Made by a program: the position numbers and the translations under genes
Notes under the pieces: generated by a model
What the model saw: the letters and a program-made list of their open reading frames with translations, nothing else
The model's database searches: none
Told to the model about the DNA's origin: nothing
In this document: in pieces, positions 1 to 64,000 of the stretch
Layout: each line of letters begins with the position of its first letter
How positions within the stretch are numbered: position 1 is the first letter of the stretch
NCBI RefSeq assembly: GCF_003217095.1
Contig: NZ_QJSR01000002.1
Span: forward strand, 434,001-498,000
Reading direction: 5' to 3'
DNA length: 64,000 nucleotides
Source of the DNA: Rhizobium sp. PP-CC-3A-592
GTDB lineage: Bacteria; Pseudomonadota; Alphaproteobacteria; Rhizobiales; Rhizobiaceae

Positions 1-1870
1 TGACGACCTTCTTGCGGTCTGAGATCCCGGCTTCGCTGCGGGCCTGGCCGACGAAGGGGGTCTCGTAGGTCGAGTACATGTAGGCGGTCGGCGATGCGAA
101 CTCGGCCGCGCAGGTGTCGATGCGCTTGTAGACAGGGTGAACGTCGAGCGCGTTGCGCTTCTCGGCCACTTCCTTCGGGCGCTTGCCCGAGAGCGTGGCG
201 AGGCGCGCGTCCGAGAAGCCCATGGCCTTCAGCATGCGCAGGTTGCCGGCGTCGTCCGGCAAGCCGTGCTCGCGAATGCGGGCTTCCATGTCCACGATGG
301 CCTTGAGCTGGGCGATGAACCACGGGTCGATCTTCGAGCCGTCATGCACGTCGGCTTCCGACATGCCGAGGCGCAGCGCCTGGGCGACCATGCGCAGGCG
401 GTCGGGGGTCGGCGTGCCGATGGCGGCGCGGATGGCGTTGCGGCCATCGCTGCCATCATCGAGGCCGGGAATCTCGATCTCGTCGAGGCCGGTCAGGCCG
501 GTTTCCATGCCGCGCAGGGCCTTCTGCAACGATTCGGCAAAGGTGCGGCCGATCGCCATGACCTCGCCGACCGACTTCATGGCCGTCGTCAGCACCGGCG
601 AGGCGCCCGGGAATTTTTCGAAGGCGAAGCGCGGGATTTTCACGACGACATAGTCGATCGACGGTTCGAAAGAGGCCGGCGTGGCGCCGCCGGTGATGTC
701 GTTTTCCAGTTCGTCCAGCGTGTAGCCGACCGCGAGCTTGGCGGCGATCTTGGCGATCGGAAAGCCGGTAGCCTTGGAGGCCAGCGCCGAGGAGCGGGAC
801 ACGCGCGGGTTCATCTCGATGACGACGAGGCGGCCGTCCTTGGGGTTGACGGCGAACTGCACGTTCGAACCGCCGGTTTCGACGCCAATCTCGCGCAGCA
901 CCGCGATCGAGGCGTTGCGCATGATCTGGTATTCCTTGTCCGTCAAGGTCAGCGCAGGGGCAACGGTGATGCTATCGCCCGTATGGACGCCCATCGGGTC
1001 GATGTTCTCGATCGAGCAGATGATGATGCAGTTGTCCGCCGTGTCGCGGACGACCTCCATCTCATATTCCTTCCAGCCGAGCACCGATTCCTCGATCAGC
1101 ACTTCGGTGGTGGGGGAGGCATCGAGACCGGAGGAGACGATCTCGAAGAATTCCGACCGGTTATAGGCGATGCCGCCGCCGGTGCCGCCGAGCGTGAAGG
1201 ACGGGCGGATGATGGTGGGGAGGCCGATCTGGTCGATCGCCTGTGCGGCCAGCGCCATGGCGTGGCTCATGTAGCGCTGCTTGCGGTCGGTCTCGCCGAG
1301 GTTCCACTCATTTTCCAGCGTGTCGAGCGCCGTGTCGAGCGCTGCGCCGGACAGGCTGTCCTTGAGCTTGTTGCGCTCGGCCTCATGCGTCTTTCGGTCG
1401 GCATCCTTGATGTCGGTGGCATTCGCCAGCATCGACTTGGGCGTTTCCAGCCCGATGCGGGCCATGGCCTCACGGAAGAGCGCGCGGTCTTCGGCCATGT
1501 CGATGGCGGCGGGCTTCGCGCCGATCATCTCGACATTGTAGCGGTCGAGCACGCCCATGCGCTTCAGGGAGAGGGCCGTGTTGAGTGCGGTCTGTCCGCC
1601 CATGGTGGGGAGCAGCGCATCCGGGCGTTCCTTGGCGATGATCTTGGCCACCACCTCGGGGGTAATCGGCTCGACATAGGTCGCGTCTGCAAGGCCCGGA
1701 TCGGTCATGATGGTCGCGGGATTGGAGTTGACCAGGATGACCCGGAACCCTTCTTCCTTCAGCGCTTTGCAAGCCTGTGTTCCGGAATAGTCGAACTCGC
1801 ATGCCTGGCCAATGACGATCGGTCCAGCGCCGATGATGAGGATGGACTTGATATCTTGGCGCTTGGGCAT
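1..1870 (-). CDS. carB: carbamoyl-phosphate synthase large subunit, N-terminal part (runs off left edge)
   Basis: The large subunit makes carbamoyl phosphate from bicarbonate, ammonia and two ATP for arginine and pyrimidine synthesis. Reading leftwards from the ATG at 1868-1870, the protein begins [20 protein letters not shown] and continues with [10 protein letters not shown] and the [11 protein letters not shown] signature, which is the classic CarB N-terminus. About 623 codons are present, covering the first carboxyphosphate-forming ATP-grasp half and a little beyond; the 3' end lies outside the window. The small subunit (carA) is on the same strand about 6.3 kb upstream, separated by opposite-strand genes, so the two are not an operon. 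Such unlinked carA/carB is usual in rhizobia. Confidence 0.97.
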
Positions 1871-2135
1871 GGTCTAGGTTCCGCTTTTCAGGCTGCGCGA
1901 AAAGCCGGCTCCGATGGCGGGTGTCCATCGGCCGGTCGTGCAGTCTCACGTCTTTAAGGCTAGAAGGGGCTTATAGGGAAATGGGCGCCGGAGCGAAACC
2001 CCGAAATCGCGATCACAACAGGAAAATGCGGTCGGAAAAGTGCTGGCAAACGCATTCGGCGCCGGGGATACCTTTTCCATAAGCATGCGTTATATCGATC
2101 GCATCCGTGATGCCGAACCAAGGGAGTGAACCGCC

Positions 2136-3047
2136 ATGGAATGGAAGGGCCGTCGCCAGTCGAGCAATGTCGAGGATCAGAGCGGCTCCGGGCCCGTACG
2201 GGGCGGTTTCGGCCGCGGTGGGGGTTTCCGCATTCCCATGGGCGGCGGACGCGGCGGCGGCTTGAGCATCGGCACCATCATCTTCCTCGTGGTGATCTAC
2301 TTCATCTTCAAGGCCATGGGCATCGACCTGCTGCAGGTCCTCGACGGCGGCCAGACGGGACAGTCCGGCTACGAGCAGAGCCAGGGCAGCACGCAGGGCA
2401 CGGCCGAGCAGGAGGAAACCAAGGCCTTCATCAAAACCGTCCTCGCCGAGACCGAGGATACGTGGAACGGCATCTTCCAGTCGAACGGTCAGACCTATCG
2501 CGAGCCGACGCTTGTGTTCTTCACGGGCGGCGTGCAGTCGGCCTGCGGTCAGGCCTCGTCGGCTTCGGGCCCGTTCTATTGCCCGGGTGACCAGAAGGTC
2601 TATCTCGACACCTCCTTCTTCGACGAGCTTTCCCAGCGCTTCCAGGCCTCGGGCGATTTTGCGCAGGCCTATGTCGTGGCGCATGAAGTCGGGCATCACG
2701 TGCAGAACCTGCTTGGCACGCTGCCGCAGGTCAACGAGCAGCGGCAGGGCATGGATGAGGCGTCGTCCAACGAGCTTTCCGTCCGCACCGAGCTGCAGGC
2801 CGACTGCTATGCCGGCATCTGGGGCAAGTATACGCAGCAGAAGGGCCTGCTGGAGCAGGGTGACCTCGAAGAGGCGCTCAATGCCGCAACCCAGATCGGC
2901 GACGATACGCTGCAGAAGCGGACGCAGGGCTATGTCGTGCCGGAAAGCTTCAACCATGGCACGTCTCAGCAGCGGGCGACGTGGTTCAAGCGCGGCTTCG
3001 ACAGCGGGCAGCTGCAGGTGTGCGATACGTTCAACAACCCGGTCTGA
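2136..3047 (+). CDS. neutral zinc metallopeptidase (YpfJ family)
   Basis: 303 aa. The N-terminus is a short basic, glycine-rich cytoplasmic stretch, followed by one hydrophobic segment (about residues 46-64, IGTIIFLVVIYFIFKAMG). This fits a membrane-anchored protein with its peptidase domain outside. The zinc-binding motif is clear: AHEVGHHVQN (HExxH) near residue 183, and a downstream ELQADCYAGIW carries the likely third ligand. Length and architecture match the YpfJ/zinc_peptidase family, whose substrates are not known. An AAGGGAG ribosome site precedes the start. The gene stands alone, and a GCATGCGG hairpin follows its stop. Confidence 0.93.
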   Translation: MEWKGRRQSSNVEDQSGSGPVRGGFGRGGGFRIPMGGGRGGGLSIGTIIFLVVIYFIFKAMGIDLLQVLDGGQTGQSGYEQSQGSTQGTAEQEETKAFIKTVLAETEDTWNGIFQSNGQTYREPTLVFFTGGVQSACGQASSASGPFYCPGDQKVYLDTSFFDELSQRFQASGDFAQAYVVAHEVGHHVQNLLGTLPQVNEQRQGMDEASSNELSVRTELQADCYAGIWGKYTQQKGLLEQGDLEEALNAATQIGDDTLQKRTQGYVVPESFNHGTSQQRATWFKRGFDSGQLQVCDTFNNPV

Positions 3048-3055
3048 CCGATCCT

Positions 3056-3086
3056 GCATGCGGGCGGCTTTGTTCCGTCCGCATGC
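3056..3086 (+). terminator. hairpin after the metallopeptidase gene
   Basis: Arms GCATGCGGGCG and CGTCCGCATGC pair with one G-T wobble around a short T-rich loop, starting 9 bases after the stop codon. There is no strong U-tract, so termination efficiency is uncertain. Confidence 0.5.
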
Positions 3087-3089
3087 CAT

Positions 3090-3107
3090 CTGTCTCTCTT
3101 GTGTCAT
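3090..3107 (+). promoter_or_regulatory. candidate Pho box upstream of phoX
   Basis: CTGTCTC-TCTT-GTGTCAT resembles the PhoB operator of two CTGTCAT half-sites separated by 4 bases: 5/7 and 6/7 matches at the exact spacing. It lies 48 bases before the phoX ATG. Regulation of a PhoX phosphatase by phosphate starvation is biologically expected. The box is inferred from sequence only. Confidence 0.55.
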
Positions 3108-3155
3108 GAGCAGTCGCTAATCCAGGCGCATTCCAACGCACCAGGAGCGCCTCTC

Positions 3156-5069
3156 ATGGCAGACTGTCCCAGCACCTCATCGCCCGTCATCCGCGACATC
3201 ATCGCGGCCCGGGCTTCGCGCAGAAGTTTTCTCAAGGGCTTTACGGCGATGGGCACCATCGCGGCGACCGGCACCGGCTTCGTCGGGTCGCTGTTTTCAG
3301 AGGAAAGCTTCGCGGCATCGGCCGCGTCCAGCCTGCAATTCACCGAATTGAAGCGCGTCTACGACAAGAACATGGCGGTTGCGCCCGGCTACAAGGCCGA
3401 CGTGGTCGCGCGCTGGGGCGATCCGATGACCGGCTCCACGTCTGCCTTCGACGGAACCGTGCCATCGGCTGCCGAGCAACTGGTGCGCTTCGGCTATAAT
3501 TGCGACTACATCGCCTTCATGCCGCTGCCCAAGGGGTCCGCCAGCGCCGATCACGGCCTGCTCTGCGTCAACAACGAATACATCTCGCCGAACGTGATCT
3601 TTCCCGGCATGACCGAGGACGATGCCGGTGCGACGATGACGCGGGAGCAAGTGGATTTCGGCATGGCCGCCATGGGTCATTCCATCGTCGAGGTGAAGAT
3701 GGAGAATGGCGCCTGGGCCATGGTTCAGGACAGCACCCACAACCGCCGCCTGACGGTGGAAACGCCGATGGCGCTGTCCGGCCCCGTCGCGGGTCATGAT
3801 CTCGTCAAGACCAAGGACGATCCGGAGGGGCGCCTCGTGCGCGGCACCAACTACAATTGCGGCGGCGGCGTCACCCCCTGGGGCACGGTGCTGACCTGCG
3901 AGGAGGGCGCTTCCGATACGTTCGGCGGCAAGCCGGACGGGTCGGCGATCGCGCCGGTGCTGGAGCGTTACGGTTTCGACGGTTCCGATATCTATGGCCG
4001 CGCCCGATTTCATGATCGCTTCGACATGACCAAGGAGCCCAACGAACCGAACCGTTTCGACTGGGTGGTCGAGATCGACCCCTACGATCCGTCTTCCACG
4101 CCCATCAAGCGCACGGCGCTCGGCCGCATGAGCCACGAGGCCTCCACGGTCGTGCACAACAAGGACGGCCGGATCGTCGTCTACATGGGCGACGACGACT
4201 ATTTCGAATATACCTATCGCTTCGTTACCAAGGCGGCCTTCGATCCCGCAAAGCTGGAAACGGCGAAGGACATTCTGGACGATGGCATCCTGTCCGTCGC
4301 GCGCTTCGATGACGACGGCACGCTGCACTGGCTGCCGCTGGTGCACGGGCAGGGGCCGCTGACCGCCGAAAACGGCTTTGCGTCTCAGGCGGAGGTGCTG
4401 CTGAAGACGCGTCTTGCCGCCGACGCGGTCGGGGCAACGCCGATGGACCGGCCGGAAGACATGGAGACCAACCCGGTGACGGGCCGTGTCTATGCCGTCA
4501 TGACCAAGAACAAGAAGCGTGAACAGGACAAGCTGAACCCTGCCAACACCCGGCCGGAAAACCTGTGGGGACATATCGTCGAGCTGATCCCGCCCGGCGG
4601 ACGCGGCCGCGATGCCGACCATACGGCTGACATCTATGAATGGGACCTGTTCGTTCTCGCCGGAAATCCGGCCGACGCGGCGACCAGGGCGAGCTTCCAT
4701 CCGGAAACCTCTGAAAACGGCTGGTTCGTCTGTCCCGACAACATCACCTTCGACCCCTCGGGCCGGCTCTGGGTCGCGACGGATGGCGCGAACGATTTCG
4801 GCTTGCCGGACGGGATCTACGGCATCGACACGGAAGGTCCGGCCCGCGGCCTGCCGAAGCTGCTCTTTACCTGTCCCGCCGGTGCGGAGGCGACCGGGCC
4901 TTGCTTCACGCCCGATGGCAAGACCCTGTTCGTCTCCGTGCAGCATCCGGCCGAGGATGCCGAAACGCTGGACAAGGCCGAAACCCTCTGGCCGGACTTC
5001 AAGGGCACGCTGCCCCGGCCGTCCGTGGTCGCGATCCGCAAGATCGAGGACGGCGCCGTCGGCGCCTGA
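3156..5069 (+). CDS. phoX: PhoX-family alkaline phosphatase (DUF839), Tat-exported
   Basis: 637 aa from the ATG at 3156, which has AGGAG 10 bases upstream; an in-frame upstream start would add 19 residues ahead of the box-containing region and is less likely. A twin-arginine signal SRRSFLKGF lies near residue 22, followed by a hydrophobic segment, so the folded protein should be exported to the periplasm. DUF839 landmarks are visible: LLCVNNEY, NCGGGVTPWGTVLTCEEG, GRMSHEAS and a late FVCPDNITFDPSGRLWVATDG beta-propeller-like stretch. PhoX enzymes are calcium/iron-dependent phosphomonoesterases that release phosphate from organic esters. The candidate Pho box upstream supports this role. Some DUF839 proteins have other or unknown substrates. 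Confidence 0.9.
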   Translation: MADCPSTSSPVIRDIIAARASRRSFLKGFTAMGTIAATGTGFVGSLFSEESFAASAASSLQFTELKRVYDKNMAVAPGYKADVVARWGDPMTGSTSAFDGTVPSAAEQLVRFGYNCDYIAFMPLPKGSASADHGLLCVNNEYISPNVIFPGMTEDDAGATMTREQVDFGMAAMGHSIVEVKMENGAWAMVQDSTHNRRLTVETPMALSGPVAGHDLVKTKDDPEGRLVRGTNYNCGGGVTPWGTVLTCEEGASDTFGGKPDGSAIAPVLERYGFDGSDIYGRARFHDRFDMTKEPNEPNRFDWVVEIDPYDPSSTPIKRTALGRMSHEASTVVHNKDGRIVVYMGDDDYFEYTYRFVTKAAFDPAKLETAKDILDDGILSVARFDDDGTLHWLPLVHGQGPLTAENGFASQAEVLLKTRLAADAVGATPMDRPEDMETNPVTGRVYAVMTKNKKREQDKLNPANTRPENLWGHIVELIPPGGRGRDADHTADIYEWDLFVLAGNPADAATRASFHPETSENGWFVCPDNITFDPSGRLWVATDGANDFGLPDGIYGIDTEGPARGLPKLLFTCPAGAEATGPCFTPDGKTLFVSVQHPAEDAETLDKAETLWPDFKGTLPRPSVVAIRKIEDGAVGA

Positions 5070-5098
5070 TCCGCGCCCGATCGACGTATTGCCGCTGC

Positions 5099-5138
5099 GG
5101 GACCCGGCCATTTCACATGGCCGGGTCCCGTTCTCTTT
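5099..5138 (+). terminator. rho-independent terminator of phoX
   Basis: A perfect 13-bp stem (GGGACCCGGCCAT / ATGGCCGGGTCCC) with a 5-base loop is followed by a T-rich run, starting 30 bases after the phoX stop. Confidence 0.85.
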
Positions 5139-5303
5139 CCGCCGCCGATATCCGCGGTGAGGATCGTAGCGACAATGGCCGTTGCCTCGCTTCCTGCTTG
5201 CCTCTACAGCAGCGGGAAGCAGACGGAGCCCGGCAGGGTCGGACGGTTTGCGTTAGGGCCTCGTGTCTTCGAGACGCGTTGTGCGGGAGTGGGGAGGTTT
5301 GGC

Positions 5304-6545
5304 ATGATCGATCCGGCTGCTGCGAGGCGGGGGCTATTCCTCGTTTTCATGATCCTCTTTCTCGACATCATCGGCATCGCGATCATCATGCCGGTGCTGC
5401 CGGCCTTTCTGGCGGAACTGACGGGAGATACGGTCAGCGACACGGCCATCGATGGCGGATGGTTGCTGCTCGTCTATTCCGGCATGCAATTTCTGTTCGC
5501 TCCGCTGATCGGCAATCTCTCTGACAGGTTCGGACGCCGCCCGGTCCTTCTCGCATCGGTGCTGACCTTCGCAATCGACAACCTGATCTGCGCGCTGGCC
5601 ACGAGTTTCGGCATGCTGTTCGTCGGGCGCATTCTTGCCGGCATCTCCGGCGCCAGCTTTTCCACCGCCTCGGCCTTCATCGCCGACGTTTCCGACGACA
5701 GCAACCGCGCCAAGAATTTCGGTCTCATCGGCATTGCCTTCGGCACGGGCTTTGCGCTGGGGCCGGTCATCGGCGGAGCACTCGGCGAGTTCGGCCCGCG
5801 TGTGCCATTCTATGGTGCGGCGCTGCTCTCCTTCGTCAATTTCGTGGTCGCCTTCTTCCTGCTGCCGGAAACGCTGGAGCGCAAGCATCGCCGGCGCTTC
5901 GAGTGGCGGCGCGCCAATCCGCTCGGCGCACTGCGCCAGATGCGCAGCTATCCCGGCATCGGCTGGGTGCTGCTGGTGTTCTTCCTCTACTGGCAGGCCC
6001 ATGCGGTCTATCCCTCCGTCTGGTCCTTCGTCGCCACCTATCGCTATGGCTGGAGCGAGGGGCAGATCGGTCTGTCGCTGGGTGTCTTCGGGATCTGCAG
6101 CGCGATCGTCATGGCCTTCATCCTGCCGCGCATCATTCCCGTGCTCGGCGAATGGCGCGCCGGCGCCGTCGGCCTCGTCTTCTGCTGCGTCGGGCTTTTC
6201 GGCTATGCCTTCGCCTTCCAGGGCTGGATGGTCTATGCCGTGATCGCCGCAACGTGCCTGGAGGCGCTTGCCGACCCGCCGCTGCGCTCGATCGCCGCTG
6301 CCAAGGTGCCGCCTTCCGCGCAGGGCGAGCTTCAAGGTGCGCTTTCCAGCATATCCTCCTTCACGACCATTCTCGGGCCGCTGGTCTTCGCGCATATCTT
6401 CAGCCGGTTCACGGCGCCGGATGCGCCGGTGATTTTTGCCGGTGCACCCTACATCCTCTCCGCCGTCCTCATCGCTGCCGCCGTGTTCCTCTATGTGACC
6501 CGCCTGAAACCGAAAGACGCATCCGCCGAAATTCCGAGGATCTGA
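5304..6545 (+). CDS. MFS transporter, TetA-like
   Basis: 413 aa from the ATG at 5304, chosen because GGGGAGG lies 6-12 bases upstream and the first membrane helix (GLFLVFMILFLDIIGIAIIM) starts just after it. The helix-1 DxxGxxxxxPxLP pattern and the loop 2-3 signature (GNLSDRFGRRPVLL) are typical of drug:H+ antiporters of the TetA group. About 12 membrane segments are predicted. This is likely an inner-membrane efflux pump; its substrate cannot be read from sequence. No TetR-type repressor gene is adjacent. Confidence 0.88.
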   Translation: MIDPAAARRGLFLVFMILFLDIIGIAIIMPVLPAFLAELTGDTVSDTAIDGGWLLLVYSGMQFLFAPLIGNLSDRFGRRPVLLASVLTFAIDNLICALATSFGMLFVGRILAGISGASFSTASAFIADVSDDSNRAKNFGLIGIAFGTGFALGPVIGGALGEFGPRVPFYGAALLSFVNFVVAFFLLPETLERKHRRRFEWRRANPLGALRQMRSYPGIGWVLLVFFLYWQAHAVYPSVWSFVATYRYGWSEGQIGLSLGVFGICSAIVMAFILPRIIPVLGEWRAGAVGLVFCCVGLFGYAFAFQGWMVYAVIAATCLEALADPPLRSIAAAKVPPSAQGELQGALSSISSFTTILGPLVFAHIFSRFTAPDAPVIFAGAPYILSAVLIAAAVFLYVTRLKPKDASAEIPRI

Positions 6546-6699
6546 CCGGAGACTGTCTCGAAAACGATCAATCTCTGTGATGTCTGGATGAAATTTCCAG
6601 CAGTGCACGCCTCTGGCTGGAGGTTTGCCGCCATTCGCGCTATGAGCGACGCGTCGCGTGAGCCCATTCCGGCCGCGACGGACCAGAGGCTTTTCGATC

Positions 6700-8088
6700 A
6701 TGCTGACGTCAACGCACCCCGCTGCGGGGGATATCCGTGGGGACAATTCCTGGGCTGCACACTTCCGTGGAAGCGTCATTCTCGGCGTGCCCTTCGTTGC
6801 CGCGCAGATCGCGCAGCTCGCCATCAACACCACCGACGTGGTGATGGTGGGCAAGCTGGGCGCAACGGAGCTTGCCTCCATCATTCTCGCGACGCAGATG
6901 TTCTTCACCATTTTCGTGTTCGGATCCGGCTTTTCCAACGCGGTCGTGCCGATGGTGGCGCAGGCTGTCGGGCGGGGCGATGTCGTGTCGACGCGGCGTT
7001 CCGTGCGCATGGGCATGTGGGCGGTGCTGATCTACGGCGTCCTTACCGCGCCGATCCTGTGGCTGGCCGAGCCGATCCTGCTCTTTGCCGGCCAGCAGCC
7101 GGAGGTAGCGGCGAAGGCGGCCGGCTATCTGCATGTCGCGCAATGGGCTGTCTTCCCGAGCCTCGTCTTCATGGTGCTGCGGGCCTTCCTCAGCGGACTG
7201 GAGCGCGCGGGGATCATTCTCTACATCACCCTGATCACGCTCGTGCTCAATGCCGGCTTCTGCTACCTGCTGATCTATGGCCATTTCGGCTTTCCGGCGC
7301 TCGGCATGGTCGGGGCGGCCTGGGCGGCACTGGCGGTCGCCATCCTCGGCCTCGTGCTCGCCATCGTCTACATCCAGCGGCACGCGGAACTGCGCGGCTT
7401 CGAGCTCTTCGTACGGTTCTGGAATCCCGACTGGCATGCGCTGAAGGAAGTCGTGCTGCTGGGCCTGCCGATCGCCTTGACGATTCTCGCCGAAGTCAGC
7501 CTCTTCACCGTCGCGTCGCTGCTCATGGGCACGATCGGCACGGTGGAACTGGCCGCCCACGGCATCGCCCTGCAATTTGCCTCCATCGCCTTCATGATCC
7601 CGCTCGGACTTGCCCAGGCGGCGACCGTGCGCGTCGGGCTTGCCTATGGCCGCGGCGACATGGAGGGCGTGCGCAAAGCCGGCATCTCGGCGCTCGCGCT
7701 CGGCATCATCTGCGCCGCCCTCGGCTCGACACTGTTTGCCGTCATACCTTATGCGCTCGCCGCGCTCTATCTCGACACCGCGCGCACGGATGCAGCGCTC
7801 GTGCTGGCCTATGCCGGCCCCCTGATCGTCATCGCAGGCGCTTTCCAGCTCGTCGATGGCCTGCAGGCCATTGCCGCCGGCATGTTGCGCGGGTTGAAGG
7901 ACACGACGGTGCCGATGGTGCTGGCGCTGATCTCCTACTGGCCGATCGGCTTCTTCTCGGCCTGGATCTTCGCCTTTCCGCTCGGTTTCGGCGGGCAGGG
8001 CGTCTGGTACGGCTTCTCGCTCGGACTGCTCGCTGCAGCCGTGCTGCTAAACGCCCGGTTCTTCCGGATTGTTCGCAAGCTGAGCTGA
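6700..8088 (+). CDS. MATE family efflux transporter
   Basis: 462 aa. The N-terminal half contains the MATE signature region (FVAAQIAQLAINTTDVVMVGKLG) and the sequence repeats as two six-helix bundles, the second starting near LGLPIALTILAEVSLF. MATE proteins export cationic drugs and metabolites with Na+ or H+ antiport at the inner membrane. The ATG at 6700 is preferred over a GTG 42 bases upstream, because homologues start shortly before the HFRGSVILGVP stretch; its ribosome site (AGAGG) is modest. It follows the MFS gene by about 155 bases on the same strand. Confidence 0.92.
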   Translation: MLTSTHPAAGDIRGDNSWAAHFRGSVILGVPFVAAQIAQLAINTTDVVMVGKLGATELASIILATQMFFTIFVFGSGFSNAVVPMVAQAVGRGDVVSTRRSVRMGMWAVLIYGVLTAPILWLAEPILLFAGQQPEVAAKAAGYLHVAQWAVFPSLVFMVLRAFLSGLERAGIILYITLITLVLNAGFCYLLIYGHFGFPALGMVGAAWAALAVAILGLVLAIVYIQRHAELRGFELFVRFWNPDWHALKEVVLLGLPIALTILAEVSLFTVASLLMGTIGTVELAAHGIALQFASIAFMIPLGLAQAATVRVGLAYGRGDMEGVRKAGISALALGIICAALGSTLFAVIPYALAALYLDTARTDAALVLAYAGPLIVIAGAFQLVDGLQAIAAGMLRGLKDTTVPMVLALISYWPIGFFSAWIFAFPLGFGGQGVWYGFSLGLLAAAVLLNARFFRIVRKLS

Positions 8089-8122
8089 GCCGCTCGCGGG
8101 ATATCGCCCTGCCGCCCGCCTC

Positions 8123-8150
8123 TTCCGGTTCCCGGTCTGATCAACCGGAA
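8123..8150. terminator. possible bidirectional hairpin between MATE gene and carA
   Basis: TTCCGGTT and AACCGGAA form an 8-bp stem around a 12-base loop in the 76-base gap between two convergent genes. There is no strong U-tract on either side. Confidence 0.4.
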
Positions 8151-8164
8151 ACCGCATCAGACAC

Positions 8165-9376
8165 TCAGGCGCGTTCCGCCAGAGCGTCCTCGCCCTTCTT
8201 CTCGCGCAGCAGGTTGACGAAGCGGCGGAAGAGGTAGTGGCTGTCCTGCGGGCCGGGGGAGGCTTCCGGATGGTGCTGGACGGAGAAGACGGGCTTGCCG
8301 GAGAGACGCAGGCCGCAATTTGTGCCATCGAACAAAGAGACGTGGGTCTCCTCGACGCCGGCCGGAAGCGAGGCGGAATCGACCGCAAAGCCGTGGTTCA
8401 TCGAGACGATCTCGACCTTGCCCGTCGTATGATCCTTCACCGGATGGTTGGCGCCGTGATGGCCCTGATGCATCTTTTCGGTCTTGCCGCCGAGCGCAAG
8501 GCCCAGCATCTGGTGGCCGAGGCAGATGCCGAAGACCGGGATGTCGGTTTCGATCAGCTCGCGGATGACAGGCACGGCATATTCGCCGGTCGCTGCCGGA
8601 TCTCCCGGGCCGTTCGAGAGGAAGACGCCATCCGGGTTGAGCGCGAGGACGTCGTCCTTGCTTGTCGTCGCCGGCACGACCGTGACCTTGCAGTCGAGCC
8701 CGGTAAAGAGGCGCAGGATGTTGCGCTTCACACCGTAGTCGATGCAGACGACATGGTACTTGGCCGCATCCGCCGTCAGCGTGGCCGTTTCTTCGTTCCA
8801 GACCCAGGGCTTTTCGCTCCAGACAGAGGACTGCCCCGAGGTCGCGACCTTGGCGAGATCGAGGCCTTCGAGGCCGCTCCAGTCCTTCGCCATCGCCTTC
8901 AGCGCGTCGATGTCGAACTGCCCATTGGCATCATGGGCGATGACGGCGTTCGGGGCGCCGTTCTCACGGATCCAGGCCGTCAGAGCGCGCGTGTCGATGC
9001 CGCACATGCCGATGATCCCGCGGGCCTTCAGCCAGGCGTCGAGATGGCGCACGGCGCGGTAGTTGGAGGGGTCGGTGATATCGGCTTTGAAAATGACGCC
9101 GACCGCGCCGTGGCGAGCTGCCGGCGTCAGGTCCTCGATATCTTCGTCATTGGCGCCGACATTGCCGATATGGGGAAAGGTGAAGGTGACGATCTGGCCG
9201 AGATAAGACGGGTCGGTCAGGATTTCCTGGTAGCCGGTGAGGGCCGTGTTGAAACAGACTTCGGCGGGAACGGCGCCGGTCGCCCCGATGCCCTTGCCTT
9301 CGATCACGGTGCCATCCGCCAGGACGAGCATGGCGGTTGCGGTTTCAATGGTCCATGGAGCGGTCATCGGCGTCAT
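8165..9376 (-). CDS. carA: carbamoyl-phosphate synthase small subunit
   Basis: 403 aa. This glutaminase subunit delivers ammonia to CarB. The N-terminal domain begins MTPMTAPWTIETATAMLVLA and has the GYQEILTDPSYLGQIV and GVGAND-like stretches. The class I glutamine amidotransferase domain carries the nucleophile motif GICLGHQML and a late SVQHHPEASPGP with the catalytic His-Glu. Two start codons three codons apart are possible (9376 and 9367); neither has a strong ribosome site. The frame is open far upstream through dnaG, but that extension is antisense to real genes. Confidence 0.97.
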   Translation of the reverse strand: MTPMTAPWTIETATAMLVLADGTVIEGKGIGATGAVPAEVCFNTALTGYQEILTDPSYLGQIVTFTFPHIGNVGANDEDIEDLTPAARHGAVGVIFKADITDPSNYRAVRHLDAWLKARGIIGMCGIDTRALTAWIRENGAPNAVIAHDANGQFDIDALKAMAKDWSGLEGLDLAKVATSGQSSVWSEKPWVWNEETATLTADAAKYHVVCIDYGVKRNILRLFTGLDCKVTVVPATTSKDDVLALNPDGVFLSNGPGDPAATGEYAVPVIRELIETDIPVFGICLGHQMLGLALGGKTEKMHQGHHGANHPVKDHTTGKVEIVSMNHGFAVDSASLPAGVEETHVSLFDGTNCGLRLSGKPVFSVQHHPEASPGPQDSHYLFRRFVNLLREKKGEDALAERA

Positions 9377-9706
9377 CCCGTTGCGGCGAGGCGGCGGAAG
9401 ATCGGGCCACCGGGTCGCCAAGCTTCTCAGCACCCGGTGCCGCCCGGCGCATTCGGGCGCGGGTCGCAATTCGGGTCTCTCTTGGTGCAGGTCCTCGACA
9501 TAAGCGCGCGGTTGCGCGCGGTCAACCACTGCCAATGGAAATCCGCCGAATAATGCGGCCGCGCCCTGCGCTGCTCGCAAGAGGTCGCCGGCCATCCCAT
9601 CTGATGACGAAGCTGTTTGTTGCGGCCTTGCCGATGGTCTATGAGGGCCGCCAGGACGAAACACCCACAAGAGACGACACACCCACAAGAGACAAGGGAG
9701 ATACCC
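9377..9706. other. divergent intergenic region carA / yqeY-like
   Basis: These 330 bases separate divergent genes and must hold both promoters. No convincing -35/-10 pair was found. The one visible structure is a direct repeat, ACACCCACAAGAGAC, in two copies 18 bases apart (about 9661-9693), just upstream of the ribosome site of the rightward gene. Confidence 0.5.
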
Positions 9707-10165
9707 ATGCTGCGCGACACGATCAACGATGCCCTGAAGACGGCCATGAAGGCCAAGGATGCCCGCCGGGTTTCCACGCTGCGGCTGGTACAGGCCGCGC
9801 TGAAGGACCGCGATATCGCCAATCGCGGCGTCGGCAAGCCCGAGACGACCGATGACGAGCTGCTGCAGATCCTTGCGAAGATGGTCAAGCAGCGCGAAGA
9901 ATCGGCGAAGGTCTACGAGGATGCCGGCCGGCCGGAACTGGCCACGCATGAGCGCGAGGAAATCGTCATCATCGCCGACTTCCAGCCGGAGCAGTTCTCC
10001 GAAGCGCGGGTGAAGGAGGTCGTCACGGCCGCCATTGCCGATGCTGAGGCAACGGGCCCGAAGGACATGGGCAAGGTCATGGCGATCCTGAAGGAGCGGC
10101 ATGCCGGCCAGATGGATTTCGCCAAGGCATCCGGTGTGCTGAAGGGCCTTCTGTCGGGCGCCTGA
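9707..10165 (+). CDS. GatB/YqeY domain-containing protein
   Basis: 152 aa, starting MLRDTINDALKTAMKAKDAR with an AAGGGAG ribosome site 7 bases before the ATG. The whole protein is one YqeY domain: a helical N-terminal part (STLRLVQAALKDRDIANRG, KQREESAKVYEDAGR) and a C-terminal tail (GPKDMGKVMAILKERHAGQMDFAKASGVLKGLL) related to the tail of GatB in the tRNA-dependent amidotransferase. The family is often found beside dnaG and rpoD, as here. Its exact role is unknown; tRNA binding or amidotransferase assistance is only inferred from the domain. Confidence 0.93.
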   Translation: MLRDTINDALKTAMKAKDARRVSTLRLVQAALKDRDIANRGVGKPETTDDELLQILAKMVKQREESAKVYEDAGRPELATHEREEIVIIADFQPEQFSEARVKEVVTAAIADAEATGPKDMGKVMAILKERHAGQMDFAKASGVLKGLLSGA

Positions 10166-10309
10166 CGTCGCCCGTTTGCGCGATGTCCGGCGGTCGATGA
10201 CACGGCTGCCGGCTTCGCTTTTCCCGCCCGCGAGCGTCTTGCCTGTGGATAGCGGTGAGGGATGTTGCGCGCTGTAGCGGTACGGCGCGCAAGCGACTAT
10301 ATCGGGCGC

Positions 10310-12361
10310 ATGCGTTTTTCCCCGACCTTTCTCGAAGAGATCAAGGATCGCGTCCCGATTTCGGACGTGATCGGCAAACGCGTGACCTGGGACCGGAAGA
10401 AGACCAACGCGTCCAAGGGCGACTATTGGGCCTGCTGCCCCTTTCACGGAGAGAAATCGCCAAGCTTCCACTGCGAAGATCGGAAGGGGCGATACCACTG
10501 CTTCGGCTGCGGTGTTTCGGGCGATCATTTCCGGTTTCTGAACGAACTCGACGGGATGAGCTTTCCCGAGGCCGTGCAGCAGATCGCCGATCTCGCCGGC
10601 GTCGCCATGCCGCAGCCGGATGTGGAAGCGGAGAAACGCGACAGGGAGCGTTCGACCCTGCAGGACGTCATGGAAATGGCGACGCAATTCTTTCAGGATC
10701 AGCTTCAGACGGCGAACGGCGCCCGCGCCCGGGCCTATCTGCGTGACCGGGGCCTGACGGGGCGGACGATCGAGACGTTCCGGCTCGGTTACGCGCCGGA
10801 AAGCCGCAACGCCTTGAAAGAGCACCTTGCCAACAAGGGCATTCCGCGCGAGCAGATCGAGGCTTGCGGTCTCGTGGTGCACGGTCCCGACATCGCGGTA
10901 TCCTACGACCGTTTTCGCGACCGGATCATGTTTCCGATCCTGTCGTCGCGCGAGAAGGTGATCGCGTTCGGCGGGCGGGCCATGTCGCCCGATGCACCCG
11001 CGAAGTACCTCAACTCCAACGAGACCGAGCTCTTTCACAAGGGCAACGTGCTCTATAATTTTGCCCGTGCCCGCCGGACGCTGGGGGGCGCCGACGGCAA
11101 CGACACGATCATCGCCGTCGAAGGCTATATGGACGTCATCGCTCTCCATCAGGCCGGGATCGAGAACGCGGTGGCGCCGCTTGGGACGGCGCTGACCGAG
11201 AATCAGCTGGAGCTTCTCTGGAAGCTGACGCAGGAGCCGATCCTCTGCTTCGATGGCGATGGCGCCGGTATCCGCGCTGCCAATCGCGCCGTCGATCTGG
11301 CGCTGCCGCACCTGAAACCCGGCCGCTCCGTGCGGTTCGCGCTGCTGCCGGACGGCAAGGACCCCGACGATCTCGTGCGGGAAGAGGGGCGTGCGCCGTT
11401 TGACCGCGTGCTGGTGGCGGCGCGATCCCTTTCCGAAATGGTCTGGACCCGGGAGATTCAGTCGGGAAGCTTCGAGACGCCGGAAAAGCGGGCGGAGCTC
11501 GAGGCGAAGCTGAAGCAGGTCGTCGGCGTGATCGGCGACGAGAGCGTCCGCAGGCACTATGGGCAGGCGATGCGCGACCGGCTCAATACCTATCTGCGCG
11601 GGCCGCAGCGCTCCGGCTTCCAAGGCGGCGGCTTTCAGGGCGGAAACCATGGGCGCGGCGGAGGGACGGGCGGTTTCCAGCCCGGTGGCGGACAAAGGAG
11701 CGGCGGGCCAGGCGGTGGCCGATCCGGCGGTCGCGGCGGTTTCGGCAAGGAATCGGCGCCGATGCGCAGTCTTTCGGGCGTATCCGACCGGCTGGCGCGG
11801 TCCTCGATCGTCTCCGGCGTGCAGTCCCTGCCGCCGCTGAAGGAAAGCGTGCTGGCACTGACGATCGTCAATCATCCCGACGTGCTGTTTGCCGAGTATG
11901 ACGAGATCTCGGTGATCGACTACGAGAGCAAGGAGCTTCAGCGCCTCTGGTCGCAGGTGCTGAACGCGGCCGCCGCCAAGGGGCCGCGGCTGACGCGCGA
12001 GATGCTGGTGGAAAACCTGGAGGCCGCCGGTTTTGCCGGGCTTCTCGCCATGCTCGACCAGCAGGTTCGCTTCGCCCGCCTCTGGATCGCCACGCAGGCG
12101 GCCGATCCTGCCGATGCGCTGGAAGGCTATCGACAGGCTCTGGCGCTGCACAAGCGGACGAAGGCACTTCTCTGGCAGCGTCGCGAGCTGGAGCGGGATC
12201 TCGCACGGGCGACGGAAGACGGCGATGACGACCTGGCAAGCCTTGTCCTGCGCAATCTGGAAGAGGTGCAGAACGAAGTGGAGCGGCTGGAGAATCAGGA
12301 GGCGATTATCGAAGGATTCGGCGTGCTCTCCGGGCGGGTCAAAGGGCCGGGTGCCAAATGA
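10310..12361 (+). CDS. dnaG: DNA primase DnaG
   Basis: 683 aa. It makes the RNA primers for DNA replication and is recruited by the replicative helicase. The CHC2 zinc finger is intact: Cys43-x2-His46-x17-Cys64-x2-Cys67. The Toprim catalytic core follows, with VEGYMDV (about 270) and FDGDGAG (about 314). A roughly 50-residue glycine/arginine-rich linker (about 430-480, with GGGFQGG- and GGRSGG-type units) separates the core from the C-terminal helicase-binding domain. I chose the ATG at 10310 because homologues start MRFSP; an upstream ATG at 10262 would add 16 unconserved residues. It sits between yqeY and recQ/rpoD. Confidence 0.97.
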   Translation: MRFSPTFLEEIKDRVPISDVIGKRVTWDRKKTNASKGDYWACCPFHGEKSPSFHCEDRKGRYHCFGCGVSGDHFRFLNELDGMSFPEAVQQIADLAGVAMPQPDVEAEKRDRERSTLQDVMEMATQFFQDQLQTANGARARAYLRDRGLTGRTIETFRLGYAPESRNALKEHLANKGIPREQIEACGLVVHGPDIAVSYDRFRDRIMFPILSSREKVIAFGGRAMSPDAPAKYLNSNETELFHKGNVLYNFARARRTLGGADGNDTIIAVEGYMDVIALHQAGIENAVAPLGTALTENQLELLWKLTQEPILCFDGDGAGIRAANRAVDLALPHLKPGRSVRFALLPDGKDPDDLVREEGRAPFDRVLVAARSLSEMVWTREIQSGSFETPEKRAELEAKLKQVVGVIGDESVRRHYGQAMRDRLNTYLRGPQRSGFQGGGFQGGNHGRGGGTGGFQPGGGQRSGGPGGGRSGGRGGFGKESAPMRSLSGVSDRLARSSIVSGVQSLPPLKESVLALTIVNHPDVLFAEYDEISVIDYESKELQRLWSQVLNAAAAKGPRLTREMLVENLEAAGFAGLLAMLDQQVRFARLWIATQAADPADALEGYRQALALHKRTKALLWQRRELERDLARATEDGDDDLASLVLRNLEEVQNEVERLENQEAIIEGFGVLSGRVKGPGAK

Positions 12362-12467
12362 CGGATGGACTGTAGAGGTCATTCCGCGGCTCCTTGTCCT
12401 TGCTCCGGTTCATGGTTTCCGCCACGCGATCCGCTCTGGTCTGTGCGAAGAGGCGCGTGTCATTCAT
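12339..12467 (-). CDS. possible 42-aa small protein under an SOS box
   Basis: An open frame of 42 codons starts at the ATG complement of 12465-12467 and begins MNDTRLFAQTRADRVAETMN. It has a good ribosome site (AGGA, 7 bases from the ATG) and sits just downstream of a perfect alphaproteobacterial LexA box, whose edge lies 24 bases before the start. Its last 23 bases overlap the 3' end of dnaG on the other strand. The peptide is charged, with no membrane segment and no recognised domain. The evidence is position and signals only; it could be a chance frame, with the box serving recQ. Confidence 0.4.
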   Translation of the reverse strand: MNDTRLFAQTRADRVAETMNRSKDKEPRNDLYSPSVIWHPAL

Positions 12468-12490
12468 GAGACAATCCTAATTCATATTCT

Positions 12491-12505
12491 GAACAAATCA
12501 AGAAC
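12491..12505. promoter_or_regulatory. LexA (SOS) box
   Basis: GAAC-AAATCAA-GAAC matches the alphaproteobacterial LexA operator (GTTC-N7-GTTC on the other strand) exactly. It lies in the 275-base gap between dnaG and recQ. It could control recQ to the right or the small ORF to the left (12339-12467), or both. LexA recognition of this motif in rhizobia is established; binding at this copy is inferred. Confidence 0.75.
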
Positions 12506-12636
12506 AAATCGCTTTTCTTTCGCTTCTCTTTCTGTATTCTCGAGCCATGCCAGATGGGCAGGCAGGTGCACTCTGCTGTGGTCTTCGCGGCGTTCGGCAG
12601 CCAGCGCCCTCGCGCCGGCTGGTGGAATCGTGCAGA

Positions 12637-14574
12637 ATGGCTTTCATGACATCTTCTCAAGCGCCTTCTTTCTCGACACGGAACGATCCGCCTTTCGATC
12701 CGGTTCTCGATCCACCGGGCAGACAACGGCGGGAGTCCGCGCCGACCACATTTCGAGCGACCGGCAAGGCGCCGCTGGATGTGTTGAAAGCCGTCTATGG
12801 CTATTCCGTTTTTCGCGGACAGCAGGGTGATGTGGTCGAGCATGTGGTTTCGGGCGGGGATGCGGTGGTGCTGTTCCCGACGGGGGCCGGTAAGTCGCTT
12901 TGTTTCCAAGTGCCGGCGCTGTGCCGATCGGGGCTCGGGATCGTCGTGTCTCCCTTGATCGCACTGATGCGCGACCAGGTGGAGGCGTTGAAGGCGCTCG
13001 GCGTTCGGGCGGCGGCGCTGAACTCGTCGCTGTCGCGCGAGGACTTTATCGATGTGCGACGTTCCGTGCGCGACGGGACGCTCGATCTGCTCTACGTCAC
13101 GCCGGAGCGGATCGTGACAGACGGGTTTCGTGAGATGGTGGCGGGGGTGGAGATCGCACTGTTCGCGATCGACGAGGCGCATTGCGTATCGCAATGGGGG
13201 CATGATTTCCGGCCGGAATATCGCACGCTCGGGCAGCTTGCAACGCTCTATCCCGGCGTGCCGCGTCTCGCGCTGACGGCGACGGCCGATCCGCAGACGC
13301 GCGGCGATATCATCGAGCGGCTGGCACTGTCCGATGCGCGCGTGTTCAGCTCGAGTTTCGACCGGCCGAACATCGCCTACGAGATCGTCGAACGCGACCA
13401 GCCGCGCCAGCAATTGCTGCGCTTCCTCTCGCGGCACAAGGGGGCGAGCGGCATCGTCTATTGCCTGTCGCGTGCGAAGGTCGAGGACACGGCGGAATGG
13501 CTGAACGGGCAGGGCATCCGGGCGCGCGCCTACCATGCCGGCATGGACCGCGCTGTGCGTGACGCGAACCAGGATGCCTTCCTGAAGGAGGAAAACCTCT
13601 GTCTCGTGGCAACGGTCGCCTTCGGCATGGGGATCGACAAGCCGGATGTGCGCTATGTGGCGCATCTCGATCTGCCGGGCTCCGTCGAGGCCTATTACCA
13701 GGAGACAGGGCGCGCCGGACGTGACGGCATGCCGTCTCAGGCCTGGATGGCCTATGGCATGGCCGACGTCATTCAGCGGCGCAAGATGATCGACGAAGGC
13801 GGGGCGGCCGAGGACATCAAGCGCATCGAGCGGGGCAAGCTCGGGTCGCTTCTCGGCATCTGCGAGACGGCCTCCTGCAGGCGGCAGGCGATCCTCGCAC
13901 ATTTCGGCGAGCGTCATGCGGGCGGCTGTGGCAATTGCGATACCTGTCTGAACCCGGTCGAGACATGGGATGGCACCGAGGCGGCGATCAAGGCGCTGGC
14001 GGCCGTCTATCGCACGGGCGAACGCTTTGGCGCAGGTCACGTCATCGATGTGCTCACCGGCACGGTGAACGAGAAGACGACGCGGTTTGGCCATGCGGAT
14101 ATGCCGGTGTTCGGGGCGGGCAAGGAGATTGCGGCGAAGACCTGGCAGTCGATCCTGCGGCAGTTGCTGGCCGCCGGCTTCCTCAGCGTCGATCACGCCG
14201 CGTTCGGCGCCCTGAAGCTGGAGCCGACGGCACGCGCGGTCTTCAAGAAGGAAACGGAAGTGCGGTTCCGCAAGGACCGTCCGACATCTGCCAAGGCGGC
14301 CAGAAATGCACGCTCGCCGGCAGCAAAGGAAAAGGCGGCACTGGACGGGTCGGATCTCGAACTCTTCGAGGCGCTCAGGGGGACGCGCGCGGAAATTGCC
14401 CGCGGCATGAACGTGCCACCCTATGTCGTCTTCCCGGATACGACGCTGATCGCGCTTGCCAAGATGCGGCCTGATGATGCGGACGATCTGCTGGATGTTC
14501 CCGGCATCGGGCAGAGCAAGAAGGAGCGGTTCGGCGAGCAGTTCCTGGAGGTCATCCGGACGTTCCGCGGATAG
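12637..14574 (+). CDS. recQ: ATP-dependent DNA helicase RecQ
   Basis: 645 aa from the ATG at 12637 (alternatives at 12646 and 12547; none has a strong ribosome site). This 3'-5' helicase acts in recombination and fork repair. Motifs run in order: Walker A PTGAGKS, the DEAH box in [17 protein letters not shown] (helicase and aromatic-rich loop), the helicase C-terminal motif [15 protein letters not shown], a four-cysteine zinc site (CETASCRRQ ... CGNCDTC), an RQC winged-helix region, and a C-terminal HRDC domain ending [20 protein letters not shown]. The perfect SOS box upstream suggests possible damage induction. It lies between dnaG and rpoD. Confidence 0.95.
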
Positions 14575-15162
14575 TGTCCGCCCGTCCTTAAGCATGCCTT
14601 TCGACCGTGTGCCGTGGTTCAGCGGGACCGTCACGCGCGAACGCAGACTTCGTCCTGTTGGAAGGCTCTTTTCATGCCAAGTGCAAGAAAGTCTTGTGAG
14701 ATGTGACTTACCCGTGTGGGCGTCTCGGGTGAAAAGAGACAAGCGCGGTTGCTTGCGTGCGCAACCTTTCGTCTTGCTCTTGTCTTGCGGGTGAAACGTC
14801 CTACATCTGCCTAGCAGATAGACATAGCGGCAATGCCGAGCCTTAATTCCGGCGTTTTTCGCCTAATTGCGCTGTTTTCCGCCGGAAGAGCTTGACGTAG
14901 CCGAAGAATCTGGGAATCAACCGTCTTTGGCTTGGAAGGTTTATTGGATACGGCGGAAACGATCATCATGCAAGTGATGTTTGGAGCGTGCTGCTGTCGC
15001 AGCCGACCGGGATGACCGCGGCAGATGCCGTGGTTAATCGGGAATTAATATCAGCCCGTTAGGTCAGGGGTAATGTTCGCGGTGTTGCGCCGAAAAGCGC
15101 CCGGGCCACACGGCTCGTCACCGCTCCAACGTGGAATGCTGGTCCAAAGAAAGCGACGAAGA
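14575..15162 (+). other. long intergenic region before rpoD
   Basis: 588 bases without a credible gene. A possible sigma-70 promoter, TTGTCT-N16-TACATC, is at 14780-14807. A TTGACG hexamer at 14892-14897 lacks a good -10. Short in-frame extensions of rpoD exist (from 15073) but start in unconserved sequence. A long 5' leader for rpoD, or more than one promoter, is likely. Confidence 0.45.
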
Positions 15163-17217
<2,055 letters not shown>

Positions 17218-17243
17218 GCCACTCACTCAAGCACGATAACCAA

Positions 17244-17275
17244 ACGGCGCCCGCGACAAGCGGGCGCCGTTTTCG
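17244..17275 (+). terminator. rpoD terminator
   Basis: A perfect 10-bp stem (ACGGCGCCCG / CGGGCGCCGT) with a 7-base loop is followed by TTTTCG, 27 bases after the rpoD stop. Confidence 0.88.
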
Positions 17276-17328
17276 TTTGCGGGCCGGGGTGCGCGGGAAC
17301 TGAAGGTATCCTGCGCCGGCCGGCCTCC

Positions 17329-17357
17329 TTGACTGTCGGCGGTAAGCTGCATACGCT
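17329..17357 (+). promoter_or_regulatory. candidate sigma-70 promoter for the GNAT gene
   Basis: TTGACT, 17 bases, then TACGCT. The -35 is good and the -10 moderate. It lies about 160 bases before the acetyltransferase start in an otherwise empty gap after the rpoD terminator. Confidence 0.4.
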
Positions 17358-17518
17358 TTGCCTCATGAACCGCATCTGCCTCATGACGACCTGCATCGTG
17401 ACATCCCGCATGGGGTGTGCGGAGCGTTGTCGGGACTGATCGTCTGTTCCGCCGTCCGTGCCCCCTTCCAAAGGGTGGCCCGGTGACGGTTCGCCCTTGA
17501 CACTTCAAGGAGCGATCC

Positions 17519-18094
17519 ATGTCTGATGCATTACCTTTCTCCCATCCTCACGCCGATCGTCGTCTTCCCGAAGGGCTGAGACTTCGAGCGGCCGAGCAGC
17601 GCGATATTGCGGGGATCACGGAGCTTTCCAATCTTCCGCTTTATCGGGCGGGCACGCAAAGGCTGCCGTTTCAAAGCGAAGACGCCACGGCGCGGTGGTT
17701 GGGGGCAGGCGGGGAGGCGCCATCAACGGTGGTGGTGGCGGAGATCGATGGGCGAATCGTCGGGCTGGGCGGCTTGCACCGCCAGTCCGGCCGGCGCCAG
17801 CATGTCGCCATTCTCGGCCTCGGCGTTCATGACGATTTTCAACGGCTGGGTATCGGTGTGGCGCTGCTCGATGCGCTGCTGGATGCGGCTTTCAACTGGC
17901 TGCAGATCCGGCGCGTGGAACTGACGGTGTTTTCCGACAATGCGGGCGCGATCGCGCTTTACGAGCGGGCTGGCTTTCGGCGCGAGGGCCTGTTGCGGGC
18001 CTATGCGTTTCGCAACGGTGCCTATGCCGATGTCATCGCCATGGCGCTGATGTCATGGGACCTCGGCTTTGAATCTGTGCAGGCAGAAAGCTGA
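17519..18094 (+). CDS. GNAT family N-acetyltransferase
   Basis: 191 aa with AAGGAG 6 bases before the ATG. The acetyl-CoA-binding signature is visible in the middle (LGVHDDFQRLGIGVALLDALLD) and the family's C-terminal motif in VFSDNAGAIALYERAGFRREG. The layout resembles small-molecule or antibiotic acetyltransferases (RimI/PhnO-like group) rather than a ribosomal one, but the acceptor cannot be predicted. It appears monocistronic. Confidence 0.9.
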   Translation: MSDALPFSHPHADRRLPEGLRLRAAEQRDIAGITELSNLPLYRAGTQRLPFQSEDATARWLGAGGEAPSTVVVAEIDGRIVGLGGLHRQSGRRQHVAILGLGVHDDFQRLGIGVALLDALLDAAFNWLQIRRVELTVFSDNAGAIALYERAGFRREGLLRAYAFRNGAYADVIAMALMSWDLGFESVQAES

Positions 18095-18103
18095 TCGTTA
18101 TCC

Positions 18104-19414
18104 GTGGCGAGAAAACGCAGGCGAGACCGCCCTCCGCTTGGTCTTGCGGCGGAAAGTGCCTATGTCCATCCCGTGACATCAGATTCTTCTCAGCGGCGGT
18201 ACGATAAACCTCTCCTGGCGGTTCTCGCCTCGCTCGCGCTCCATGCCGCCGTGGTTGCGCCGTTCCTCCTGCAACTTCCCGAGACAACGGCGGAGGCGCC
18301 CGTCGAGCCGAGTGTCACCGTGGAAATCGTGCCCGAGCCGGAACCACAGCCGCCGCAGCCAGAGCCCGAGGCCACGAAAGCGGAGAAGGCACCGCGGTCG
18401 CCGGCCGCGGCCTCCAAGCCGGAGTCTGCATCTCCTCCCCCACCACCCGGCGCGACACCGGCTCCGGCCGAACCGCCGCCGCCCGCCGCGCCATCGCGAC
18501 CCTTCGAAGCGTCTGCGGCGGCGGAGCCGGATGCGCCTCCGGATCCCGTCGATATGCCGGCACCGGATGGCAAGGCCAAACAAGCTGATACGGTACCGCC
18601 CGAGCCGGTCGGGGCGCCACCGACGAGCCCTGCGCAAGCCGCGGAGAAACCGGATACGGCACCTCCCGCCACGGCCAAAGCGCCCGTCGCGGAATCGACG
18701 CCGGGTGCGGCCGTGTTACCAGCGCCTGCGCCCGAACAGACGGAGACGCCGCCGGCCGTACCGGAGATCCTCGCGGGCACGACGATGTCGGGCGAAGGAA
18801 AGGGGGAGGCCGTTACGCCCGTGTCACCCAAGTCCGCCGTCGAGCCACCTTCCGCGGAGCAAGAGCAGCAGCCTCCGCGCGAAATACCTCCCCGCGCGAT
18901 GGATAGTAAGATCCCAGAAGAAATGCCAACCACTCCGACGCCCGAGGGCAGCGACACCTCACCGATGACGCCAAGTGAGCAGGCGGCCTATGTTCCCGCC
19001 ACGCCTGCCATCCCGCAGGCAAAGCCGACACCGGCGCCGGCACCGAAGCCGGCGAAGACGCTCTATTCCAAGAACATTCTGGCGGATCCGCGCGTGCGCG
19101 GCGCCTTGGACAAGTTGCCGCCGGAAGCACGTCTCGTGCAGATCTGCAGCATCGAGGCGCTTGAGCAGACACGACACTCCAGTGCGGCGTTTGTCCCGGA
19201 GATTATCAAGGTGTTCGGGAGGAATGGCGGGTTGATCTCCGGGCAGCATCTCAGCGCCCGCGGTGGCGCCGTCCGATCCCGCGGCGTGTGGCGCGAGATC
19301 ACGTTCGAATGCACCGTCAACGCCACGTTCGATACGATTACGGCCTTCCGCTTTGCCCTTGGTGGAGCGATTCCGCGCAGCGCCTGGGCCAGCCGCCGTC
19401 TCCCGGCGGATTGA
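18104..19414 (+). CDS. TonB-like anchored, proline-rich protein with DUF930 domain
   Basis: 436 aa from the GTG at 18104; a second GTG at 18173 would remove the first 23 residues, and neither has a clear ribosome site. A single hydrophobic segment (LLAVLASLALHAAVVAPFLL, about residues 37-56) resembles the TonB anchor. It is followed by about 250 residues rich in proline, glutamate and alanine (PEPEPQPPQPE-type repeats). The C-terminal 110 residues (DPRVRGALDKLPPEARLVQI onwards) match DUF930, a family of unknown function. The layout predicts an inner-membrane protein reaching into the periplasm. The usual TonB C-terminal domain is absent, so energy coupling is not proven. Confidence 0.8.
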   Translation: MARKRRRDRPPLGLAAESAYVHPVTSDSSQRRYDKPLLAVLASLALHAAVVAPFLLQLPETTAEAPVEPSVTVEIVPEPEPQPPQPEPEATKAEKAPRSPAAASKPESASPPPPPGATPAPAEPPPPAAPSRPFEASAAAEPDAPPDPVDMPAPDGKAKQADTVPPEPVGAPPTSPAQAAEKPDTAPPATAKAPVAESTPGAAVLPAPAPEQTETPPAVPEILAGTTMSGEGKGEAVTPVSPKSAVEPPSAEQEQQPPREIPPRAMDSKIPEEMPTTPTPEGSDTSPMTPSEQAAYVPATPAIPQAKPTPAPAPKPAKTLYSKNILADPRVRGALDKLPPEARLVQICSIEALEQTRHSSAAFVPEIIKVFGRNGGLISGQHLSARGGAVRSRGVWREITFECTVNATFDTITAFRFALGGAIPRSAWASRRLPAD

Positions 19415-19521
19415 GATCGCATCTTTCCCGGCCTGCCTGAGCCTCGTTGCGGAACATCTCGCCAGCCTTCGCCTTCCTTTGCCATGACGAATGCACGCTC
19501 TTGCGCGTGAAAGGAGAAGAT

Positions 19522-19875
19522 ATGACCTACGTCGATGGTTTCATCGTCGCCGTGCGCCGGGATCGGCTTGACGCCTATGCGGACCTGGCGCGGGCGGCCG
19601 GCGCGGTCTGGAAGGCGCACGGGGCGCTGGATTACGTGGAATGCGTCGGCGACGATCTGCCCTATGGGCAGGTCACCTCGTTTCCCCGCGCCGTGCAGGC
19701 AACCGGGGATGAGGTGGTGATCTTCGCCTGGATCGTCTACGCCTCCAAGGCCGAGCGGGACCTGATCGTGCCGAAGGTCATGGCGGATCCGCGACTGAAA
19801 ATCGCCCCGGACGCCATGCCGTTCGACGGGCAGAGAATGATCTATGGTGGGTTCAACACGCTGGTTCAGGTATAG
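19522..19875 (+). CDS. DUF1428 family protein
   Basis: 117 aa, starting MTYVDGFIVAVRRDRLDAYA with AAGGAGA 8 bases upstream. The YVDGFV start, the central HGALDYVECVGDD and the C-terminal FDGQRMIYGGFNTL are typical of DUF1428, small cytoplasmic proteins with an alpha/beta ferredoxin-like (dimeric barrel) fold and no assigned reaction. It stands alone upstream of the YjbQ gene. Confidence 0.88.
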   Translation: MTYVDGFIVAVRRDRLDAYADLARAAGAVWKAHGALDYVECVGDDLPYGQVTSFPRAVQATGDEVVIFAWIVYASKAERDLIVPKVMADPRLKIAPDAMPFDGQRMIYGGFNTLVQV

Positions 19876-19914
19876 AACAGGCTTCCGCCGATCCATCAGC
19901 ATCCGGGAGATGTC

Positions 19915-20337
19915 ATGCCACAGACCATGCTGACCGTATCGACCCGCGGCGCGGGGCTCTACGAGTTTACCGGCGAGGTGCAGGCCTTCGTGCGACAGTC
20001 CGGGGTCGAGGAGGGCTTGCTGACGGTGTTCGTCCGTCACACCTCCTGCTCGCTGCTCATCCAGGAAAATGCCGATCCCGACGTGCGGCGGGATCTCGAC
20101 ACGTTCTTCTCGCGCCTCGTGCCGCCGTCCGACGACCCGTCGATGCGGTGGGTCATTCACACCGACGAGGGGCCCGACGACATGCCGGCGCATATCAAGG
20201 CGGCACTCACCGCCGTGTCGATCGGCATTCCCGTATCGGCGGGGCGCCTTGTGCTCGGCACGTGGCAAGGCCTCTATCTCTTCGAACATCGCCAGCGCCC
20301 GCATCGGCGCGAGGTGGTGCTTCATATCGGACGCTAA
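19915..20337 (+). CDS. YjbQ/UPF0047 family protein
   Basis: 140 aa covering the complete UPF0047 domain: an N-terminal strand region (MLTVSTRGAGLYEFT), the motif FVRHTSCSLLIQENADP, an acidic loop, HTDEGPDDMPAHIKAAL, and GTWQGLYLFEHR at the end. The conserved histidines and GTWQ are intact. Members can give weak thiamine-phosphate synthase activity and are often annotated that way; the true role is unsettled. It lies 39 bases after the DUF1428 gene and may be co-transcribed with it. Confidence 0.92.
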   Translation: MPQTMLTVSTRGAGLYEFTGEVQAFVRQSGVEEGLLTVFVRHTSCSLLIQENADPDVRRDLDTFFSRLVPPSDDPSMRWVIHTDEGPDDMPAHIKAALTAVSIGIPVSAGRLVLGTWQGLYLFEHRQRPHRREVVLHIGR

Positions 20338-20468
20338 TCGACGGCACTCGTTCCGCTCACTCAGAAGCGATCTGGACGAGCCTTCGCTTGACATCGGCGG
20401 CTCCCGCATCATCTTTTCTCATGAGCCTTTGCTTTCATAAAGCGCGGGCGGACGACGATGGAGGAGAG

Positions 20469-20873
20469 ATGACCGACGTACAGACGATCGCGCAGCGCTT
20501 CATGGAGGCCCTGAACCATCGCGATTTCGAGACGATCGCAGGGTTTCTGGACGAAGATGCGGCACTGGATACCCTGACTGGACAGCGCGCCATCGGCTCG
20601 CATCCGTTGCGCTTGGCGATCATGAGCTATTTTCGGCATTTTGACGAAGAATTCGTCGATATGGTGCCGATGCGCGATCAGCTTGGCCAGCGCGTTGCCG
20701 TGGATGTCACGGCGCGCGGACACTATCGCGAGAGCATGGCCGGCTTTCCCCCGGCAAGCGGGCAGTCCTATTCGATCCCGAGTGTCTTCGTCTTCGAGTT
20801 CGATGGGCCGAGCGTGACGCGCCTCACCCATTACCGCAACATCCGCATCTTCGAGCAGCAATTGCTGCGCTAG
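20469..20873 (+). CDS. SnoaL-like / NTF2-fold protein
   Basis: 134 aa. The start (MTDVQTIAQRFMEALNHRDF), an early FLDEDA and the strand-rich C-terminal half (YSIPSVFVFEFDGPSVTRLT, HYRNIRIFEQQLL) match the SnoaL-like branch of the NTF2 superfamily, small cone-shaped enzymes or ligand-binding proteins. A GGAGAG ribosome site precedes the ATG. There is no signal peptide. The substrate cannot be predicted and the neighbours give no hint. Confidence 0.82.
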   Translation: MTDVQTIAQRFMEALNHRDFETIAGFLDEDAALDTLTGQRAIGSHPLRLAIMSYFRHFDEEFVDMVPMRDQLGQRVAVDVTARGHYRESMAGFPPASGQSYSIPSVFVFEFDGPSVTRLTHYRNIRIFEQQLLR

Positions 20874-21043
20874 AGCGCATCTCTTCGGGCGACTCGTTCA
20901 AAATGAACGGTACGTGAATGTGCGATTTTACCTACATTCAGCTTCCTCGCGCTAGAAAGGGGTCCTTCGCCGGAAGATGGCGAGCAACAAATGAACGCCC
21001 TGCGGCGACGCCGGTGCGCTCCAGACGATCGAGGAAACGCTCC

Positions 21044-21418
21044 ATGAAAACCATGATCACCCGACTTGCCGTTGCTGCGCTGATCGGCGTCTCCGGCCTT
21101 TCCGCCTTTGCCGGCACCGCATCTGCCGACCAGATCCGTCTCGGCCTCCACTCCGGCTCCGTGGTCGATGTTCAGTATCGCGACGAGCGCGACTGGTCGC
21201 GTAACCGCCACGACCGCGATCACCGCGACTGGGGTCGTGACCGCCGGGGTCGTTGCGCACCGTGGCTTGCTGCCGACAAGGCCAGCGCCTACGGCCTGCG
21301 CCGCGCCCGCGTGGTCGATGTCACCCCGCGCCGTGTCGTCGTCGAAGGCCGCTTTCGTGGGGGTTTCCGCACGGTAACATTCGCAAATGTCCGGGGATGC
21401 CCCGCTCTCGGCCGGTAA
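21044..21418 (+). CDS. small secreted basic protein of unknown function
   Basis: 124 aa, with GAGGA 8 bases before the ATG. A clear Sec signal peptide covers about residues 1-28 (MKTMITRLAVAALIGVSGLS, then a TASA-type cleavage site before DQIRLG). The mature protein has an Arg/Asp/His-rich stretch (RDWSRNRHDRDHRDWGRDRR) and two cysteines (CAPW and GCPALGR) that may form a disulfide. Similar small periplasmic proteins are common in rhizobia and have no known role. A strong terminator follows. Confidence 0.78.
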   Translation: MKTMITRLAVAALIGVSGLSAFAGTASADQIRLGLHSGSVVDVQYRDERDWSRNRHDRDHRDWGRDRRGRCAPWLAADKASAYGLRRARVVDVTPRRVVVEGRFRGGFRTVTFANVRGCPALGR

Positions 21419-21471
21419 TCGAGCAGTTGGACTTGCGATCGGCATCTTCGGGTTGCCGGTCGCATGAATCG

Positions 21472-21511
21472 AAAAGCCTGCCTGGTCCAAACGGAGCCGG
21501 CAGGCTTTTTC
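21472..21511 (+). terminator. terminator of the small secreted protein gene
   Basis: An AAGCCTGCC / GGCAGGCTT stem with a 16-base loop and a run of five T, about 55 bases after the stop. Confidence 0.82.
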
Positions 21512-21660
21512 CGTGATGGGCGCTCTTGATGAGAGTCGGCGAGGAAGCGGGAGAGAGCCTGGCAGCACACCGTCCCTCTGCTCCGACTCGAATCGCCTCT
21601 GTCGCGGCCCGACCTTGGACCTTACGAGCGGCGATGGACGTTCCTATCCACCAGAGACAG

Positions 21661-21689
21661 AGCGGCGAGCCGGGGCAGGGCTCGCCGCT
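21661..21689 (-). terminator. hairpin after the SIMPL gene
   Basis: A perfect 11-bp stem (AGCGGCGAGCC / GGCTCGCCGCT) with a 7-base loop lies 13 bases beyond the leftward gene's stop. The U-tract is poor on that strand. Confidence 0.55.
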
Positions 21690-21701
21690 TTACCTTTGCG
21701 G

Positions 21702-22460
21702 TCAGGGATCGATCGCAAAGGTCACGTTGACCGTGACGTTATAGTTGTTTTCGCCATTGGCGATCGGCACGGACGTTTCGGCCATATCCTTGGCCATGGC
21801 GCGGGCCATGGGCATCGGTTCGGGGCGACCGGCATTCTCGTTGATCTCGATCACCCGCCCGAGTTTGACGCCGGCCGCTTCGGCAAGCGTCCGCGCTTTG
21901 GCTATCGCGTCGGCAACGGCGGCCTTGCGGGCTTCGTTGAGCGTTGCGTCCGGCTTGTCGTTCGTAAACTGGATGCTGCCGCCCTGATTGACACCGAGCG
22001 TCACGGCCTGATCGATGATCGCGCCCAGCTTGGCGATCTCGCGCAGACGCACGGTCAGCGTGTTGGCCACCTGATAGCCGATGAGGGTCGGGGGCTCGGT
22101 GCCGTTGTTGTTTTCGGGGTAACGGTACTGCGGATTGACGGCAAAGCCGGATGTCTGGAGATCCCGATCGGCGATGCCGCCGGTGCGCAGTGCGCCCAGC
22201 ACATCGGTCATCGACTTCGAGTTGCCATCGAGCGCTTCCCGCGCCGTCTTGCCGTCCGTCACCACGCTGAAGGAGAGGATCGCCATATCCGGCGCAACGG
22301 CCGCGCGTCCTTCGCCGCTGACCTCGATCACGGCCTCGCGATGCGGCGGCGGTGGTGTCTGGGCGAAAGCGGGCAGGGCCGCCGTGGTCGCCAGGGCGAG
22401 CGCGAGAACGGGAGCGAGACCAGCCGAAAGGGCACGGCGCAGGCGGAGCGTTGACGTCAT
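21702..22460 (-). CDS. SIMPL domain (DUF541) periplasmic protein
   Basis: 252 aa with a Sec signal peptide of about 34 residues (ALSAGLAPVLALALATTAAL, then AFAQ). The mature part is one SIMPL domain: VIEVSGEGRAAVAPDMAILS, a central TSGFAVNPQYRY and a C-terminal ARAMAKDMAETSVPIANGEN. The fold resembles bacterial oxidative-stress-defence proteins such as E. coli YggE, but the molecular function is not known. The gene is monocistronic, facing left, with the tRNA gene upstream on the other strand. Confidence 0.92.
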   Translation of the reverse strand: MTSTLRLRRALSAGLAPVLALALATTAALPAFAQTPPPPHREAVIEVSGEGRAAVAPDMAILSFSVVTDGKTAREALDGNSKSMTDVLGALRTGGIADRDLQTSGFAVNPQYRYPENNNGTEPPTLIGYQVANTLTVRLREIAKLGAIIDQAVTLGVNQGGSIQFTNDKPDATLNEARKAAVADAIAKARTLAEAAGVKLGRVIEINENAGRPEPMPMARAMAKDMAETSVPIANGENNYNVTVNVTFAIDP

Positions 22461-22614
22461 ATCAGGTTCTTTCTCTTCATCTATTTCGTCCCTGCAACCT
22501 TGTTGCGGGCCGAATGTGAAGGGAATACGGCGGTCCCTTGTGACAATCCCGAAATTCCGCTAAAGCCATCCCGCGGAGGCCACCATTGACCTCCCGCAAA
22601 CGGCACCGCCGTCA

Positions 22615-22690
22615 GGGCCTGTAGCTCAATGGTTAGAGCCGGCGGCTCATAACCGCTTGGTTGGGGGTTCGAGTCCCTCCGGGCCTACCA
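22615..22690 (+). tRNA. tRNA-Ile2 (anticodon CAU, lysidine-modified type)
   Basis: 76 bases including encoded CCA. The cloverleaf folds cleanly: a 7-bp acceptor with G-U ends, a GCTC/GAGC D stem with an 8-base loop, GGCGG/CCGCT around the loop CTCATAA, and a GGGGG/CCCTC T stem with TTCGAGT. The anticodon CAT is at 22648-22650. The anticodon arm GGCGGCTCATAACCGC followed by TTGGT resembles E. coli ileX rather than elongator or initiator Met. I therefore call it the AUA-reading tRNA-Ile with a lysidine at C34; tRNA-Met is the alternative. Confidence 0.88.
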
Positions 22691-22891
22691 TTCCTATTAA
22701 GTTATTAAAATACTTGGAATTTTTTCCACGTAAAAGCCACTATGCGAGGGCAAGTGCGCCTGCGGAATGTACGCCAAGCGCGCGCCTTCAGCAGGCATGC
22801 TGCTGAGCGCCGTCGTCCGTCGGGAGAAGCTCTGACCTCGCAATCGAGTCTCTCGCGAATGGTTCCGAAGCCACCCCTGGCCAGGCTTCCT

Positions 22892-23446
22892 TTACCCCCG
22901 GAACGTGCCGTATCCACCGTTGTGGTAGAGCAAGGGTACGCCTTCCTTTTGCCTGATGGCGAGGACGCGGCCGATGATGATGGCGTGGGTGTGGTGTTCG
23001 ATGATGTGCTCGACTTCGCAGTCGATGGCGGAGAGGGCGTCGCTGAGGACGGGCGCGCCGCTGGCGAGTGTTGTCCACTCGGCGCCGTCATAGCGGGCGG
23101 GGCCTCGGAGGCCGCCTTTTCCGGCGAAGCGATCGGCGATGTCCTGCTGGTCGTCCGACAGGATGTTGACGCAGAAATGGCCGTGGCGGGCGATCACCGG
23201 CCAGCTGGAGGACGAGCGGTTGATATTGACGATCATCGTCGGGGGATCGACGCTCAGGGCCGTTGCGGAGGTTACCGTGGCGCCGGTCCGGTCGTCCGTG
23301 CCGGCGGTGATGACGGAGACCGTGGCGGCGACGTGGCGCATGGCCTGCTTCAACTGCTCTGTCCCATCGAACTGGACGATGGACAGCGGCGCTTTGGGCG
23401 CAGCGCTGGCGCCGTTTGCGGCTGAAGAGGTCTTGGCAAGGCTCAT
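22892..23446 (-). CDS. flavin reductase family protein
   Basis: 184 aa. After a 25-residue low-complexity start, the flavin-reductase-like FMN-binding domain runs to the end: MRHVAATVSVITAGTDDRTG, ATVTSATALSVDPPTMIVNI, HFCVNILSDDQQDIADRFAG and a C-terminal HAIIIGRVLAIR with PLLYHNGGYG. Such proteins supply FMNH2 to two-component monooxygenases. An SsuD-type monooxygenase that needs FMNH2 lies 4.5 kb away in the same island, so this is its likely partner (inference). Its own promoter region carries a TGTCTA-N9-TAGACA palindrome. Confidence 0.9.
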   Translation of the reverse strand: MSLAKTSSAANGASAAPKAPLSIVQFDGTEQLKQAMRHVAATVSVITAGTDDRTGATVTSATALSVDPPTMIVNINRSSSSWPVIARHGHFCVNILSDDQQDIADRFAGKGGLRGPARYDGAEWTTLASGAPVLSDALSAIDCEVEHIIEHHTHAIIIGRVLAIRQKEGVPLLYHNGGYGTFRG

Positions 23447-23539
23447 CGCATTTTCCTTCCGGAGTGGCCGGGCTCGAGGCTGCCGGCATGGGTTCGGCGC
23501 GGGCGATTGCTGCCCATCTCCGATAGGCCGGCACGATAA

Positions 23540-23560
23540 TGTCTACTTGAATGCTAGACA
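23540..23560. promoter_or_regulatory. palindrome in the flavin reductase promoter region
   Basis: Inverted repeat TGTCTA-N9-TAGACA, about 95 bases before the flavin reductase start. On the minus strand a TTGTCT-N17-TATCGT promoter candidate overlaps it, so it may be an operator. No regulator can be named. Confidence 0.4.
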
Positions 23561-23619
23561 AAGAAGAGAATGCCACCGCGGGCATCGCACCGGGAATGGA
23601 TTTCCGTTTTCACCGGCTC

Positions 23620-25098
23620 TTACGGTGCGGTGATCCCGGTGGCGTGCCGTTGCGCAATGAGCGCGTCTGCGATGCGAGCGGCGACGAGGCGGGCGTGCTC
23701 GCTCACCTGCGGCAGGCCCATCAGCTCACCGAAGCGACCGCGGGCAAGGGGGCCGGATATCAAGAGGCTGTCTTCCGGTCGACCATTCCTGTCGAGTGCA
23801 TGGGATTCCCCGTCGCAATCGATGCCGAGGCCAGTCGGGTCGAGGCGGAGATGGCCGGTGTCCCGGAGATCGCGCAGCCAGCCCTGACTGTCGAGAATGC
23901 CGCCATGGGCGGGGCCGGTGGTCACGACCACGGCGTCGAAGAGGCGTTCGATGGTGCTGGCCGACCCTTTCAGCTTCAGCGTGACGCGGATGCGGTCACC
24001 CTCGACGCGGGCTTGCCGGACGGAGCCTGCGACGATGTCGAGGCGGCCCGTTTCGATCGCCGTATCGAGTGCCTGTTCGACCTGCGGGGCGATGCGGAAG
24101 CGGTGGACGTCCCAGAAGACCCGGAGGTGTCGAACGATCCGGCGGCGCTCGGTGATCGACAGGCCGGGCCAGAAGGTGGCGGCCTGTGTGCGAACCTGAT
24201 CGATGACGGCATGCCATGTGAGGCCGGTGGCTTGCGCCGCTCGGATGGCGTTGCGGACGCGTTTGACGAGTTCGCGGGCAGACGTCGGTGGTGGGGCGAG
24301 AAAGTCGCCGAAGGGTTCCTGCGGGAACGACGCATGGCCGCGCGAGCGCAGGCCGCGGCGCGAGACGGAGAGGATGCGGCCGTGATGGCCGGTGCCGGTG
24401 AGCGAGGCAACGACGTCGGCGGAGGTCAGGCCGTTTCCGACGATGAGGACATCGTCGTCCGGACGGATCGCGGCGAGGGAGCGGGGTCGCGTCGGATCGG
24501 GTACGAAGCGCGGATGGTTACCCAGTGCTTCGGCGAGCGCGCGGTGCGGAGCCGGTGGTGGATGCGTCGTGGCGATGACGACGAGGGTGGCGTCGTGGCG
24601 CGTGCCGGTGTCGTCCTCGATCTCCCATCGGCCCGCACCGCTGCGCACCGCCGTCACGGCCGAGCGGACGTGGCGCACGGCGCCGCTTTCGATGTGCGGC
24701 TTCAGGCTGTCGGCGACATAGGCGCCGAACATGCCGCGTCGCGGGTAGAGCGCGCCGTCCGGGCGTCTCGCCTGGCTGTCTTCGGCGGTCGCGTTCGTCC
24801 GCTCAAGCCAGGCGGCGAAGTGCTCCGGCTCGTCCGGGCGTAGGCTCATGCGGGCCGCGGGCACGTTGATGCGATGGGCCGGATCGGCGGTGTCGTAGGC
24901 AAGGCCGCGGCCGATTTCGGGGCGGGGCTCGAAGACGACGATGTCGGTCTGGAAGGCGACGTCGACGTTTCCGGCCAAGTGATAGGCGACCGCCGCACCG
25001 GAAAACCCGCCACCGATAATGGCGATGGTTTTGCGGGCGCCAACCCTGGGCTGGCCTGCCTGAACAGCAGCAGACAGGCGCACATCGGTGATCGTCAT
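23620..25098 (-). CDS. FAD/NAD(P)-binding protein (COG4529 type)
   Basis: 492 aa from the ATG at 25098. It starts with a Rossmann dinucleotide motif (IAIIGGGFSGAAVAYHLAG), then the family signature INVPAARMSLRPDEPEHFAA near residue 80, and a second nucleotide-binding motif (DDVLIVGNGLTSADVVASLTG) near residue 210. These mark the FAD-NAD(P)-binding group of uncharacterised flavoproteins that resemble flavin monooxygenases. It has a paralogue at 29305-30738 with the same NVPA-RMS-PDEP signature. The two flank an ssu operon, which suggests a role in oxidising or reducing a sulfonate-derived compound (inference). It is on the same strand as the flavin reductase, 173 bases upstream of it. Confidence 0.85.
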   Translation of the reverse strand: MTITDVRLSAAVQAGQPRVGARKTIAIIGGGFSGAAVAYHLAGNVDVAFQTDIVVFEPRPEIGRGLAYDTADPAHRINVPAARMSLRPDEPEHFAAWLERTNATAEDSQARRPDGALYPRRGMFGAYVADSLKPHIESGAVRHVRSAVTAVRSGAGRWEIEDDTGTRHDATLVVIATTHPPPAPHRALAEALGNHPRFVPDPTRPRSLAAIRPDDDVLIVGNGLTSADVVASLTGTGHHGRILSVSRRGLRSRGHASFPQEPFGDFLAPPPTSARELVKRVRNAIRAAQATGLTWHAVIDQVRTQAATFWPGLSITERRRIVRHLRVFWDVHRFRIAPQVEQALDTAIETGRLDIVAGSVRQARVEGDRIRVTLKLKGSASTIERLFDAVVVTTGPAHGGILDSQGWLRDLRDTGHLRLDPTGLGIDCDGESHALDRNGRPEDSLLISGPLARGRFGELMGLPQVSEHARLVAARIADALIAQRHATGITAP

Positions 25099-25164
25099 GA
25101 GGGTATCACATCCATTCGCTTCGAGTTGGTGCACTTTCCACCGAATGCGGGCCTGCTGCAAACG

Positions 25165-25175
25165 TAGAAATTCTA
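25165..25175. promoter_or_regulatory. short palindrome upstream of the sulfonate operon
   Basis: TAGAAATTCTA is an 11-base perfect palindrome in an AT-rich patch in the gap between the divergent flavoprotein and ABC transporter genes. It is a possible regulator site for sulfur control; the factor is unknown. Confidence 0.3.
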
Positions 25176-25281
25176 AGGATTTGATAGATAATAGAAAGCC
25201 ATTCCTTCTTCCCGGCAGGCCTCCTTTCTACCTTTCCTACCATTCACGGCAGCGTGCCGGAGTTGAGAGGACGGTTGGGAC

Positions 25282-26262
25282 ATGGCGACGATTTTGGGCA
25301 AATTCCTGGCATTCGGCATTGCCACCGGCGTGGTGCTTGCAGGGGCCGTGACCGGCGCGCTTGCTGCCGATGTGAAGGAGATCCGGATCGACTGGGCCAC
25401 CTATAATCCGGTCAGTCTGCTCCTCAAGAAGGAAGGCCTGCTGGAAAAAGCGTTCGAGAAGGACGGGATCAGCATTCGCTGGGTTCAGTCTGCCGGGTCC
25501 AACAAGGCGCTCGAATATCTGAATGCGGGGTCGATCGATTTCGGGTCCACGGCCGGCGCTGCGGCGCTGATCGCCCGCGTCAACGGCAATCCCATCAAGT
25601 CCATCTATGTCTATTCGCGTCCGGAATGGACGGCGCTGGTGACGGGCAAGGATTCGACGATTGCGAGCGTCGCCGATCTCAAGGGCAAGACCGTTGCCGT
25701 GACGCGCGGAACGGATCCGCATGTGTTTCTGGTGCGGGCGCTGGCCGATGCCGGGCTGACATCGAAAGACGTGAAGTTCGTGCTGCTGCAGCACGCCGAT
25801 GGCCGGCTGGCGCTGAGCCGCGGCGACGTCGATGCCTGGGCGGGTCTCGATCCGCTGATGGCGGCAGCCGAAGTGGAGGAGGGCGCAAAGCTCTTTTATC
25901 GCAAGCCTGACAACAACAGCTGGGGCGTGCTGAACACGCCGGAAAGCTTTGCCACTGAACATCCCGAGATCGTGAAGCGTGTTCTGGCCGCCTATGAGGA
26001 GGCGCGCAAGCAGGCGCTGGCGGATCCCGCTGCGTTGAAGGCGGCGCTGATCGAAGCCGCAAAGCTGCCCGAGGCGGTCATCGACCGTCAGCTGGAGCGC
26101 ACCGATCTCTCCACATCGCGCATCGGCGATGTGCAGGCCGAGACCATCACCAAGGCAGGCCTCGCTCTTCAGGAAGCGGGCGTTCTGCCGGCCGATGCCG
26201 ATATCCGGAAAACGGTGGCCGACCTTATCGACCCAAGCTTCAGTCAGGACCTTATTCAGTAA
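25282..26262 (+). CDS. ABC transporter substrate-binding protein, aliphatic-sulfonate type (SsuA-like)
   Basis: 326 aa with a Sec signal of about 28 residues (FLAFGIATGVVLAGAVTGAL, then AADVKE). The mature protein has the NMT1/SsuA-like fold: IRIDWATYNPVSLLLKKEGL, then KALEYLNAGSIDFGSTAGAA and SRPEWTALVTGKDSTIASVA. It should bind a sulfonate or related sulfur compound in the periplasm and deliver it to the permease encoded next. It is the first gene of a four-gene run whose last member is an SsuD monooxygenase, which supports sulfonates over nitrate, taurine or thiamine precursors. Confidence 0.88.
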   Translation: MATILGKFLAFGIATGVVLAGAVTGALAADVKEIRIDWATYNPVSLLLKKEGLLEKAFEKDGISIRWVQSAGSNKALEYLNAGSIDFGSTAGAAALIARVNGNPIKSIYVYSRPEWTALVTGKDSTIASVADLKGKTVAVTRGTDPHVFLVRALADAGLTSKDVKFVLLQHADGRLALSRGDVDAWAGLDPLMAAAEVEEGAKLFYRKPDNNSWGVLNTPESFATEHPEIVKRVLAAYEEARKQALADPAALKAALIEAAKLPEAVIDRQLERTDLSTSRIGDVQAETITKAGLALQEAGVLPADADIRKTVADLIDPSFSQDLIQ

Positions 26263-27149
26263 TGACCATCGGCGCGGCAGAAGCAGGGCTGGGAGCGGGC
26301 GTCGGCGACGGGCGGGCGGAAACGGCTGCCGTTTCGCGACGCGCATCATGGCTGCGCCCTTCGGCAGGCGGATGGGGCGGTGCGCTCATTCGGTTCGGCC
26401 TTGCCGTCGCACTGCCGCTCGGCGCGTTTCTTTTTTGGGAGCTGGCGGTCGATAGCGGGCTCGCCAGCGGGCGGCTCGTTCCGCCGCCGTCGCGCATTCT
26501 TGCCACGCTCGCCGATCTGTGGACGGCGGGGCAGCTTGCCGACCATATCGCCTCGACCTGTCTGCGCGTGCTGCTCGGCTTTCTTGCCGGTGCCGCGGCC
26601 GGTGCGCTTGCGGGAAGCCTTACCGGCTATTTCCGGTTCGTGCATGCGGCGGTCGATCCAACCTTGCAGGCGCTGCGCGCCATCCCGTCGATCGCCTGGG
26701 TGCCGCTGTTCATCCTCTGGTTCGGCATCTTCGAGACATCCAAGGTGGTGCTGATCGCGACGGGTGTGTTTTTTCCCGTCTATCTCGGCGTGTCCACAGC
26801 GCTGCTCTCGGTCGATCGCAAGATCGTCGAGGTCGGGCGGATCTTTCGGCTAAGCGGGTTCGATCTTGTTCGGCGCATCCTTTTTCCTGCCGTGCTGCCG
26901 GCGTTCATCGTGTCGCTGCGGGCAGGGCTCGGGCTTGGCTGGATGTTCGTCGTCGCGGCGGAGTTCATGGGCGCATCGGAAGGGCTCGGCTATCTTCTCG
27001 TGGATGGCCAGCAGCTCGGCAAGCCGGATCAGATCATGGCGGCGATCCTGATCTTCGCGGTCATCGGCAAGCTGTCGGATGCGCTTCTGGTGCGCGCCAC
27101 CGCGCCGCTCATTGCGTGGCAGGACAATTTCAGCCGGGGAGGTCTCTGA
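26262..27149 (+). CDS. ABC transporter permease (SsuC-like)
   Basis: 295 aa; its ATG overlaps the stop of the binding-protein gene by one base. After a variable 40-residue N-terminus come about six membrane helices. The EAA loop that contacts the ATPase is visible around VDRKIVEVGRIFRLSGFDLV. Similarity in size and layout is to the SsuC/TauC/NrtB group of inner-membrane permeases. The tight overlaps with both neighbours show translational coupling within one operon. Confidence 0.92.
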   Translation: MTIGAAEAGLGAGVGDGRAETAAVSRRASWLRPSAGGWGGALIRFGLAVALPLGAFLFWELAVDSGLASGRLVPPPSRILATLADLWTAGQLADHIASTCLRVLLGFLAGAAAGALAGSLTGYFRFVHAAVDPTLQALRAIPSIAWVPLFILWFGIFETSKVVLIATGVFFPVYLGVSTALLSVDRKIVEVGRIFRLSGFDLVRRILFPAVLPAFIVSLRAGLGLGWMFVVAAEFMGASEGLGYLLVDGQQLGKPDQIMAAILIFAVIGKLSDALLVRATAPLIAWQDNFSRGGL

Positions 27150-27940
27150 TGCTGTCGCTGACGGGACTGGGCAAGATCTATGCTGGCGGCGTGCAGGCGC
27201 TCGCCGGCTTTACGCTGGATGCGCAGCCGGGCGAGATCGTCGCCGTCATCGGCGGTTCGGGCTGCGGCAAGAGCACGCTTCTGCGGTTGATCAGCGGGCT
27301 CGACACGCCGACCACGGGCACCGTCAGCATCAATGGTGAAACGGTCGAGCAGCCGCATCCGCTGATCAACCTCATCTTTCAGGAGCCGCGCCTTCTGCCC
27401 TGGCTCAGCGTCCTAGAGAATGTCGGCTTCGGGCTCGCGCATCTACCGCGGGCCGAGCAGATGCTGCGGATCAACGAGGCGCTCTGTCGCGTGAACCTGG
27501 AGGCCTATGGCGATCGGCTGCCGAAGGCGCTCTCCGGCGGGCAGGCGCAGCGCGTCGCCATTGCCCGCGCGCTGGTGCCCCGGCCGGAGGTTCTGCTGCT
27601 CGACGAGCCCTTTTCCGCGCTCGACGCCTTGACGCGCGAGACGCTTCAGCAACATCTCCTCGATATCTGGTCGGAGACGCAGGCGACGATGATCCTCGTG
27701 ACGCATGATATCGACGAGGCCGTTTCGCTCGCCCACCGCGTCATCGTCATGAAGCCGTGGCCCGGCCGTATCCTCGATGAGATCGTCATCGCTCGGCCGC
27801 ACCAGCGCGGCGGTGCCGATTTCGATCGTGCGAGGGCCGCCGTCCGCGCTGCGCTCGATCAATCCCTTTCCGTCTCGGCCCCTGCTGAAATCCGCAAGGG
27901 CCGGGCACAGCATCCATCCGTTCTGGAGACATCGCCATGA
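27149..27940 (+). CDS. ABC transporter ATP-binding protein (SsuB-like)
   Basis: 263 aa. All ATPase motifs are present: Walker [10 protein letters not shown] (about residue 37), a Q-loop in [15 protein letters not shown], signature [15 protein letters not shown], Walker [13 protein letters not shown] and the switch histidine in [10 protein letters not shown]. The RLLPW motif after the Q-loop is characteristic of the nitrate/sulfonate/taurine importer branch. It starts within the permease's stop (TGATG) and its stop overlaps the ATG of the monooxygenase gene. Confidence 0.93.
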
Positions 27941-29106
27941 CTTCCGCCCCTGAAAAAATCAACGTTCTCTGGTTCCTGCCGACCCATGGCGACAGCCGCT
28001 ATCTCGGCACCACCATCGGCGGCCGCAATGTCGATCTCGCCTATCTGAAGCAGGTCGCGCAGGCAGCCGATTCGCTCGGCTATTACGGGGTGCTCATCCC
28101 CACCGGCAAGAGCTGCGAAGACAGCTGGGTCGTCGCGTCGGCGCTCGCACCCCTCACGGAAAAGCTGAAATATCTGATCGCCGTTCGCCCCGGCCTGTTG
28201 TCGCCGACGCTGGCCGCCCGGATGACGGCGACGCTCGACCGGATTTCCGAAGGCCGCGTGCTCATCAACGTCGTCACCGGGGGCGATCCGATCGAGAACA
28301 AAGGCGACGGCATTCACTATGCCCATGGCGAGCGCTACGAGGTGACGGAGGAGTTCCTCCACATTTACAAGGCGCTGCTGCAGGGCGAGACGGTCAACCA
28401 CAAGGGCAAGCATTTCGATATTCAGGATGGGCGCGTGCTGTTCCCGTCCTACCAGACGCCGCATCCGCCGCTCTACTTCGGCGGCTCCTCCGGCATCGGG
28501 CAGGAGGTCGCGGCCCGCACCATCGACAAGTACCTGACCTGGGGCGAGCCGCCGGAGGATGTTGCGAAGAAGATCGCCGAGGTTCGGGCGCTGGCCGACC
28601 GCGAAGGCCGCGAGGTCACCTTCGGCATCCGCCTGCACGTCATCGTGCGCGAGACGGCGGAAGCGGCCTGGCGTGCCGCCGACGAACTCATCCAGTATCT
28701 CGATGACGATACGATCGCCGCGGCGCAGAAGGTCTTCGAGCGGATGGACTCGGTGGGCCAGAGCCGCATGAGCCGCCTGCATGGCGGCCGTCGCGACAAG
28801 CTGGAGGTCAGTCCCAATCTCTGGGCGGGCGTCGGCCTCGTGCGCGGCGGCGCCGGCACGGCACTGGTCGGCGATCCCGATCAGGTGAAGGCGCGGATGG
28901 AGGAGTATCGCGAGATCGGCATCGATACGTTCATCATGTCGGGCTATCCGCATCTCGAGGAGGCCTACCGTTTCGGCGAGCTGGTCCTACCGAACCTGCC
29001 GCTGGCCCATCCCGTCAGGACGCGCGAAAAGTCGATCAACACCGGGCCGTTCGGCGAGACGATCGCGGGCGACCATCGCCCGACACTGAAGGTCAGCCAG
29101 TCCTGA
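27937..29106 (+). CDS. ssuD: FMNH2-dependent alkanesulfonate monooxygenase
   Basis: 389 aa. SsuD oxidises alkanesulfonates with FMNH2 and O2 to aldehydes plus sulfite, freeing sulfur for cysteine synthesis. The luciferase-like barrel is clear: [20 protein letters not shown] at the start, then [14 protein letters not shown] with the active-site cysteine, [10 protein letters not shown], and [20 protein letters not shown]. Its start overlaps the SsuB-like gene by ATGA. Reduced flavin must come from a reductase; a candidate is at 22892-23446. A TauE/SafE exporter at 35996 could remove excess sulfite, though it is not adjacent. Confidence 0.94.
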
Positions 29107-29304
29107 TCTCGTCACGAGGTCATCGCCGATACCGACGCCCGCTGTCGGCGCGGGTGTCGGCGAAGGCTCGACCGCGTCGTCTATAAAATCACTCGACAAA
29201 CTCCGTGACGTCTCTACCTTGGGCGTGTTGCGGTCATCAGGCGTTCCGGTTTGCTGCCGGGATGCTCCAGGATGCCGTGCCGAAGACAGACGGAGGGTTT
29301 GCTC

Positions 29305-30738
29305 TTGGATTATGATGTTGCGGTCGTCGGCTCGGGGTTTTCGGCCATCGCGGTCAGCGTTCACCTGTTGCGCTCGCTGCCGCCGTCAGCCACCATCGCG
29401 GTCGTCGGTGACGATCCGGCCTTTGGCCGGGGCACCGCCTACCGCACCGAGTTCCACCTTCACCGGTTGAACGTGCCGGCGGGGCGCATGAGCGTCTTCC
29501 CGGACGAGCCGGATCATTTCCTCAACTGGCTGGAGCGGCAGGGGCGCGGCATCTCGCGCGACGAGTTCGCCTCGCGCGGCGATTACGGGCTTTATCTTCG
29601 CGATACGCTCGCCTCCCTGCTGAGGGACCGCCATGCGCGCCCCAAACTCGATTTCATCCGGGCAAAAGCAACCGGATGCGTCCGCTCGCAGGAAGACGGG
29701 CTGCTGTTTCAACTGGCGGATGGCGAGAGCCTGCATGCGCGTGCGGTGGCGCTGTGTCTTGGTGTCGGCACCGCAGACCTCCCGCTTCGGGAGGAGCGGA
29801 TTGCAGACGCTGCCCGGCGGCGGCTGGTGCGCAATCCGTGGCGGCTGAAGTGGCTTTCGAAGGTGAAGCCTGAGGACACGATCTGTATTCTCGGCTCCGG
29901 TCTGACGATGATCGATCAGGTGCTGACGCTGCGGGCCCGGGGGCATCGTGGCGTGATCCACGTCCTCTCGCGGCGCGGGCTGGTGCCACATGCCCATGCC
30001 GCGCATCATGGCACGGCCGTACTGCCGGACCTTCCCGAAGACCCTCTGACGATCAGCGGCATTCTGAACGCATTGCGCGCCCAGGTCCGCGCTGGCGCCG
30101 AGTGGCGCTCGGTGATGGATGGCCTGCGGCCGCGAACGCAGGCGCTGTGGCAGCGGCTTTCCCCGCCCGAGCGGTCCCGCTTCCTGCGGCATGCTCTGGC
30201 CTGGTGGAACATCCATCGCCACCGTGTCGCGCCGCCCGTGTTCGAGCAGTTCGATGCGCTGCGTCGCGATGGGTCCGTGAAGGTTCATGCCGGGTTTTTG
30301 CGCGATATCGGCATCGACGGAAACCGGCCGTGCCTTGCGTACCGGCCACGCGGTTTGCAGGATGTCGTATCCTTGCCGGTCGATTGGGTGGTCAACTGCA
30401 CCGGTATGGAGCGCGCCGGCATCGGGCATTCGCCCCTGCTGGTCGAAATGTCGGATCAGGGGATAATCGTTCCCGACCGGTTGGGCCTCGGTTTGCGGGT
30501 CGATGAGATGTCGCGCGTCATCGGCGCCGGGGGCGGGGCTCGCCCGGGCCTTTTTGCCGTGGGTGCGCTGACGGCCGGGCAGTTCTGGGAGATCACGGCG
30601 GTGCCGGATATCCGCGTCCAGGCACAGACGGTTGCCGGCGCCATCGTCGCGGATACCGCGCTGGTCAAAGCTCAGGCAGCGCGGCGGAAAGCGAACGTTC
30701 TTCCCATGTCCGAGGTGGAGACCAGCCCCATCCGGTAG
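29305..30738 (+). CDS. FAD/NAD(P)-binding protein, paralogue of the one at 23620-25098
   Basis: 477 aa from a TTG start at 29305, chosen because GGAGG lies 8 bases upstream and the Rossmann motif follows at once (DYDVAVVGSGFSAIAVSVHL). An ATG at 29251 in frame would add 18 unconserved residues. The family signature LNVPAGRMSVFPDEPDHFLN and the second nucleotide site (DTICILGSGLTMIDQVLTLR) are both intact. It follows ssuD by about 200 bases on the same strand and overlaps the convergent restriction gene by 67 bases. Its function is unknown; a link to sulfur metabolism is inferred from location and paralogy. Confidence 0.82.
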   Translation: MDYDVAVVGSGFSAIAVSVHLLRSLPPSATIAVVGDDPAFGRGTAYRTEFHLHRLNVPAGRMSVFPDEPDHFLNWLERQGRGISRDEFASRGDYGLYLRDTLASLLRDRHARPKLDFIRAKATGCVRSQEDGLLFQLADGESLHARAVALCLGVGTADLPLREERIADAARRRLVRNPWRLKWLSKVKPEDTICILGSGLTMIDQVLTLRARGHRGVIHVLSRRGLVPHAHAAHHGTAVLPDLPEDPLTISGILNALRAQVRAGAEWRSVMDGLRPRTQALWQRLSPPERSRFLRHALAWWNIHRHRVAPPVFEQFDALRRDGSVKVHAGFLRDIGIDGNRPCLAYRPRGLQDVVSLPVDWVVNCTGMERAGIGHSPLLVEMSDQGIIVPDRLGLGLRVDEMSRVIGAGGGARPGLFAVGALTAGQFWEITAVPDIRVQAQTVAGAIVADTALVKAQAARRKANVLPMSEVETSPIR

Positions 30739-33700
30739 AGGGATGCGAGCACGCTGGCGACGGCCGGGCGGATCCGCTGTCCCTGGCGGAACCGTCCGGC
30801 GATGTCGGCCGCATCGACGGCACCGCCGCTGGCAATCAAGGCATCGATGACGAGCGCGGTCTGCGCGGCGTCATCGCGGGCGGGGAAGGCTGGCAGGCCT
30901 GCTGCCGCGGCAACGCCTTGGGGAAGACCAAGATCGGCCTCGATCTGCTGTGCCCTTTCTGTTTCGGAACCGAAGCGCTCGATCTGGTAGTCCGGGCGGA
31001 CCCAGCGAACGATTCCGCGCTTCTCCTCCCGGGCGCGCTCCCTGTTCAAGGCAACGAGGTGGGCCAGCATGTCGGCTTGGGACAGGTCTGCCGGCCAGCC
31101 GTAAGCGGCGGCCACAGCCATATCCAGTTCGTCGTGCAACTCCCTCAGGATCAGAACGAGGCCGTCCTCGAAGATCCGGCGTTCCCTCGGCTCCAACCGG
31201 TCGGGATGCGTGCCGGCGACGATGAGGTCGAGCACGTTGTAGAGGCTGGTCAATGTCAGGTGGGGATGGGCTGCGAGCACGCGTTTGCGCTGGGCGTCGA
31301 GCGCTTCACCGACACGGCCGATCGGGTTCCGGTTCGTGCCCGCCATGAGGGGGAACGGGAAGGGATCGAAGCAGCGGGATTTCGAGTATCGGGGCCTGTC
31401 TTCGAGCGTGCCACCCTGCGCCGCCGCCCACATCGCGTGCCAGCGGGACGAGAGGATACCGAGGACCGCAGCGTCGTCCGTGGCGATGACGACCAGCATG
31501 TTGTCGGGCAGGATAGCCGCGTCGAGGAACTGGAAGATACGATGCTTTGCCGTCTCGACCGTGGCGATGTAGCGGGACAGGCCGGCAAGGGCCGGGCGAA
31601 GCTCGCGGCGCGGTTCGCCGAAGATCCACCAGTTGTCGCGGTAGGTCGCCCTGTTGTTGCGGTCCCGCTCCGGCTTCACGGTCAGCCTCAGATGCTGGTA
31701 GAGTTCGGGGTAGAACGTGCGCACCTCATCCTGCGTCCGCCCGAGGAGATCGATGGCCATGACCTCCCGAGGCCGGCTCGTCAGATCGCGCCCGTTGCGA
31801 TAGGCCCGGATGTGCGTGTCGAGACCGGCGTGCCTGCCACGTCCGAGATGCTCTGCCTCTTTCCGACTGACGATGAAGCCCGCCCCATGAAGTTTGACGC
31901 CGGGTGAGCAGATCCCGATATTCGCCTTGAGGCCCCCCGCGGCGGTGACATCGGCGCCGATGGTCAGATCCGCGTTGATCCTGCCGGACGTCTCGCGAAA
32001 CAGGATCACCGGCGTATCGGTCGCCACGCCGTCTTCCGATACCACCTCCATCAGCCGTCCTTCCAGCCTGCCGGCTTCCACGACGGTCATGGCGATCCGC
32101 ACGGCGGCGCTGTCGCGCGTGACTTTCGTCCAGGGATGATCGGGGATCGCCATGACCAGCGAGACCGGCGCCTTGGCGCTCAGATGTCGCTCCATGACGC
32201 GACGCTGAAAGACCTGGCCGATCGAGTTGGTCGTGACAAAGCCAAAGCGCTTAAGGCGGGTGTCCTTCCGCGTCAGCAGCTCGGCCGACCTGTCCCACCA
32301 GTACATGACGAAATCGGCGCTCTCGTTCATCTCAGGGTGCGCGGTCCACAGGGCTTCCGCATAGGCATCGCCCATGCGGTTGCGCAGGTCCTTGCCGCCG
32401 ATGAAGGGTGGGTTGCCGACGATGTAGTCGGCGTCCGGCCAGTCCGGCGGACGAGGATCGTCTAGCGAGACGAGAACCGCATCCATGCAGCGGATATTGT
32501 GGAGCGCCTTGAGAATCGGTTCGGACGGGATGCCGCCATTGTTGCGGAAGTGCAGTTGCAGGTGGCCGATCCAGAGAACGAGTTCGGCGATGGCTGCGGC
32601 GCGGGGGTTGACCTCAAGGCCGAGAAACTGGTGCGGATCGACGGTGTGGCTCTCCAGCCCGTGCAGGGCTTCCTGTCCGCCGAGATCGTTCAGGGCTTCC
32701 AGCACGTCGCTTTCCAGCGTTTTCATCAGCTCCAGCGAGACATAGAGAAAGTTGGCGGTGCCGCAGGCGGGATCGAGGATGCGCAGGTTGCAGAGCCGAT
32801 CGTGGAAAGCCTGAACGCTGGCGATTGCCTGCTTCTCCCGCCCTTCGGTCTTCTGCCGGTCGGCCGTCGCGCGGATGCCGGCCCATTCCAGCCGCAGGGG
32901 GTCAATGACGGTCGCGATGACCAGCCGCTCCACGTAGGCACGCGGCGTGTAATGGGCGCCGAGGCGACGACGGTCGGTCGGGTCGAGCGCCTGTTCCAGG
33001 AAGGTTCCGAAAATGGCAGGCTCGACATCCTTCCAGTCGTGGTTTGCCGCGGCAGCGAGTTCGCCGATCTCCTCGCGCCGGAGGGACAGCGCACGGCGGT
33101 TGCGGAAGAACTCGCTGTTGAACCGTCGCACCGGGTGACGGATGGTGGCGGAGAAGCCGCCTTCGTCCATCGCGCGCCAAAGCTCCTCCATCATGCCGGG
33201 AAAGATCTCCGGCCGATCGGCGCAGTCTTTCAGCAGCAGCTTGAAGCTGTTGCGCGGCAGGAGGTCCACGTCCTCGGCGAACATGGTGAAGAGCACGCGC
33301 ATCAGAAACATCGCGACGTCTTCCGTGGGATGGCCCGCCTTCTCCAGCGCCTGGGAGACCTTGGCGATCCGGGTGGCAATCTCGCGGGTTACCTTGGCGG
33401 CGTGGCGGGTGGGGTCGAGAGACAGCGGATCGGACCAGATGGCAACGAGGCGCTTGCGGACGGCCTCCTCGCGCAGGTCTTCGAGGTAGATGCGGTAGGC
33501 GCGTCGGTCCGGGAAGATGTCGTAGGCCTTCCCGTCGCGTCGAAAGTTCGCATAGATTTCGATGCAGTGGCCGACATCACAGACGAGGAGGAAGGGCGGG
33601 GGATCATGATCGGGCGGCAACAGGCGCACGTAATCCTCGGCCTGCGCGCGCGCATTGCGCATCAGCACGTCCCAGGCGCGACCGGCTCCGCGCCGGCCGC

Positions 33701-34046
33701 GGGTCTGCGGCTCCATGCCGGGGAAGGCCAGCATGTTCTCTGCGGAGCCCGCCGTGCCGCGAAGACTCTTGTCGCCGAAGATCCGGCTTTGCTTGGCCTC
33801 CAGCACGAAGCAATCGCGTTTGTCGAGGTCGATCCGGCGGCGTGTGGGCGCGCCCTCGCGGTTGGGCTCGCGCACCACGCGCTCGAAGACGTAGTCGTTG
33901 GCTTCCGTGCTGGCGGCGGCCGGCTGGGCGTGGGGCAGGCCGAGGAGATCGCAAAGCTCGGTGAGGAACAGGGCGTAATTGGCGCGCTCCTGCCCACCTT
34001 CCTGTCCCTGCCACCGACAAATGAACGTTTCAACTGCGGACTGCAC
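30672..34046 (-). CDS. MmeI-like type IIL restriction-modification enzyme (nuclease-methyltransferase fusion)
   Basis: 1124 aa from a GTG start with AGGGGGA upstream. The N-terminal nuclease motif is D73-x9-E83-A-K85 (inside RRIDLDKRDCFVLEAKQSR), the same D-x9-ExK spacing as MmeI. A helical region follows, then an N6-adenine methyltransferase with SAM motif DPACGTANFLY (about 425) and catalytic NPPFIGG (about 543). The C-terminal third (about 700-950) should hold the target-recognition domain. Such enzymes cut DNA at a fixed distance from an asymmetric site and methylate the same site on one strand. No separate methylase or specificity gene is nearby. The recognition site cannot be read from sequence. 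The reading frame is complete and looks intact. Confidence 0.88.
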   Translation of the reverse strand: MQSAVETFICRWQGQEGGQERANYALFLTELCDLLGLPHAQPAAASTEANDYVFERVVREPNREGAPTRRRIDLDKRDCFVLEAKQSRIFGDKSLRGTAGSAENMLAFPGMEPQTRGRRGAGRAWDVLMRNARAQAEDYVRLLPPDHDPPPFLLVCDVGHCIEIYANFRRDGKAYDIFPDRRAYRIYLEDLREEAVRKRLVAIWSDPLSLDPTRHAAKVTREIATRIAKVSQALEKAGHPTEDVAMFLMRVLFTMFAEDVDLLPRNSFKLLLKDCADRPEIFPGMMEELWRAMDEGGFSATIRHPVRRFNSEFFRNRRALSLRREEIGELAAAANHDWKDVEPAIFGTFLEQALDPTDRRRLGAHYTPRAYVERLVIATVIDPLRLEWAGIRATADRQKTEGREKQAIASVQAFHDRLCNLRILDPACGTANFLYVSLELMKTLESDVLEALNDLGGQEALHGLESHTVDPHQFLGLEVNPRAAAIAELVLWIGHLQLHFRNNGGIPSEPILKALHNIRCMDAVLVSLDDPRPPDWPDADYIVGNPPFIGGKDLRNRMGDAYAEALWTAHPEMNESADFVMYWWDRSAELLTRKDTRLKRFGFVTTNSIGQVFQRRVMERHLSAKAPVSLVMAIPDHPWTKVTRDSAAVRIAMTVVEAGRLEGRLMEVVSEDGVATDTPVILFRETSGRINADLTIGADVTAAGGLKANIGICSPGVKLHGAGFIVSRKEAEHLGRGRHAGLDTHIRAYRNGRDLTSRPREVMAIDLLGRTQDEVRTFYPELYQHLRLTVKPERDRNNRATYRDNWWIFGEPRRELRPALAGLSRYIATVETAKHRIFQFLDAAILPDNMLVVIATDDAAVLGILSSRWHAMWAAAQGGTLEDRPRYSKSRCFDPFPFPLMAGTNRNPIGRVGEALDAQRKRVLAAHPHLTLTSLYNVLDLIVAGTHPDRLEPRERRIFEDGLVLILRELHDELDMAVAAAYGWPADLSQADMLAHLVALNRERAREEKRGIVRWVRPDYQIERFGSETERAQQIEADLGLPQGVAAAAGLPAFPARDDAAQTALVIDALIASGGAVDAADIAGRFRQGQRIRPAVASVLASLYRMGLVSTSDMGRTFAFRRAA

Positions 34047-34314
34047 GCTCGTCCCCCTTGCACGTGCCTATTTCTGGGAGACTCTTGGCGGAGATGCAAG
34101 TATAAATTACATTTCAACCTGATGCACTTTTTACGTGCTGTCTCTGGTCTATGGCAAAGGTCGAAATTGCGCGGGGCTGTGGGGTAATCCGACCCTTGCG
34201 GTTTAAATCGCCGGCGCCACACCCTATACAAACCTCCACACGCTGCGGTGCGACATGCGCTGTGGCGAACGGTGGCATCGGACGCTGCCTCATGACAGGA
34301 CCAAGGAGACGAGC

Positions 34315-35841
34315 ATGACCCTCACAGGCGAACTTCTGATCGGTGCAACGGCGCGGCGCGGGCAGGGCGGTGCGATCACCGGGTACGACGCCGCCACGGG
34401 TGAGGCGCTGCCCACGGTCTTCTCGGGCGCGACGGTTGCCGATGTGGAAGAAGCCGCAGCGCTTGCCTGGGAGGCGTTCGGCATCTATCGCGAAACGGGG
34501 CTCGAAGCCCGCGCGGCGTTTCTCGAAACCATCGCCCAGAACATTCTCGACATCGGCGACAGCCTGATCGAGCGCGCCATGGCCGAATCCGGCCTGCCGC
34601 GCGGACGACTGGAAGGCGAGCGGGGCCGGACGGTCGGCCAGCTTCGGCTGTTTGCCGCCGAAGTGCGGGCCGGGGAGTTCCAGAGCCTGCGTTTCGATGC
34701 GCCGGACCCGGAGCGCAAGCCTGCGCCGAAGCCGGACCTGCGCCTGCGCAACATTGCCGTCGGCCCGGTCGCCGTCTTCGGTGCCTCCAACTTTCCGCTG
34801 GCCTTCTCGGTTGCCGGCGGGGATACGGCCTCGGCGCTTGCCGCCGGTTGCCCCGTGATTGTCAAGGCGCATTCCGCCCATCCGGGCACGTCGGAGCTCG
34901 TCGGCCGCGCCGTGCAGAAGGCGGTTGCCGATTGCGGCCTGCCGGCTGGAACGTTCTCGATGCTGTTCGATGAGGACCGGGCCATCGGTCAGGCACTGGT
35001 GGCCGATCATCGCATCCGCGCTGTCGGCTTCACCGGCTCGCGCGCCGGCGGTACGGCGCTGATGAAGATCGCGGCGGAACGCCCGATGCCGATCCCGGTC
35101 TATGCCGAAATGAGCTCGATCAATCCGGTCATCCTGTTCGAACATGCGCTGACGCAGCGCGGTGCCGCGATCGGCAAGGCTTTTGCCGGCTCGCTGACGC
35201 TCGGCGCTGGCCAGTTCTGCACCAATCCCGGCCTGATCCTCGCCGTCGACGGGCCCGGACTCGATGCCTTCATCGCGGCGGCCGGCGAAGCGCTGAGCGC
35301 CATTCCCGCGCAGACCATGCTCACCAGCGGCATCTGCAAGGCCTATTTGTCCGGCGTCACCCGCCTGTCGGGCCACGCCGAGGTGAAGACGCTGGCGCAA
35401 GGCTTGGAGGGCACTGCGACGCAGGGCCGTGCCGCGCTGTTTGAGACGAGCGCCAAGGCCTTCCTTGCACATCACGACCTGCAGGACGAAGTCTTCGGTG
35501 CGGCCGGTCTGATCATCCGCTGCGCGGATGCCGCGGAACTCGAGGCGGTGATCGACGCGATGGAAGGTCAGCTGACGGCGGCGCTCCATATCGACGAGGC
35601 GGATCACGAAGCGGCTCGCAAGCTCCTGCCGAAGCTCGAACTTCTGGCCGGGCGCCTGCTCGTCAACGGGTTCGGCACCGGCGTCGAGGTGTCTCCGGCC
35701 ATGGTCCATGGCGGCCCCTATCCGGCAACGTCGGACGGCCGCACGACATCCGTCGGCACGCTGGCGATCTATCGCTTCCTGCGTCCTGTCAGCTACCAGG
35801 ACATGCCGCAGGCACTCCTGCCGAAAGCGCTGGTCCGGTAA
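34315..35841 (+). CDS. aldehyde dehydrogenase, alpha-ketoglutarate semialdehyde (2,5-dioxovalerate) type
   Basis: 508 aa; CAAGGAGACGAGC precedes the ATG. The family oxidises 2,5-dioxopentanoate to 2-oxoglutarate in pentose, glucarate or hydroxyproline breakdown. The ALDH core is visible: [35 protein letters not shown] (cofactor binding), and the catalytic cysteine in [14 protein letters not shown]. The ASNFP motif and [13 protein letters not shown] are typical of the KGSADH/dioxovalerate branch. The upstream catabolic genes are not beside it, so the pathway is uncertain. Confidence 0.88.
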
Positions 35842-35895
35842 GTTTCGACGATTCCTCGGACTGCCCACGCGGGCAGCTTTGGACTTGACGACGTG

Positions 35896-35920
35896 CCGCC
35901 GATCCTGAAGAGATCGGCGG
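35896..35920. repeat. inverted repeat after the aldehyde dehydrogenase gene
   Basis: A 9-bp perfect stem, CCGCCGATC / GATCGGCGG, with a 7-base loop, 55 bases after the stop. There is no U-tract, so this is an mRNA-end hairpin or an operator for the next gene. Confidence 0.45.
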
Positions 35921-35995
35921 ACACGCCGCAGTCTCTGGAGGAGCCTCGATTGTGGCATCCTCTCGCATCAAGGCGGCGTCCGCGCCGGCAATTCC

Positions 35996-36754
35996 ATGAT
36001 CGAACATACGCCGCTGGTGGTCGCCATCGCCGTCGTCGCCGCCTTTCTGGTCGGTCTGTCCAAGGGTGGGCTGCCGATGGTCGGCACCATTTCCGTGCCG
36101 CTGCTGGCGCTCGTCATCTCGCCCGTAACGGCGGCGGCGCTGCTGCTGCCGATCTATGTCGCAAGCGACATGGTCGGGCTCTATCTCTACCGCAAGGACT
36201 TCTCGCGCCGGAACCTCGTCATCCTGACGCCGGCCGCGCTCTTTGGCGTTTTTCTCGGCTGGCTGTTCAGCGCCCATCTGTCGGCCGTGGTCATCGGCGC
36301 GCTCGTTGGCCTCGTCGGCGTGCTCTTCTGCCTCAATATCTGGTTCGGTGCACGCTACCGGAAGGCCGCACGTGAGGCCGATGTTCCGGGTGGTCTCTTC
36401 TGGGGAACGCTGACGGGACTGACGAGCTTCGTGTCCCATTCCGGCGCGCCGCCCTACCAGATGTATGTGCTGCCGCAGCGGCTGGAGAAGATGACGTTTG
36501 CCGGGACGTCCACCATCCTCTTTGCCATCGTCAACGTCGCGAAGATCTTTCCCTACTGGCAGCTGCAGCAGTTCTCCAACTACGATACGTCGCTGGTCCT
36601 CTGGCTGGCGCCGGCTGCCATCATCGGCACGATCGCGGGCCGGCGGCTGACGCTCGTCATCCCCGATGGCCTGTTCTTCCAGATCGTGCAGTTCACGTTG
36701 ATGATACTTTCGATCAAGCTTATTGCCGATTACGTGATCACACTCGTGCGGTAG
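35996..36754 (+). CDS. sulfite exporter TauE/SafE family protein (TSUP)
   Basis: 252 aa with about seven or eight membrane helices. The first TSUP repeat begins AFLVGLSKGGLPMVGTISVP and the second carries GLTSFVSHSGAPPYQMYVLP, which are the paired conserved motifs of the family. Members export sulfite, sulfoacetate or other organic anions. Sulfite is released by the SsuD reaction encoded 7 kb away, which makes sulfite detoxification plausible but unproven. It lies 81 bases upstream of the DedA gene with no clear terminator between. Confidence 0.9.
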   Translation: MIEHTPLVVAIAVVAAFLVGLSKGGLPMVGTISVPLLALVISPVTAAALLLPIYVASDMVGLYLYRKDFSRRNLVILTPAALFGVFLGWLFSAHLSAVVIGALVGLVGVLFCLNIWFGARYRKAAREADVPGGLFWGTLTGLTSFVSHSGAPPYQMYVLPQRLEKMTFAGTSTILFAIVNVAKIFPYWQLQQFSNYDTSLVLWLAPAAIIGTIAGRRLTLVIPDGLFFQIVQFTLMILSIKLIADYVITLVR

Positions 36755-36819
36755 ACCTCTTCCTTTCGCACCGCAGCAACATCACATTGGGGCCGGAACA
36801 ACACCCCGTTCGAGGTCCC

Positions 36820-37428
36820 ATGGAAAATATCGTTGAAAGCCTGATGCAGATGTTCGGCCCGTGGGGCATCGCGCTTCTCATGTTCCTGGAACACATTTTC
36901 CCGCCGATCCCCTCTGAACTCATCATGCCGCTCGCCGGCTATCGTGCCTCGCAGGGTGATATGTCGATTGTGACCGTCATCGTCGCCGGCAGCATCGGAT
37001 CGCTGCTCGGGGTCATGCCGTGGTATTATGCCGGGCGGAAGCTCGGCGAAGCGCGGATGAAGCGGCTGGCAGCAAGGCATGGGCGCTGGCTGACGCTGAC
37101 AGAAGCGGATGTGGACGCGGCAAGCCGGCGGTTTCGCGAGAACGGGGCGACCGCCATCCTCGTCGGACGGCTCATTCCGACGATCCGCACGCTGATCTCG
37201 GTGCCCGCCGGCATTGCCCGTATGCCGCTCTCCACCTTCACCATCTTCTCGCTCATCGGGACCGTCGCCTGGACATCCGGGCTGGCGCTTGCCGGCTATC
37301 TGCTCGGTCAGGCCTATGATGTCGTTTCGACCTATGTCGATCCGGTCTCCACCGGCATCTTCGTGCTGATCGTTCTTTTCTACGGCTATCGCGTCGCGAC
37401 CTTCAAGCCGCAACCGAGCGATGCGTAG
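36820..37428 (+). CDS. DedA family membrane protein
   Basis: 202 aa. The DedA/SNARE-associated domain is recognised by FLEHIFPPIPSELIMPLAGY near the N-terminus and the conserved glycine- and arginine-rich FRENGATAILVGRLIPTIRT, GIARMPLSTF stretch. DedA proteins are proton-coupled inner-membrane transporters or flippases needed for envelope homeostasis (undecaprenyl-phosphate or phospholipid flipping has been shown for some relatives). Substrate here is unknown. The ATG at 36820 follows GAGGT; an ATG at 36787 is less likely. Confidence 0.9.
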   Translation: MENIVESLMQMFGPWGIALLMFLEHIFPPIPSELIMPLAGYRASQGDMSIVTVIVAGSIGSLLGVMPWYYAGRKLGEARMKRLAARHGRWLTLTEADVDAASRRFRENGATAILVGRLIPTIRTLISVPAGIARMPLSTFTIFSLIGTVAWTSGLALAGYLLGQAYDVVSTYVDPVSTGIFVLIVLFYGYRVATFKPQPSDA

Positions 37429-37517
37429 CGGCCGTTTTATCGCCGTTTCGACGGCAATGGCGCCCTGAGCGATCCTGGGCTGGAAATGCTCGCTTACGTC
37501 ACTGGACAGTGAAATAA

Positions 37518-37535
37518 AGCGCTATATCTAGCGCT
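37518..37535. promoter_or_regulatory. palindrome upstream of the sigma factor gene
   Basis: AGCGCTA-TATC-TAGCGCT, with 7-bp arms and a 4-base spacer, about 90 bases before the sigma gene start. It may be an operator for the sigma/anti-sigma operon. It is not a canonical -35/-10. Confidence 0.45.
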
Positions 37536-37623
37536 GCAGTGTGGAGGAGCGGCCTGACGGCGGCTCGTTGTTCGAAGGCGTCTTGGCTGCCAAGGCCGCG
37601 TCTCCCGTGAGAAAGGCGGCTTC

Positions 37624-38166
37624 GTGCCCAGTCTTGACATCGCCGGATTGATTTCAAAGGTCGCCATGGGCGATCGCGCAGCGCTTGCGTCCCTTTATTC
37701 CGCGGTCTCCCCGAAACTCTTTGCCATCTGCCTGCGTATCCTCAAGGATCGGACGGATGCCGAGGATGCTCTTCAGGATGTCTTCGTCAAAATCTGGCAG
37801 CGTGCCGACCGGTACGCGGCAACGGGCGTGAACCCGAACGGATGGCTGGCGGCCATCGCGCGCAACCAGGCGATCGACATGATCCGGGCACGCCGGCCGG
37901 CAGCCGACACGATCGGCGACGAGGGTCTTGAAATCGCCGATGGCGGCCCCGATCCGGAGGCCGTCTCGATCGGCCTCGGCGAGGGGCGGCGGATCGACCG
38001 CTGCATGGGCGAACTTCCCCCGGAGCGGGCCGATGCCGTCCGGAACGCCTATGTCGAGGGATTGAGTTACCAGGAACTGGCGGAGCGCTATAGCGTGCCG
38101 CTCAATACGATGCGAACCTGGCTGCGCCGCAGCCTCCTGAAACTGAAAGAGTGCCTGGAGCGATGA
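37624..38166 (+). CDS. ECF-type RNA polymerase sigma factor (RpoE/SigK-like)
   Basis: 180 aa from a GTG with AAAGGCGG upstream. It contains only regions 2 and 4: LYSAVSPKLFAICLRILKDR, DAEDALQDVFVKIWQRADRY (region 2.2), then LSYQELAERYSVPLNTMRTW with the region 4 helix-turn-helix. The next gene overlaps by ATGA and encodes its likely membrane anti-sigma factor. The promoter it recognises is not visible here; autoregulation is likely, as is usual for ECF sigmas. Confidence 0.92.
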   Translation: MPSLDIAGLISKVAMGDRAALASLYSAVSPKLFAICLRILKDRTDAEDALQDVFVKIWQRADRYAATGVNPNGWLAAIARNQAIDMIRARRPAADTIGDEGLEIADGGPDPEAVSIGLGEGRRIDRCMGELPPERADAVRNAYVEGLSYQELAERYSVPLNTMRTWLRRSLLKLKECLER

Positions 38167-38882
38167 CCGAGTTGGATGACAGCGACAGAGACCGCTCCCG
38201 CGACGAGGTGCTTGCCGCCGAGTATGCCGTGGGCGTGCTGTCCTTCGCCGACCGGAAGCGGCTGGAAGCCCGGATCGAGCACGAACCGGCGTTCGCCCTG
38301 CTTGTCGCCCAGTGGGAAGACCGTCTGAGCCCGCTGGAGCCGGCGGGCGAGGAAACGCCGGCGCGGACCGTCTATCCGAAGATCGAAGCGCGCCTGTTCG
38401 GTGCTCCTGTTGCCGCCGGTGCTGCGCGCGCCGGATGGTGGCATTCCCTAGCGCTCTGGCGGGGCATCGCCTTCGCCTCGCTGGCGGCGGTCGTCGCCAT
38501 GGTTGCCGTCCAGCAAGGACTGTTCGGACCTGCGACGCCGTCGGCACCGCTTGTCGCCTCCATGACGGGCGAGGGGTCGCCTCTGGCGCTGCTCGCATCC
38601 TACGATGCCGCGAGCGGACGGATCGCCGTGACGCCGGTTGCCGCCGACGCCGGGCAGCCGCGCTCGCTGCAGCTGTGGATGGTTCCGGGCGGCGATGCCG
38701 CCCCCGTGCCGCTCGGTGTCCTGCCGCAGGACGGTCTCGGCGTGATCGAGGTTCCCGCAGCGATGCGGGCGAACCTTGGCGACGGCATGACGCTTGCCGT
38801 CAGCGTCGAGCCTCCCGGCGGATCGCCGACCGGCCTGCCGACCGGGCCTGTCATCGCAGCCGGGCAGGCGCGCCGTCCCTGA
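38163..38882 (+). CDS. anti-sigma factor, RskA type
   Basis: 239 aa. A cytoplasmic N-terminal part (DEVLAAEYAVGVLSFADRKR, the anti-sigma helix region) is followed by a single membrane helix near residue 105 (IAFASLAAVVAMVAVQQGLF). The periplasmic C-terminal domain has the RskA-like VPGGDAAPVPLGVLPQDG and LAVSVEPPGGSPTGLPTGPV stretch. There is no HxxxCxxC zinc motif, so it is not a ZAS redox sensor. It is expected to hold the upstream sigma factor at the membrane until a stress signal releases it. Confidence 0.88.
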   Translation: MTELDDSDRDRSRDEVLAAEYAVGVLSFADRKRLEARIEHEPAFALLVAQWEDRLSPLEPAGEETPARTVYPKIEARLFGAPVAAGAARAGWWHSLALWRGIAFASLAAVVAMVAVQQGLFGPATPSAPLVASMTGEGSPLALLASYDAASGRIAVTPVAADAGQPRSLQLWMVPGGDAAPVPLGVLPQDGLGVIEVPAAMRANLGDGMTLAVSVEPPGGSPTGLPTGPVIAAGQARRP

Positions 38883-39043
38883 TCGGGATATGCTCAGCAC
38901 TTAACAATGTTTCATCGGCCGGGGCTCTCTCCGGCCGAAACTCTTTCTGCGGCCGGCTCGTCTCCTGTCTGTCACCCGAGACGTGACGCCCCGAAAGGCG
39001 CGACCGCGCCGGGCCGAGAACCGAACAGGAAGAGGAACCATTC

Positions 39044-39601
39044 ATGTTGACGTCCGCACTCCGTACCATCGCCCTTGCGACACTCGTTTCCGCCACCGCC
39101 GTTTCCGCTTATGCCGCCAACCCGAAGGTCGGCGGCGCCGCCATGTTCGAAGACAAGAACATCGTCGAAAACGCCGTCAACTCCAAGGACCACACGACAC
39201 TGGTCGCCGCCGTCAAGGCGGCCGGTCTGGTCGAGACCCTGCAGGGCAAGGGCCCGTTCACGGTCTTCGCACCAACCAACGAAGCCTTCGAAGCGCTGCC
39301 GAAGGGCACCGTGGAAACGCTTCTGAAGCCCGAGAACAAGGCCCAGCTGACCAAGGTCCTGACCTGCCACGTCGTCGCTGCCGATGCGATGTCCACGGCG
39401 ATCGCCAAGATGATCAAGGACGATGGCGGCGAGCATGACGTGAAGACCGTCGGCGGCTGCGTGCTGAAGGCCAAGGAGATGGGCGGCAAGATCACGCTCA
39501 CCGACGAAACCGGCGGCGTGGCGAATGTCACCATTGCCGACGTGAAGCAGTCGAACGGCGTCATCCACGTCATCGACAGGGTTCTCCTGCCGAAGATGTA
39601 A
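39044..39601 (+). CDS. secreted fasciclin (FAS1) domain protein
   Basis: 185 aa with a Sec signal peptide (MLTSALRTIALATLVSATAV, then AYAANP). The mature part is one FAS1 domain: SKDHTTLVAAVKAAGLVETL, the H1-like motif GPFTVFAPTNEAFEALPKGT, LLKPENKAQLTKVLTCHVV, and the H2 motif NGVIHVIDRVLLP. FAS1 proteins are extracellular or periplasmic adhesion-type proteins; some in rhizobia affect symbiosis and stress. It lies about 160 bases after an ECF sigma/anti-sigma pair and may be a target of that sigma. A GAGGAA ribosome site precedes the ATG. Confidence 0.93.
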   Translation: MLTSALRTIALATLVSATAVSAYAANPKVGGAAMFEDKNIVENAVNSKDHTTLVAAVKAAGLVETLQGKGPFTVFAPTNEAFEALPKGTVETLLKPENKAQLTKVLTCHVVAADAMSTAIAKMIKDDGGEHDVKTVGGCVLKAKEMGGKITLTDETGGVANVTIADVKQSNGVIHVIDRVLLPKM

Positions 39602-39626
39602 GCTTCAGCGATAGCGCGATATGACG

Positions 39627-39662
39627 AGCCGGTCGTTCCGAAAGGGGCGGCCGGCTTTTTTG
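39627..39662 (+). terminator. terminator of the fasciclin gene
   Basis: A 9-bp stem AGCCGGTCG / CGGCCGGCT (one G-T pair), loop, then six T. Confidence 0.85.
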
Positions 39663-39873
39663 TGTGTTCACGGCCATGTGTCCCTGAGGGAGCGAACCGA
39701 TTGAATATAGGAGAGCCGTGCGGCTGACGCATGGGTGGCCTGAGGGCATCGCGCTGGTTGGTCGCGGTGTGGAGGCGTATAAACGGTCATCGAACAGCAA
39801 CGGGGTCTGGCACACGGAAACATCCAGGCGGTGTTTCCAAAGGCCCCCTCGAAGACCTTGGAAAGGGAATATC

Positions 39874-40020
39874 ATGAACGTAGCGCGCTCTTTCAGCACG
39901 TGGCGCAAGTACCGTCAGACGGTCAACGAACTCGGCCGCATGACGACCCGCGAACTCAACGATCTCGGCATTGCCCGCAGCGACATCCGCACCGTCGCCC
40001 GTTCGGCCGCCGCTCTCTAA
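39874..40020 (+). CDS. DUF1127 micro-protein
   Basis: 48 aa, with GAAAGGGA 5 bases before the ATG. The DUF1127 core is RMTTRELNDLGIARSDIRTV, with the arginine-rich amphipathic N-terminus of the family (SFSTWRKYRQTVNEL). In Agrobacterium and other alphaproteobacteria such small arginine-rich proteins influence phosphate acquisition, RNA turnover and growth phase, possibly by binding RNA. The exact role here is unknown. It has its own promoter region of about 200 bases after the fasciclin terminator, and its own terminator. Confidence 0.92.
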   Translation: MNVARSFSTWRKYRQTVNELGRMTTRELNDLGIARSDIRTVARSAAAL

Positions 40021-40066
40021 TCTGACATTGAATGCCTGCCGCCGGCATCTGCCGGACGGCCCCACC

Positions 40067-40100
40067 AAACGCCCGCGCCTTGTCGCGGGCGTTTCGCGTT
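40067..40100 (+). terminator. terminator of the DUF1127 gene
   Basis: A perfect AAACGCCCGCG / CGCGGGCGTTT 11-bp stem with a 6-base loop and a T-rich end, 47 bases after the stop. Confidence 0.85.
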
Positions 40101-40165
40101 TTGAGCGTTCGACGGAGGCGGGTCTTGTCTGATCCGGGGGCGAGCTGCCTTGACCATGTAAACGA

Positions 40166-40190
40166 AAACCCCCGCTTGTGGCGGGGGTTT
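40166..40190 (-). terminator. terminator of dctA (works on both strands)
   Basis: A 10-bp stem (AAACCCCCGC / GCGGGGGTTT) with a 5-base loop lies 80 bases beyond the dctA stop. The A-rich left side gives a U-tract on the minus strand. Confidence 0.8.
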
Positions 40191-40270
40191 CGGCCTTGGG
40201 AGGCACCCCACGGGCGATGCCGGGGGAGGGTGGCACCGAAAGCCGAGAGGCATCCGGTGCAATTCGAAGG

Positions 40271-41602
40271 TTATTCCGCGGCTTGAAGGGCGGGAACCTG
40301 TTCGACCAGCGGCGGGGCGTTGCCGGCGAGGGCTGCGGCGAGCTGGTCCTTGTCCAGTTCGTTTTCCCAACGGGCGACGACGACGGTTGCGACCGCGTTG
40401 CCGATGAAGTTGGTGAGCGCGCGGCACTCCGACATGAAACGGTCGATGCCGAGGATCAGCGCCATGCCGGCGACGGGAACCGAGGGAACGACCGAGAGCG
40501 TGGCGGCGAGCGTGATGAAGCCGGCGCCGGTGATGCCGGCAGCACCTTTGGACGAGAGCATGGCCACGAGCAGCAGGAGAATCTGGTCACCATAGCCGAG
40601 CGGCGTATCGGTCGCCTGGGCGATGAACAGGGCGGCGAGCGTCATGTAGATGTTCGTGCCGTCGAGGTTGAACGAGTAACCCGTGGGGATGACGAGGCCG
40701 ACGACCGAGCGCTTGCAGCCCGCACGCTCCATCTTCGCCATCAGGCCGGGAAGCGCTGCTTCCGAAGATGAGGTGCCGAGGACGAGCAGAAGCTCTTCCT
40801 TGAGGTAGCGGATGAGCGCCAAGATCGAGAAGCCGTTATAGCGGGCGACAGCGCCGAGGATGCCGAAAACGAAGATCGCGGCCGTCAGGTAGAAGGTGCC
40901 GATGAGGAAGGCGAGGTTGGCGATCGAGCCGATGCCGTACTTGCCGATGGTGAAGGCCATGGCGCCGAAGGCACCGATCGGTGCTGCCTTCATGAGGATG
41001 GCCACGAGGCGGAACATGGGGGCGGTCACGGCATTCAGGAAGTCCGTGACGGGACGGCCCTTGTCGCCGACCATGCCGAGCGCGATGCCGAACAGTACGG
41101 AGAAGAACAGGACCTGCAGGATGTCGCCATCGGCAAAGGCGCCGACGATGGTCTGCGGGATGATGTTCATCAGGAAGCCGACGATGCTCGCCTCATGCGC
41201 CTTCGTCGTATAGGTCTCTACAGCCGTCGCATCCAGTGAGGCGGCGCTGATGTGCATGCCGGCGCCCGGCTGCACGAGGTTGGCGACGACGAGGCCGACG
41301 GCAAGCGCCAGCGTCGAGAACGTCAGGAAGTACAGCATCGCCTTGCCGGCGACGCGGCCGACCTTCTTCAGATCCGACATGCCGGCGATGCCGGTGGTGA
41401 CGGTGAGGAAGATGACCGGCGCGATGATCATTTTCACCAGCTTGATGAAGGCATCGCCGAGCGGCTTCAGCTGGGTTCCGAGCTGCGGGTAGAAGTGACC
41501 CAGCAGGATACCCGCGATGATCGCGGTGAGGACCTGGAAATAGAGATGCCGGTAGAAGGGCAGCTTCGCCTGGGGTGCCATCGGTTCGGGTATCGCGTGC
41601 AT
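40271..41602 (-). CDS. dctA: C4-dicarboxylate:cation symporter DctA
   Basis: 443 aa with a very strong ribosome site (AAGGAGG, 7 bases before the ATG). It imports succinate, malate and fumarate and is essential for symbiotic nitrogen fixation in rhizobia. The glutamate/dicarboxylate symporter core is present: [20 protein letters not shown], the serine-rich reentrant motif [40 protein letters not shown] and [18 protein letters not shown]. It is transcribed from a sigma-54 promoter at 41668-41683 and divergent from its regulators dctB-dctD. Confidence 0.98.
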
Positions 41603-41667
41603 GTCGTTCCTCCTTGCGTCCCCGCCAACTGGCTCTCCCGGGACTGTTCCTACTCAAGCGAGAGATT

Positions 41668-41683
41668 TGCAAAGAGCGTGCCA
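41668..41683 (-). promoter_or_regulatory. sigma-54 (RpoN) promoter of dctA
   Basis: On the minus strand TGGCAC-GCTCT-TTGCA matches the -24/-12 consensus exactly (GG and GC 10 bases apart). The -12 element is 65 bases from the dctA start. Confidence 0.93.
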
Positions 41684-41757
41684 GTTTTCAGCCGCGCATT
41701 AGCCTGTTGTTTTTCCTTGCGAAGATCTTGGTACCCGTCGGACACAAAGGCAGGTCA

Positions 41758-41771
41758 TGCGGATTTCCGCA
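41758..41771. promoter_or_regulatory. DctD upstream activator site 1
   Basis: TGCGGA-TT-TCCGCA is a dyad about 75 bases upstream of the sigma-54 promoter. Position and symmetry match the known tandem DctD sites of rhizobial dctA promoters. Confidence 0.7.
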
Positions 41772-41780
41772 CGGCGTCAT

Positions 41781-41796
41781 TTGCGGTTTGTCCGAA
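41781..41796. promoter_or_regulatory. DctD upstream activator site 2 (imperfect)
   Basis: TTGCGG-TTTG-TCCGAA is an imperfect dyad centred 24 bases (about two helical turns) from site 1. A weaker second DctD site at this spacing is expected for cooperative binding. Confidence 0.55.
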
Positions 41797-41813
41797 TTTA
41801 TGCACAATAGGAT

Positions 41814-43664
41814 ATGCACCATCCGCTTCAGATGCGTCCGAAATCCCCGCCTCGGGACCGCGTTCTTCCCTGGGTCGTCCTCGGGGTGTTTGTCCTTGCC
41901 GGCCTGGTGGTGGCGATGTTGGCCGGGTCCTATCTCGGGCGGGAAGACGCGCTCCGGACGCTGGAAGCACAGGCCCGCACGGATACCAGCTTGAAGGTCG
42001 CGCATCTGAGAGCCGTTCTTGAGCGACCGCGCGCCTTGCCGATGCTGCTGGCCCGGGATCGTCAGCTTGCCGATACGCTCGAGCGGCCCGATCCGGAGCG
42101 CAGCCTGAGCCTCGACCGAAAGCTGGAGGAGATCGTCGCCGATACGAACGCAGCCGTCATCTATGTCATCGGGCGGAACGGGATCGCGATTGCGTCGAGC
42201 AACTGGCAGGAGCCGACGAGTTTCGTCGGCAACGACTATACGTTCCGCGAATATTTCACCAAGGCGATGGCGGCGGGGACGGCCGAGCATTTCGCGCTCG
42301 GGTCGGTCAGCAAGCGTCCGGGTCTCTATATCTCGCAGCGGATCGAAGGCGCGTCCGGCCCTCTCGGCGTCGTCGTGGCCAAGATGGAATTCGACCAGAT
42401 CGAGACCGACTGGAGCATGGCAGGGCGGCCGACCTTCGTGACCGATCAGAACGGCGTCGTGCTGATCACCAGTGTTCCCTCCTGGCGGTTCATGGCGATG
42501 ACGCCGCTCGCTCCCGACAGCCTCGACGCTATCCGCACCAGTCTTCAATTTGGCGATGCGCCGCTGACGCCGGTGCCGATCACGGTTCTTGAGAAGATGT
42601 CGCCGGGTGTCGAGCGGGTGAGCGCCGTCATGCCCGGAGAGCGCCAGCGGGATTTCCTGCGTCTCGCCGTTGCCGTGCCCTCGACGGGCTGGAGCCTCGA
42701 TTATCTCGTGGAGACCGATGCCGCCGTCGCTGCGTCGGTTCAGAGCAAGCGTTTGCAGGGCCTCGCGGTCGTCTTGCCGCTGGCCGCGCTGGCGGCGTTT
42801 CTGCTCGCCCGTCGCCAACAGGCAATCGGGCGGTTGGCGCGGGAATTGGCCGCGCGCGAGGAGTTGGAGCGGCGGGTGCGCGAGCGCACGGAAGCCCTGA
42901 CATCGGCACGCGACCGGCTGGAAGACGAGATCGCCGGTCACCGGGCGACGGAAACGAAGCTTCAGGGCGTCCAGCAGGAACTCGTTCATGCCAACCGGCT
43001 TGCCATCCTCGGGCAGGTTGCTGCGGGCGTCGCGCACGAGATCAACCAGCCGCTCGCCACCATCCGCGCCTATGCCGACAATGCCCGCGTGTTCCTGACG
43101 CGCGCACAGACGGGGCCGGTCGATGAGAATCTGGAGAGCATCGCCGCGCTGACCGACCGGATCGGCAGCATCACCGATGAGTTGAAGACGTTTTCCCGCA
43201 AGGGACGGGCGCCGGCCGGGCCGGTGTCCGTCCGCACCATCGTGGAGAGCGCCGTCATGCTGTTGAAGAGCCGGTTCGCCGGGCGACTGGATGCCCTGCA
43301 GATCGGCCTGCCGGATGCGGACCTCCTCGTGCTCGGCGATCGCGTGCGGCTGGAGCAGGTGCTGATCAATTTGCTGCAGAACGCGCTGGAGGCTTTGTCC
43401 GGCCGCGGCGATGCGCGGGTGGATGTCGAGGTCGAGACGCAGGGCGACGATGTCCTTCTGCATGTCCGGGATAACGGTCCGGGCATCTCGCCGGATATCA
43501 TGAGCGCGCTCTTCACGCCGTTCAACACCTCCAAGGAGCGTGGCCTTGGGCTCGGGCTCGTCATCTCGCGGGATATCCTTGCCGATTACGGCGGGCGCAT
43601 CGCGGTCGAGAGTTCGGATCATGGGGCGCATTTCACCATTCACCTGAAAAGGGCACAGGCATGA
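41814..43664 (+). CDS. dctB: C4-dicarboxylate sensor histidine kinase DctB
   Basis: 616 aa (an ATG 6 codons later is an alternative start). Membrane helix 1 is at about residues 18-40 ([18 protein letters not shown]) and helix 2 near 305-325 ([18 protein letters not shown]). Between them lies a periplasmic PDC-type dicarboxylate sensor ([32 protein letters not shown]). The cytoplasmic part has a coiled linker, the phospho-acceptor His408 in [20 protein letters not shown], and an ATPase domain with VRDNGPGIS and [12 protein letters not shown]. It phosphorylates DctD when C4-dicarboxylates are sensed together with DctA. Its stop overlaps dctD by ATGA. Confidence 0.96.
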
Positions 43665-45010
43665 GCGAGGTCAACGTTCTCCTGGTCGATGACGACCGCG
43701 ATCTCCTGAAGGCGACGCGTCAGACGCTGGAACTCGGCGGCTTCACCGTCACAGCCGTCTCTTCCGCGCTGGAAGCGCTGGCCCTGCTCGACCCGCGCTT
43801 TTCCGGCGTCGTCGTCACGGATATCCGCATGCCGCTCATCGACGGTCTCGAGCTGTTCGACCGTATCCGCCGCATCGATCCGGATATCCCCGTCATCCTC
43901 ATGACGGGGCACGGCGATATTCCGATGGCGGTGAAGGCGATCCGGGATGGCGCCTATGATTTTTTGCCCAAGCCGTTTCCGACCGACCGGCTGGTGCAGG
44001 GTGTGATGCATGCGGGCGAAAAACGCCGGCTCGTGCTGGAAAACCGGGCTTTGCGTGATGCGGCGGAAGAGGCGCGGGACGGCGGACTGCTGATCGGGCA
44101 GACACCCGCCATGGAGCGGCTGCGCGAGACGATCCGTCAGATCGCCGACACGGATGTCGACGTGCTGATGACGGGGGAGACCGGCAGCGGCAAGGAGGTC
44201 GTGGCAACGCTGCTGCACCGCTGGAGCCGGCGAGCGAAGGGGCATTTCGTCGCACTGAATTGCGGCGCGCTGCCGGAGCAGGTCATCGAGAGCGAGCTTT
44301 TCGGGCACGAACCCGGCGCCTTCACCGGTGCGCAGAAGAAGCGCGTGGGTCGGATCGAGCATTCGAGCGGGGGCACCCTGTTTCTCGACGAGATCGAGAG
44401 CATGGCGCCGGCGACGCAGGTGCAGATGCTGCGCGTGCTGGAAATGCGCGAGGTGACGCCGCTCGGCACCAACGAGGTGCGCCCGGTCGATCTCAGGGTG
44501 GTGGCGGCGACGAAGGTGGACCTTGGCGATCCACGGTCTCGCGGCGATTTTCGCGAGGATCTTTATTACCGGTTGAATGTCGTGACGCTGTCGATCCCAC
44601 CTCTGCGCGAGCGCCGCGACGATATTGCGCTGTTGTTCTCCACCTTTGCCGTCCGGGCCGCATCGCGCTTCAAGCGGGACGTGCCCGTCATGACCGATGC
44701 GGTGCGTCGATATCTGGCCGATCATGACTGGCCCGGAAATGTGCGCGAACTCACGCATTTCGCCGAGCGGACCGTGCTGGGTTTTTCGCCGGAGGGGACG
44801 TCTCCGGGCACGCTGGATGTGCCGGATACGGGAGCCGGTACGCTGCCGCAGCGGATGGACAGGATCGAGGCGGAGCTTATCCGCACGGCTCTTCGCGAGG
44901 CCGAGGGAGACGTCCAGCGGACGATCGAGGCGCTCGGCATTCCCCGCAAGACTTTTTACGACAAGCTCCAGCGATACGGGATCGTCCGCAGCGACTTCGC
45001 CCGGAAATAG
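43661..45010 (+). CDS. dctD: C4-dicarboxylate response regulator DctD (sigma-54 activator)
   Basis: 449 aa. The receiver domain has phospho-acceptor Asp54 ([17 protein letters not shown]). The AAA+ domain carries Walker A GETGSGKE, the sigma-54 contact loop GAFTGAQ inside [16 protein letters not shown], and Walker [13 protein letters not shown]-terminal Fis-type helix-turn-helix ([20 protein letters not shown]) binds the tandem sites upstream of dctA. It is translationally coupled to dctB (ATGA overlap). Confidence 0.97.
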
Positions 45011-45228
45011 GGGTGAATCTTCACCCCAAAAATGGGACGAATTAATGCGGCTTGAAGGATTCCGGAGATAGTGTGGGCCGGGATGCCGGTCGGGTCGCTG
45101 TTTCCACGGCCTTGCTCCGGTGTCCCGCAACGCTTTCTTCACGCAGTCAGCCGTTCGGATGCCTGTATCTCTCTATTTTCGACCCACGCACCTTTTCCGG
45201 TTGCGGCGGTTCGCCATGAGGCGTGCCC

Positions 45229-48015
45229 ATGCTCAGAGTTCTCTCGTGCATCACAACAGAGCATGATTTGCGTCTGGTTGTTTTTGCCGGTTTTCTGTGT
45301 CTCGTTTCCTGTGCTGCAGCCATGATGCTTCTGCAGCGCGCCCATCGCGCGCGTGGATATGTGCGCTGGATCTGGCTCGTCAGCGCCGGGACCTCCGGCG
45401 GCTTCGGCATCTGGGCGACGCATTTCGTCGCGATGCTGGCCTATGATGCTTCCCTGGTTCTCGGCTACGAGCCGTCGCGCACGCTGCTGTCGCTTGCGAT
45501 CTCGGTGACCACGACCTTCCTTGCCGTCGCGGTTGCCTCGTCGCTGACCGGCCGTCTGGCCTTCATCATAGCTGGCATTCTGTTCGGTCTCGGCGTTTCC
45601 ACGATGCACTTCGTCGGCATGACGGCCATCGAGTTTCCCGGCGCGATCCACTGGAACGTCAATCTCGTCTGGAGCGCGATCCTTCTTGCCGTGTTGTTTT
45701 CGGTTCCCGGATTTGCGTGCGTGAGCCTTGGACGTCTGAGCCCGAAGCGTCTGGCCGCTGCGGCAAGCCTTCTGACGCTCGGCATCGTCTCCATGCATTT
45801 CACCTCGATGGGTGGTGTTGTCATGACGCCGATGGCAGACTCGCCGCTCCCGTCGAACCTGCTGTCACCGGCCCTCATGGTCATCGTGATCGCCACGACC
45901 GCCTTGTCGCTGTTGTTTTCCGTTCTTGCTGCCGCTCTTTTCGCCAGCCGGTCCGAGAACGCGACCATGGCCATGAACACGCGGTTCCGGCATCTCGTCC
46001 AGGGCGTCAGCGACTATGCGATCTATCTGCTCGATCCCTCCGGTCGGGTGACCAACTGGAACGTCGGCGCGCAACGCATGAAGGGCTATGCCGACGGCGA
46101 GATCGTCGGCAAGAACTTTGCCATCTTCTACTCCGAAGACGAACGCTTGAACGGCGCGCCCGAACACGCTCTGCACACGGCGCTTGCCACGGGCAAGTTC
46201 GAGACGGAGGGATGGCGATATCGCAAGGACGGTACGGCGTTCTGGGCGTCCGTCGTGATCGACCCGATCTACGACGAGCACAACGATCATATCGGCTTTG
46301 CCAAGATCACGCGCGACTGTACCGAAGCCAAGGACAGCGCGGCACGGCTGCTCGACGTCACCAACAATCTCTCGATTGCGCTCAACACGATGGGGCACGG
46401 GATCGCGCTTTTCGACGCGAATGAGCGGCTGATTCTGCACAACGAGCTCTTTCGCGAGATCATCGAATTCCCGCGCTCGTTTGAAGTCGTCGGGCGGACC
46501 TTTCATTCGCTCTGTTACGAGCGTTTCAAGACGGACCAGACCGGATCGTATAACGCGGACGGGCTGTACGAGCAGCATCGCGCACTGTTTACGGCCCCCG
46601 GTGGCGGCGAGACAGCGCGGGAGGTGTCCAGCGGACGGACGATCCGCACGGTGCACCGCCCAACGGGCGATGGTTCCTTCGTCATGACGCTCGAAGACAT
46701 CACCGCGCGTGTGGATGCCGAGGAAAAGATCCGGCATCTCGCCCGGCACGACGCCCTGACGGGCCTTGCCAACCGACACCAGTTCGGCGAGCGGCTCGAC
46801 GCCGCGATCGAGACTGTCAGCGGCTCGGAGAAAGTCGCGGCCATCTGCATCGACCTCGACGATTTCAAGGAAATCAACGACCGCTACGGCCATGCGATGG
46901 GCGACAAGGTGCTTTATGCGCTGGCGAGCCGGATGCAGAAACTCATGGGCGAGAACGAGGCCGTCGGACGCTTCGGCGGAGACGAGTTCGTCGCCTTCAA
47001 GCGTTTCGTCCAGGAGAAGGATCTCGAAGATTTCATCGGCCGCCTTTTCCGGGCGCTGACCGAGCGGATCGTCATCGACGAGACGGAGATCCTGCCCGGC
47101 GCCAGCATCGGCGTGTCGGTCTATCCCTCGGACGCCCCGGACCGCGAGAAGCTGCTGAACAATGCCGACATGGCGATGTATCGCTCGAAGGCGCAACCGG
47201 AACAGCGCATCAGCTTTTACGAGGCCGCCATGGACGAGGCTGCGCGCGAACGTCGCGCCATGGGCCGCGATCTCGGCGTCGCGCTTGAGGAGAAGCAGTT
47301 CTTCCTCGTCTATCAGGTGCAGAAGTCGGCGCGGACGCGGGAGACGACCGGATACGAAGTCCTGCTGCGCTGGCGGCATCCGCAGCGCGGGCTGATCTCG
47401 CCGGCGACCTTCATTCCGATCGCGGAAGAATGCGGGCTCATCTCGACGATCGGCGACTGGGTGCTTGAAGAGGCCTGTCGCGAAGCCGTTGCCTGGGGTC
47501 TCGGTCACAAGATCGCGGTCAACCTGTCGCCGCTGCAGCTCGGGGATGTCTCGCTCGTGGACAAGGTCCGCTCCGTCCTGCTGCGGACGGGTCTTCCGCC
47601 GTCGCGATTGGAGCTGGAGGTCACGGAAAGCGCCATTATCGGCGACAAGGGCAGGGCCCTTCACATTCTCCGCCAGATCCGCGCGATGGGCGTGATGATC
47701 GCGATCGACGATTTCGGAACGGGATATTCCTCGCTGGAAACGCTTCGGGCATTCCCGTTCGACAAGATCAAGCTCGACAGGAGCTTCGTGAACGAACTCG
47801 ACGGCCGGCAGTCGAAAGCTTTCATCCGGGCCATCGTTGCGCTCGGCAAGAGCCTCGATGTGACCATCCTTGCCGAAGGTGCGGAGACGGAGGAGCAGCT
47901 CCATGTCCTAGTTGCGGAGGACTGCGACGAGGTGCAGGGCTTCCTGTTCGGCCGTCCATGCCCGATCGAAGAGCTTCAGGATCCATCGCTCGACCTCCCG
48001 GCGCTTACGGCCTGA
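45229..48015 (+). CDS. MHYT-PAS-GGDEF-EAL signalling protein (c-di-GMP turnover)
   Basis: 928 aa (a start two codons upstream is possible). The N-terminal seven-helix MHYT sensor shows repeated motifs (ATHFVAMLAYD, STMHFVGMTAIEF, SMHFTSMGGVVM), proposed to bind copper or gases. A PAS domain follows (YAIYLLDPSGRVTNWNVGAQ), then a second PAS-like region. GGDEF is intact (GRFGGDEFVAF). No RxxD inhibitory site precedes it. The EAL domain has EVL in place of EAL (TGYEVLLRWRHP) but keeps NLSPLQL, ELEVTESAI, DDFGTGYSSL and KLDRSFV. Diguanylate cyclase and phosphodiesterase activity are both possible. Confidence 0.92.
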   Translation: MLRVLSCITTEHDLRLVVFAGFLCLVSCAAAMMLLQRAHRARGYVRWIWLVSAGTSGGFGIWATHFVAMLAYDASLVLGYEPSRTLLSLAISVTTTFLAVAVASSLTGRLAFIIAGILFGLGVSTMHFVGMTAIEFPGAIHWNVNLVWSAILLAVLFSVPGFACVSLGRLSPKRLAAAASLLTLGIVSMHFTSMGGVVMTPMADSPLPSNLLSPALMVIVIATTALSLLFSVLAAALFASRSENATMAMNTRFRHLVQGVSDYAIYLLDPSGRVTNWNVGAQRMKGYADGEIVGKNFAIFYSEDERLNGAPEHALHTALATGKFETEGWRYRKDGTAFWASVVIDPIYDEHNDHIGFAKITRDCTEAKDSAARLLDVTNNLSIALNTMGHGIALFDANERLILHNELFREIIEFPRSFEVVGRTFHSLCYERFKTDQTGSYNADGLYEQHRALFTAPGGGETAREVSSGRTIRTVHRPTGDGSFVMTLEDITARVDAEEKIRHLARHDALTGLANRHQFGERLDAAIETVSGSEKVAAICIDLDDFKEINDRYGHAMGDKVLYALASRMQKLMGENEAVGRFGGDEFVAFKRFVQEKDLEDFIGRLFRALTERIVIDETEILPGASIGVSVYPSDAPDREKLLNNADMAMYRSKAQPEQRISFYEAAMDEAARERRAMGRDLGVALEEKQFFLVYQVQKSARTRETTGYEVLLRWRHPQRGLISPATFIPIAEECGLISTIGDWVLEEACREAVAWGLGHKIAVNLSPLQLGDVSLVDKVRSVLLRTGLPPSRLELEVTESAIIGDKGRALHILRQIRAMGVMIAIDDFGTGYSSLETLRAFPFDKIKLDRSFVNELDGRQSKAFIRAIVALGKSLDVTILAEGAETEEQLHVLVAEDCDEVQGFLFGRPCPIEELQDPSLDLPALTA

Positions 48016-48099
48016 CGCCGGTCACGTCGAACGGCATCTCATCTTACAGAGGTGAGGTGGCCGGGTTTCGGATGACGTGTGGTCATCGCAACGCCTGAA

Positions 48100-48127
48100 G
48101 GCCCGGTGCAGCACCGGGCCCTTTTTG
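48100..48127. terminator. terminator between the GGDEF-EAL gene and the chemoreceptor
   Basis: GGCCCGGTGC-A-GCACCGGGCC followed by CTTTTTG, in the gap between two convergent genes. It serves the rightward gene best. Confidence 0.82.
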
Positions 48128-48159
48128 TTCAACCATTCGAGAGGCTTCCAGCCTGACGG

Positions 48160-49869
48160 TCAGGCGGTCTTTCGAAAGGCCGGCGTCTCGATGTGCCGTG
48201 CCGGCTTGGCGGCGGCGGGCTCGCGGATGGTGCTGTGGTTGAGCTGGAAGCGGCAGACGAGGTCGGCGAGCGTGGCCGCACCCTGTGCGAGCGTATGGCT
48301 CAGTTCCGTCGTGCGGGCCACCATGGTCGCGTTCTGTTGCGTCATGCCGTCGAGGCTGTTGACCGAGGCGCTGATGTCGCCAAGGCCGGTGGTCTGCTCG
48401 GATGCGGCGGCGGCAATGGCGTCGATGTTCTCGTTGATCGAGGCGACGAAGACCTCGATTTCCGTCAGTGCCCGTCCGGTATCGCCGACAAGGCGGACGC
48501 CATCCACGACTTCCCGGGAGGCGTTCGAAATCAGATCCTTGATTTCCTTTGCCGCACGCGCCGTGCGCTGGGCCAGTTCACGCACCTCCTGCGCGACCAC
48601 GGCAAAGCCGCGGCCGGCTTCGCCGGCCCGGGCCGCCTCCACGCCTGCGTTCAAGGCCAGCAGGTTGGTCTGGAACGCGATCTCGTCGATGACGCCGATG
48701 ATGTGCCCGATGGAGGATGAAGCGGTTTCGATGCGCTGCATGGCGGCAACGGTGTCGCCGACGACGGTCACGGAGTGGCCGGCCTGTTCCTTGGCCTGCT
48801 TTACGAGATTGCGCGTATCCTGCACGCGCTCGTTCGACTGGCGTACGGTGACGGTGATCTGCTCCAAGGCAGCCGATGTTTCCTCGAGCGCGGCAGCCTG
48901 TTCACGGGTGTGCTGCGCGAGGATGCCGGACGCCTCGCGCATGGTATGGCTATGGTCGTTGAGGTTTTCCGTCTGCCCGAGAACATTCACCAGCGTCTGC
49001 TGGAAGCCGCCGATCGACATATTGAAGTCGTGGCGCAAGTGCTCGAACTCCCGCGTGAACGGACGGTCGAGCGTCTGGCTGATATCGGCCTGTGCAAGGC
49101 GCCCGAGACCGGTCCCCAGCTCCTCGATGGCGCGAACCCGTTCGGTCATGTCGGTCGCGAACTTGACGACCTTCATCACCCGGCCGTTCTCATCCACGAT
49201 CGGATTATAGGTCGCCTGAATATGAACCCGTCGGCCATTTTTGCCGAGACGCAGGAACTGGTCGGTCACGAACGCGCCGCCGGCGAGCTGTTCCCAGAAC
49301 GTCCTGTAGGCTGCCGACTGGACGTAGGCAGGCTCGCAGAACATTGCGTGGTGTTGGCCGACAATTTCCTCCAGCCGATAGCCGAGCACGGACAGGAAGT
49401 TCTCGTTTGCCGAAACGATGCGACCGTCCGGCGTGAATTCGATGACGGCCTGCGCACGCGACAAGGCCTCGAGCTTGCCATTGTCGCTCAGGCTCTTGAT
49501 CTTCGATGCGGTGATATCCGTTGCGAACTTCACGACCTTGATCGGTCGCTTTCCTTTGAAGATGGGGTTGTAGGAGGCCTCGATCCAGACTTCGCGTCCG
49601 CCTTTGCCCAGGCGCTTGTACTGCGCCTGCTGGAACTTGCCCCTGGCGAGCGCCTCCCAGAAGGCCGCATAGGCCGGTGAGCGTGCTTCTTCCGGCATGA
49701 CGAACATGCTGTGATGGCGGCCCACGATCTCGCTGGAGTCATAACCGATCGCGCGGCAGAAATTGGCGTTCGCGCGCAGAATCTTTCCCGTGAGGTCGAA
49801 TTCGATAATGGCTTGCGATTGATCGAGCGCTTGCAGCACTGCACCGTCAGACGAAGAGAAGAGAGACAT
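48160..49869 (-). CDS. soluble methyl-accepting chemotaxis protein with two PAS domains
   Basis: 569 aa without membrane segments, so a cytoplasmic receptor. Two tandem PAS domains with near-repeated sequence occupy the N-terminal half (ALDQSQAIIEFDLTGKILRA and ALSRAQAVIEFTPDGRIVSA, each followed by GRHHSMF / GQHHAMF). Then come a short HAMP-like segment, a coiled-coil bundle and the conserved signalling hairpin (IDEIAFQTNLLALNAGVEAA). There is no CheR-binding pentapeptide at the C-terminus. Haem- or flavin-binding PAS pairs like this often sense oxygen or redox. It is on its own, facing the EAL protein gene. Confidence 0.94.
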   Translation of the reverse strand: MSLFSSSDGAVLQALDQSQAIIEFDLTGKILRANANFCRAIGYDSSEIVGRHHSMFVMPEEARSPAYAAFWEALARGKFQQAQYKRLGKGGREVWIEASYNPIFKGKRPIKVVKFATDITASKIKSLSDNGKLEALSRAQAVIEFTPDGRIVSANENFLSVLGYRLEEIVGQHHAMFCEPAYVQSAAYRTFWEQLAGGAFVTDQFLRLGKNGRRVHIQATYNPIVDENGRVMKVVKFATDMTERVRAIEELGTGLGRLAQADISQTLDRPFTREFEHLRHDFNMSIGGFQQTLVNVLGQTENLNDHSHTMREASGILAQHTREQAAALEETSAALEQITVTVRQSNERVQDTRNLVKQAKEQAGHSVTVVGDTVAAMQRIETASSSIGHIIGVIDEIAFQTNLLALNAGVEAARAGEAGRGFAVVAQEVRELAQRTARAAKEIKDLISNASREVVDGVRLVGDTGRALTEIEVFVASINENIDAIAAAASEQTTGLGDISASVNSLDGMTQQNATMVARTTELSHTLAQGAATLADLVCRFQLNHSTIREPAAAKPARHIETPAFRKTA

Positions 49870-50185
49870 TCGGCCGGTTCGCTTTTTTAGATGAGGATAA
49901 TACCTGCCCCCGAAAATAGGGTGCCAGATCTAAATTATTCCTAAAGTACAATCGGTTCCGGACGCTATCCGACCATTATTCCACAGTTGCGAAACTTTGG
50001 CTTTTCTCTGCATCGTCAGGTATTTTCAAATTCTGCGAGCGTGCATCTTAAGTTGTGAACAGCCCAGTTCCGGCCATGGTTCCGGTGTTGGAGCCTGCTT
50101 CCTGCAAAAGTGTTCTTCCACAACCTTGTTTCACGCAAACCAGCACTCCACATGTAATGCAACACGAACACAGGAGTGGCTTTTG
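49870..50185. other. intergenic region between divergent MCP and DUF4112 genes
   Basis: 316 bases, less GC-rich than the surroundings, with both promoters inside. No firm promoter, RNA or repeat was identified. Confidence 0.5.
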
Positions 50186-50593
50186 ATGGCGACGACAGCG
50201 TACAGAGCCGATTTTGCCGAAGCGGCCAGCGACGTCGGCCGTGTCGAGCAGTTGCGCCGGTTGCGCCGGCTCGCCAAGCTCGCGCGCATCATGGATACGG
50301 CCGTCGGGATTCCGGGAACGCGGTTCCGGTTTGGTGCCGACGCAATGCTCGGGCTTGTCCCGGTGTTCGGTGATGCGACAGGTGCGATCATCGGTCTCGC
50401 CATCGTCAACGAGGGTCGCAGACTGGGTCTTCCCAAGCGGAAGATCGCGCGCATGCTCTACAATCTCGGCGTGGATGCGACGATCGGCGCCGTGCCTCTC
50501 GTCGGTGATGTGTTCGACGTCTACTTCAAGGCGCACAAGAGGAATATCCGCGTGATCATGGACCATTTTGCGCTGACCGAAAACGATCTTTGA
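50186..50593 (+). CDS. DUF4112 family protein
   Basis: 135 aa with CAGGAG 10 bases before the ATG. The whole of the C-terminal 100 residues is DUF4112: LARIMDTAVGIPGTRFRFGA, LGLVPVFGDATGAIIGLAIV, then IGAVPLVGDVFDVYFKAHKR. Two glycine-rich hydrophobic segments suggest membrane association. Function is unknown. The next small gene is 113 bases downstream, beyond an inverted repeat. Confidence 0.9.
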   Translation: MATTAYRADFAEAASDVGRVEQLRRLRRLAKLARIMDTAVGIPGTRFRFGADAMLGLVPVFGDATGAIIGLAIVNEGRRLGLPKRKIARMLYNLGVDATIGAVPLVGDVFDVYFKAHKRNIRVIMDHFALTENDL

Positions 50594-50646
50594 CCGATCG
50601 ACATCGTTCGCCCCCCGACATTCCCAGACATATTACGAACAAAAAG

Positions 50647-50671
50647 TGGAACCAGTTTCGATCTGGTTCCA
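50647..50671. repeat. inverted repeat between two small genes
   Basis: TGGAACCAG-N7-CTGGTTCCA has perfect 9-bp arms and lies 54 bases after the DUF4112 stop and 36 bases before the next ATG. There is no U-tract, so it is either an mRNA hairpin or an operator. Confidence 0.6.
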
Positions 50672-50706
50672 TTCCGGGGAGTCTGAAAATCATAGGAGAA
50701 GAGATC

Positions 50707-50913
50707 ATGTCCATGCAGAAGCCAGCCACCGCCGTCGCTGAACCGAACGTTGTGACAGCGCAGGAAGCGCTGGAACCGCTTTTCGTGAAGCTCGAAGTGG
50801 AAGCCGATGCGCGCCTGATCCGGGCTGCCGTCGGCGCAGGTTGGACAGCGGAAGAGGCTGTCGCAGCCATTGACGACCTGCGCCGTCAGGACATGGAGCC
50901 CTCTCGCCATTGA
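50707..50913 (+). CDS. small protein, unknown function
   Basis: 68 aa, beginning MSMQKPATAVAEPNVVTAQE with GGAGAAGAG upstream. It is predicted to be helical and soluble. The second half (AAVGAGWTAEEAVAAIDDLR) resembles a short UBA-like three-helix motif, but I do not recognise a family. A strong terminator follows. Codon use fits the neighbours, so I regard it as real. Confidence 0.65.
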   Translation: MSMQKPATAVAEPNVVTAQEALEPLFVKLEVEADARLIRAAVGAGWTAEEAVAAIDDLRRQDMEPSRH

Positions 50914-50941
50914 TGGCTTTTCATATCGCTCTTTATGTCAA

Positions 50942-50969
50942 AAAGGCCGGGTGAGATCCCCGGCCTTTG
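50942..50969 (+). terminator. terminator of the 68-aa protein gene
   Basis: Perfect AAAGGCCGGG / CCCGGCCTTT stem with a 7-base loop, followed by a T-rich end. Confidence 0.82.
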
Positions 50970-51013
50970 TCGTTCGAATGACGCCCGTTATTTCCGGGGC
51001 CCGACACCTGGCA

Positions 51014-51202
51014 TTAGTGCTGCGTATCCGACTGTTGCTCCGAATAGTCCCAGTTCTTGCGGGCGAACTGAATGGCTGCCGCTTCGGCGCTTTCCTTCGT
51101 GTTGAAGCGTCCCACAAGCACATGGCTTCTATCACGGCACTGGAGCAGGACTGTTCCGCTTCTGAAGTCGTATTGCACTCTCAGATGACCTGACGTTTCC
51201 AT
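51014..51202 (-). CDS. small protein, unknown function
   Basis: 62 aa. Upstream ATGs at 51217, 51208 and 51205 are in frame, but a GGGAGGA ribosome site lies 7 bases before the ATG at 51202, so I use that one (METSGHLRVQYDFRSGTVLL). The protein is compact and alpha/beta-like (a strand pair, then RFNTKESAEAAAIQFARKN as a helix). No known domain was recognised. Confidence 0.65.
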   Translation of the reverse strand: METSGHLRVQYDFRSGTVLLQCRDRSHVLVGRFNTKESAEAAAIQFARKNWDYSEQQSDTQH

Positions 51203-51440
51203 CATCATTCCTCCCATAGCTTCGGCGACTCCTCATCGCAGCTATAGATGTAAGCCAAGGACCCGCGGGCGCAAGGAAACTTAACCGTAAAACCATTCAC
51301 GGTTTCATGATCTCCACCATGATCGAGCAGGTGCGGGATTAGCCAGCCCATCGGTGTCGCGGGGCTCCTCTGTACATTTGCTGTCGGAGGGATTATGAGA
51401 TCGCTATGGTATGGGCCGCAGCGTGCGGTCCTCAAGGCAT

Positions 51441-51460
51441 GTGCGCGTGACTTCGCGCAC
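51441..51460 (+). promoter_or_regulatory. 5'-leader hairpin of the DEAD-box helicase gene
   Basis: GTGCGCG-TGACTT-CGCGCAC forms a 7-bp GC stem ending 33 bases before the helicase ATG, inside a leader of up to about 290 bases. It could affect translation in a temperature-dependent way, as in cold-shock helicase mRNAs (inference). Confidence 0.4.
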
Positions 51461-51493
51461 GCTGCACGGTTCGAACTTCCGAGAGACAAACAT

Positions 51494-53368
51494 ATGACAG
51501 AATTCGCAGGGGTCGTTCCGGCGATCGCCGAGGCGTTGACCAAACGCGGCTATTCCACCCTGACGCCCGTTCAGGCCGCCGTCATCGAAGCGGAAATGTC
51601 GGGTCGCGACGCGCTCGTCTCCGCCCAGACCGGCTCCGGCAAGACCGTCGCCTTCGGGCTGGCGCTCGCCTCGACGCTGCTGGATGGCGCAGATCGCTTT
51701 GGCTCGGCGAGCAAGCCGTTGGCCGTCGTCGTCGCCCCGACCCGTGAACTGGCGCTTCAGGTCCAGCGCGAACTCGAATGGCTTTACGAGATGACCGGCG
51801 CCGTTATCGCCGCCTCGGTCGGCGGTATGGACATCCGCACGGAGCGCCGCGCGCTCGATCGCGGTGCGCACATCGTCGTGGGTACACCTGGCCGTCTCTG
51901 CGACCATGTTCGTCGCGGTGCGCTCGATCTCTCCGCCTGCCGGGCCATCGTTCTCGACGAAGCCGACGAGATGCTCGATCTCGGCTTCCGTGAGGACCTC
52001 GAATTCCTGCTGGAGACGGCGCCGGCCGATCGCCGCACGCTGATGTTCTCGGCTACCGTGCCGAAGTCCATTGCCACGCTTGCCAAGAACTACCAGCGCG
52101 ATGCGCTGCGGATCTCGACGCAGGCCGAGGCCAAGCAGCATCTGGATATCGATTACCGTGCGCTCGTCGTCGTTCCCTCCGACCGGGAAAACGCGATCAT
52201 CAACGTGCTGCGCTATTACGAGGCGAAGAACGCGCTGGTGTTCTGCTCGACCCGTGCCGCCGTCAATCATTTGACGGCGCGGTTCAACAATCGTGGCTTC
52301 TCGGTCGTGGCGCTTTCGGGTGAGCTCAGTCAGAGCGAGCGGACCCATGCGCTGCAGGCCATGCGCGACGGTCGCGCCCGTGTCTGCATCGCGACCGACG
52401 TGGCCGCCCGCGGGATCGACCTTCCCGGCCTCGAACTCGTCATCCATGCCGACCTGCCAACCAACCCGGACACGCTGCTGCACCGCAGCGGCCGTACCGG
52501 CCGGGCAGGACGCAGGGGCGTCAGCGCCATCATCGTGACCTCCAATGCCCGCCGCAAGGCCGAGCGGCTGCTGCGCGACGCGCGCATCGAAGCCGTCTGG
52601 GCCAAGCCCCCGTCGGCCGACGAAGTCTCGCAGAAGGACGACGAGCGCATTCTCTCGGATGCCGCGCTGAACGATCCGATCCGCGAGGAAGAAGCGGCTT
52701 TCGTCCAGCAGGTCCTGTCCGGCTTCAGCGCCGAACAGGTTGCAGCCGCTTTCGTGCGCCTCGCGCGTGCCGGCCGTTCTGCACCGGAAGACATCATCGA
52801 TACGCCGGCCTTTCAGCCATCCGGTGCGTCATCCGGTGCGGCATCCGGGGACCGCGGTCCTCGGCCGGAACGGTCCGAACCGCGTGCTCCGCGTGGCGAT
52901 TTCGGCGATGCCGTCTGGTTCTCCATCTCTGCCGGTCGCAAGCAGAATGTCGAGCCGCGCTGGCTGATCCCGATGCTTTGCCGCATCGGCCGTATTACCA
53001 AGCAGGAAATCGGCGCCATCAAGATGATGCCGGAGAACACGTTCGTCGAGATCGCGCGCGAATTTTCCGACAGCTTCGTCGAGGCGCTGGGACCCAAGCG
53101 CATGCTCGAAAAGGGCATTACCGTGACCCAGCTCGACAGCGCGCCGGATCTGTCTGCCGCACCGCGCAAGCCGTTCGTCCGCAAGGACAATGCTGGGCCT
53201 TCGGACAGCAAGCCGCGTTGGAAGGAAGGCGGCGAAAGCGCCGACCGGCCGGACAGCAAGCCCTGGGCGAAGAAGGCGGCCAAGCCCGGCTTCTCGAAGT
53301 CCGGTCCAAAGCCGGCGGACGATGGCAGCAAGCCCGCTAAGAAGCCTTTCAAGAAAAAGGCGTACTGA
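51494..53368 (+). CDS. DEAD-box ATP-dependent RNA helicase (DeaD/CsdA-like)
   Basis: 624 aa from the ATG at 51494 (a frame open 33 codons further up is unconserved). All DEAD motifs are there: the Q motif, AQTGSGKT, PTRELALQV, TPGRLCDHV, VLDEADEMLD, SAT (FSATVPKSI), and HRSGRTGRAGRRG. After the helicase core a DbpA/CsdA-type RNA-binding domain follows (GDAVWFSISAGRKQNVEPRW, then IGAIKMMPENTFVEI). The tail is basic and lysine/serine-rich. It likely remodels RNA in ribosome assembly or mRNA decay, often in the cold. The gene is monocistronic with a strong terminator. Confidence 0.94.
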   Translation: MTEFAGVVPAIAEALTKRGYSTLTPVQAAVIEAEMSGRDALVSAQTGSGKTVAFGLALASTLLDGADRFGSASKPLAVVVAPTRELALQVQRELEWLYEMTGAVIAASVGGMDIRTERRALDRGAHIVVGTPGRLCDHVRRGALDLSACRAIVLDEADEMLDLGFREDLEFLLETAPADRRTLMFSATVPKSIATLAKNYQRDALRISTQAEAKQHLDIDYRALVVVPSDRENAIINVLRYYEAKNALVFCSTRAAVNHLTARFNNRGFSVVALSGELSQSERTHALQAMRDGRARVCIATDVAARGIDLPGLELVIHADLPTNPDTLLHRSGRTGRAGRRGVSAIIVTSNARRKAERLLRDARIEAVWAKPPSADEVSQKDDERILSDAALNDPIREEEAAFVQQVLSGFSAEQVAAAFVRLARAGRSAPEDIIDTPAFQPSGASSGAASGDRGPRPERSEPRAPRGDFGDAVWFSISAGRKQNVEPRWLIPMLCRIGRITKQEIGAIKMMPENTFVEIAREFSDSFVEALGPKRMLEKGITVTQLDSAPDLSAAPRKPFVRKDNAGPSDSKPRWKEGGESADRPDSKPWAKKAAKPGFSKSGPKPADDGSKPAKKPFKKKAY

Positions 53369-53373
53369 TCAGT

Positions 53374-53410
53374 AAAAAGGCTCCGGCGAATATCGCCGGA
53401 GCCTTTTTCT
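53374..53410. terminator. terminator of the DEAD-box helicase gene
   Basis: An AAAAAGGCTCCGGCGA / TCGCCGGAGCCTTTTT stem with a 3-base loop, 5 bases after the stop. It should also work leftwards for the convergent gene. Confidence 0.9.
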
Positions 53411-53431
53411 TTTCGCCATGTTGAGGTTTCC

Positions 53432-54106
53432 TCAATCGTCGGAATAGCGCTGCTCCCGCCATGGGTCGCCCAGCATGTGGTAGCCGTTCTTTTCCCAGAA
53501 GCCGGCGCGATCGCCAGTCATGAACTCGATCTTCGTCAGCCACTTCGCGCTCTTCCACAGATAGAGGTGCGGCACGATGAGGCGAGCGGGGGCCCCATGC
53601 TCGCGCGTCAGCGGCTGTCCCTCCCAGTCGGTGGCGAGAAGCGCATGTTCACTCGCGAAATCTGCAAGCGGCAGGTTTGTCGTGTAGCCGTCATAGCTCG
53701 TGAGCATGACATAGGTCGCCTCGGGCTTCGGCATGACCAAGTCCAGCAGATCATGCGTCGAGACGCCCTTCCAGCTGTTGTCGTACCGCGACCACGTCGT
53801 GACGCAATGGATGTCCGATAGGAATTTGCTCTGCGGCAGCGCTTTCAGTTCCGTCCAGTCCAGCGTCACAGGGTTTTCAACGGCGCCTTTCAAGGTCAAC
53901 GACCAGCTTGCGGTCTCGATCATCGGATGCTGGCCGAGGTCGAGGACGGGCCAGTTCTTGACGAGATGCTGGCCCGGCGGCAGCCGGGCGGTCTCAGACC
54001 GCGAGACCTGTCCGGTCAGAAACTTGCCTTCTTCCGCCCAACGGCGCTTCGAGCGGGTCAGTTTGGTGTCGTCGGACGGATCGTCCGGGGAATTGATATC
54101 CGACAT
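53432..54106 (-). CDS. sulfite-oxidase-like molybdopterin oxidoreductase
   Basis: 224 aa, one Oxidored_molyb (Moco-binding) domain without the C-terminal dimerisation domain of true sulfite oxidase. The Mo-ligand cysteine lies in FLSDIHCVTTWSRYDNSWKG, followed by YDGYTTNLPLADF, EGQPLTREHGAPARLIVPHL and LWKSAKWLTKIEF. Its size matches the stand-alone sulfite oxidase-like oxidoreductases of proteobacteria. There is no signal peptide, so it is probably cytoplasmic, unlike Tat-exported YedY/MsrP. Physiological substrate is not known. Confidence 0.9.
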   Translation of the reverse strand: MSDINSPDDPSDDTKLTRSKRRWAEEGKFLTGQVSRSETARLPPGQHLVKNWPVLDLGQHPMIETASWSLTLKGAVENPVTLDWTELKALPQSKFLSDIHCVTTWSRYDNSWKGVSTHDLLDLVMPKPEATYVMLTSYDGYTTNLPLADFASEHALLATDWEGQPLTREHGAPARLIVPHLYLWKSAKWLTKIEFMTGDRAGFWEKNGYHMLGDPWREQRYSDD

Positions 54107-54182
54107 GTCGTGCTCCTGACCGCGCTCTTCGTGACTCTATGGTCGTCCGTCCCTTATGCTTTCGTCAAGAGACGATGCCCGA

Positions 54183-54440
54183 TCAAGCTGGCGCCTTGGT
54201 TGTCGCCAAGATGCCGGCCTCGCGTGCCGCGGCCATGAAAGATGCCTGCGCCTTGCGCGGGCTGAGGATGCCGTCGAGGGCATCCATGCAATGCTGGAGC
54301 GCGATGCGATAGGCTCTGCCGGCCTGTCCGGCGGGCCAGCCCCGCAGGAACTCAAGCGCATCCCAGGCGGACGCAATGGTGAACTCCTGGCTCTGCTGGA
54401 GAATGATCCGGACCGGTTTCGGAAAATGCTTGTAACTCAT
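54183..54440 (-). CDS. DUF982 family protein
   Basis: 85 aa from the ATG at 54440 (GAGG upstream; an in-frame ATG at 54515 would add 25 unconserved residues). It is one DUF982 domain: VRIILQQSQEFTIASAWDAL, then EFLRGWPAGQAG, CMDALDGILSPRKAQASFMA, AAREAGI. This small cytoplasmic family is found almost only in Rhizobiales and has no known function. Confidence 0.9.
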   Translation of the reverse strand: MSYKHFPKPVRIILQQSQEFTIASAWDALEFLRGWPAGQAGRAYRIALQHCMDALDGILSPRKAQASFMAAAREAGILATTKAPA

Positions 54441-54564
54441 ACGCGCCTCGCATGCTGTCTTTCGTGCGCGTGCAAAACTCGTTGCGGGGAGTTTGGTTCC
54501 GCCTTCGGTTAACAAAAATCTTGAAGAAAATCAGGAGGTTGTTGATCGAAATTTCTTTCCCGTC

Positions 54565-55299
54565 TTAAGGGAGAAGAACGTCCCGAAGCTCGTTGGCGCG
54601 GCGGATGCGCAGGTCGAGATCGGCCTCGATATGGTGAATATGGTGCACCATCAGGCGGCTGGCGCGGTCGAGCTGGCCGGCTTCGATGGCGTCGACGATC
54701 TCGGTATGCTCGCTATGGCCGCAACTGGAGACCGTGGATTGTCCGTAGAGCGAGATGACGAGGGAGGAGCGCGCGATGAGCTCGTCCATGAAGCGCTGCA
54801 TCACGGCGTTTCCGGTCATGGCGGCGATCATCAGGTGGAAGTCTCCGGATGCCTTGATCTCCGCCCGACGGGCGCTCTGTCCGCGCTCGCTCATCAACCG
54901 GCCTTCATCGACCAGTTGCTCGCGAAGCTGCCGGAAATGCGACGGCGTCATGTGGCGCGCCGCCTCCGTCAGGATGCCGGGCTCGATGATGCGGCGGGTC
55001 GCGAAAATCTGGCGCGCCTCTTCCGGCGACGGATTGGCGACGAAGGCGCCGCGATTGCGCTCGACGGTCACCAGACCTTCATGCACGAGCGCCTGAAGGG
55101 CGCCGCGCACCAGCGTTCGGCTGACATTGAACAGGGCGCCGACATCCGTCTCCGTCAGCTTCGTCCCCGGCATCAGGCGCCGGTCGACGATCGCGTCCCG
55201 TATGGCGTCGCGAATGGCACGCTGGTTGCCGTCGATCCTGTTGCCATCGGCGTCAGGTCTGGCGATCAGGGTTTCCGGCTTCGTCTGGCGATTGTTCAT
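54565..55299 (-). CDS. GntR family transcriptional regulator (FCD/FadR subfamily)
   Basis: 244 aa. The N-terminal winged helix-turn-helix (DAIVDRRLMPGTKLTETDVG, LFNVSRTLVRGALQALVHEG) is followed by an FCD ligand-binding domain with the metal-site residues (FHLMIAAMTGN, HTEIVDAIEAGQ, MVHHIHH). It is divergent from the five-gene transporter/racemase operon and is expected to repress it until an inducer, probably the transported substrate, binds. A palindrome matching the GntR/FCD consensus lies between the two genes. Confidence 0.92.
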   Translation of the reverse strand: MNNRQTKPETLIARPDADGNRIDGNQRAIRDAIRDAIVDRRLMPGTKLTETDVGALFNVSRTLVRGALQALVHEGLVTVERNRGAFVANPSPEEARQIFATRRIIEPGILTEAARHMTPSHFRQLREQLVDEGRLMSERGQSARRAEIKASGDFHLMIAAMTGNAVMQRFMDELIARSSLVISLYGQSTVSSCGHSEHTEIVDAIEAGQLDRASRLMVHHIHHIEADLDLRIRRANELRDVLLP

Positions 55300-55364
55300 G
55301 GTCGCCTAATCTAATGCAAATGCTGGCATGACAGAAGGCCCATTCGTATCCAGGAAAAAGCCCG

Positions 55365-55376
55365 ATTGTATACGAT
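55365..55376. promoter_or_regulatory. candidate GntR/FCD operator
   Basis: ATTGTATACGAT contains the TnGTATACnA core typical of FadR/FCD regulators, in the AT-rich 245-base gap between the regulator gene and the ABC operon. Confidence 0.6.
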
Positions 55377-55544
55377 CTGGCGGATTATTTTGCACAATAG
55401 ATGAAAAAATAGGCGAATTTTGTAGGCTGAATGTAAGCAAGGCCAAAGGTTTCGACAGTTTTCTTTTAGAAACAGTTCCCTAACGGCTGCCCGACGAACT
55501 GGCACGGTTGATGCATTCTCTTCATTACGACAGGGGAACCCATC

Positions 55545-56633
55545 ATGACCAAAGCGGCAGAGATCGACATCGTATCCGTTTCCAAGATTTACGGAAGCAC
55601 CACGGCCGTCCATTCCATCAGCCTCAAGATCCCGTCCGGCAGCTATTGCTGCTTTCTTGGGCCGTCCGGCTGCGGCAAGACCTCGACGTTGCGGATGATC
55701 GCCGGGCATGAGACGATTTCCTCGGGCGATATCCGGCTCGGAAATACGGTGGTGACCGACCTGCCGCCGGCCAAGCGCGGCACGGCCATGATGTTCCAGT
55801 CCTACGCCCTGTTCCCGCATCTCGACCTCATCGACAACGTCGCCTTCAGCCTGAAGATGAAGGGCGTGGAGAAGGAGGAGCGTCGCGCGAAGGCGCTGGA
55901 GATGCTCACGCTGATGCAGATGGAGCCCTATGCCAACCGGCGCCCGGCCCAGCTTTCCGGCGGGCAGCAGCAGCGTGTGGCGCTGGCCCGCGCGCTGATC
56001 ACAGACCCGGAAGCGCTGCTGCTCGACGAGCCGCTGTCGGCGCTCGATCCGTTCCTGAAGATCCGCATGCGCGCCGAGCTGAAGAAGCTGCAAAAGAACC
56101 TTGGCATCACCTTCGTGCACGTGACGCATAGCCAGGAGGAGGCGATGGCGCTTGCCGACATCATCGTCATCATGAGCGACGGGCGCATCGAGCAGGCGGC
56201 CAGCCCGCGCGAGGTGTTCGAGCGGCCGGCAACGGCCTTCGTCGCGCGCTTCATGGGCGATCACAACGTGCTGACCGGTCGTGTGGTTTCCAGCGCCGAC
56301 GGCGTGCTGACGCTGCAGGTGCCGGAGGGGCAGACCTTTACCGTTGCGGGCGAGGGGCGGGAGGCCGGCTCACCGATCGACATCGGCATCCGCACCGATC
56401 GCGTCCGACTGTCGGAGCCGAGCGAGAAGACGCTCGGCTTCAACGGCGTCGTTTCCAACGTCGAGTATCGCGGCGCTTCGGTGAAGATCACCGTCATGGG
56501 CGCCGGTTCCGAGGATTTCACCGTCATCGCCACCGATGCGGATTATTTCGAAAAACCCGTCGCGGTGGGCGATGCGGTTTCCCTGAGTTGGGGCCTGGAG
56601 GATGCCGTCCTCCTGGGTGCCATGGCCGCCTGA
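55545..56633 (+). CDS. ABC transporter ATP-binding protein, polyamine/putrescine type (PotA-like)
   Basis: 362 aa. Walker A GPSGCGKTST, Q-loop MMFQSYALFPHLDLIDNVAF, signature LSGGQQQRVALARAL, Walker B LLLDEPLSALD and the switch histidine VHVTHSQEEAM are intact. The C-terminal TOBE domain (about residues 270-355) marks the CUT/polyamine importer branch. It is the first gene of the operon and is paired with a binding protein and two permeases downstream. Confidence 0.93.
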   Translation: MTKAAEIDIVSVSKIYGSTTAVHSISLKIPSGSYCCFLGPSGCGKTSTLRMIAGHETISSGDIRLGNTVVTDLPPAKRGTAMMFQSYALFPHLDLIDNVAFSLKMKGVEKEERRAKALEMLTLMQMEPYANRRPAQLSGGQQQRVALARALITDPEALLLDEPLSALDPFLKIRMRAELKKLQKNLGITFVHVTHSQEEAMALADIIVIMSDGRIEQAASPREVFERPATAFVARFMGDHNVLTGRVVSSADGVLTLQVPEGQTFTVAGEGREAGSPIDIGIRTDRVRLSEPSEKTLGFNGVVSNVEYRGASVKITVMGAGSEDFTVIATDADYFEKPVAVGDAVSLSWGLEDAVLLGAMAA

Positions 56634-56680
56634 CTTGCCAGAATAAAGACCTGTCTAACCAGAATAAAAGGGAACAGACT

Positions 56681-57976
56681 ATGACCGAGATCAAGGACAC
56701 GAAGAAGGCGACCGGCATCAGCCGCCGCGCATTGATGAAGACAGGGGCCGCGGCCGTCGGCGCCATTGCCGGCTCCGGCGCGATCACCGGTTTCCCGACC
56801 ATCTGGGCGCAGAACCCCATCACGCTGCGCCAGTTCGGCACGGGCGTTTCCAATATCAATGCCATCGCCGAGAAGTGCAAGGCCGACCTCGGCATCACGC
56901 TCGAGATGACGGCGACCGACTCGGATGCCGCCGCCCAGCGCGCCGTAACGCAGCCCGACAGCTACGACATCGCCGACATCGAATACTGGATCCTGAAGAA
57001 GGTGTTCCCGTCCGGCGTCATCCAGCCGATGGAAATCTCCAAGCTGAAATATTACGACCAGATCGTGCCCCTGTTCAAGACGGGCAAGCTGACGCCGGAC
57101 AGCGTGATTGCGCAGGGCACGGCGCCGCACACGGTCGGCTTCGTGGAAAAGGCCGGCGACAAGACGTTCGCCAAGGCCGAGACCGGTCTCTTCACGATGG
57201 TTCCGACCATCTACAATGCCGATACGCTTGGTATCCGCCCCGACCTCGTCGGCCGCGAGATCACGTCCTGGGCCGATATCATGGACCCGGCCTTCAAGGG
57301 CAAGACCTCGATCCTCAACATCCCCTCGATCGGCATCATGGATGCCGCGATGATCATGGAAGCGCTCGGCAACATCAAATATGCCGACAAGGGCAACATG
57401 ACTAAGGCGGAAATCGACGCGACGATCGACTTCCTGATCAAGGCGAAGCAGGACGGTCAGTTCCGCGCCTTCTGGAAGTCGTTCGACGAGTCGGTCAACC
57501 TGATGGCGTCCGGTGAAGTCGTCATCCAGTCCATGTGGTCGCCGGCCGTCGCAGCCGTCCGTTCCAAGGGCATCGCCTGCAAGTACCAGCCGCTCAAGGA
57601 AGGCTATCGCTCGTGGGGCGGCGGTCTCGGCCTTGCGGCGCATCTAGAGGGCGCGCAGCTGGATGCCGCCTATGAATACATCAACTGGTACACGTCCGGC
57701 TGGGTCGGCGGCTACCTCAACCGCCAGGGCTACTACTCCGCCGCCATGGACACGGCGAAGAAGTTCATGACCGAGGACGAGTGGGGCTACTGGATCGAAG
57801 GCAAGGCCGCTCAGGGCGACATCATGTCCCCGGAAGGCAAGATCATGGAAAAGGCCGGCGCCGTGCGCGACGGCGGCTCCTTCCAGGAACGCATGGGCAA
57901 GGTCGCCTGCTGGAACTCCGTGATGGACGAGGACCGCTACATGGTTCGTCGCTGGAACGAGTTCATCGCTGCTTGA
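56681..57976 (+). CDS. extracellular solute-binding protein, Tat-exported (PotD/FtsX-type family)
   Basis: 431 aa, starting at the ATG at 56681 (AAAGGGAA upstream). A twin-arginine signal peptide (GISRRALMKTGAAAVGAIAG) exports it folded to the periplasm. The mature part has a spermidine/putrescine-type binding fold: NPITLRQFGTGVSNINAIAE, TGLFTMVPTIYNADTLGI, and SVNLMASGEVVIQSMWSPAV. Its ligand is unknown; the racemase in the same operon suggests a hydantoin, ureide or amino-acid derivative. Confidence 0.88.
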   Translation: MTEIKDTKKATGISRRALMKTGAAAVGAIAGSGAITGFPTIWAQNPITLRQFGTGVSNINAIAEKCKADLGITLEMTATDSDAAAQRAVTQPDSYDIADIEYWILKKVFPSGVIQPMEISKLKYYDQIVPLFKTGKLTPDSVIAQGTAPHTVGFVEKAGDKTFAKAETGLFTMVPTIYNADTLGIRPDLVGREITSWADIMDPAFKGKTSILNIPSIGIMDAAMIMEALGNIKYADKGNMTKAEIDATIDFLIKAKQDGQFRAFWKSFDESVNLMASGEVVIQSMWSPAVAAVRSKGIACKYQPLKEGYRSWGGGLGLAAHLEGAQLDAAYEYINWYTSGWVGGYLNRQGYYSAAMDTAKKFMTEDEWGYWIEGKAAQGDIMSPEGKIMEKAGAVRDGGSFQERMGKVACWNSVMDEDRYMVRRWNEFIAA

Positions 57977-57986
57977 TGCGGTGCGG

Positions 57987-58000
57987 GCCGCACGTGCGGC
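57987..58000. repeat. perfect 14-bp palindrome after the binding-protein gene
   Basis: GCCGCACGTGCGGC is a perfect 7+7 dyad 11 bases beyond the stop, directly before the intergenic repeat. Confidence 0.6.
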
Positions 58001-58144
58001 GGCCCCTCACCCAACCCTCTCCCCACTTCCGCGGGAGAGGGGACGTGCCCTGCGTTACCTTTCGATAGAGGTGGGCGGATTGCCACAACCTTCCTTCTCC
58101 CCGCAGGCGGGGAGACGGTGCCGGCAGGCGGATGAGAGGCAGCC
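58001..58144. repeat. rhizobial intergenic mosaic repeat (RIME-like)
   Basis: Two inner hairpins, CCTCTCCC/GGGAGAGG and TCCCCGC/GCGGGGA, lie between outer ends CCCCTCAC and GATGAGAGG. This sequence type, with CTTCTCCCCGCAGGCGGGGA and CCGGCAGGCGGATGAG, is a well known dispersed repeat of rhizobial genomes. It is inserted between the binding-protein and permease genes within the operon. Confidence 0.72.
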
Positions 58145-58189
58145 TTCTCACTCCGCTGAGCTTGAGTACTCAACGGAGACGACCGCACC

Positions 58190-59110
58190 ATGGCGACCAT
58201 CGCTGCAAGCAAGCCGACACCGGCGCCGGATGCGCGGGTGCGCACTCCGAAAACGTTTCGCCTGCCGCCGCGGGCCGTGTCCTACCTGCAGTCGGCGCCG
58301 CTGATCGCCATTCTCGGATTCTTCTTCCTTTTGCCCATCCTGATGATCCTGATCGTCAGTTTCTGGGACTACGACTTCGCGGGCCTCTATCCGGATTTCC
58401 TCACCCTGAACTACGAGGAGACGCTCGGGTCCTGGGTCACGTGGAAGACCTACCTGAACACCCTGAAATACACGGTCGCCGTCTGGGCGCTGACAACCTT
58501 TATCGGTTTCTGGGTCGCCTATTTCCTCGCCTTCCACATCCGCACGACGACCATGCAGATGGTGCTGTTTCTCGTCTGCACCGTGCCGTTCCTTACCTCC
58601 AACATCATCCGCATGATCTCGTGGATCCCGGTTCTCGGGCGAAACGGCCTGGTCAATTCGACGCTGATCGAGATGGGAGTCATTCCGGCGCCGATCGAAT
58701 GGCTGCTCTATTCCGATTTCGCCGTGGTGCTGGCCATGGTGCATCTCAACACGCTGTTCATGGTCACGCCGATCTTCAACACGCTGATGCGGATCGACAA
58801 ATCGCTAATCGAGGCGGCGCGTGATGCGGGGGCCACCGGCTGGCAGATCCTCTGGAACGTCATCATTCCGCTGGCCAAGCCCGGCATCGCCATTGGCTCG
58901 ATCTTCGTCGTGACGCTGGTGATGGCGGATTTCTCCACCGTACAGGTCATGTCCGGCGGACAGAGCGCGTCGGTGGCGTTGATGATGCGCAACCAGATGT
59001 CGCTGCTGCAATATCCGGCGGCGGCCGCCAATGCCGTCGTGCTGCTGATCGTCGTGCTCTTGATGGTGGCCGCGATCCTGCGTGTCGTCGATATCCGCAA
59101 GGAGCTGTGA
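58190..59110 (+). CDS. ABC transporter permease 1, polyamine type (PotB-like)
   Basis: 306 aa with about six membrane helices; the first is SAPLIAILGFFFLLPILMIL. The EAA motif is in KSLIEAARDAGATGWQILWN. Size and order (ATPase, binding protein, permease, permease) are those of polyamine/opine importers of the PotABCD type. The stop is followed by one base and the next ATG, so the two permeases are translationally coupled. Confidence 0.92.
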   Translation: MATIAASKPTPAPDARVRTPKTFRLPPRAVSYLQSAPLIAILGFFFLLPILMILIVSFWDYDFAGLYPDFLTLNYEETLGSWVTWKTYLNTLKYTVAVWALTTFIGFWVAYFLAFHIRTTTMQMVLFLVCTVPFLTSNIIRMISWIPVLGRNGLVNSTLIEMGVIPAPIEWLLYSDFAVVLAMVHLNTLFMVTPIFNTLMRIDKSLIEAARDAGATGWQILWNVIIPLAKPGIAIGSIFVVTLVMADFSTVQVMSGGQSASVALMMRNQMSLLQYPAAAANAVVLLIVVLLMVAAILRVVDIRKEL

Positions 59111-59111
59111 G

Positions 59112-59933
59112 ATGAGCCACGAGAAACGCACCTTCGAATTCTACGTGCTCGCCGCTTTCTTCGCGCTGTTCGTGCTCTTCCTCTACGGCCCGCTGTCGGC
59201 GGTCCTTATCCTGTCCTTCCAGGGGCCGAACGGTGGGTTGACCTTCCCGATGAACGGGGTGTCGCTGCGCTGGTTCTACAATCTGTTCGAGCAGCAGGCG
59301 GTCGGCAATTTCGGGGCGTCGTTCCGGCGGTCCTTCTCGCTCGGCATCATGGTCATGGTCGTCAACGTGCTGGTGTCGCTGCTGGCGGGCCTTGCCTTCC
59401 GGCGGAAGTTTCGCGGCTCGACCACGCTGTTCTACCTCACGGTCGCCAGCCTCGTGGTGCCCTCCATCATCATTTCGCTCGGCATCGGCGTCGTGTTCCA
59501 ACAGTTCGGGCTGAAGCCTGCCTGGTACTCCTCGGCCTTCGGCGCGCACCTCACCTGGACGTTGCCCTTCGGCGTGCTGATCATGTTCGCGGTGTTCAAC
59601 CGGTTCTCGCCGGCCTATGAGGAAGCGGCGCGCGACCTTGGGGCGAGCTCCTGGCAGACCTTCCGGCACGTCGTGCTGCCGATGATCGCGCCGAGCCTGA
59701 TCGGCGTCGGCCTCTTCGGCTTCACGCTGTCCTATGACGAGTTCGCCCGCACGCTGATGACATCGGGCACCTACAACACGCTGCCGCTCGAAATCTACGG
59801 CATGACCACGAACGTCACCACGCCGGTGCTCTATGCGCTCGGCACCGTCACCACCGTCTTTTCCTTCACCGTCATTCTGCTGGCGCTCGGCATCATCCTG
59901 ATGCTCGGCCGCAAGCAGGCCAAGCTGGTCTGA
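59112..59933 (+). CDS. ABC transporter permease 2, polyamine type (PotC-like)
   Basis: 273 aa with about six membrane helices. The EAA loop is YEEAARDLGASSWQTFRHVV, and the helix before it shows VVPSIIISLGIGVVF. It is the partner of the preceding permease. The racemase-like gene begins 8 bases after its stop. Confidence 0.92.
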   Translation: MSHEKRTFEFYVLAAFFALFVLFLYGPLSAVLILSFQGPNGGLTFPMNGVSLRWFYNLFEQQAVGNFGASFRRSFSLGIMVMVVNVLVSLLAGLAFRRKFRGSTTLFYLTVASLVVPSIIISLGIGVVFQQFGLKPAWYSSAFGAHLTWTLPFGVLIMFAVFNRFSPAYEEAARDLGASSWQTFRHVVLPMIAPSLIGVGLFGFTLSYDEFARTLMTSGTYNTLPLEIYGMTTNVTTPVLYALGTVTTVFSFTVILLALGIILMLGRKQAKLV

Positions 59934-59941
59934 TCCCTCGC

Positions 59942-60682
59942 ATGCGCATTCTCGTCGTCAATCCGAACACCACCGTTTCCATGACCGAAAAGGCGGCCGA
60001 GGCGGCCCGCCTCGTCGCTGCCACTGGCACCGAGATCATCGCCGCTACGGCCGCGATGGGGCCCGCCTCGATCGAAGGACACTATGACGGCGCGCTCGCT
60101 CTGCCGGGCCTGCTCAATGCGATCCGGGAGGGCGAGGCGGCCGGCGCGCAAGCCGCCATCATCGCCTGTTTCGACGATACGGGGCTCGACGCCGCGCGGT
60201 CGCTCGCCTCCATTCCGGTGCTGGGGCTCTGCGAGAGCGCGCTGGTCACGGCCGGCTTCCTCGCGCAGCGCTTCACCGTCGTCACCACGCTGGAGCGCTC
60301 CCGCGTGCTGCTCGAGAACCTGACACGGCATTATGGCTTCGGCGGGCGGGCCAAGGTTCGCGCGGCCGATATTCCCGTGCTCGACTTGGAGAAAGAGGGT
60401 TCGGGTGCGCTCGACAAGCTCCGCCACCAGATCGAACGGGCGCTTGCCGAAGACGGCGCCGAGGCCATCGTGCTCGGCTGCGCCGGCATGGCGGATCTCG
60501 CCTATGAACTGCAGTCAATCTACCACGTGCCGGTGGTCGACGGCGTTTCCGCCGCCGTCAAGCAGGCCGAGGCGCTGATCGCCCAGCGGCTGACGACCAG
60601 CAAGCGCGGCTCCTACGCCGCACCCTTGGCCAAACCCTATTCCGGTATGCTCAGCGGTTTTGCACCCACGGCATCTGTGTAA
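59942..60682 (+). CDS. Asp/Glu/hydantoin racemase family protein
   Basis: 246 aa. The racemase family has two active-site cysteines that act as acid and base, here Cys76 (AAIIACFDDTG) and Cys180 (AIVLGCAGMADL), at the same distance as in hydantoin racemases of Agrobacterium and Sinorhizobium. The N-terminus MRILVVNPNTTVSMT is typical of the hydantoin or allantoin racemase branch. The enzyme likely interconverts the enantiomers of a 5-substituted hydantoin or a related cyclic compound. It is the last gene of the importer operon, which suggests the importer brings in its substrate. Confidence 0.9.
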   Translation: MRILVVNPNTTVSMTEKAAEAARLVAATGTEIIAATAAMGPASIEGHYDGALALPGLLNAIREGEAAGAQAAIIACFDDTGLDAARSLASIPVLGLCESALVTAGFLAQRFTVVTTLERSRVLLENLTRHYGFGGRAKVRAADIPVLDLEKEGSGALDKLRHQIERALAEDGAEAIVLGCAGMADLAYELQSIYHVPVVDGVSAAVKQAEALIAQRLTTSKRGSYAAPLAKPYSGMLSGFAPTASV

Positions 60683-60817
60683 AAGGTCCTGATCTCCGGA
60701 CGCGCAACGCCGTATCCGACAAACACACCAGCCGCATGTTCTTTCGCGCGGTTCTTTCTATATTGTCCGATCGATGGGCCAGAGACCTGTGATCCTCAGG
60801 TGTAAAAGAGGGACGGC

Positions 60818-62119
60818 ATGGAACGGGATGCGGATGTGATCGTGGTCGGTGCCGGCTTCACGGGGCTTGCGGCTGCGCAGACGCTGATGGATCGCGGGCT
60901 GTCGGTCATCGTTTTGGAGGCCCGCGCCGAGGTCGGCGGACGCGTCCGCTCGTTCGAGACATCGGATGGGACGCGGCGGGATGCCGGCGGGCAGTTCATC
61001 TGCGACGACATGCCGGAGGTGATGACGCTCGTGCGGGAGGCCCGGCTGGAGATCGTCGAGAGCCGCTGGAAAGGCGCTGCGAAGACGGTATCGGCGACAC
61101 CTTCGAGACGCGCGTCGCACCGTGACAATCCCCTCTATGCAAGGATGGAGGCGGCTGATCCGGCCGATCCCGCACTGGCGGGTTTGTCCATTGCCGACTG
61201 GCTGGACGAAAAGGATGCGACGGAGGCGGCCAAACGGGAATTCCGAAGCATGGTGCATGGTCTCTGGTGCCTTCCGGCCGATATCATCCCCTTCTGGTAT
61301 CTTGTCGACAGCGATCGTCGGAACACCGCCGAGGTTTCCGAGTTGCAATATTTTCTGAAGGACAGCGCCGCCTCGCTGGCCGATGTCATGGCCGCGCGGC
61401 TGCGGCCGCACGTCTTTCTGTCCGCACCTGTCGCCCATATCCACCGGGATGAGGATCATGTCGTCGTAGAAACCGCCAAACAGCAGCTAACCGCGCGCCA
61501 TGTGCTCGTTGCCGTGCCGCCGGTGCGCGCGCGCGATATCGTCCAGCATCCGCCGTTGCCGGAGCCGCTCGCCCGGGCGCTCGGCTGCTGGCGGAGCGGG
61601 GCCGTGATCAAGATCCTGCTGCGCTATTCCGAACGGTTCTGGTCGCCGTCCGTGTCCTCCGGCGTTTCGTGGGAGGATGTCAGCGGGCTCTATGCTTTCG
61701 ACGTCAGCCATGACGCGGAACATGCCGCCTTCGTCGTGTTCGTCGGCGGTCCGCTTGCCCTCGACTGGCGGGTGCGGGGCGCGGCGTTCATCGAGCAGAC
61801 GGTGCGCGAGCGCATGGGCGCATTGCTCGGGGCCGAGGCGCCGGAGCCTGTCGAATTCGTCCTGCACGATTGGACGGACGACCGCTGGAGCGGTGGCGGC
61901 TATAGCGACGTTATGATCGATCCCGAGGCTCATGACGCAGAGACGCTTCTGCGGCAGGGCGTCGGACGCGTCGCGTTTGCGAGTTCCGAGACCTCTCCGT
62001 CCTTCCCGAGCTATATCGAGGGGGCGATCGTGGCCGGAAGGCTTGCAGCGGAGCGCATTGCGGATGTGCTGGCTAGCGAAGACAAGGGGAGTGTGGGGCG
62101 TTTGAAGCAGGCGAACTGA
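60818..62119 (+). CDS. FAD-dependent amine oxidase family protein
   Basis: 433 aa. The N-terminal FAD site is DVIVVGAGFTGLAAAQTL, followed by the amine-oxidase signature GLSVIVLEARAEVGGRVRSF. The C-terminal FAD motif (VAFASSETSPSFPSYIEGAI, AGRLAAERI) matches flavin monoamine oxidases. There is no signal peptide. It follows the racemase by 135 bases and may extend the same catabolic pathway, though a separate promoter is possible. Confidence 0.9.
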   Translation: MERDADVIVVGAGFTGLAAAQTLMDRGLSVIVLEARAEVGGRVRSFETSDGTRRDAGGQFICDDMPEVMTLVREARLEIVESRWKGAAKTVSATPSRRASHRDNPLYARMEAADPADPALAGLSIADWLDEKDATEAAKREFRSMVHGLWCLPADIIPFWYLVDSDRRNTAEVSELQYFLKDSAASLADVMAARLRPHVFLSAPVAHIHRDEDHVVVETAKQQLTARHVLVAVPPVRARDIVQHPPLPEPLARALGCWRSGAVIKILLRYSERFWSPSVSSGVSWEDVSGLYAFDVSHDAEHAAFVVFVGGPLALDWRVRGAAFIEQTVRERMGALLGAEAPEPVEFVLHDWTDDRWSGGGYSDVMIDPEAHDAETLLRQGVGRVAFASSETSPSFPSYIEGAIVAGRLAAERIADVLASEDKGSVGRLKQAN

Positions 62120-62125
62120 CGCGTC

Positions 62126-62944
62126 TTACTTGTCGAAGAAGCCGGGGCGCAGCTTTTCACCGATCAGGCAATCCACCGCAGAGGGACTTGCAACTGGGAT
62201 GGGACGAAGCGGCGGCTGCCGCCCGCTGACCTCCATCACGAGCTTCTGCCGGATGGCGACGCTGAAGTCTTCGGGATTGTGGATCGGCAGCACGAAGGCG
62301 CCGGGGCCGCCGATGACGCAGTCGCTGTAGTAGCGGTCGAGCCGGACGCCGACACCGGTGGGGCGGATGATGATGGCGAGGCCATTGACGATGATTCCGC
62401 TGCGCACCGCCATGTCCCGGGCGGGCAGAACCGGCGGACCGAGATTGTTGGGACCGTCGCCGGAGACATCGATGACGCGGCGCTGGCCGTTGAAGGCATT
62501 TGTGTCGATCATCCCCGTGGCGTAGGTAAGCGCATTGGAAATCGAGGTGCCACGACGGGTGGTGACGGGCCGGGCTGCGATCTCGTCTGCAAAGGCGGCG
62601 GCGTCCGCGGCACTCGCGATCACATGCCAGTCCACGCGCGAGCTTTCGTTGACGCTGCCGGCCCACTCGAAATAGCTGATGGCGATTTCGCCGATCAGCC
62701 CGCCACGAACGGCATCGATGAACGCCTTGTGGCGTAGGGCTTCGAGGTAACCGGCGCGCTGGATGCGCGCTTCCTCCAGATCCATCGATCCCGACATATC
62801 GACGGCAAGAACCAGTTCGACATCCACGTCTCGGCGGCCAAGCGCCGCAATGGTCGTTATGTGGGTTACGTCGGTTGTGGAAGGGGCCGATGGGAGCCCG
62901 TGGCTGGAAAGGCCCATCAGCAATGCAATTCCCGCCAAGATCAT
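62126..62944 (-). CDS. secreted vWA-domain protein (DUF1194)
   Basis: 272 aa from the ATG at 62944; a frame starting at 63034 is also open. The N-terminus (MILAGIALLMGLSSHGLPSA) looks like a signal peptide. The von Willebrand A fold has an intact metal-ion site: DMSGSMD (about residue 50), a threonine region and VSGDGPNNLGP. DUF1194 proteins are exported and of unknown function. The gene is convergent with the amine oxidase gene, 6 bases away. Confidence 0.88.
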   Translation of the reverse strand: MILAGIALLMGLSSHGLPSAPSTTDVTHITTIAALGRRDVDVELVLAVDMSGSMDLEEARIQRAGYLEALRHKAFIDAVRGGLIGEIAISYFEWAGSVNESSRVDWHVIASAADAAAFADEIAARPVTTRRGTSISNALTYATGMIDTNAFNGQRRVIDVSGDGPNNLGPPVLPARDMAVRSGIIVNGLAIIIRPTGVGVRLDRYYSDCVIGGPGAFVLPIHNPEDFSVAIRQKLVMEVSGRQPPLRPIPVASPSAVDCLIGEKLRPGFFDK

Positions 62945-63105
62945 GTCATCCAATCCCTGCTTCGCACCGTAGAGGCGAACATTAACACAACGGGTGATGG
63001 CGGCGACCGGTAAGCGGCTGCAGGACTTCAACACTCGGTGAGTACAAGAATTGCTGGGTATGAGAGACGAGACACGCGCCGCGTGACCGCTCGCGAGGAG
63101 TTGAA

Positions 63106-64000
63106 ATGCTTTTCAAGGATACGACCGACGCCGGGCTGATCGACCGATTCCAGCTGGGCGCGTTTCGGTATTTCATGCGGTATACGCATCCGGAAACGGG
63201 TCTCGTGGCCGACAGCTCGCAGGAAGGCTCGCCTGCCAGCATCGCCGCGACCGGCTTCGGCCTGTCTGCGCTCCCCGTCGGTGTCGAGCGCGACTGGCTG
63301 TCCCGCGAGGATGCGGCGCAGCGGGCGCTGACGACATTGCGCTTCCTGCGCGACAGCGAGCAGAGCCGCGACACGTTGGCCACCGGCTATAAGGGGCTCT
63401 ACTACCACTTCCTGGATATGAAGACCGGACGGCGGGCGTGGCGGAGCGAGATCTCGCTGATCGACAGCGCGCTGCTGATCGCCGGCGCCATCACGGTTGG
63501 TACGTATTTTTCCGAGAACACGCCGGCGGAAAAGGAAATCCGGGATATCGCCGACATGATCTATGCCCGTGCCAACTGGGCCTGGGCGCTGGACGAGCAG
63601 GATACGCTGGCGCTCGGCTGGAAGCCGCGCAGCGGTTTCCTTCCCTATCGCTGGCATGGATATAGCGAGGCGGTCATTTTGTATACGCTGGCGCTGTCCT
63701 CACCGTCCTACCCGATCCCGGCCAAGAGCTATCTCGCCTTTGGCAACCAGTGCGACTGGAAGGAGGCGCTGGGCAAACCGTTTCTCTATGCCGGACCGCT
63801 GTTCATCCATCTGTTTTCCCATGCCTGGATCGACTTCCGGGGCATCCGCGATACGGCAATGGCGGAACATGACAGCGATTACTTCGAAAACACGCGTTTT
63901 GCCATCGATCTGCAGCGTGACTATGCGGAGCGAAACCCGCACTCCTTTGTGGGTTACGGCGCGGATTGCTGGGGGCTGACCGCCTGCGACGGGCCTGAGC
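63106..64000 (+). CDS. glucoamylase-family protein (GH144-like), cut by the right edge
   Basis: About 298 residues are present; the C-terminus lies beyond the window. The start ATG is preceded by GAGGAG. Family landmarks include RYFMRYTHPETGLVADSSQE, GFGLSALPVGVERDWLSRED, GLYYHFLDMKTGRR, the acidic EISLIDSALLIAGAI and LGWKPRSGFLPYRWHGYSEA. These match the Glycoamylase/COG5368 family, whose characterised members in GH144 hydrolyse beta-1,2-glucans. There is no evident signal peptide. Confidence 0.88.
   Translation, partial: MLFKDTTDAGLIDRFQLGAFRYFMRYTHPETGLVADSSQEGSPASIAATGFGLSALPVGVERDWLSREDAAQRALTTLRFLRDSEQSRDTLATGYKGLYYHFLDMKTGRRAWRSEISLIDSALLIAGAITVGTYFSENTPAEKEIRDIADMIYARANWAWALDEQDTLALGWKPRSGFLPYRWHGYSEAVILYTLALSSPSYPIPAKSYLAFGNQCDWKEALGKPFLYAGPLFIHLFSHAWIDFRGIRDTAMAEHDSDYFENTRFAIDLQRDYAERNPHSFVGYGADCWGLTACDGPE

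Follow-up and report, generated by a model that had tools for sequence, protein, structure and literature searches.

A putative LexA operator upstream of recQ in two genera of the Rhizobiaceae

Results

The dnaG-recQ region

The window, a 64-kb stretch of a Rhizobiaceae genome at C2:434001-498000, contains dnaG and recQ in this order on the plus strand. The product of dnaG (10262-12361) is a DNA primase with Zn_ribbon_DnaG, DNAG_N and Toprim domains. The downstream gene, recQ (12646-14574), encodes an ATP-dependent DNA helicase in which five Pfam domains scored over the cut-off: the DEAD and Helicase_C core, the zinc-binding domain RecQ_Zn_bind, RQC and HRDC, as is characteristic of RecQ helicases. 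Alignment placed the start of recQ at 12646 or at the in-frame position 12637; the ATG at 12547, which opens the longest frame, is not conserved. Named sequences that match this region belong to Sinorhizobium, Rhizobium, Shinella and Allorhizobium.

Sequence analysis of the spacer between the two genes identified GAACAAATCAAGAAC at 12491-12505 of the plus strand. This is a GAAC-N7-GAAC direct repeat, the form that characterizes alphaproteobacterial LexA operators (or, on the complement, GTTC-N7-GTTC); GTTC and GAAC are both named as LexA motif groups in PMC6473078. A simple sigma-70 scan around the box found no promoter-like site; promoters of alphaproteobacteria often deviate from the sigma-70 consensus.

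Taken alone, the bare GAAC-N7-GAAC pattern is weak evidence. It occurs three times in the window, where 1.76 matches are expected, and 160 times in the 5.12-Mb genome, where the same pattern read backwards occurs 78 times. Such numbers speak for a chance match on which LexA does not act, and the recQ box is considered significant because of its conservation and context and not because of the bare pattern. The more specific pattern TGAACAWWNNNNGAAC has the recQ box as its sole match in the genome, but as it was derived from that box the single match proves nothing alone.

Other SOS boxes of the genome

Twenty regions, chosen from 100 of the 160 genome matches, were fetched, and five of them carried six regulatory-looking boxes; for the other 15 the analysis went as far as a list of reading frames. 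Boxes similar to that of recQ precede uvrA/ssb, lexA, recA, a uvrD-type helicase gene and a radical-SAM gene. The genome encodes LexA and carries like boxes at core SOS genes (lexA, recA and uvrA/ssb). The uvrA/ssb box, GAACAAATAAAGAAC, is located at C2:1011253, with lexA just past ssb. It shares with the recQ box the GAAC-N7-GAAC structure, the AAAT that follows the second half-site and a very similar spacer (AAATAAA, as compared with AAATCAA before recQ), a likeness of spacer and flank that argues against a chance match at recQ. The distance to the gene is also similar, since from the coordinates the gap is 116 bp before ssb and roughly 120 bp before recA. The divergent uvrA-ssb SOS operator of Sinorhizobium meliloti is the subject of a paper cited in PMC1839093. 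The two sites differ in that the uvrA-ssb operator is flanked by two real divergent genes, whereas in the window genus only one side of the recQ box is occupied by a real gene.

A weight matrix was built from five boxes located elsewhere in the genome, with the recQ box excluded. The recQ box scored 27.0, which is the top score in the window; the second-best site scored 12.9. The five sites were picked by us as preceding likely SOS genes, and the score therefore supports the assignment but does not prove it.

Two further sites were observed in the same genome. An SOS-like box, GAACATAAAGAGAAC, followed by AAAT, is present at 1322-1336 of locus L129 (C4:12322), and the leftward frame near it resembles an XRE-type regulator by eye; this is possibly a mobile-element switch. 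The box that precedes the radical-SAM protein gene, GAACAATGCAAGAAC (position 1347 of L132; C1:849946), marks that gene as a possible further member of the SOS regulon.

Conservation of the box within the genus

The dnaG-recQ spacer was aligned for seven species of the genus, in all of which lexA and recA were found. The initial annotation had reported an exact LexA-type site between the two genes, and the alignment bears this out: the site at 12491-12505 is conserved in all seven, with all eight half-site bases invariant. Seventeen of the 21 positions of 12489-12509 are invariant, as against 24 of the 164 in the remainder of the spacer (12362-12546), which is otherwise strongly diverged. A scan of the spacer found its best-conserved 21-base windows on the box. 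Given 41 invariant positions among 185 in the spacer, the hypergeometric probability of eight invariant half-site bases out of eight is about 3e-6, a figure that can serve as a guide only, the species being related and the sites linked. The distance from the end of the box to the aligned recQ ATG is 137-141 bp in the seven species. This degree of constraint argues against a chance match.

Distribution of the box in other genera

A RecQ match was present in 259 Rhizobiaceae genomes, and for the 113 that scored best the DNA upstream of the matched part of recQ was inspected over as much as 700 bp; shorter stretches were available for G226 (about 560 bp), G113 (184 bp) and G306 (160 bp). The exact box was found upstream of the same gene in 7/7 genomes of the window genus, as expected of a LexA operator, in six of the seven of a second genus, g76, and in none of 99 genomes from 27 other genera. 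It was also absent from all 11 named loci (L002-L012) within the 1000 bp checked. Since the exact box is missing from all of these 99 genomes and 11 loci, LexA control of recQ would not be general in the family.

Base shuffling of the 103 stretches from outside the genus (200 runs) gave a mean of 1.5 box-bearing genomes and a maximum of 6, and in numbers alone this leaves room for chance. The six box-bearing genomes actually observed outside the genus, however, all belong to g76; in five of them the 15 bases of the box are identical to those in the window, and in all six the box lies 149-162 bp before the RecQ match. The presence of a near-identical site before the same gene in a second genus, always near one position, argues against a fortuitous origin, and together with the invariance of the half-sites and the likeness to the uvrA/ssb box it leads us to consider a chance match at recQ highly improbable.

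In g76 the box has a second neighbour. In all six box-bearing genomes a leftward gene, intact and 127-128 codons long, starts 38-45 bp from the box; in L175 the leftward frame adjoins the box at 2041. The L175 product, the one of the six that was scanned, matches Glyoxalase (PF00903, E 1.4e-5, above the cut-off). The seventh genome, G381, has neither the box nor the leftward gene in its stretch. The recQ-VOC arrangement of g76 (G276, L175) resembles that of the window genus in having the exact box before recQ and downstream of dnaG, and differs from it by the leftward glyoxalase (VOC)-family gene, which the window genus does not have at this place. As this leftward gene is intact, different and real, a divergent arrangement does exist at the same place in relatives. 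VOC-like proteins of the seven congeners have at most 46% identity to the g76 product among the matches listed, and none of them is encoded at the recQ locus.

In a midpoint-rooted tree of 40 RecQ sequences (support values not read) the window genus grouped with g10, and g76 with a Shinella locus, g46 and g72. The box is absent from these tree neighbours (0/2 in g10, 0/7 in g46 and 0/7 in g72). This distribution could reflect two gains of the recQ box or repeated losses.

The antisense 42-codon frame

The minus strand contains a frame of 42 codons at 12339-12467 (stop included), running into the 3′ end of dnaG. The initial annotation had proposed that the box might also serve this frame, and its elements are literally present: an ATG, the open frame that follows and, 7 nt ahead of the ATG, an AGGA. 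The box would then be bidirectional and would also drive an SOS-induced 42-aa protein, or an antisense transcript reaching into the 3′ end of dnaG. The leftward gene beside the same box in g76 lends some plausibility to this, but that gene encodes a different protein, of 127-128 codons. The notion that the 42-aa frame is a remnant of the g76 VOC gene was rejected: no resemblance was seen by eye, and a Pfam scan of the frame gave no match.

Open frames of this size are common, 60 ORFs of at least 40 aa overlapping positions 9000-16500 when real genes are counted. The full frame is kept in two of the seven species, those of the window and G154. In G155 a large deletion has shortened the frame to 26 residues, which are still in register; the frame is broken by frameshifts in G151 and G094, and nothing similar was found in G152 and G153. 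Changes outside dnaG are spread over the three codon positions with no bias (4/3/4 in G154 and 1/5/5 in G151). Four of the six relatives retain a similar motif in place of AGGA (AGGC in G154 and G151, AGGG in G155 and G152), while in G094 and G153 it is unrecognisable. Nowhere in the spacer is conservation lower than in the stretch occupied by the frame. A tblastn search with the frame produced a match in one of 151 family genomes; as that sample contained only one other congener, more weight is given to the alignment within the genus.

The conservation expected of an SOS-induced small protein was therefore not found, and the proposed link between DNA damage and the end of the primase mRNA is likewise not supported. 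We conclude that a small protein encoded by this frame is very unlikely, judging from the alignment, and that an unconserved leftward transcript may exist; a bidirectional role of the box in the window genus appears most improbable. The alternative offered by the initial annotation itself, that the frame is due to chance and the box belongs to recQ only, fits the data best.

A conserved putative leader upstream of recQ

A further conserved stretch (12547-12645, plus strand) lies between the box and the start of recQ. Over 12547-12644 its identity to five of the six congeners is 89-95%; for the opening 126 bp of recQ, the range in these five species is 64-92%. The sixth, G153, is without the leader (33% identity over 12547-12644).

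Several explanations for this conservation were considered. An upstream ORF (frame A), from a GTG at 12566 to a TGA at 12647-12649 that overlaps the recQ ATG, was rejected: its stop is kept in six species, but GTG is replaced by GTC in G155. No coding-type bias was detected in any frame of 12566-12645, where the first, second and third codon positions hold 6, 6 and 3 of the 15 variable sites; the corresponding numbers for the dnaG tail, given for contrast, are 3, 0 and 43. A search against Rfam at the gathering score did not match the leader, the single match being a tRNA elsewhere, and two weak matches were obtained below the threshold. The leader fold had a z of -0.04. In the consensus fold the covariation term was +0.7; both partners had changed in three of the 43 pairs, and several pairs were broken. 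A dispersed element was also rejected, as the genome contains one copy. Weak leader-like matches, seven in other genera and one in Azospirillum, look like chance similarities in G+C-rich sequence.

Discussion

The combined data make it very probable that the site at 12491-12505 is a LexA operator which places recQ in the SOS regulon, and that the 42-codon leftward frame is there by chance. The operator would sit 131-140 bp before the recQ start. In cells with intact DNA a LexA dimer bound to the direct repeat would repress the recQ promoter and keep the level of recQ low. Upon damage, RecA filaments would trigger self-cleavage of LexA, and recQ would then be derepressed alongside uvrA, ssb, recA and lexA, raising the amount of a helicase used for recombinational repair. 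We infer LexA binding, repression and induction of recQ from the sequence of the site, its position, its conservation and its likeness to other boxes. The upstream neighbour, dnaG, is not thought to be under the control of this box.

LexA boxes of Gammaproteobacteria such as E. coli and V. cholerae are of a type other than the alphaproteobacterial one, to which the GAAC direct repeat described here belongs. The gene under control is nevertheless the same. It had been assumed in the initial annotation that LexA control at this place has no obvious textbook precedent; this does not hold, as recQ is reported to be under SOS control in both E. coli and V. cholerae (PMC5963079). For E. coli the observation goes back to Irino et al. 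1986, cited in PMC5963079 and PMC9138961, and V. cholerae recQ (VC0196) appears in the SOS table of PMC5963079. A putative, unconfirmed box is mentioned for S. aureus recQ1 (PMC11442139). In Agrobacterium, a rise of recQ has been interpreted with recQ as an SOS gene on the strength of the E. coli paper (PMC9138961). Our literature search, which did not reach the comparative regulon study by Erill et al. (2004), listed no description of a LexA site in front of recQ in an alphaproteobacterium. The site in the window is an ordinary, well-conserved SOS operator, and recQ as an SOS gene is already known elsewhere.

A broader scheme can be outlined, which we regard as rather unlikely. According to it, recQ would be SOS-controlled in two rhizobial genera which lie apart in the RecQ tree: in one of them the operator would be common to recQ and the divergent VOC gene, and in the other a leader of about 100 nt, acting as a short translated leader or through RNA folding, would add post-transcriptional control to the damage-induced recQ mRNA.

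With this analysis a small-protein candidate drops out as spurious, and the predicted SOS regulon gains a helicase in two rhizobial genera; the VOC-family gene of g76 becomes a possible SOS gene. With the exact box before recQ in 13 of 14 genomes of these two genera and in none of 99 genomes of 27 others, the predicted SOS regulon would vary among the genera of one family.
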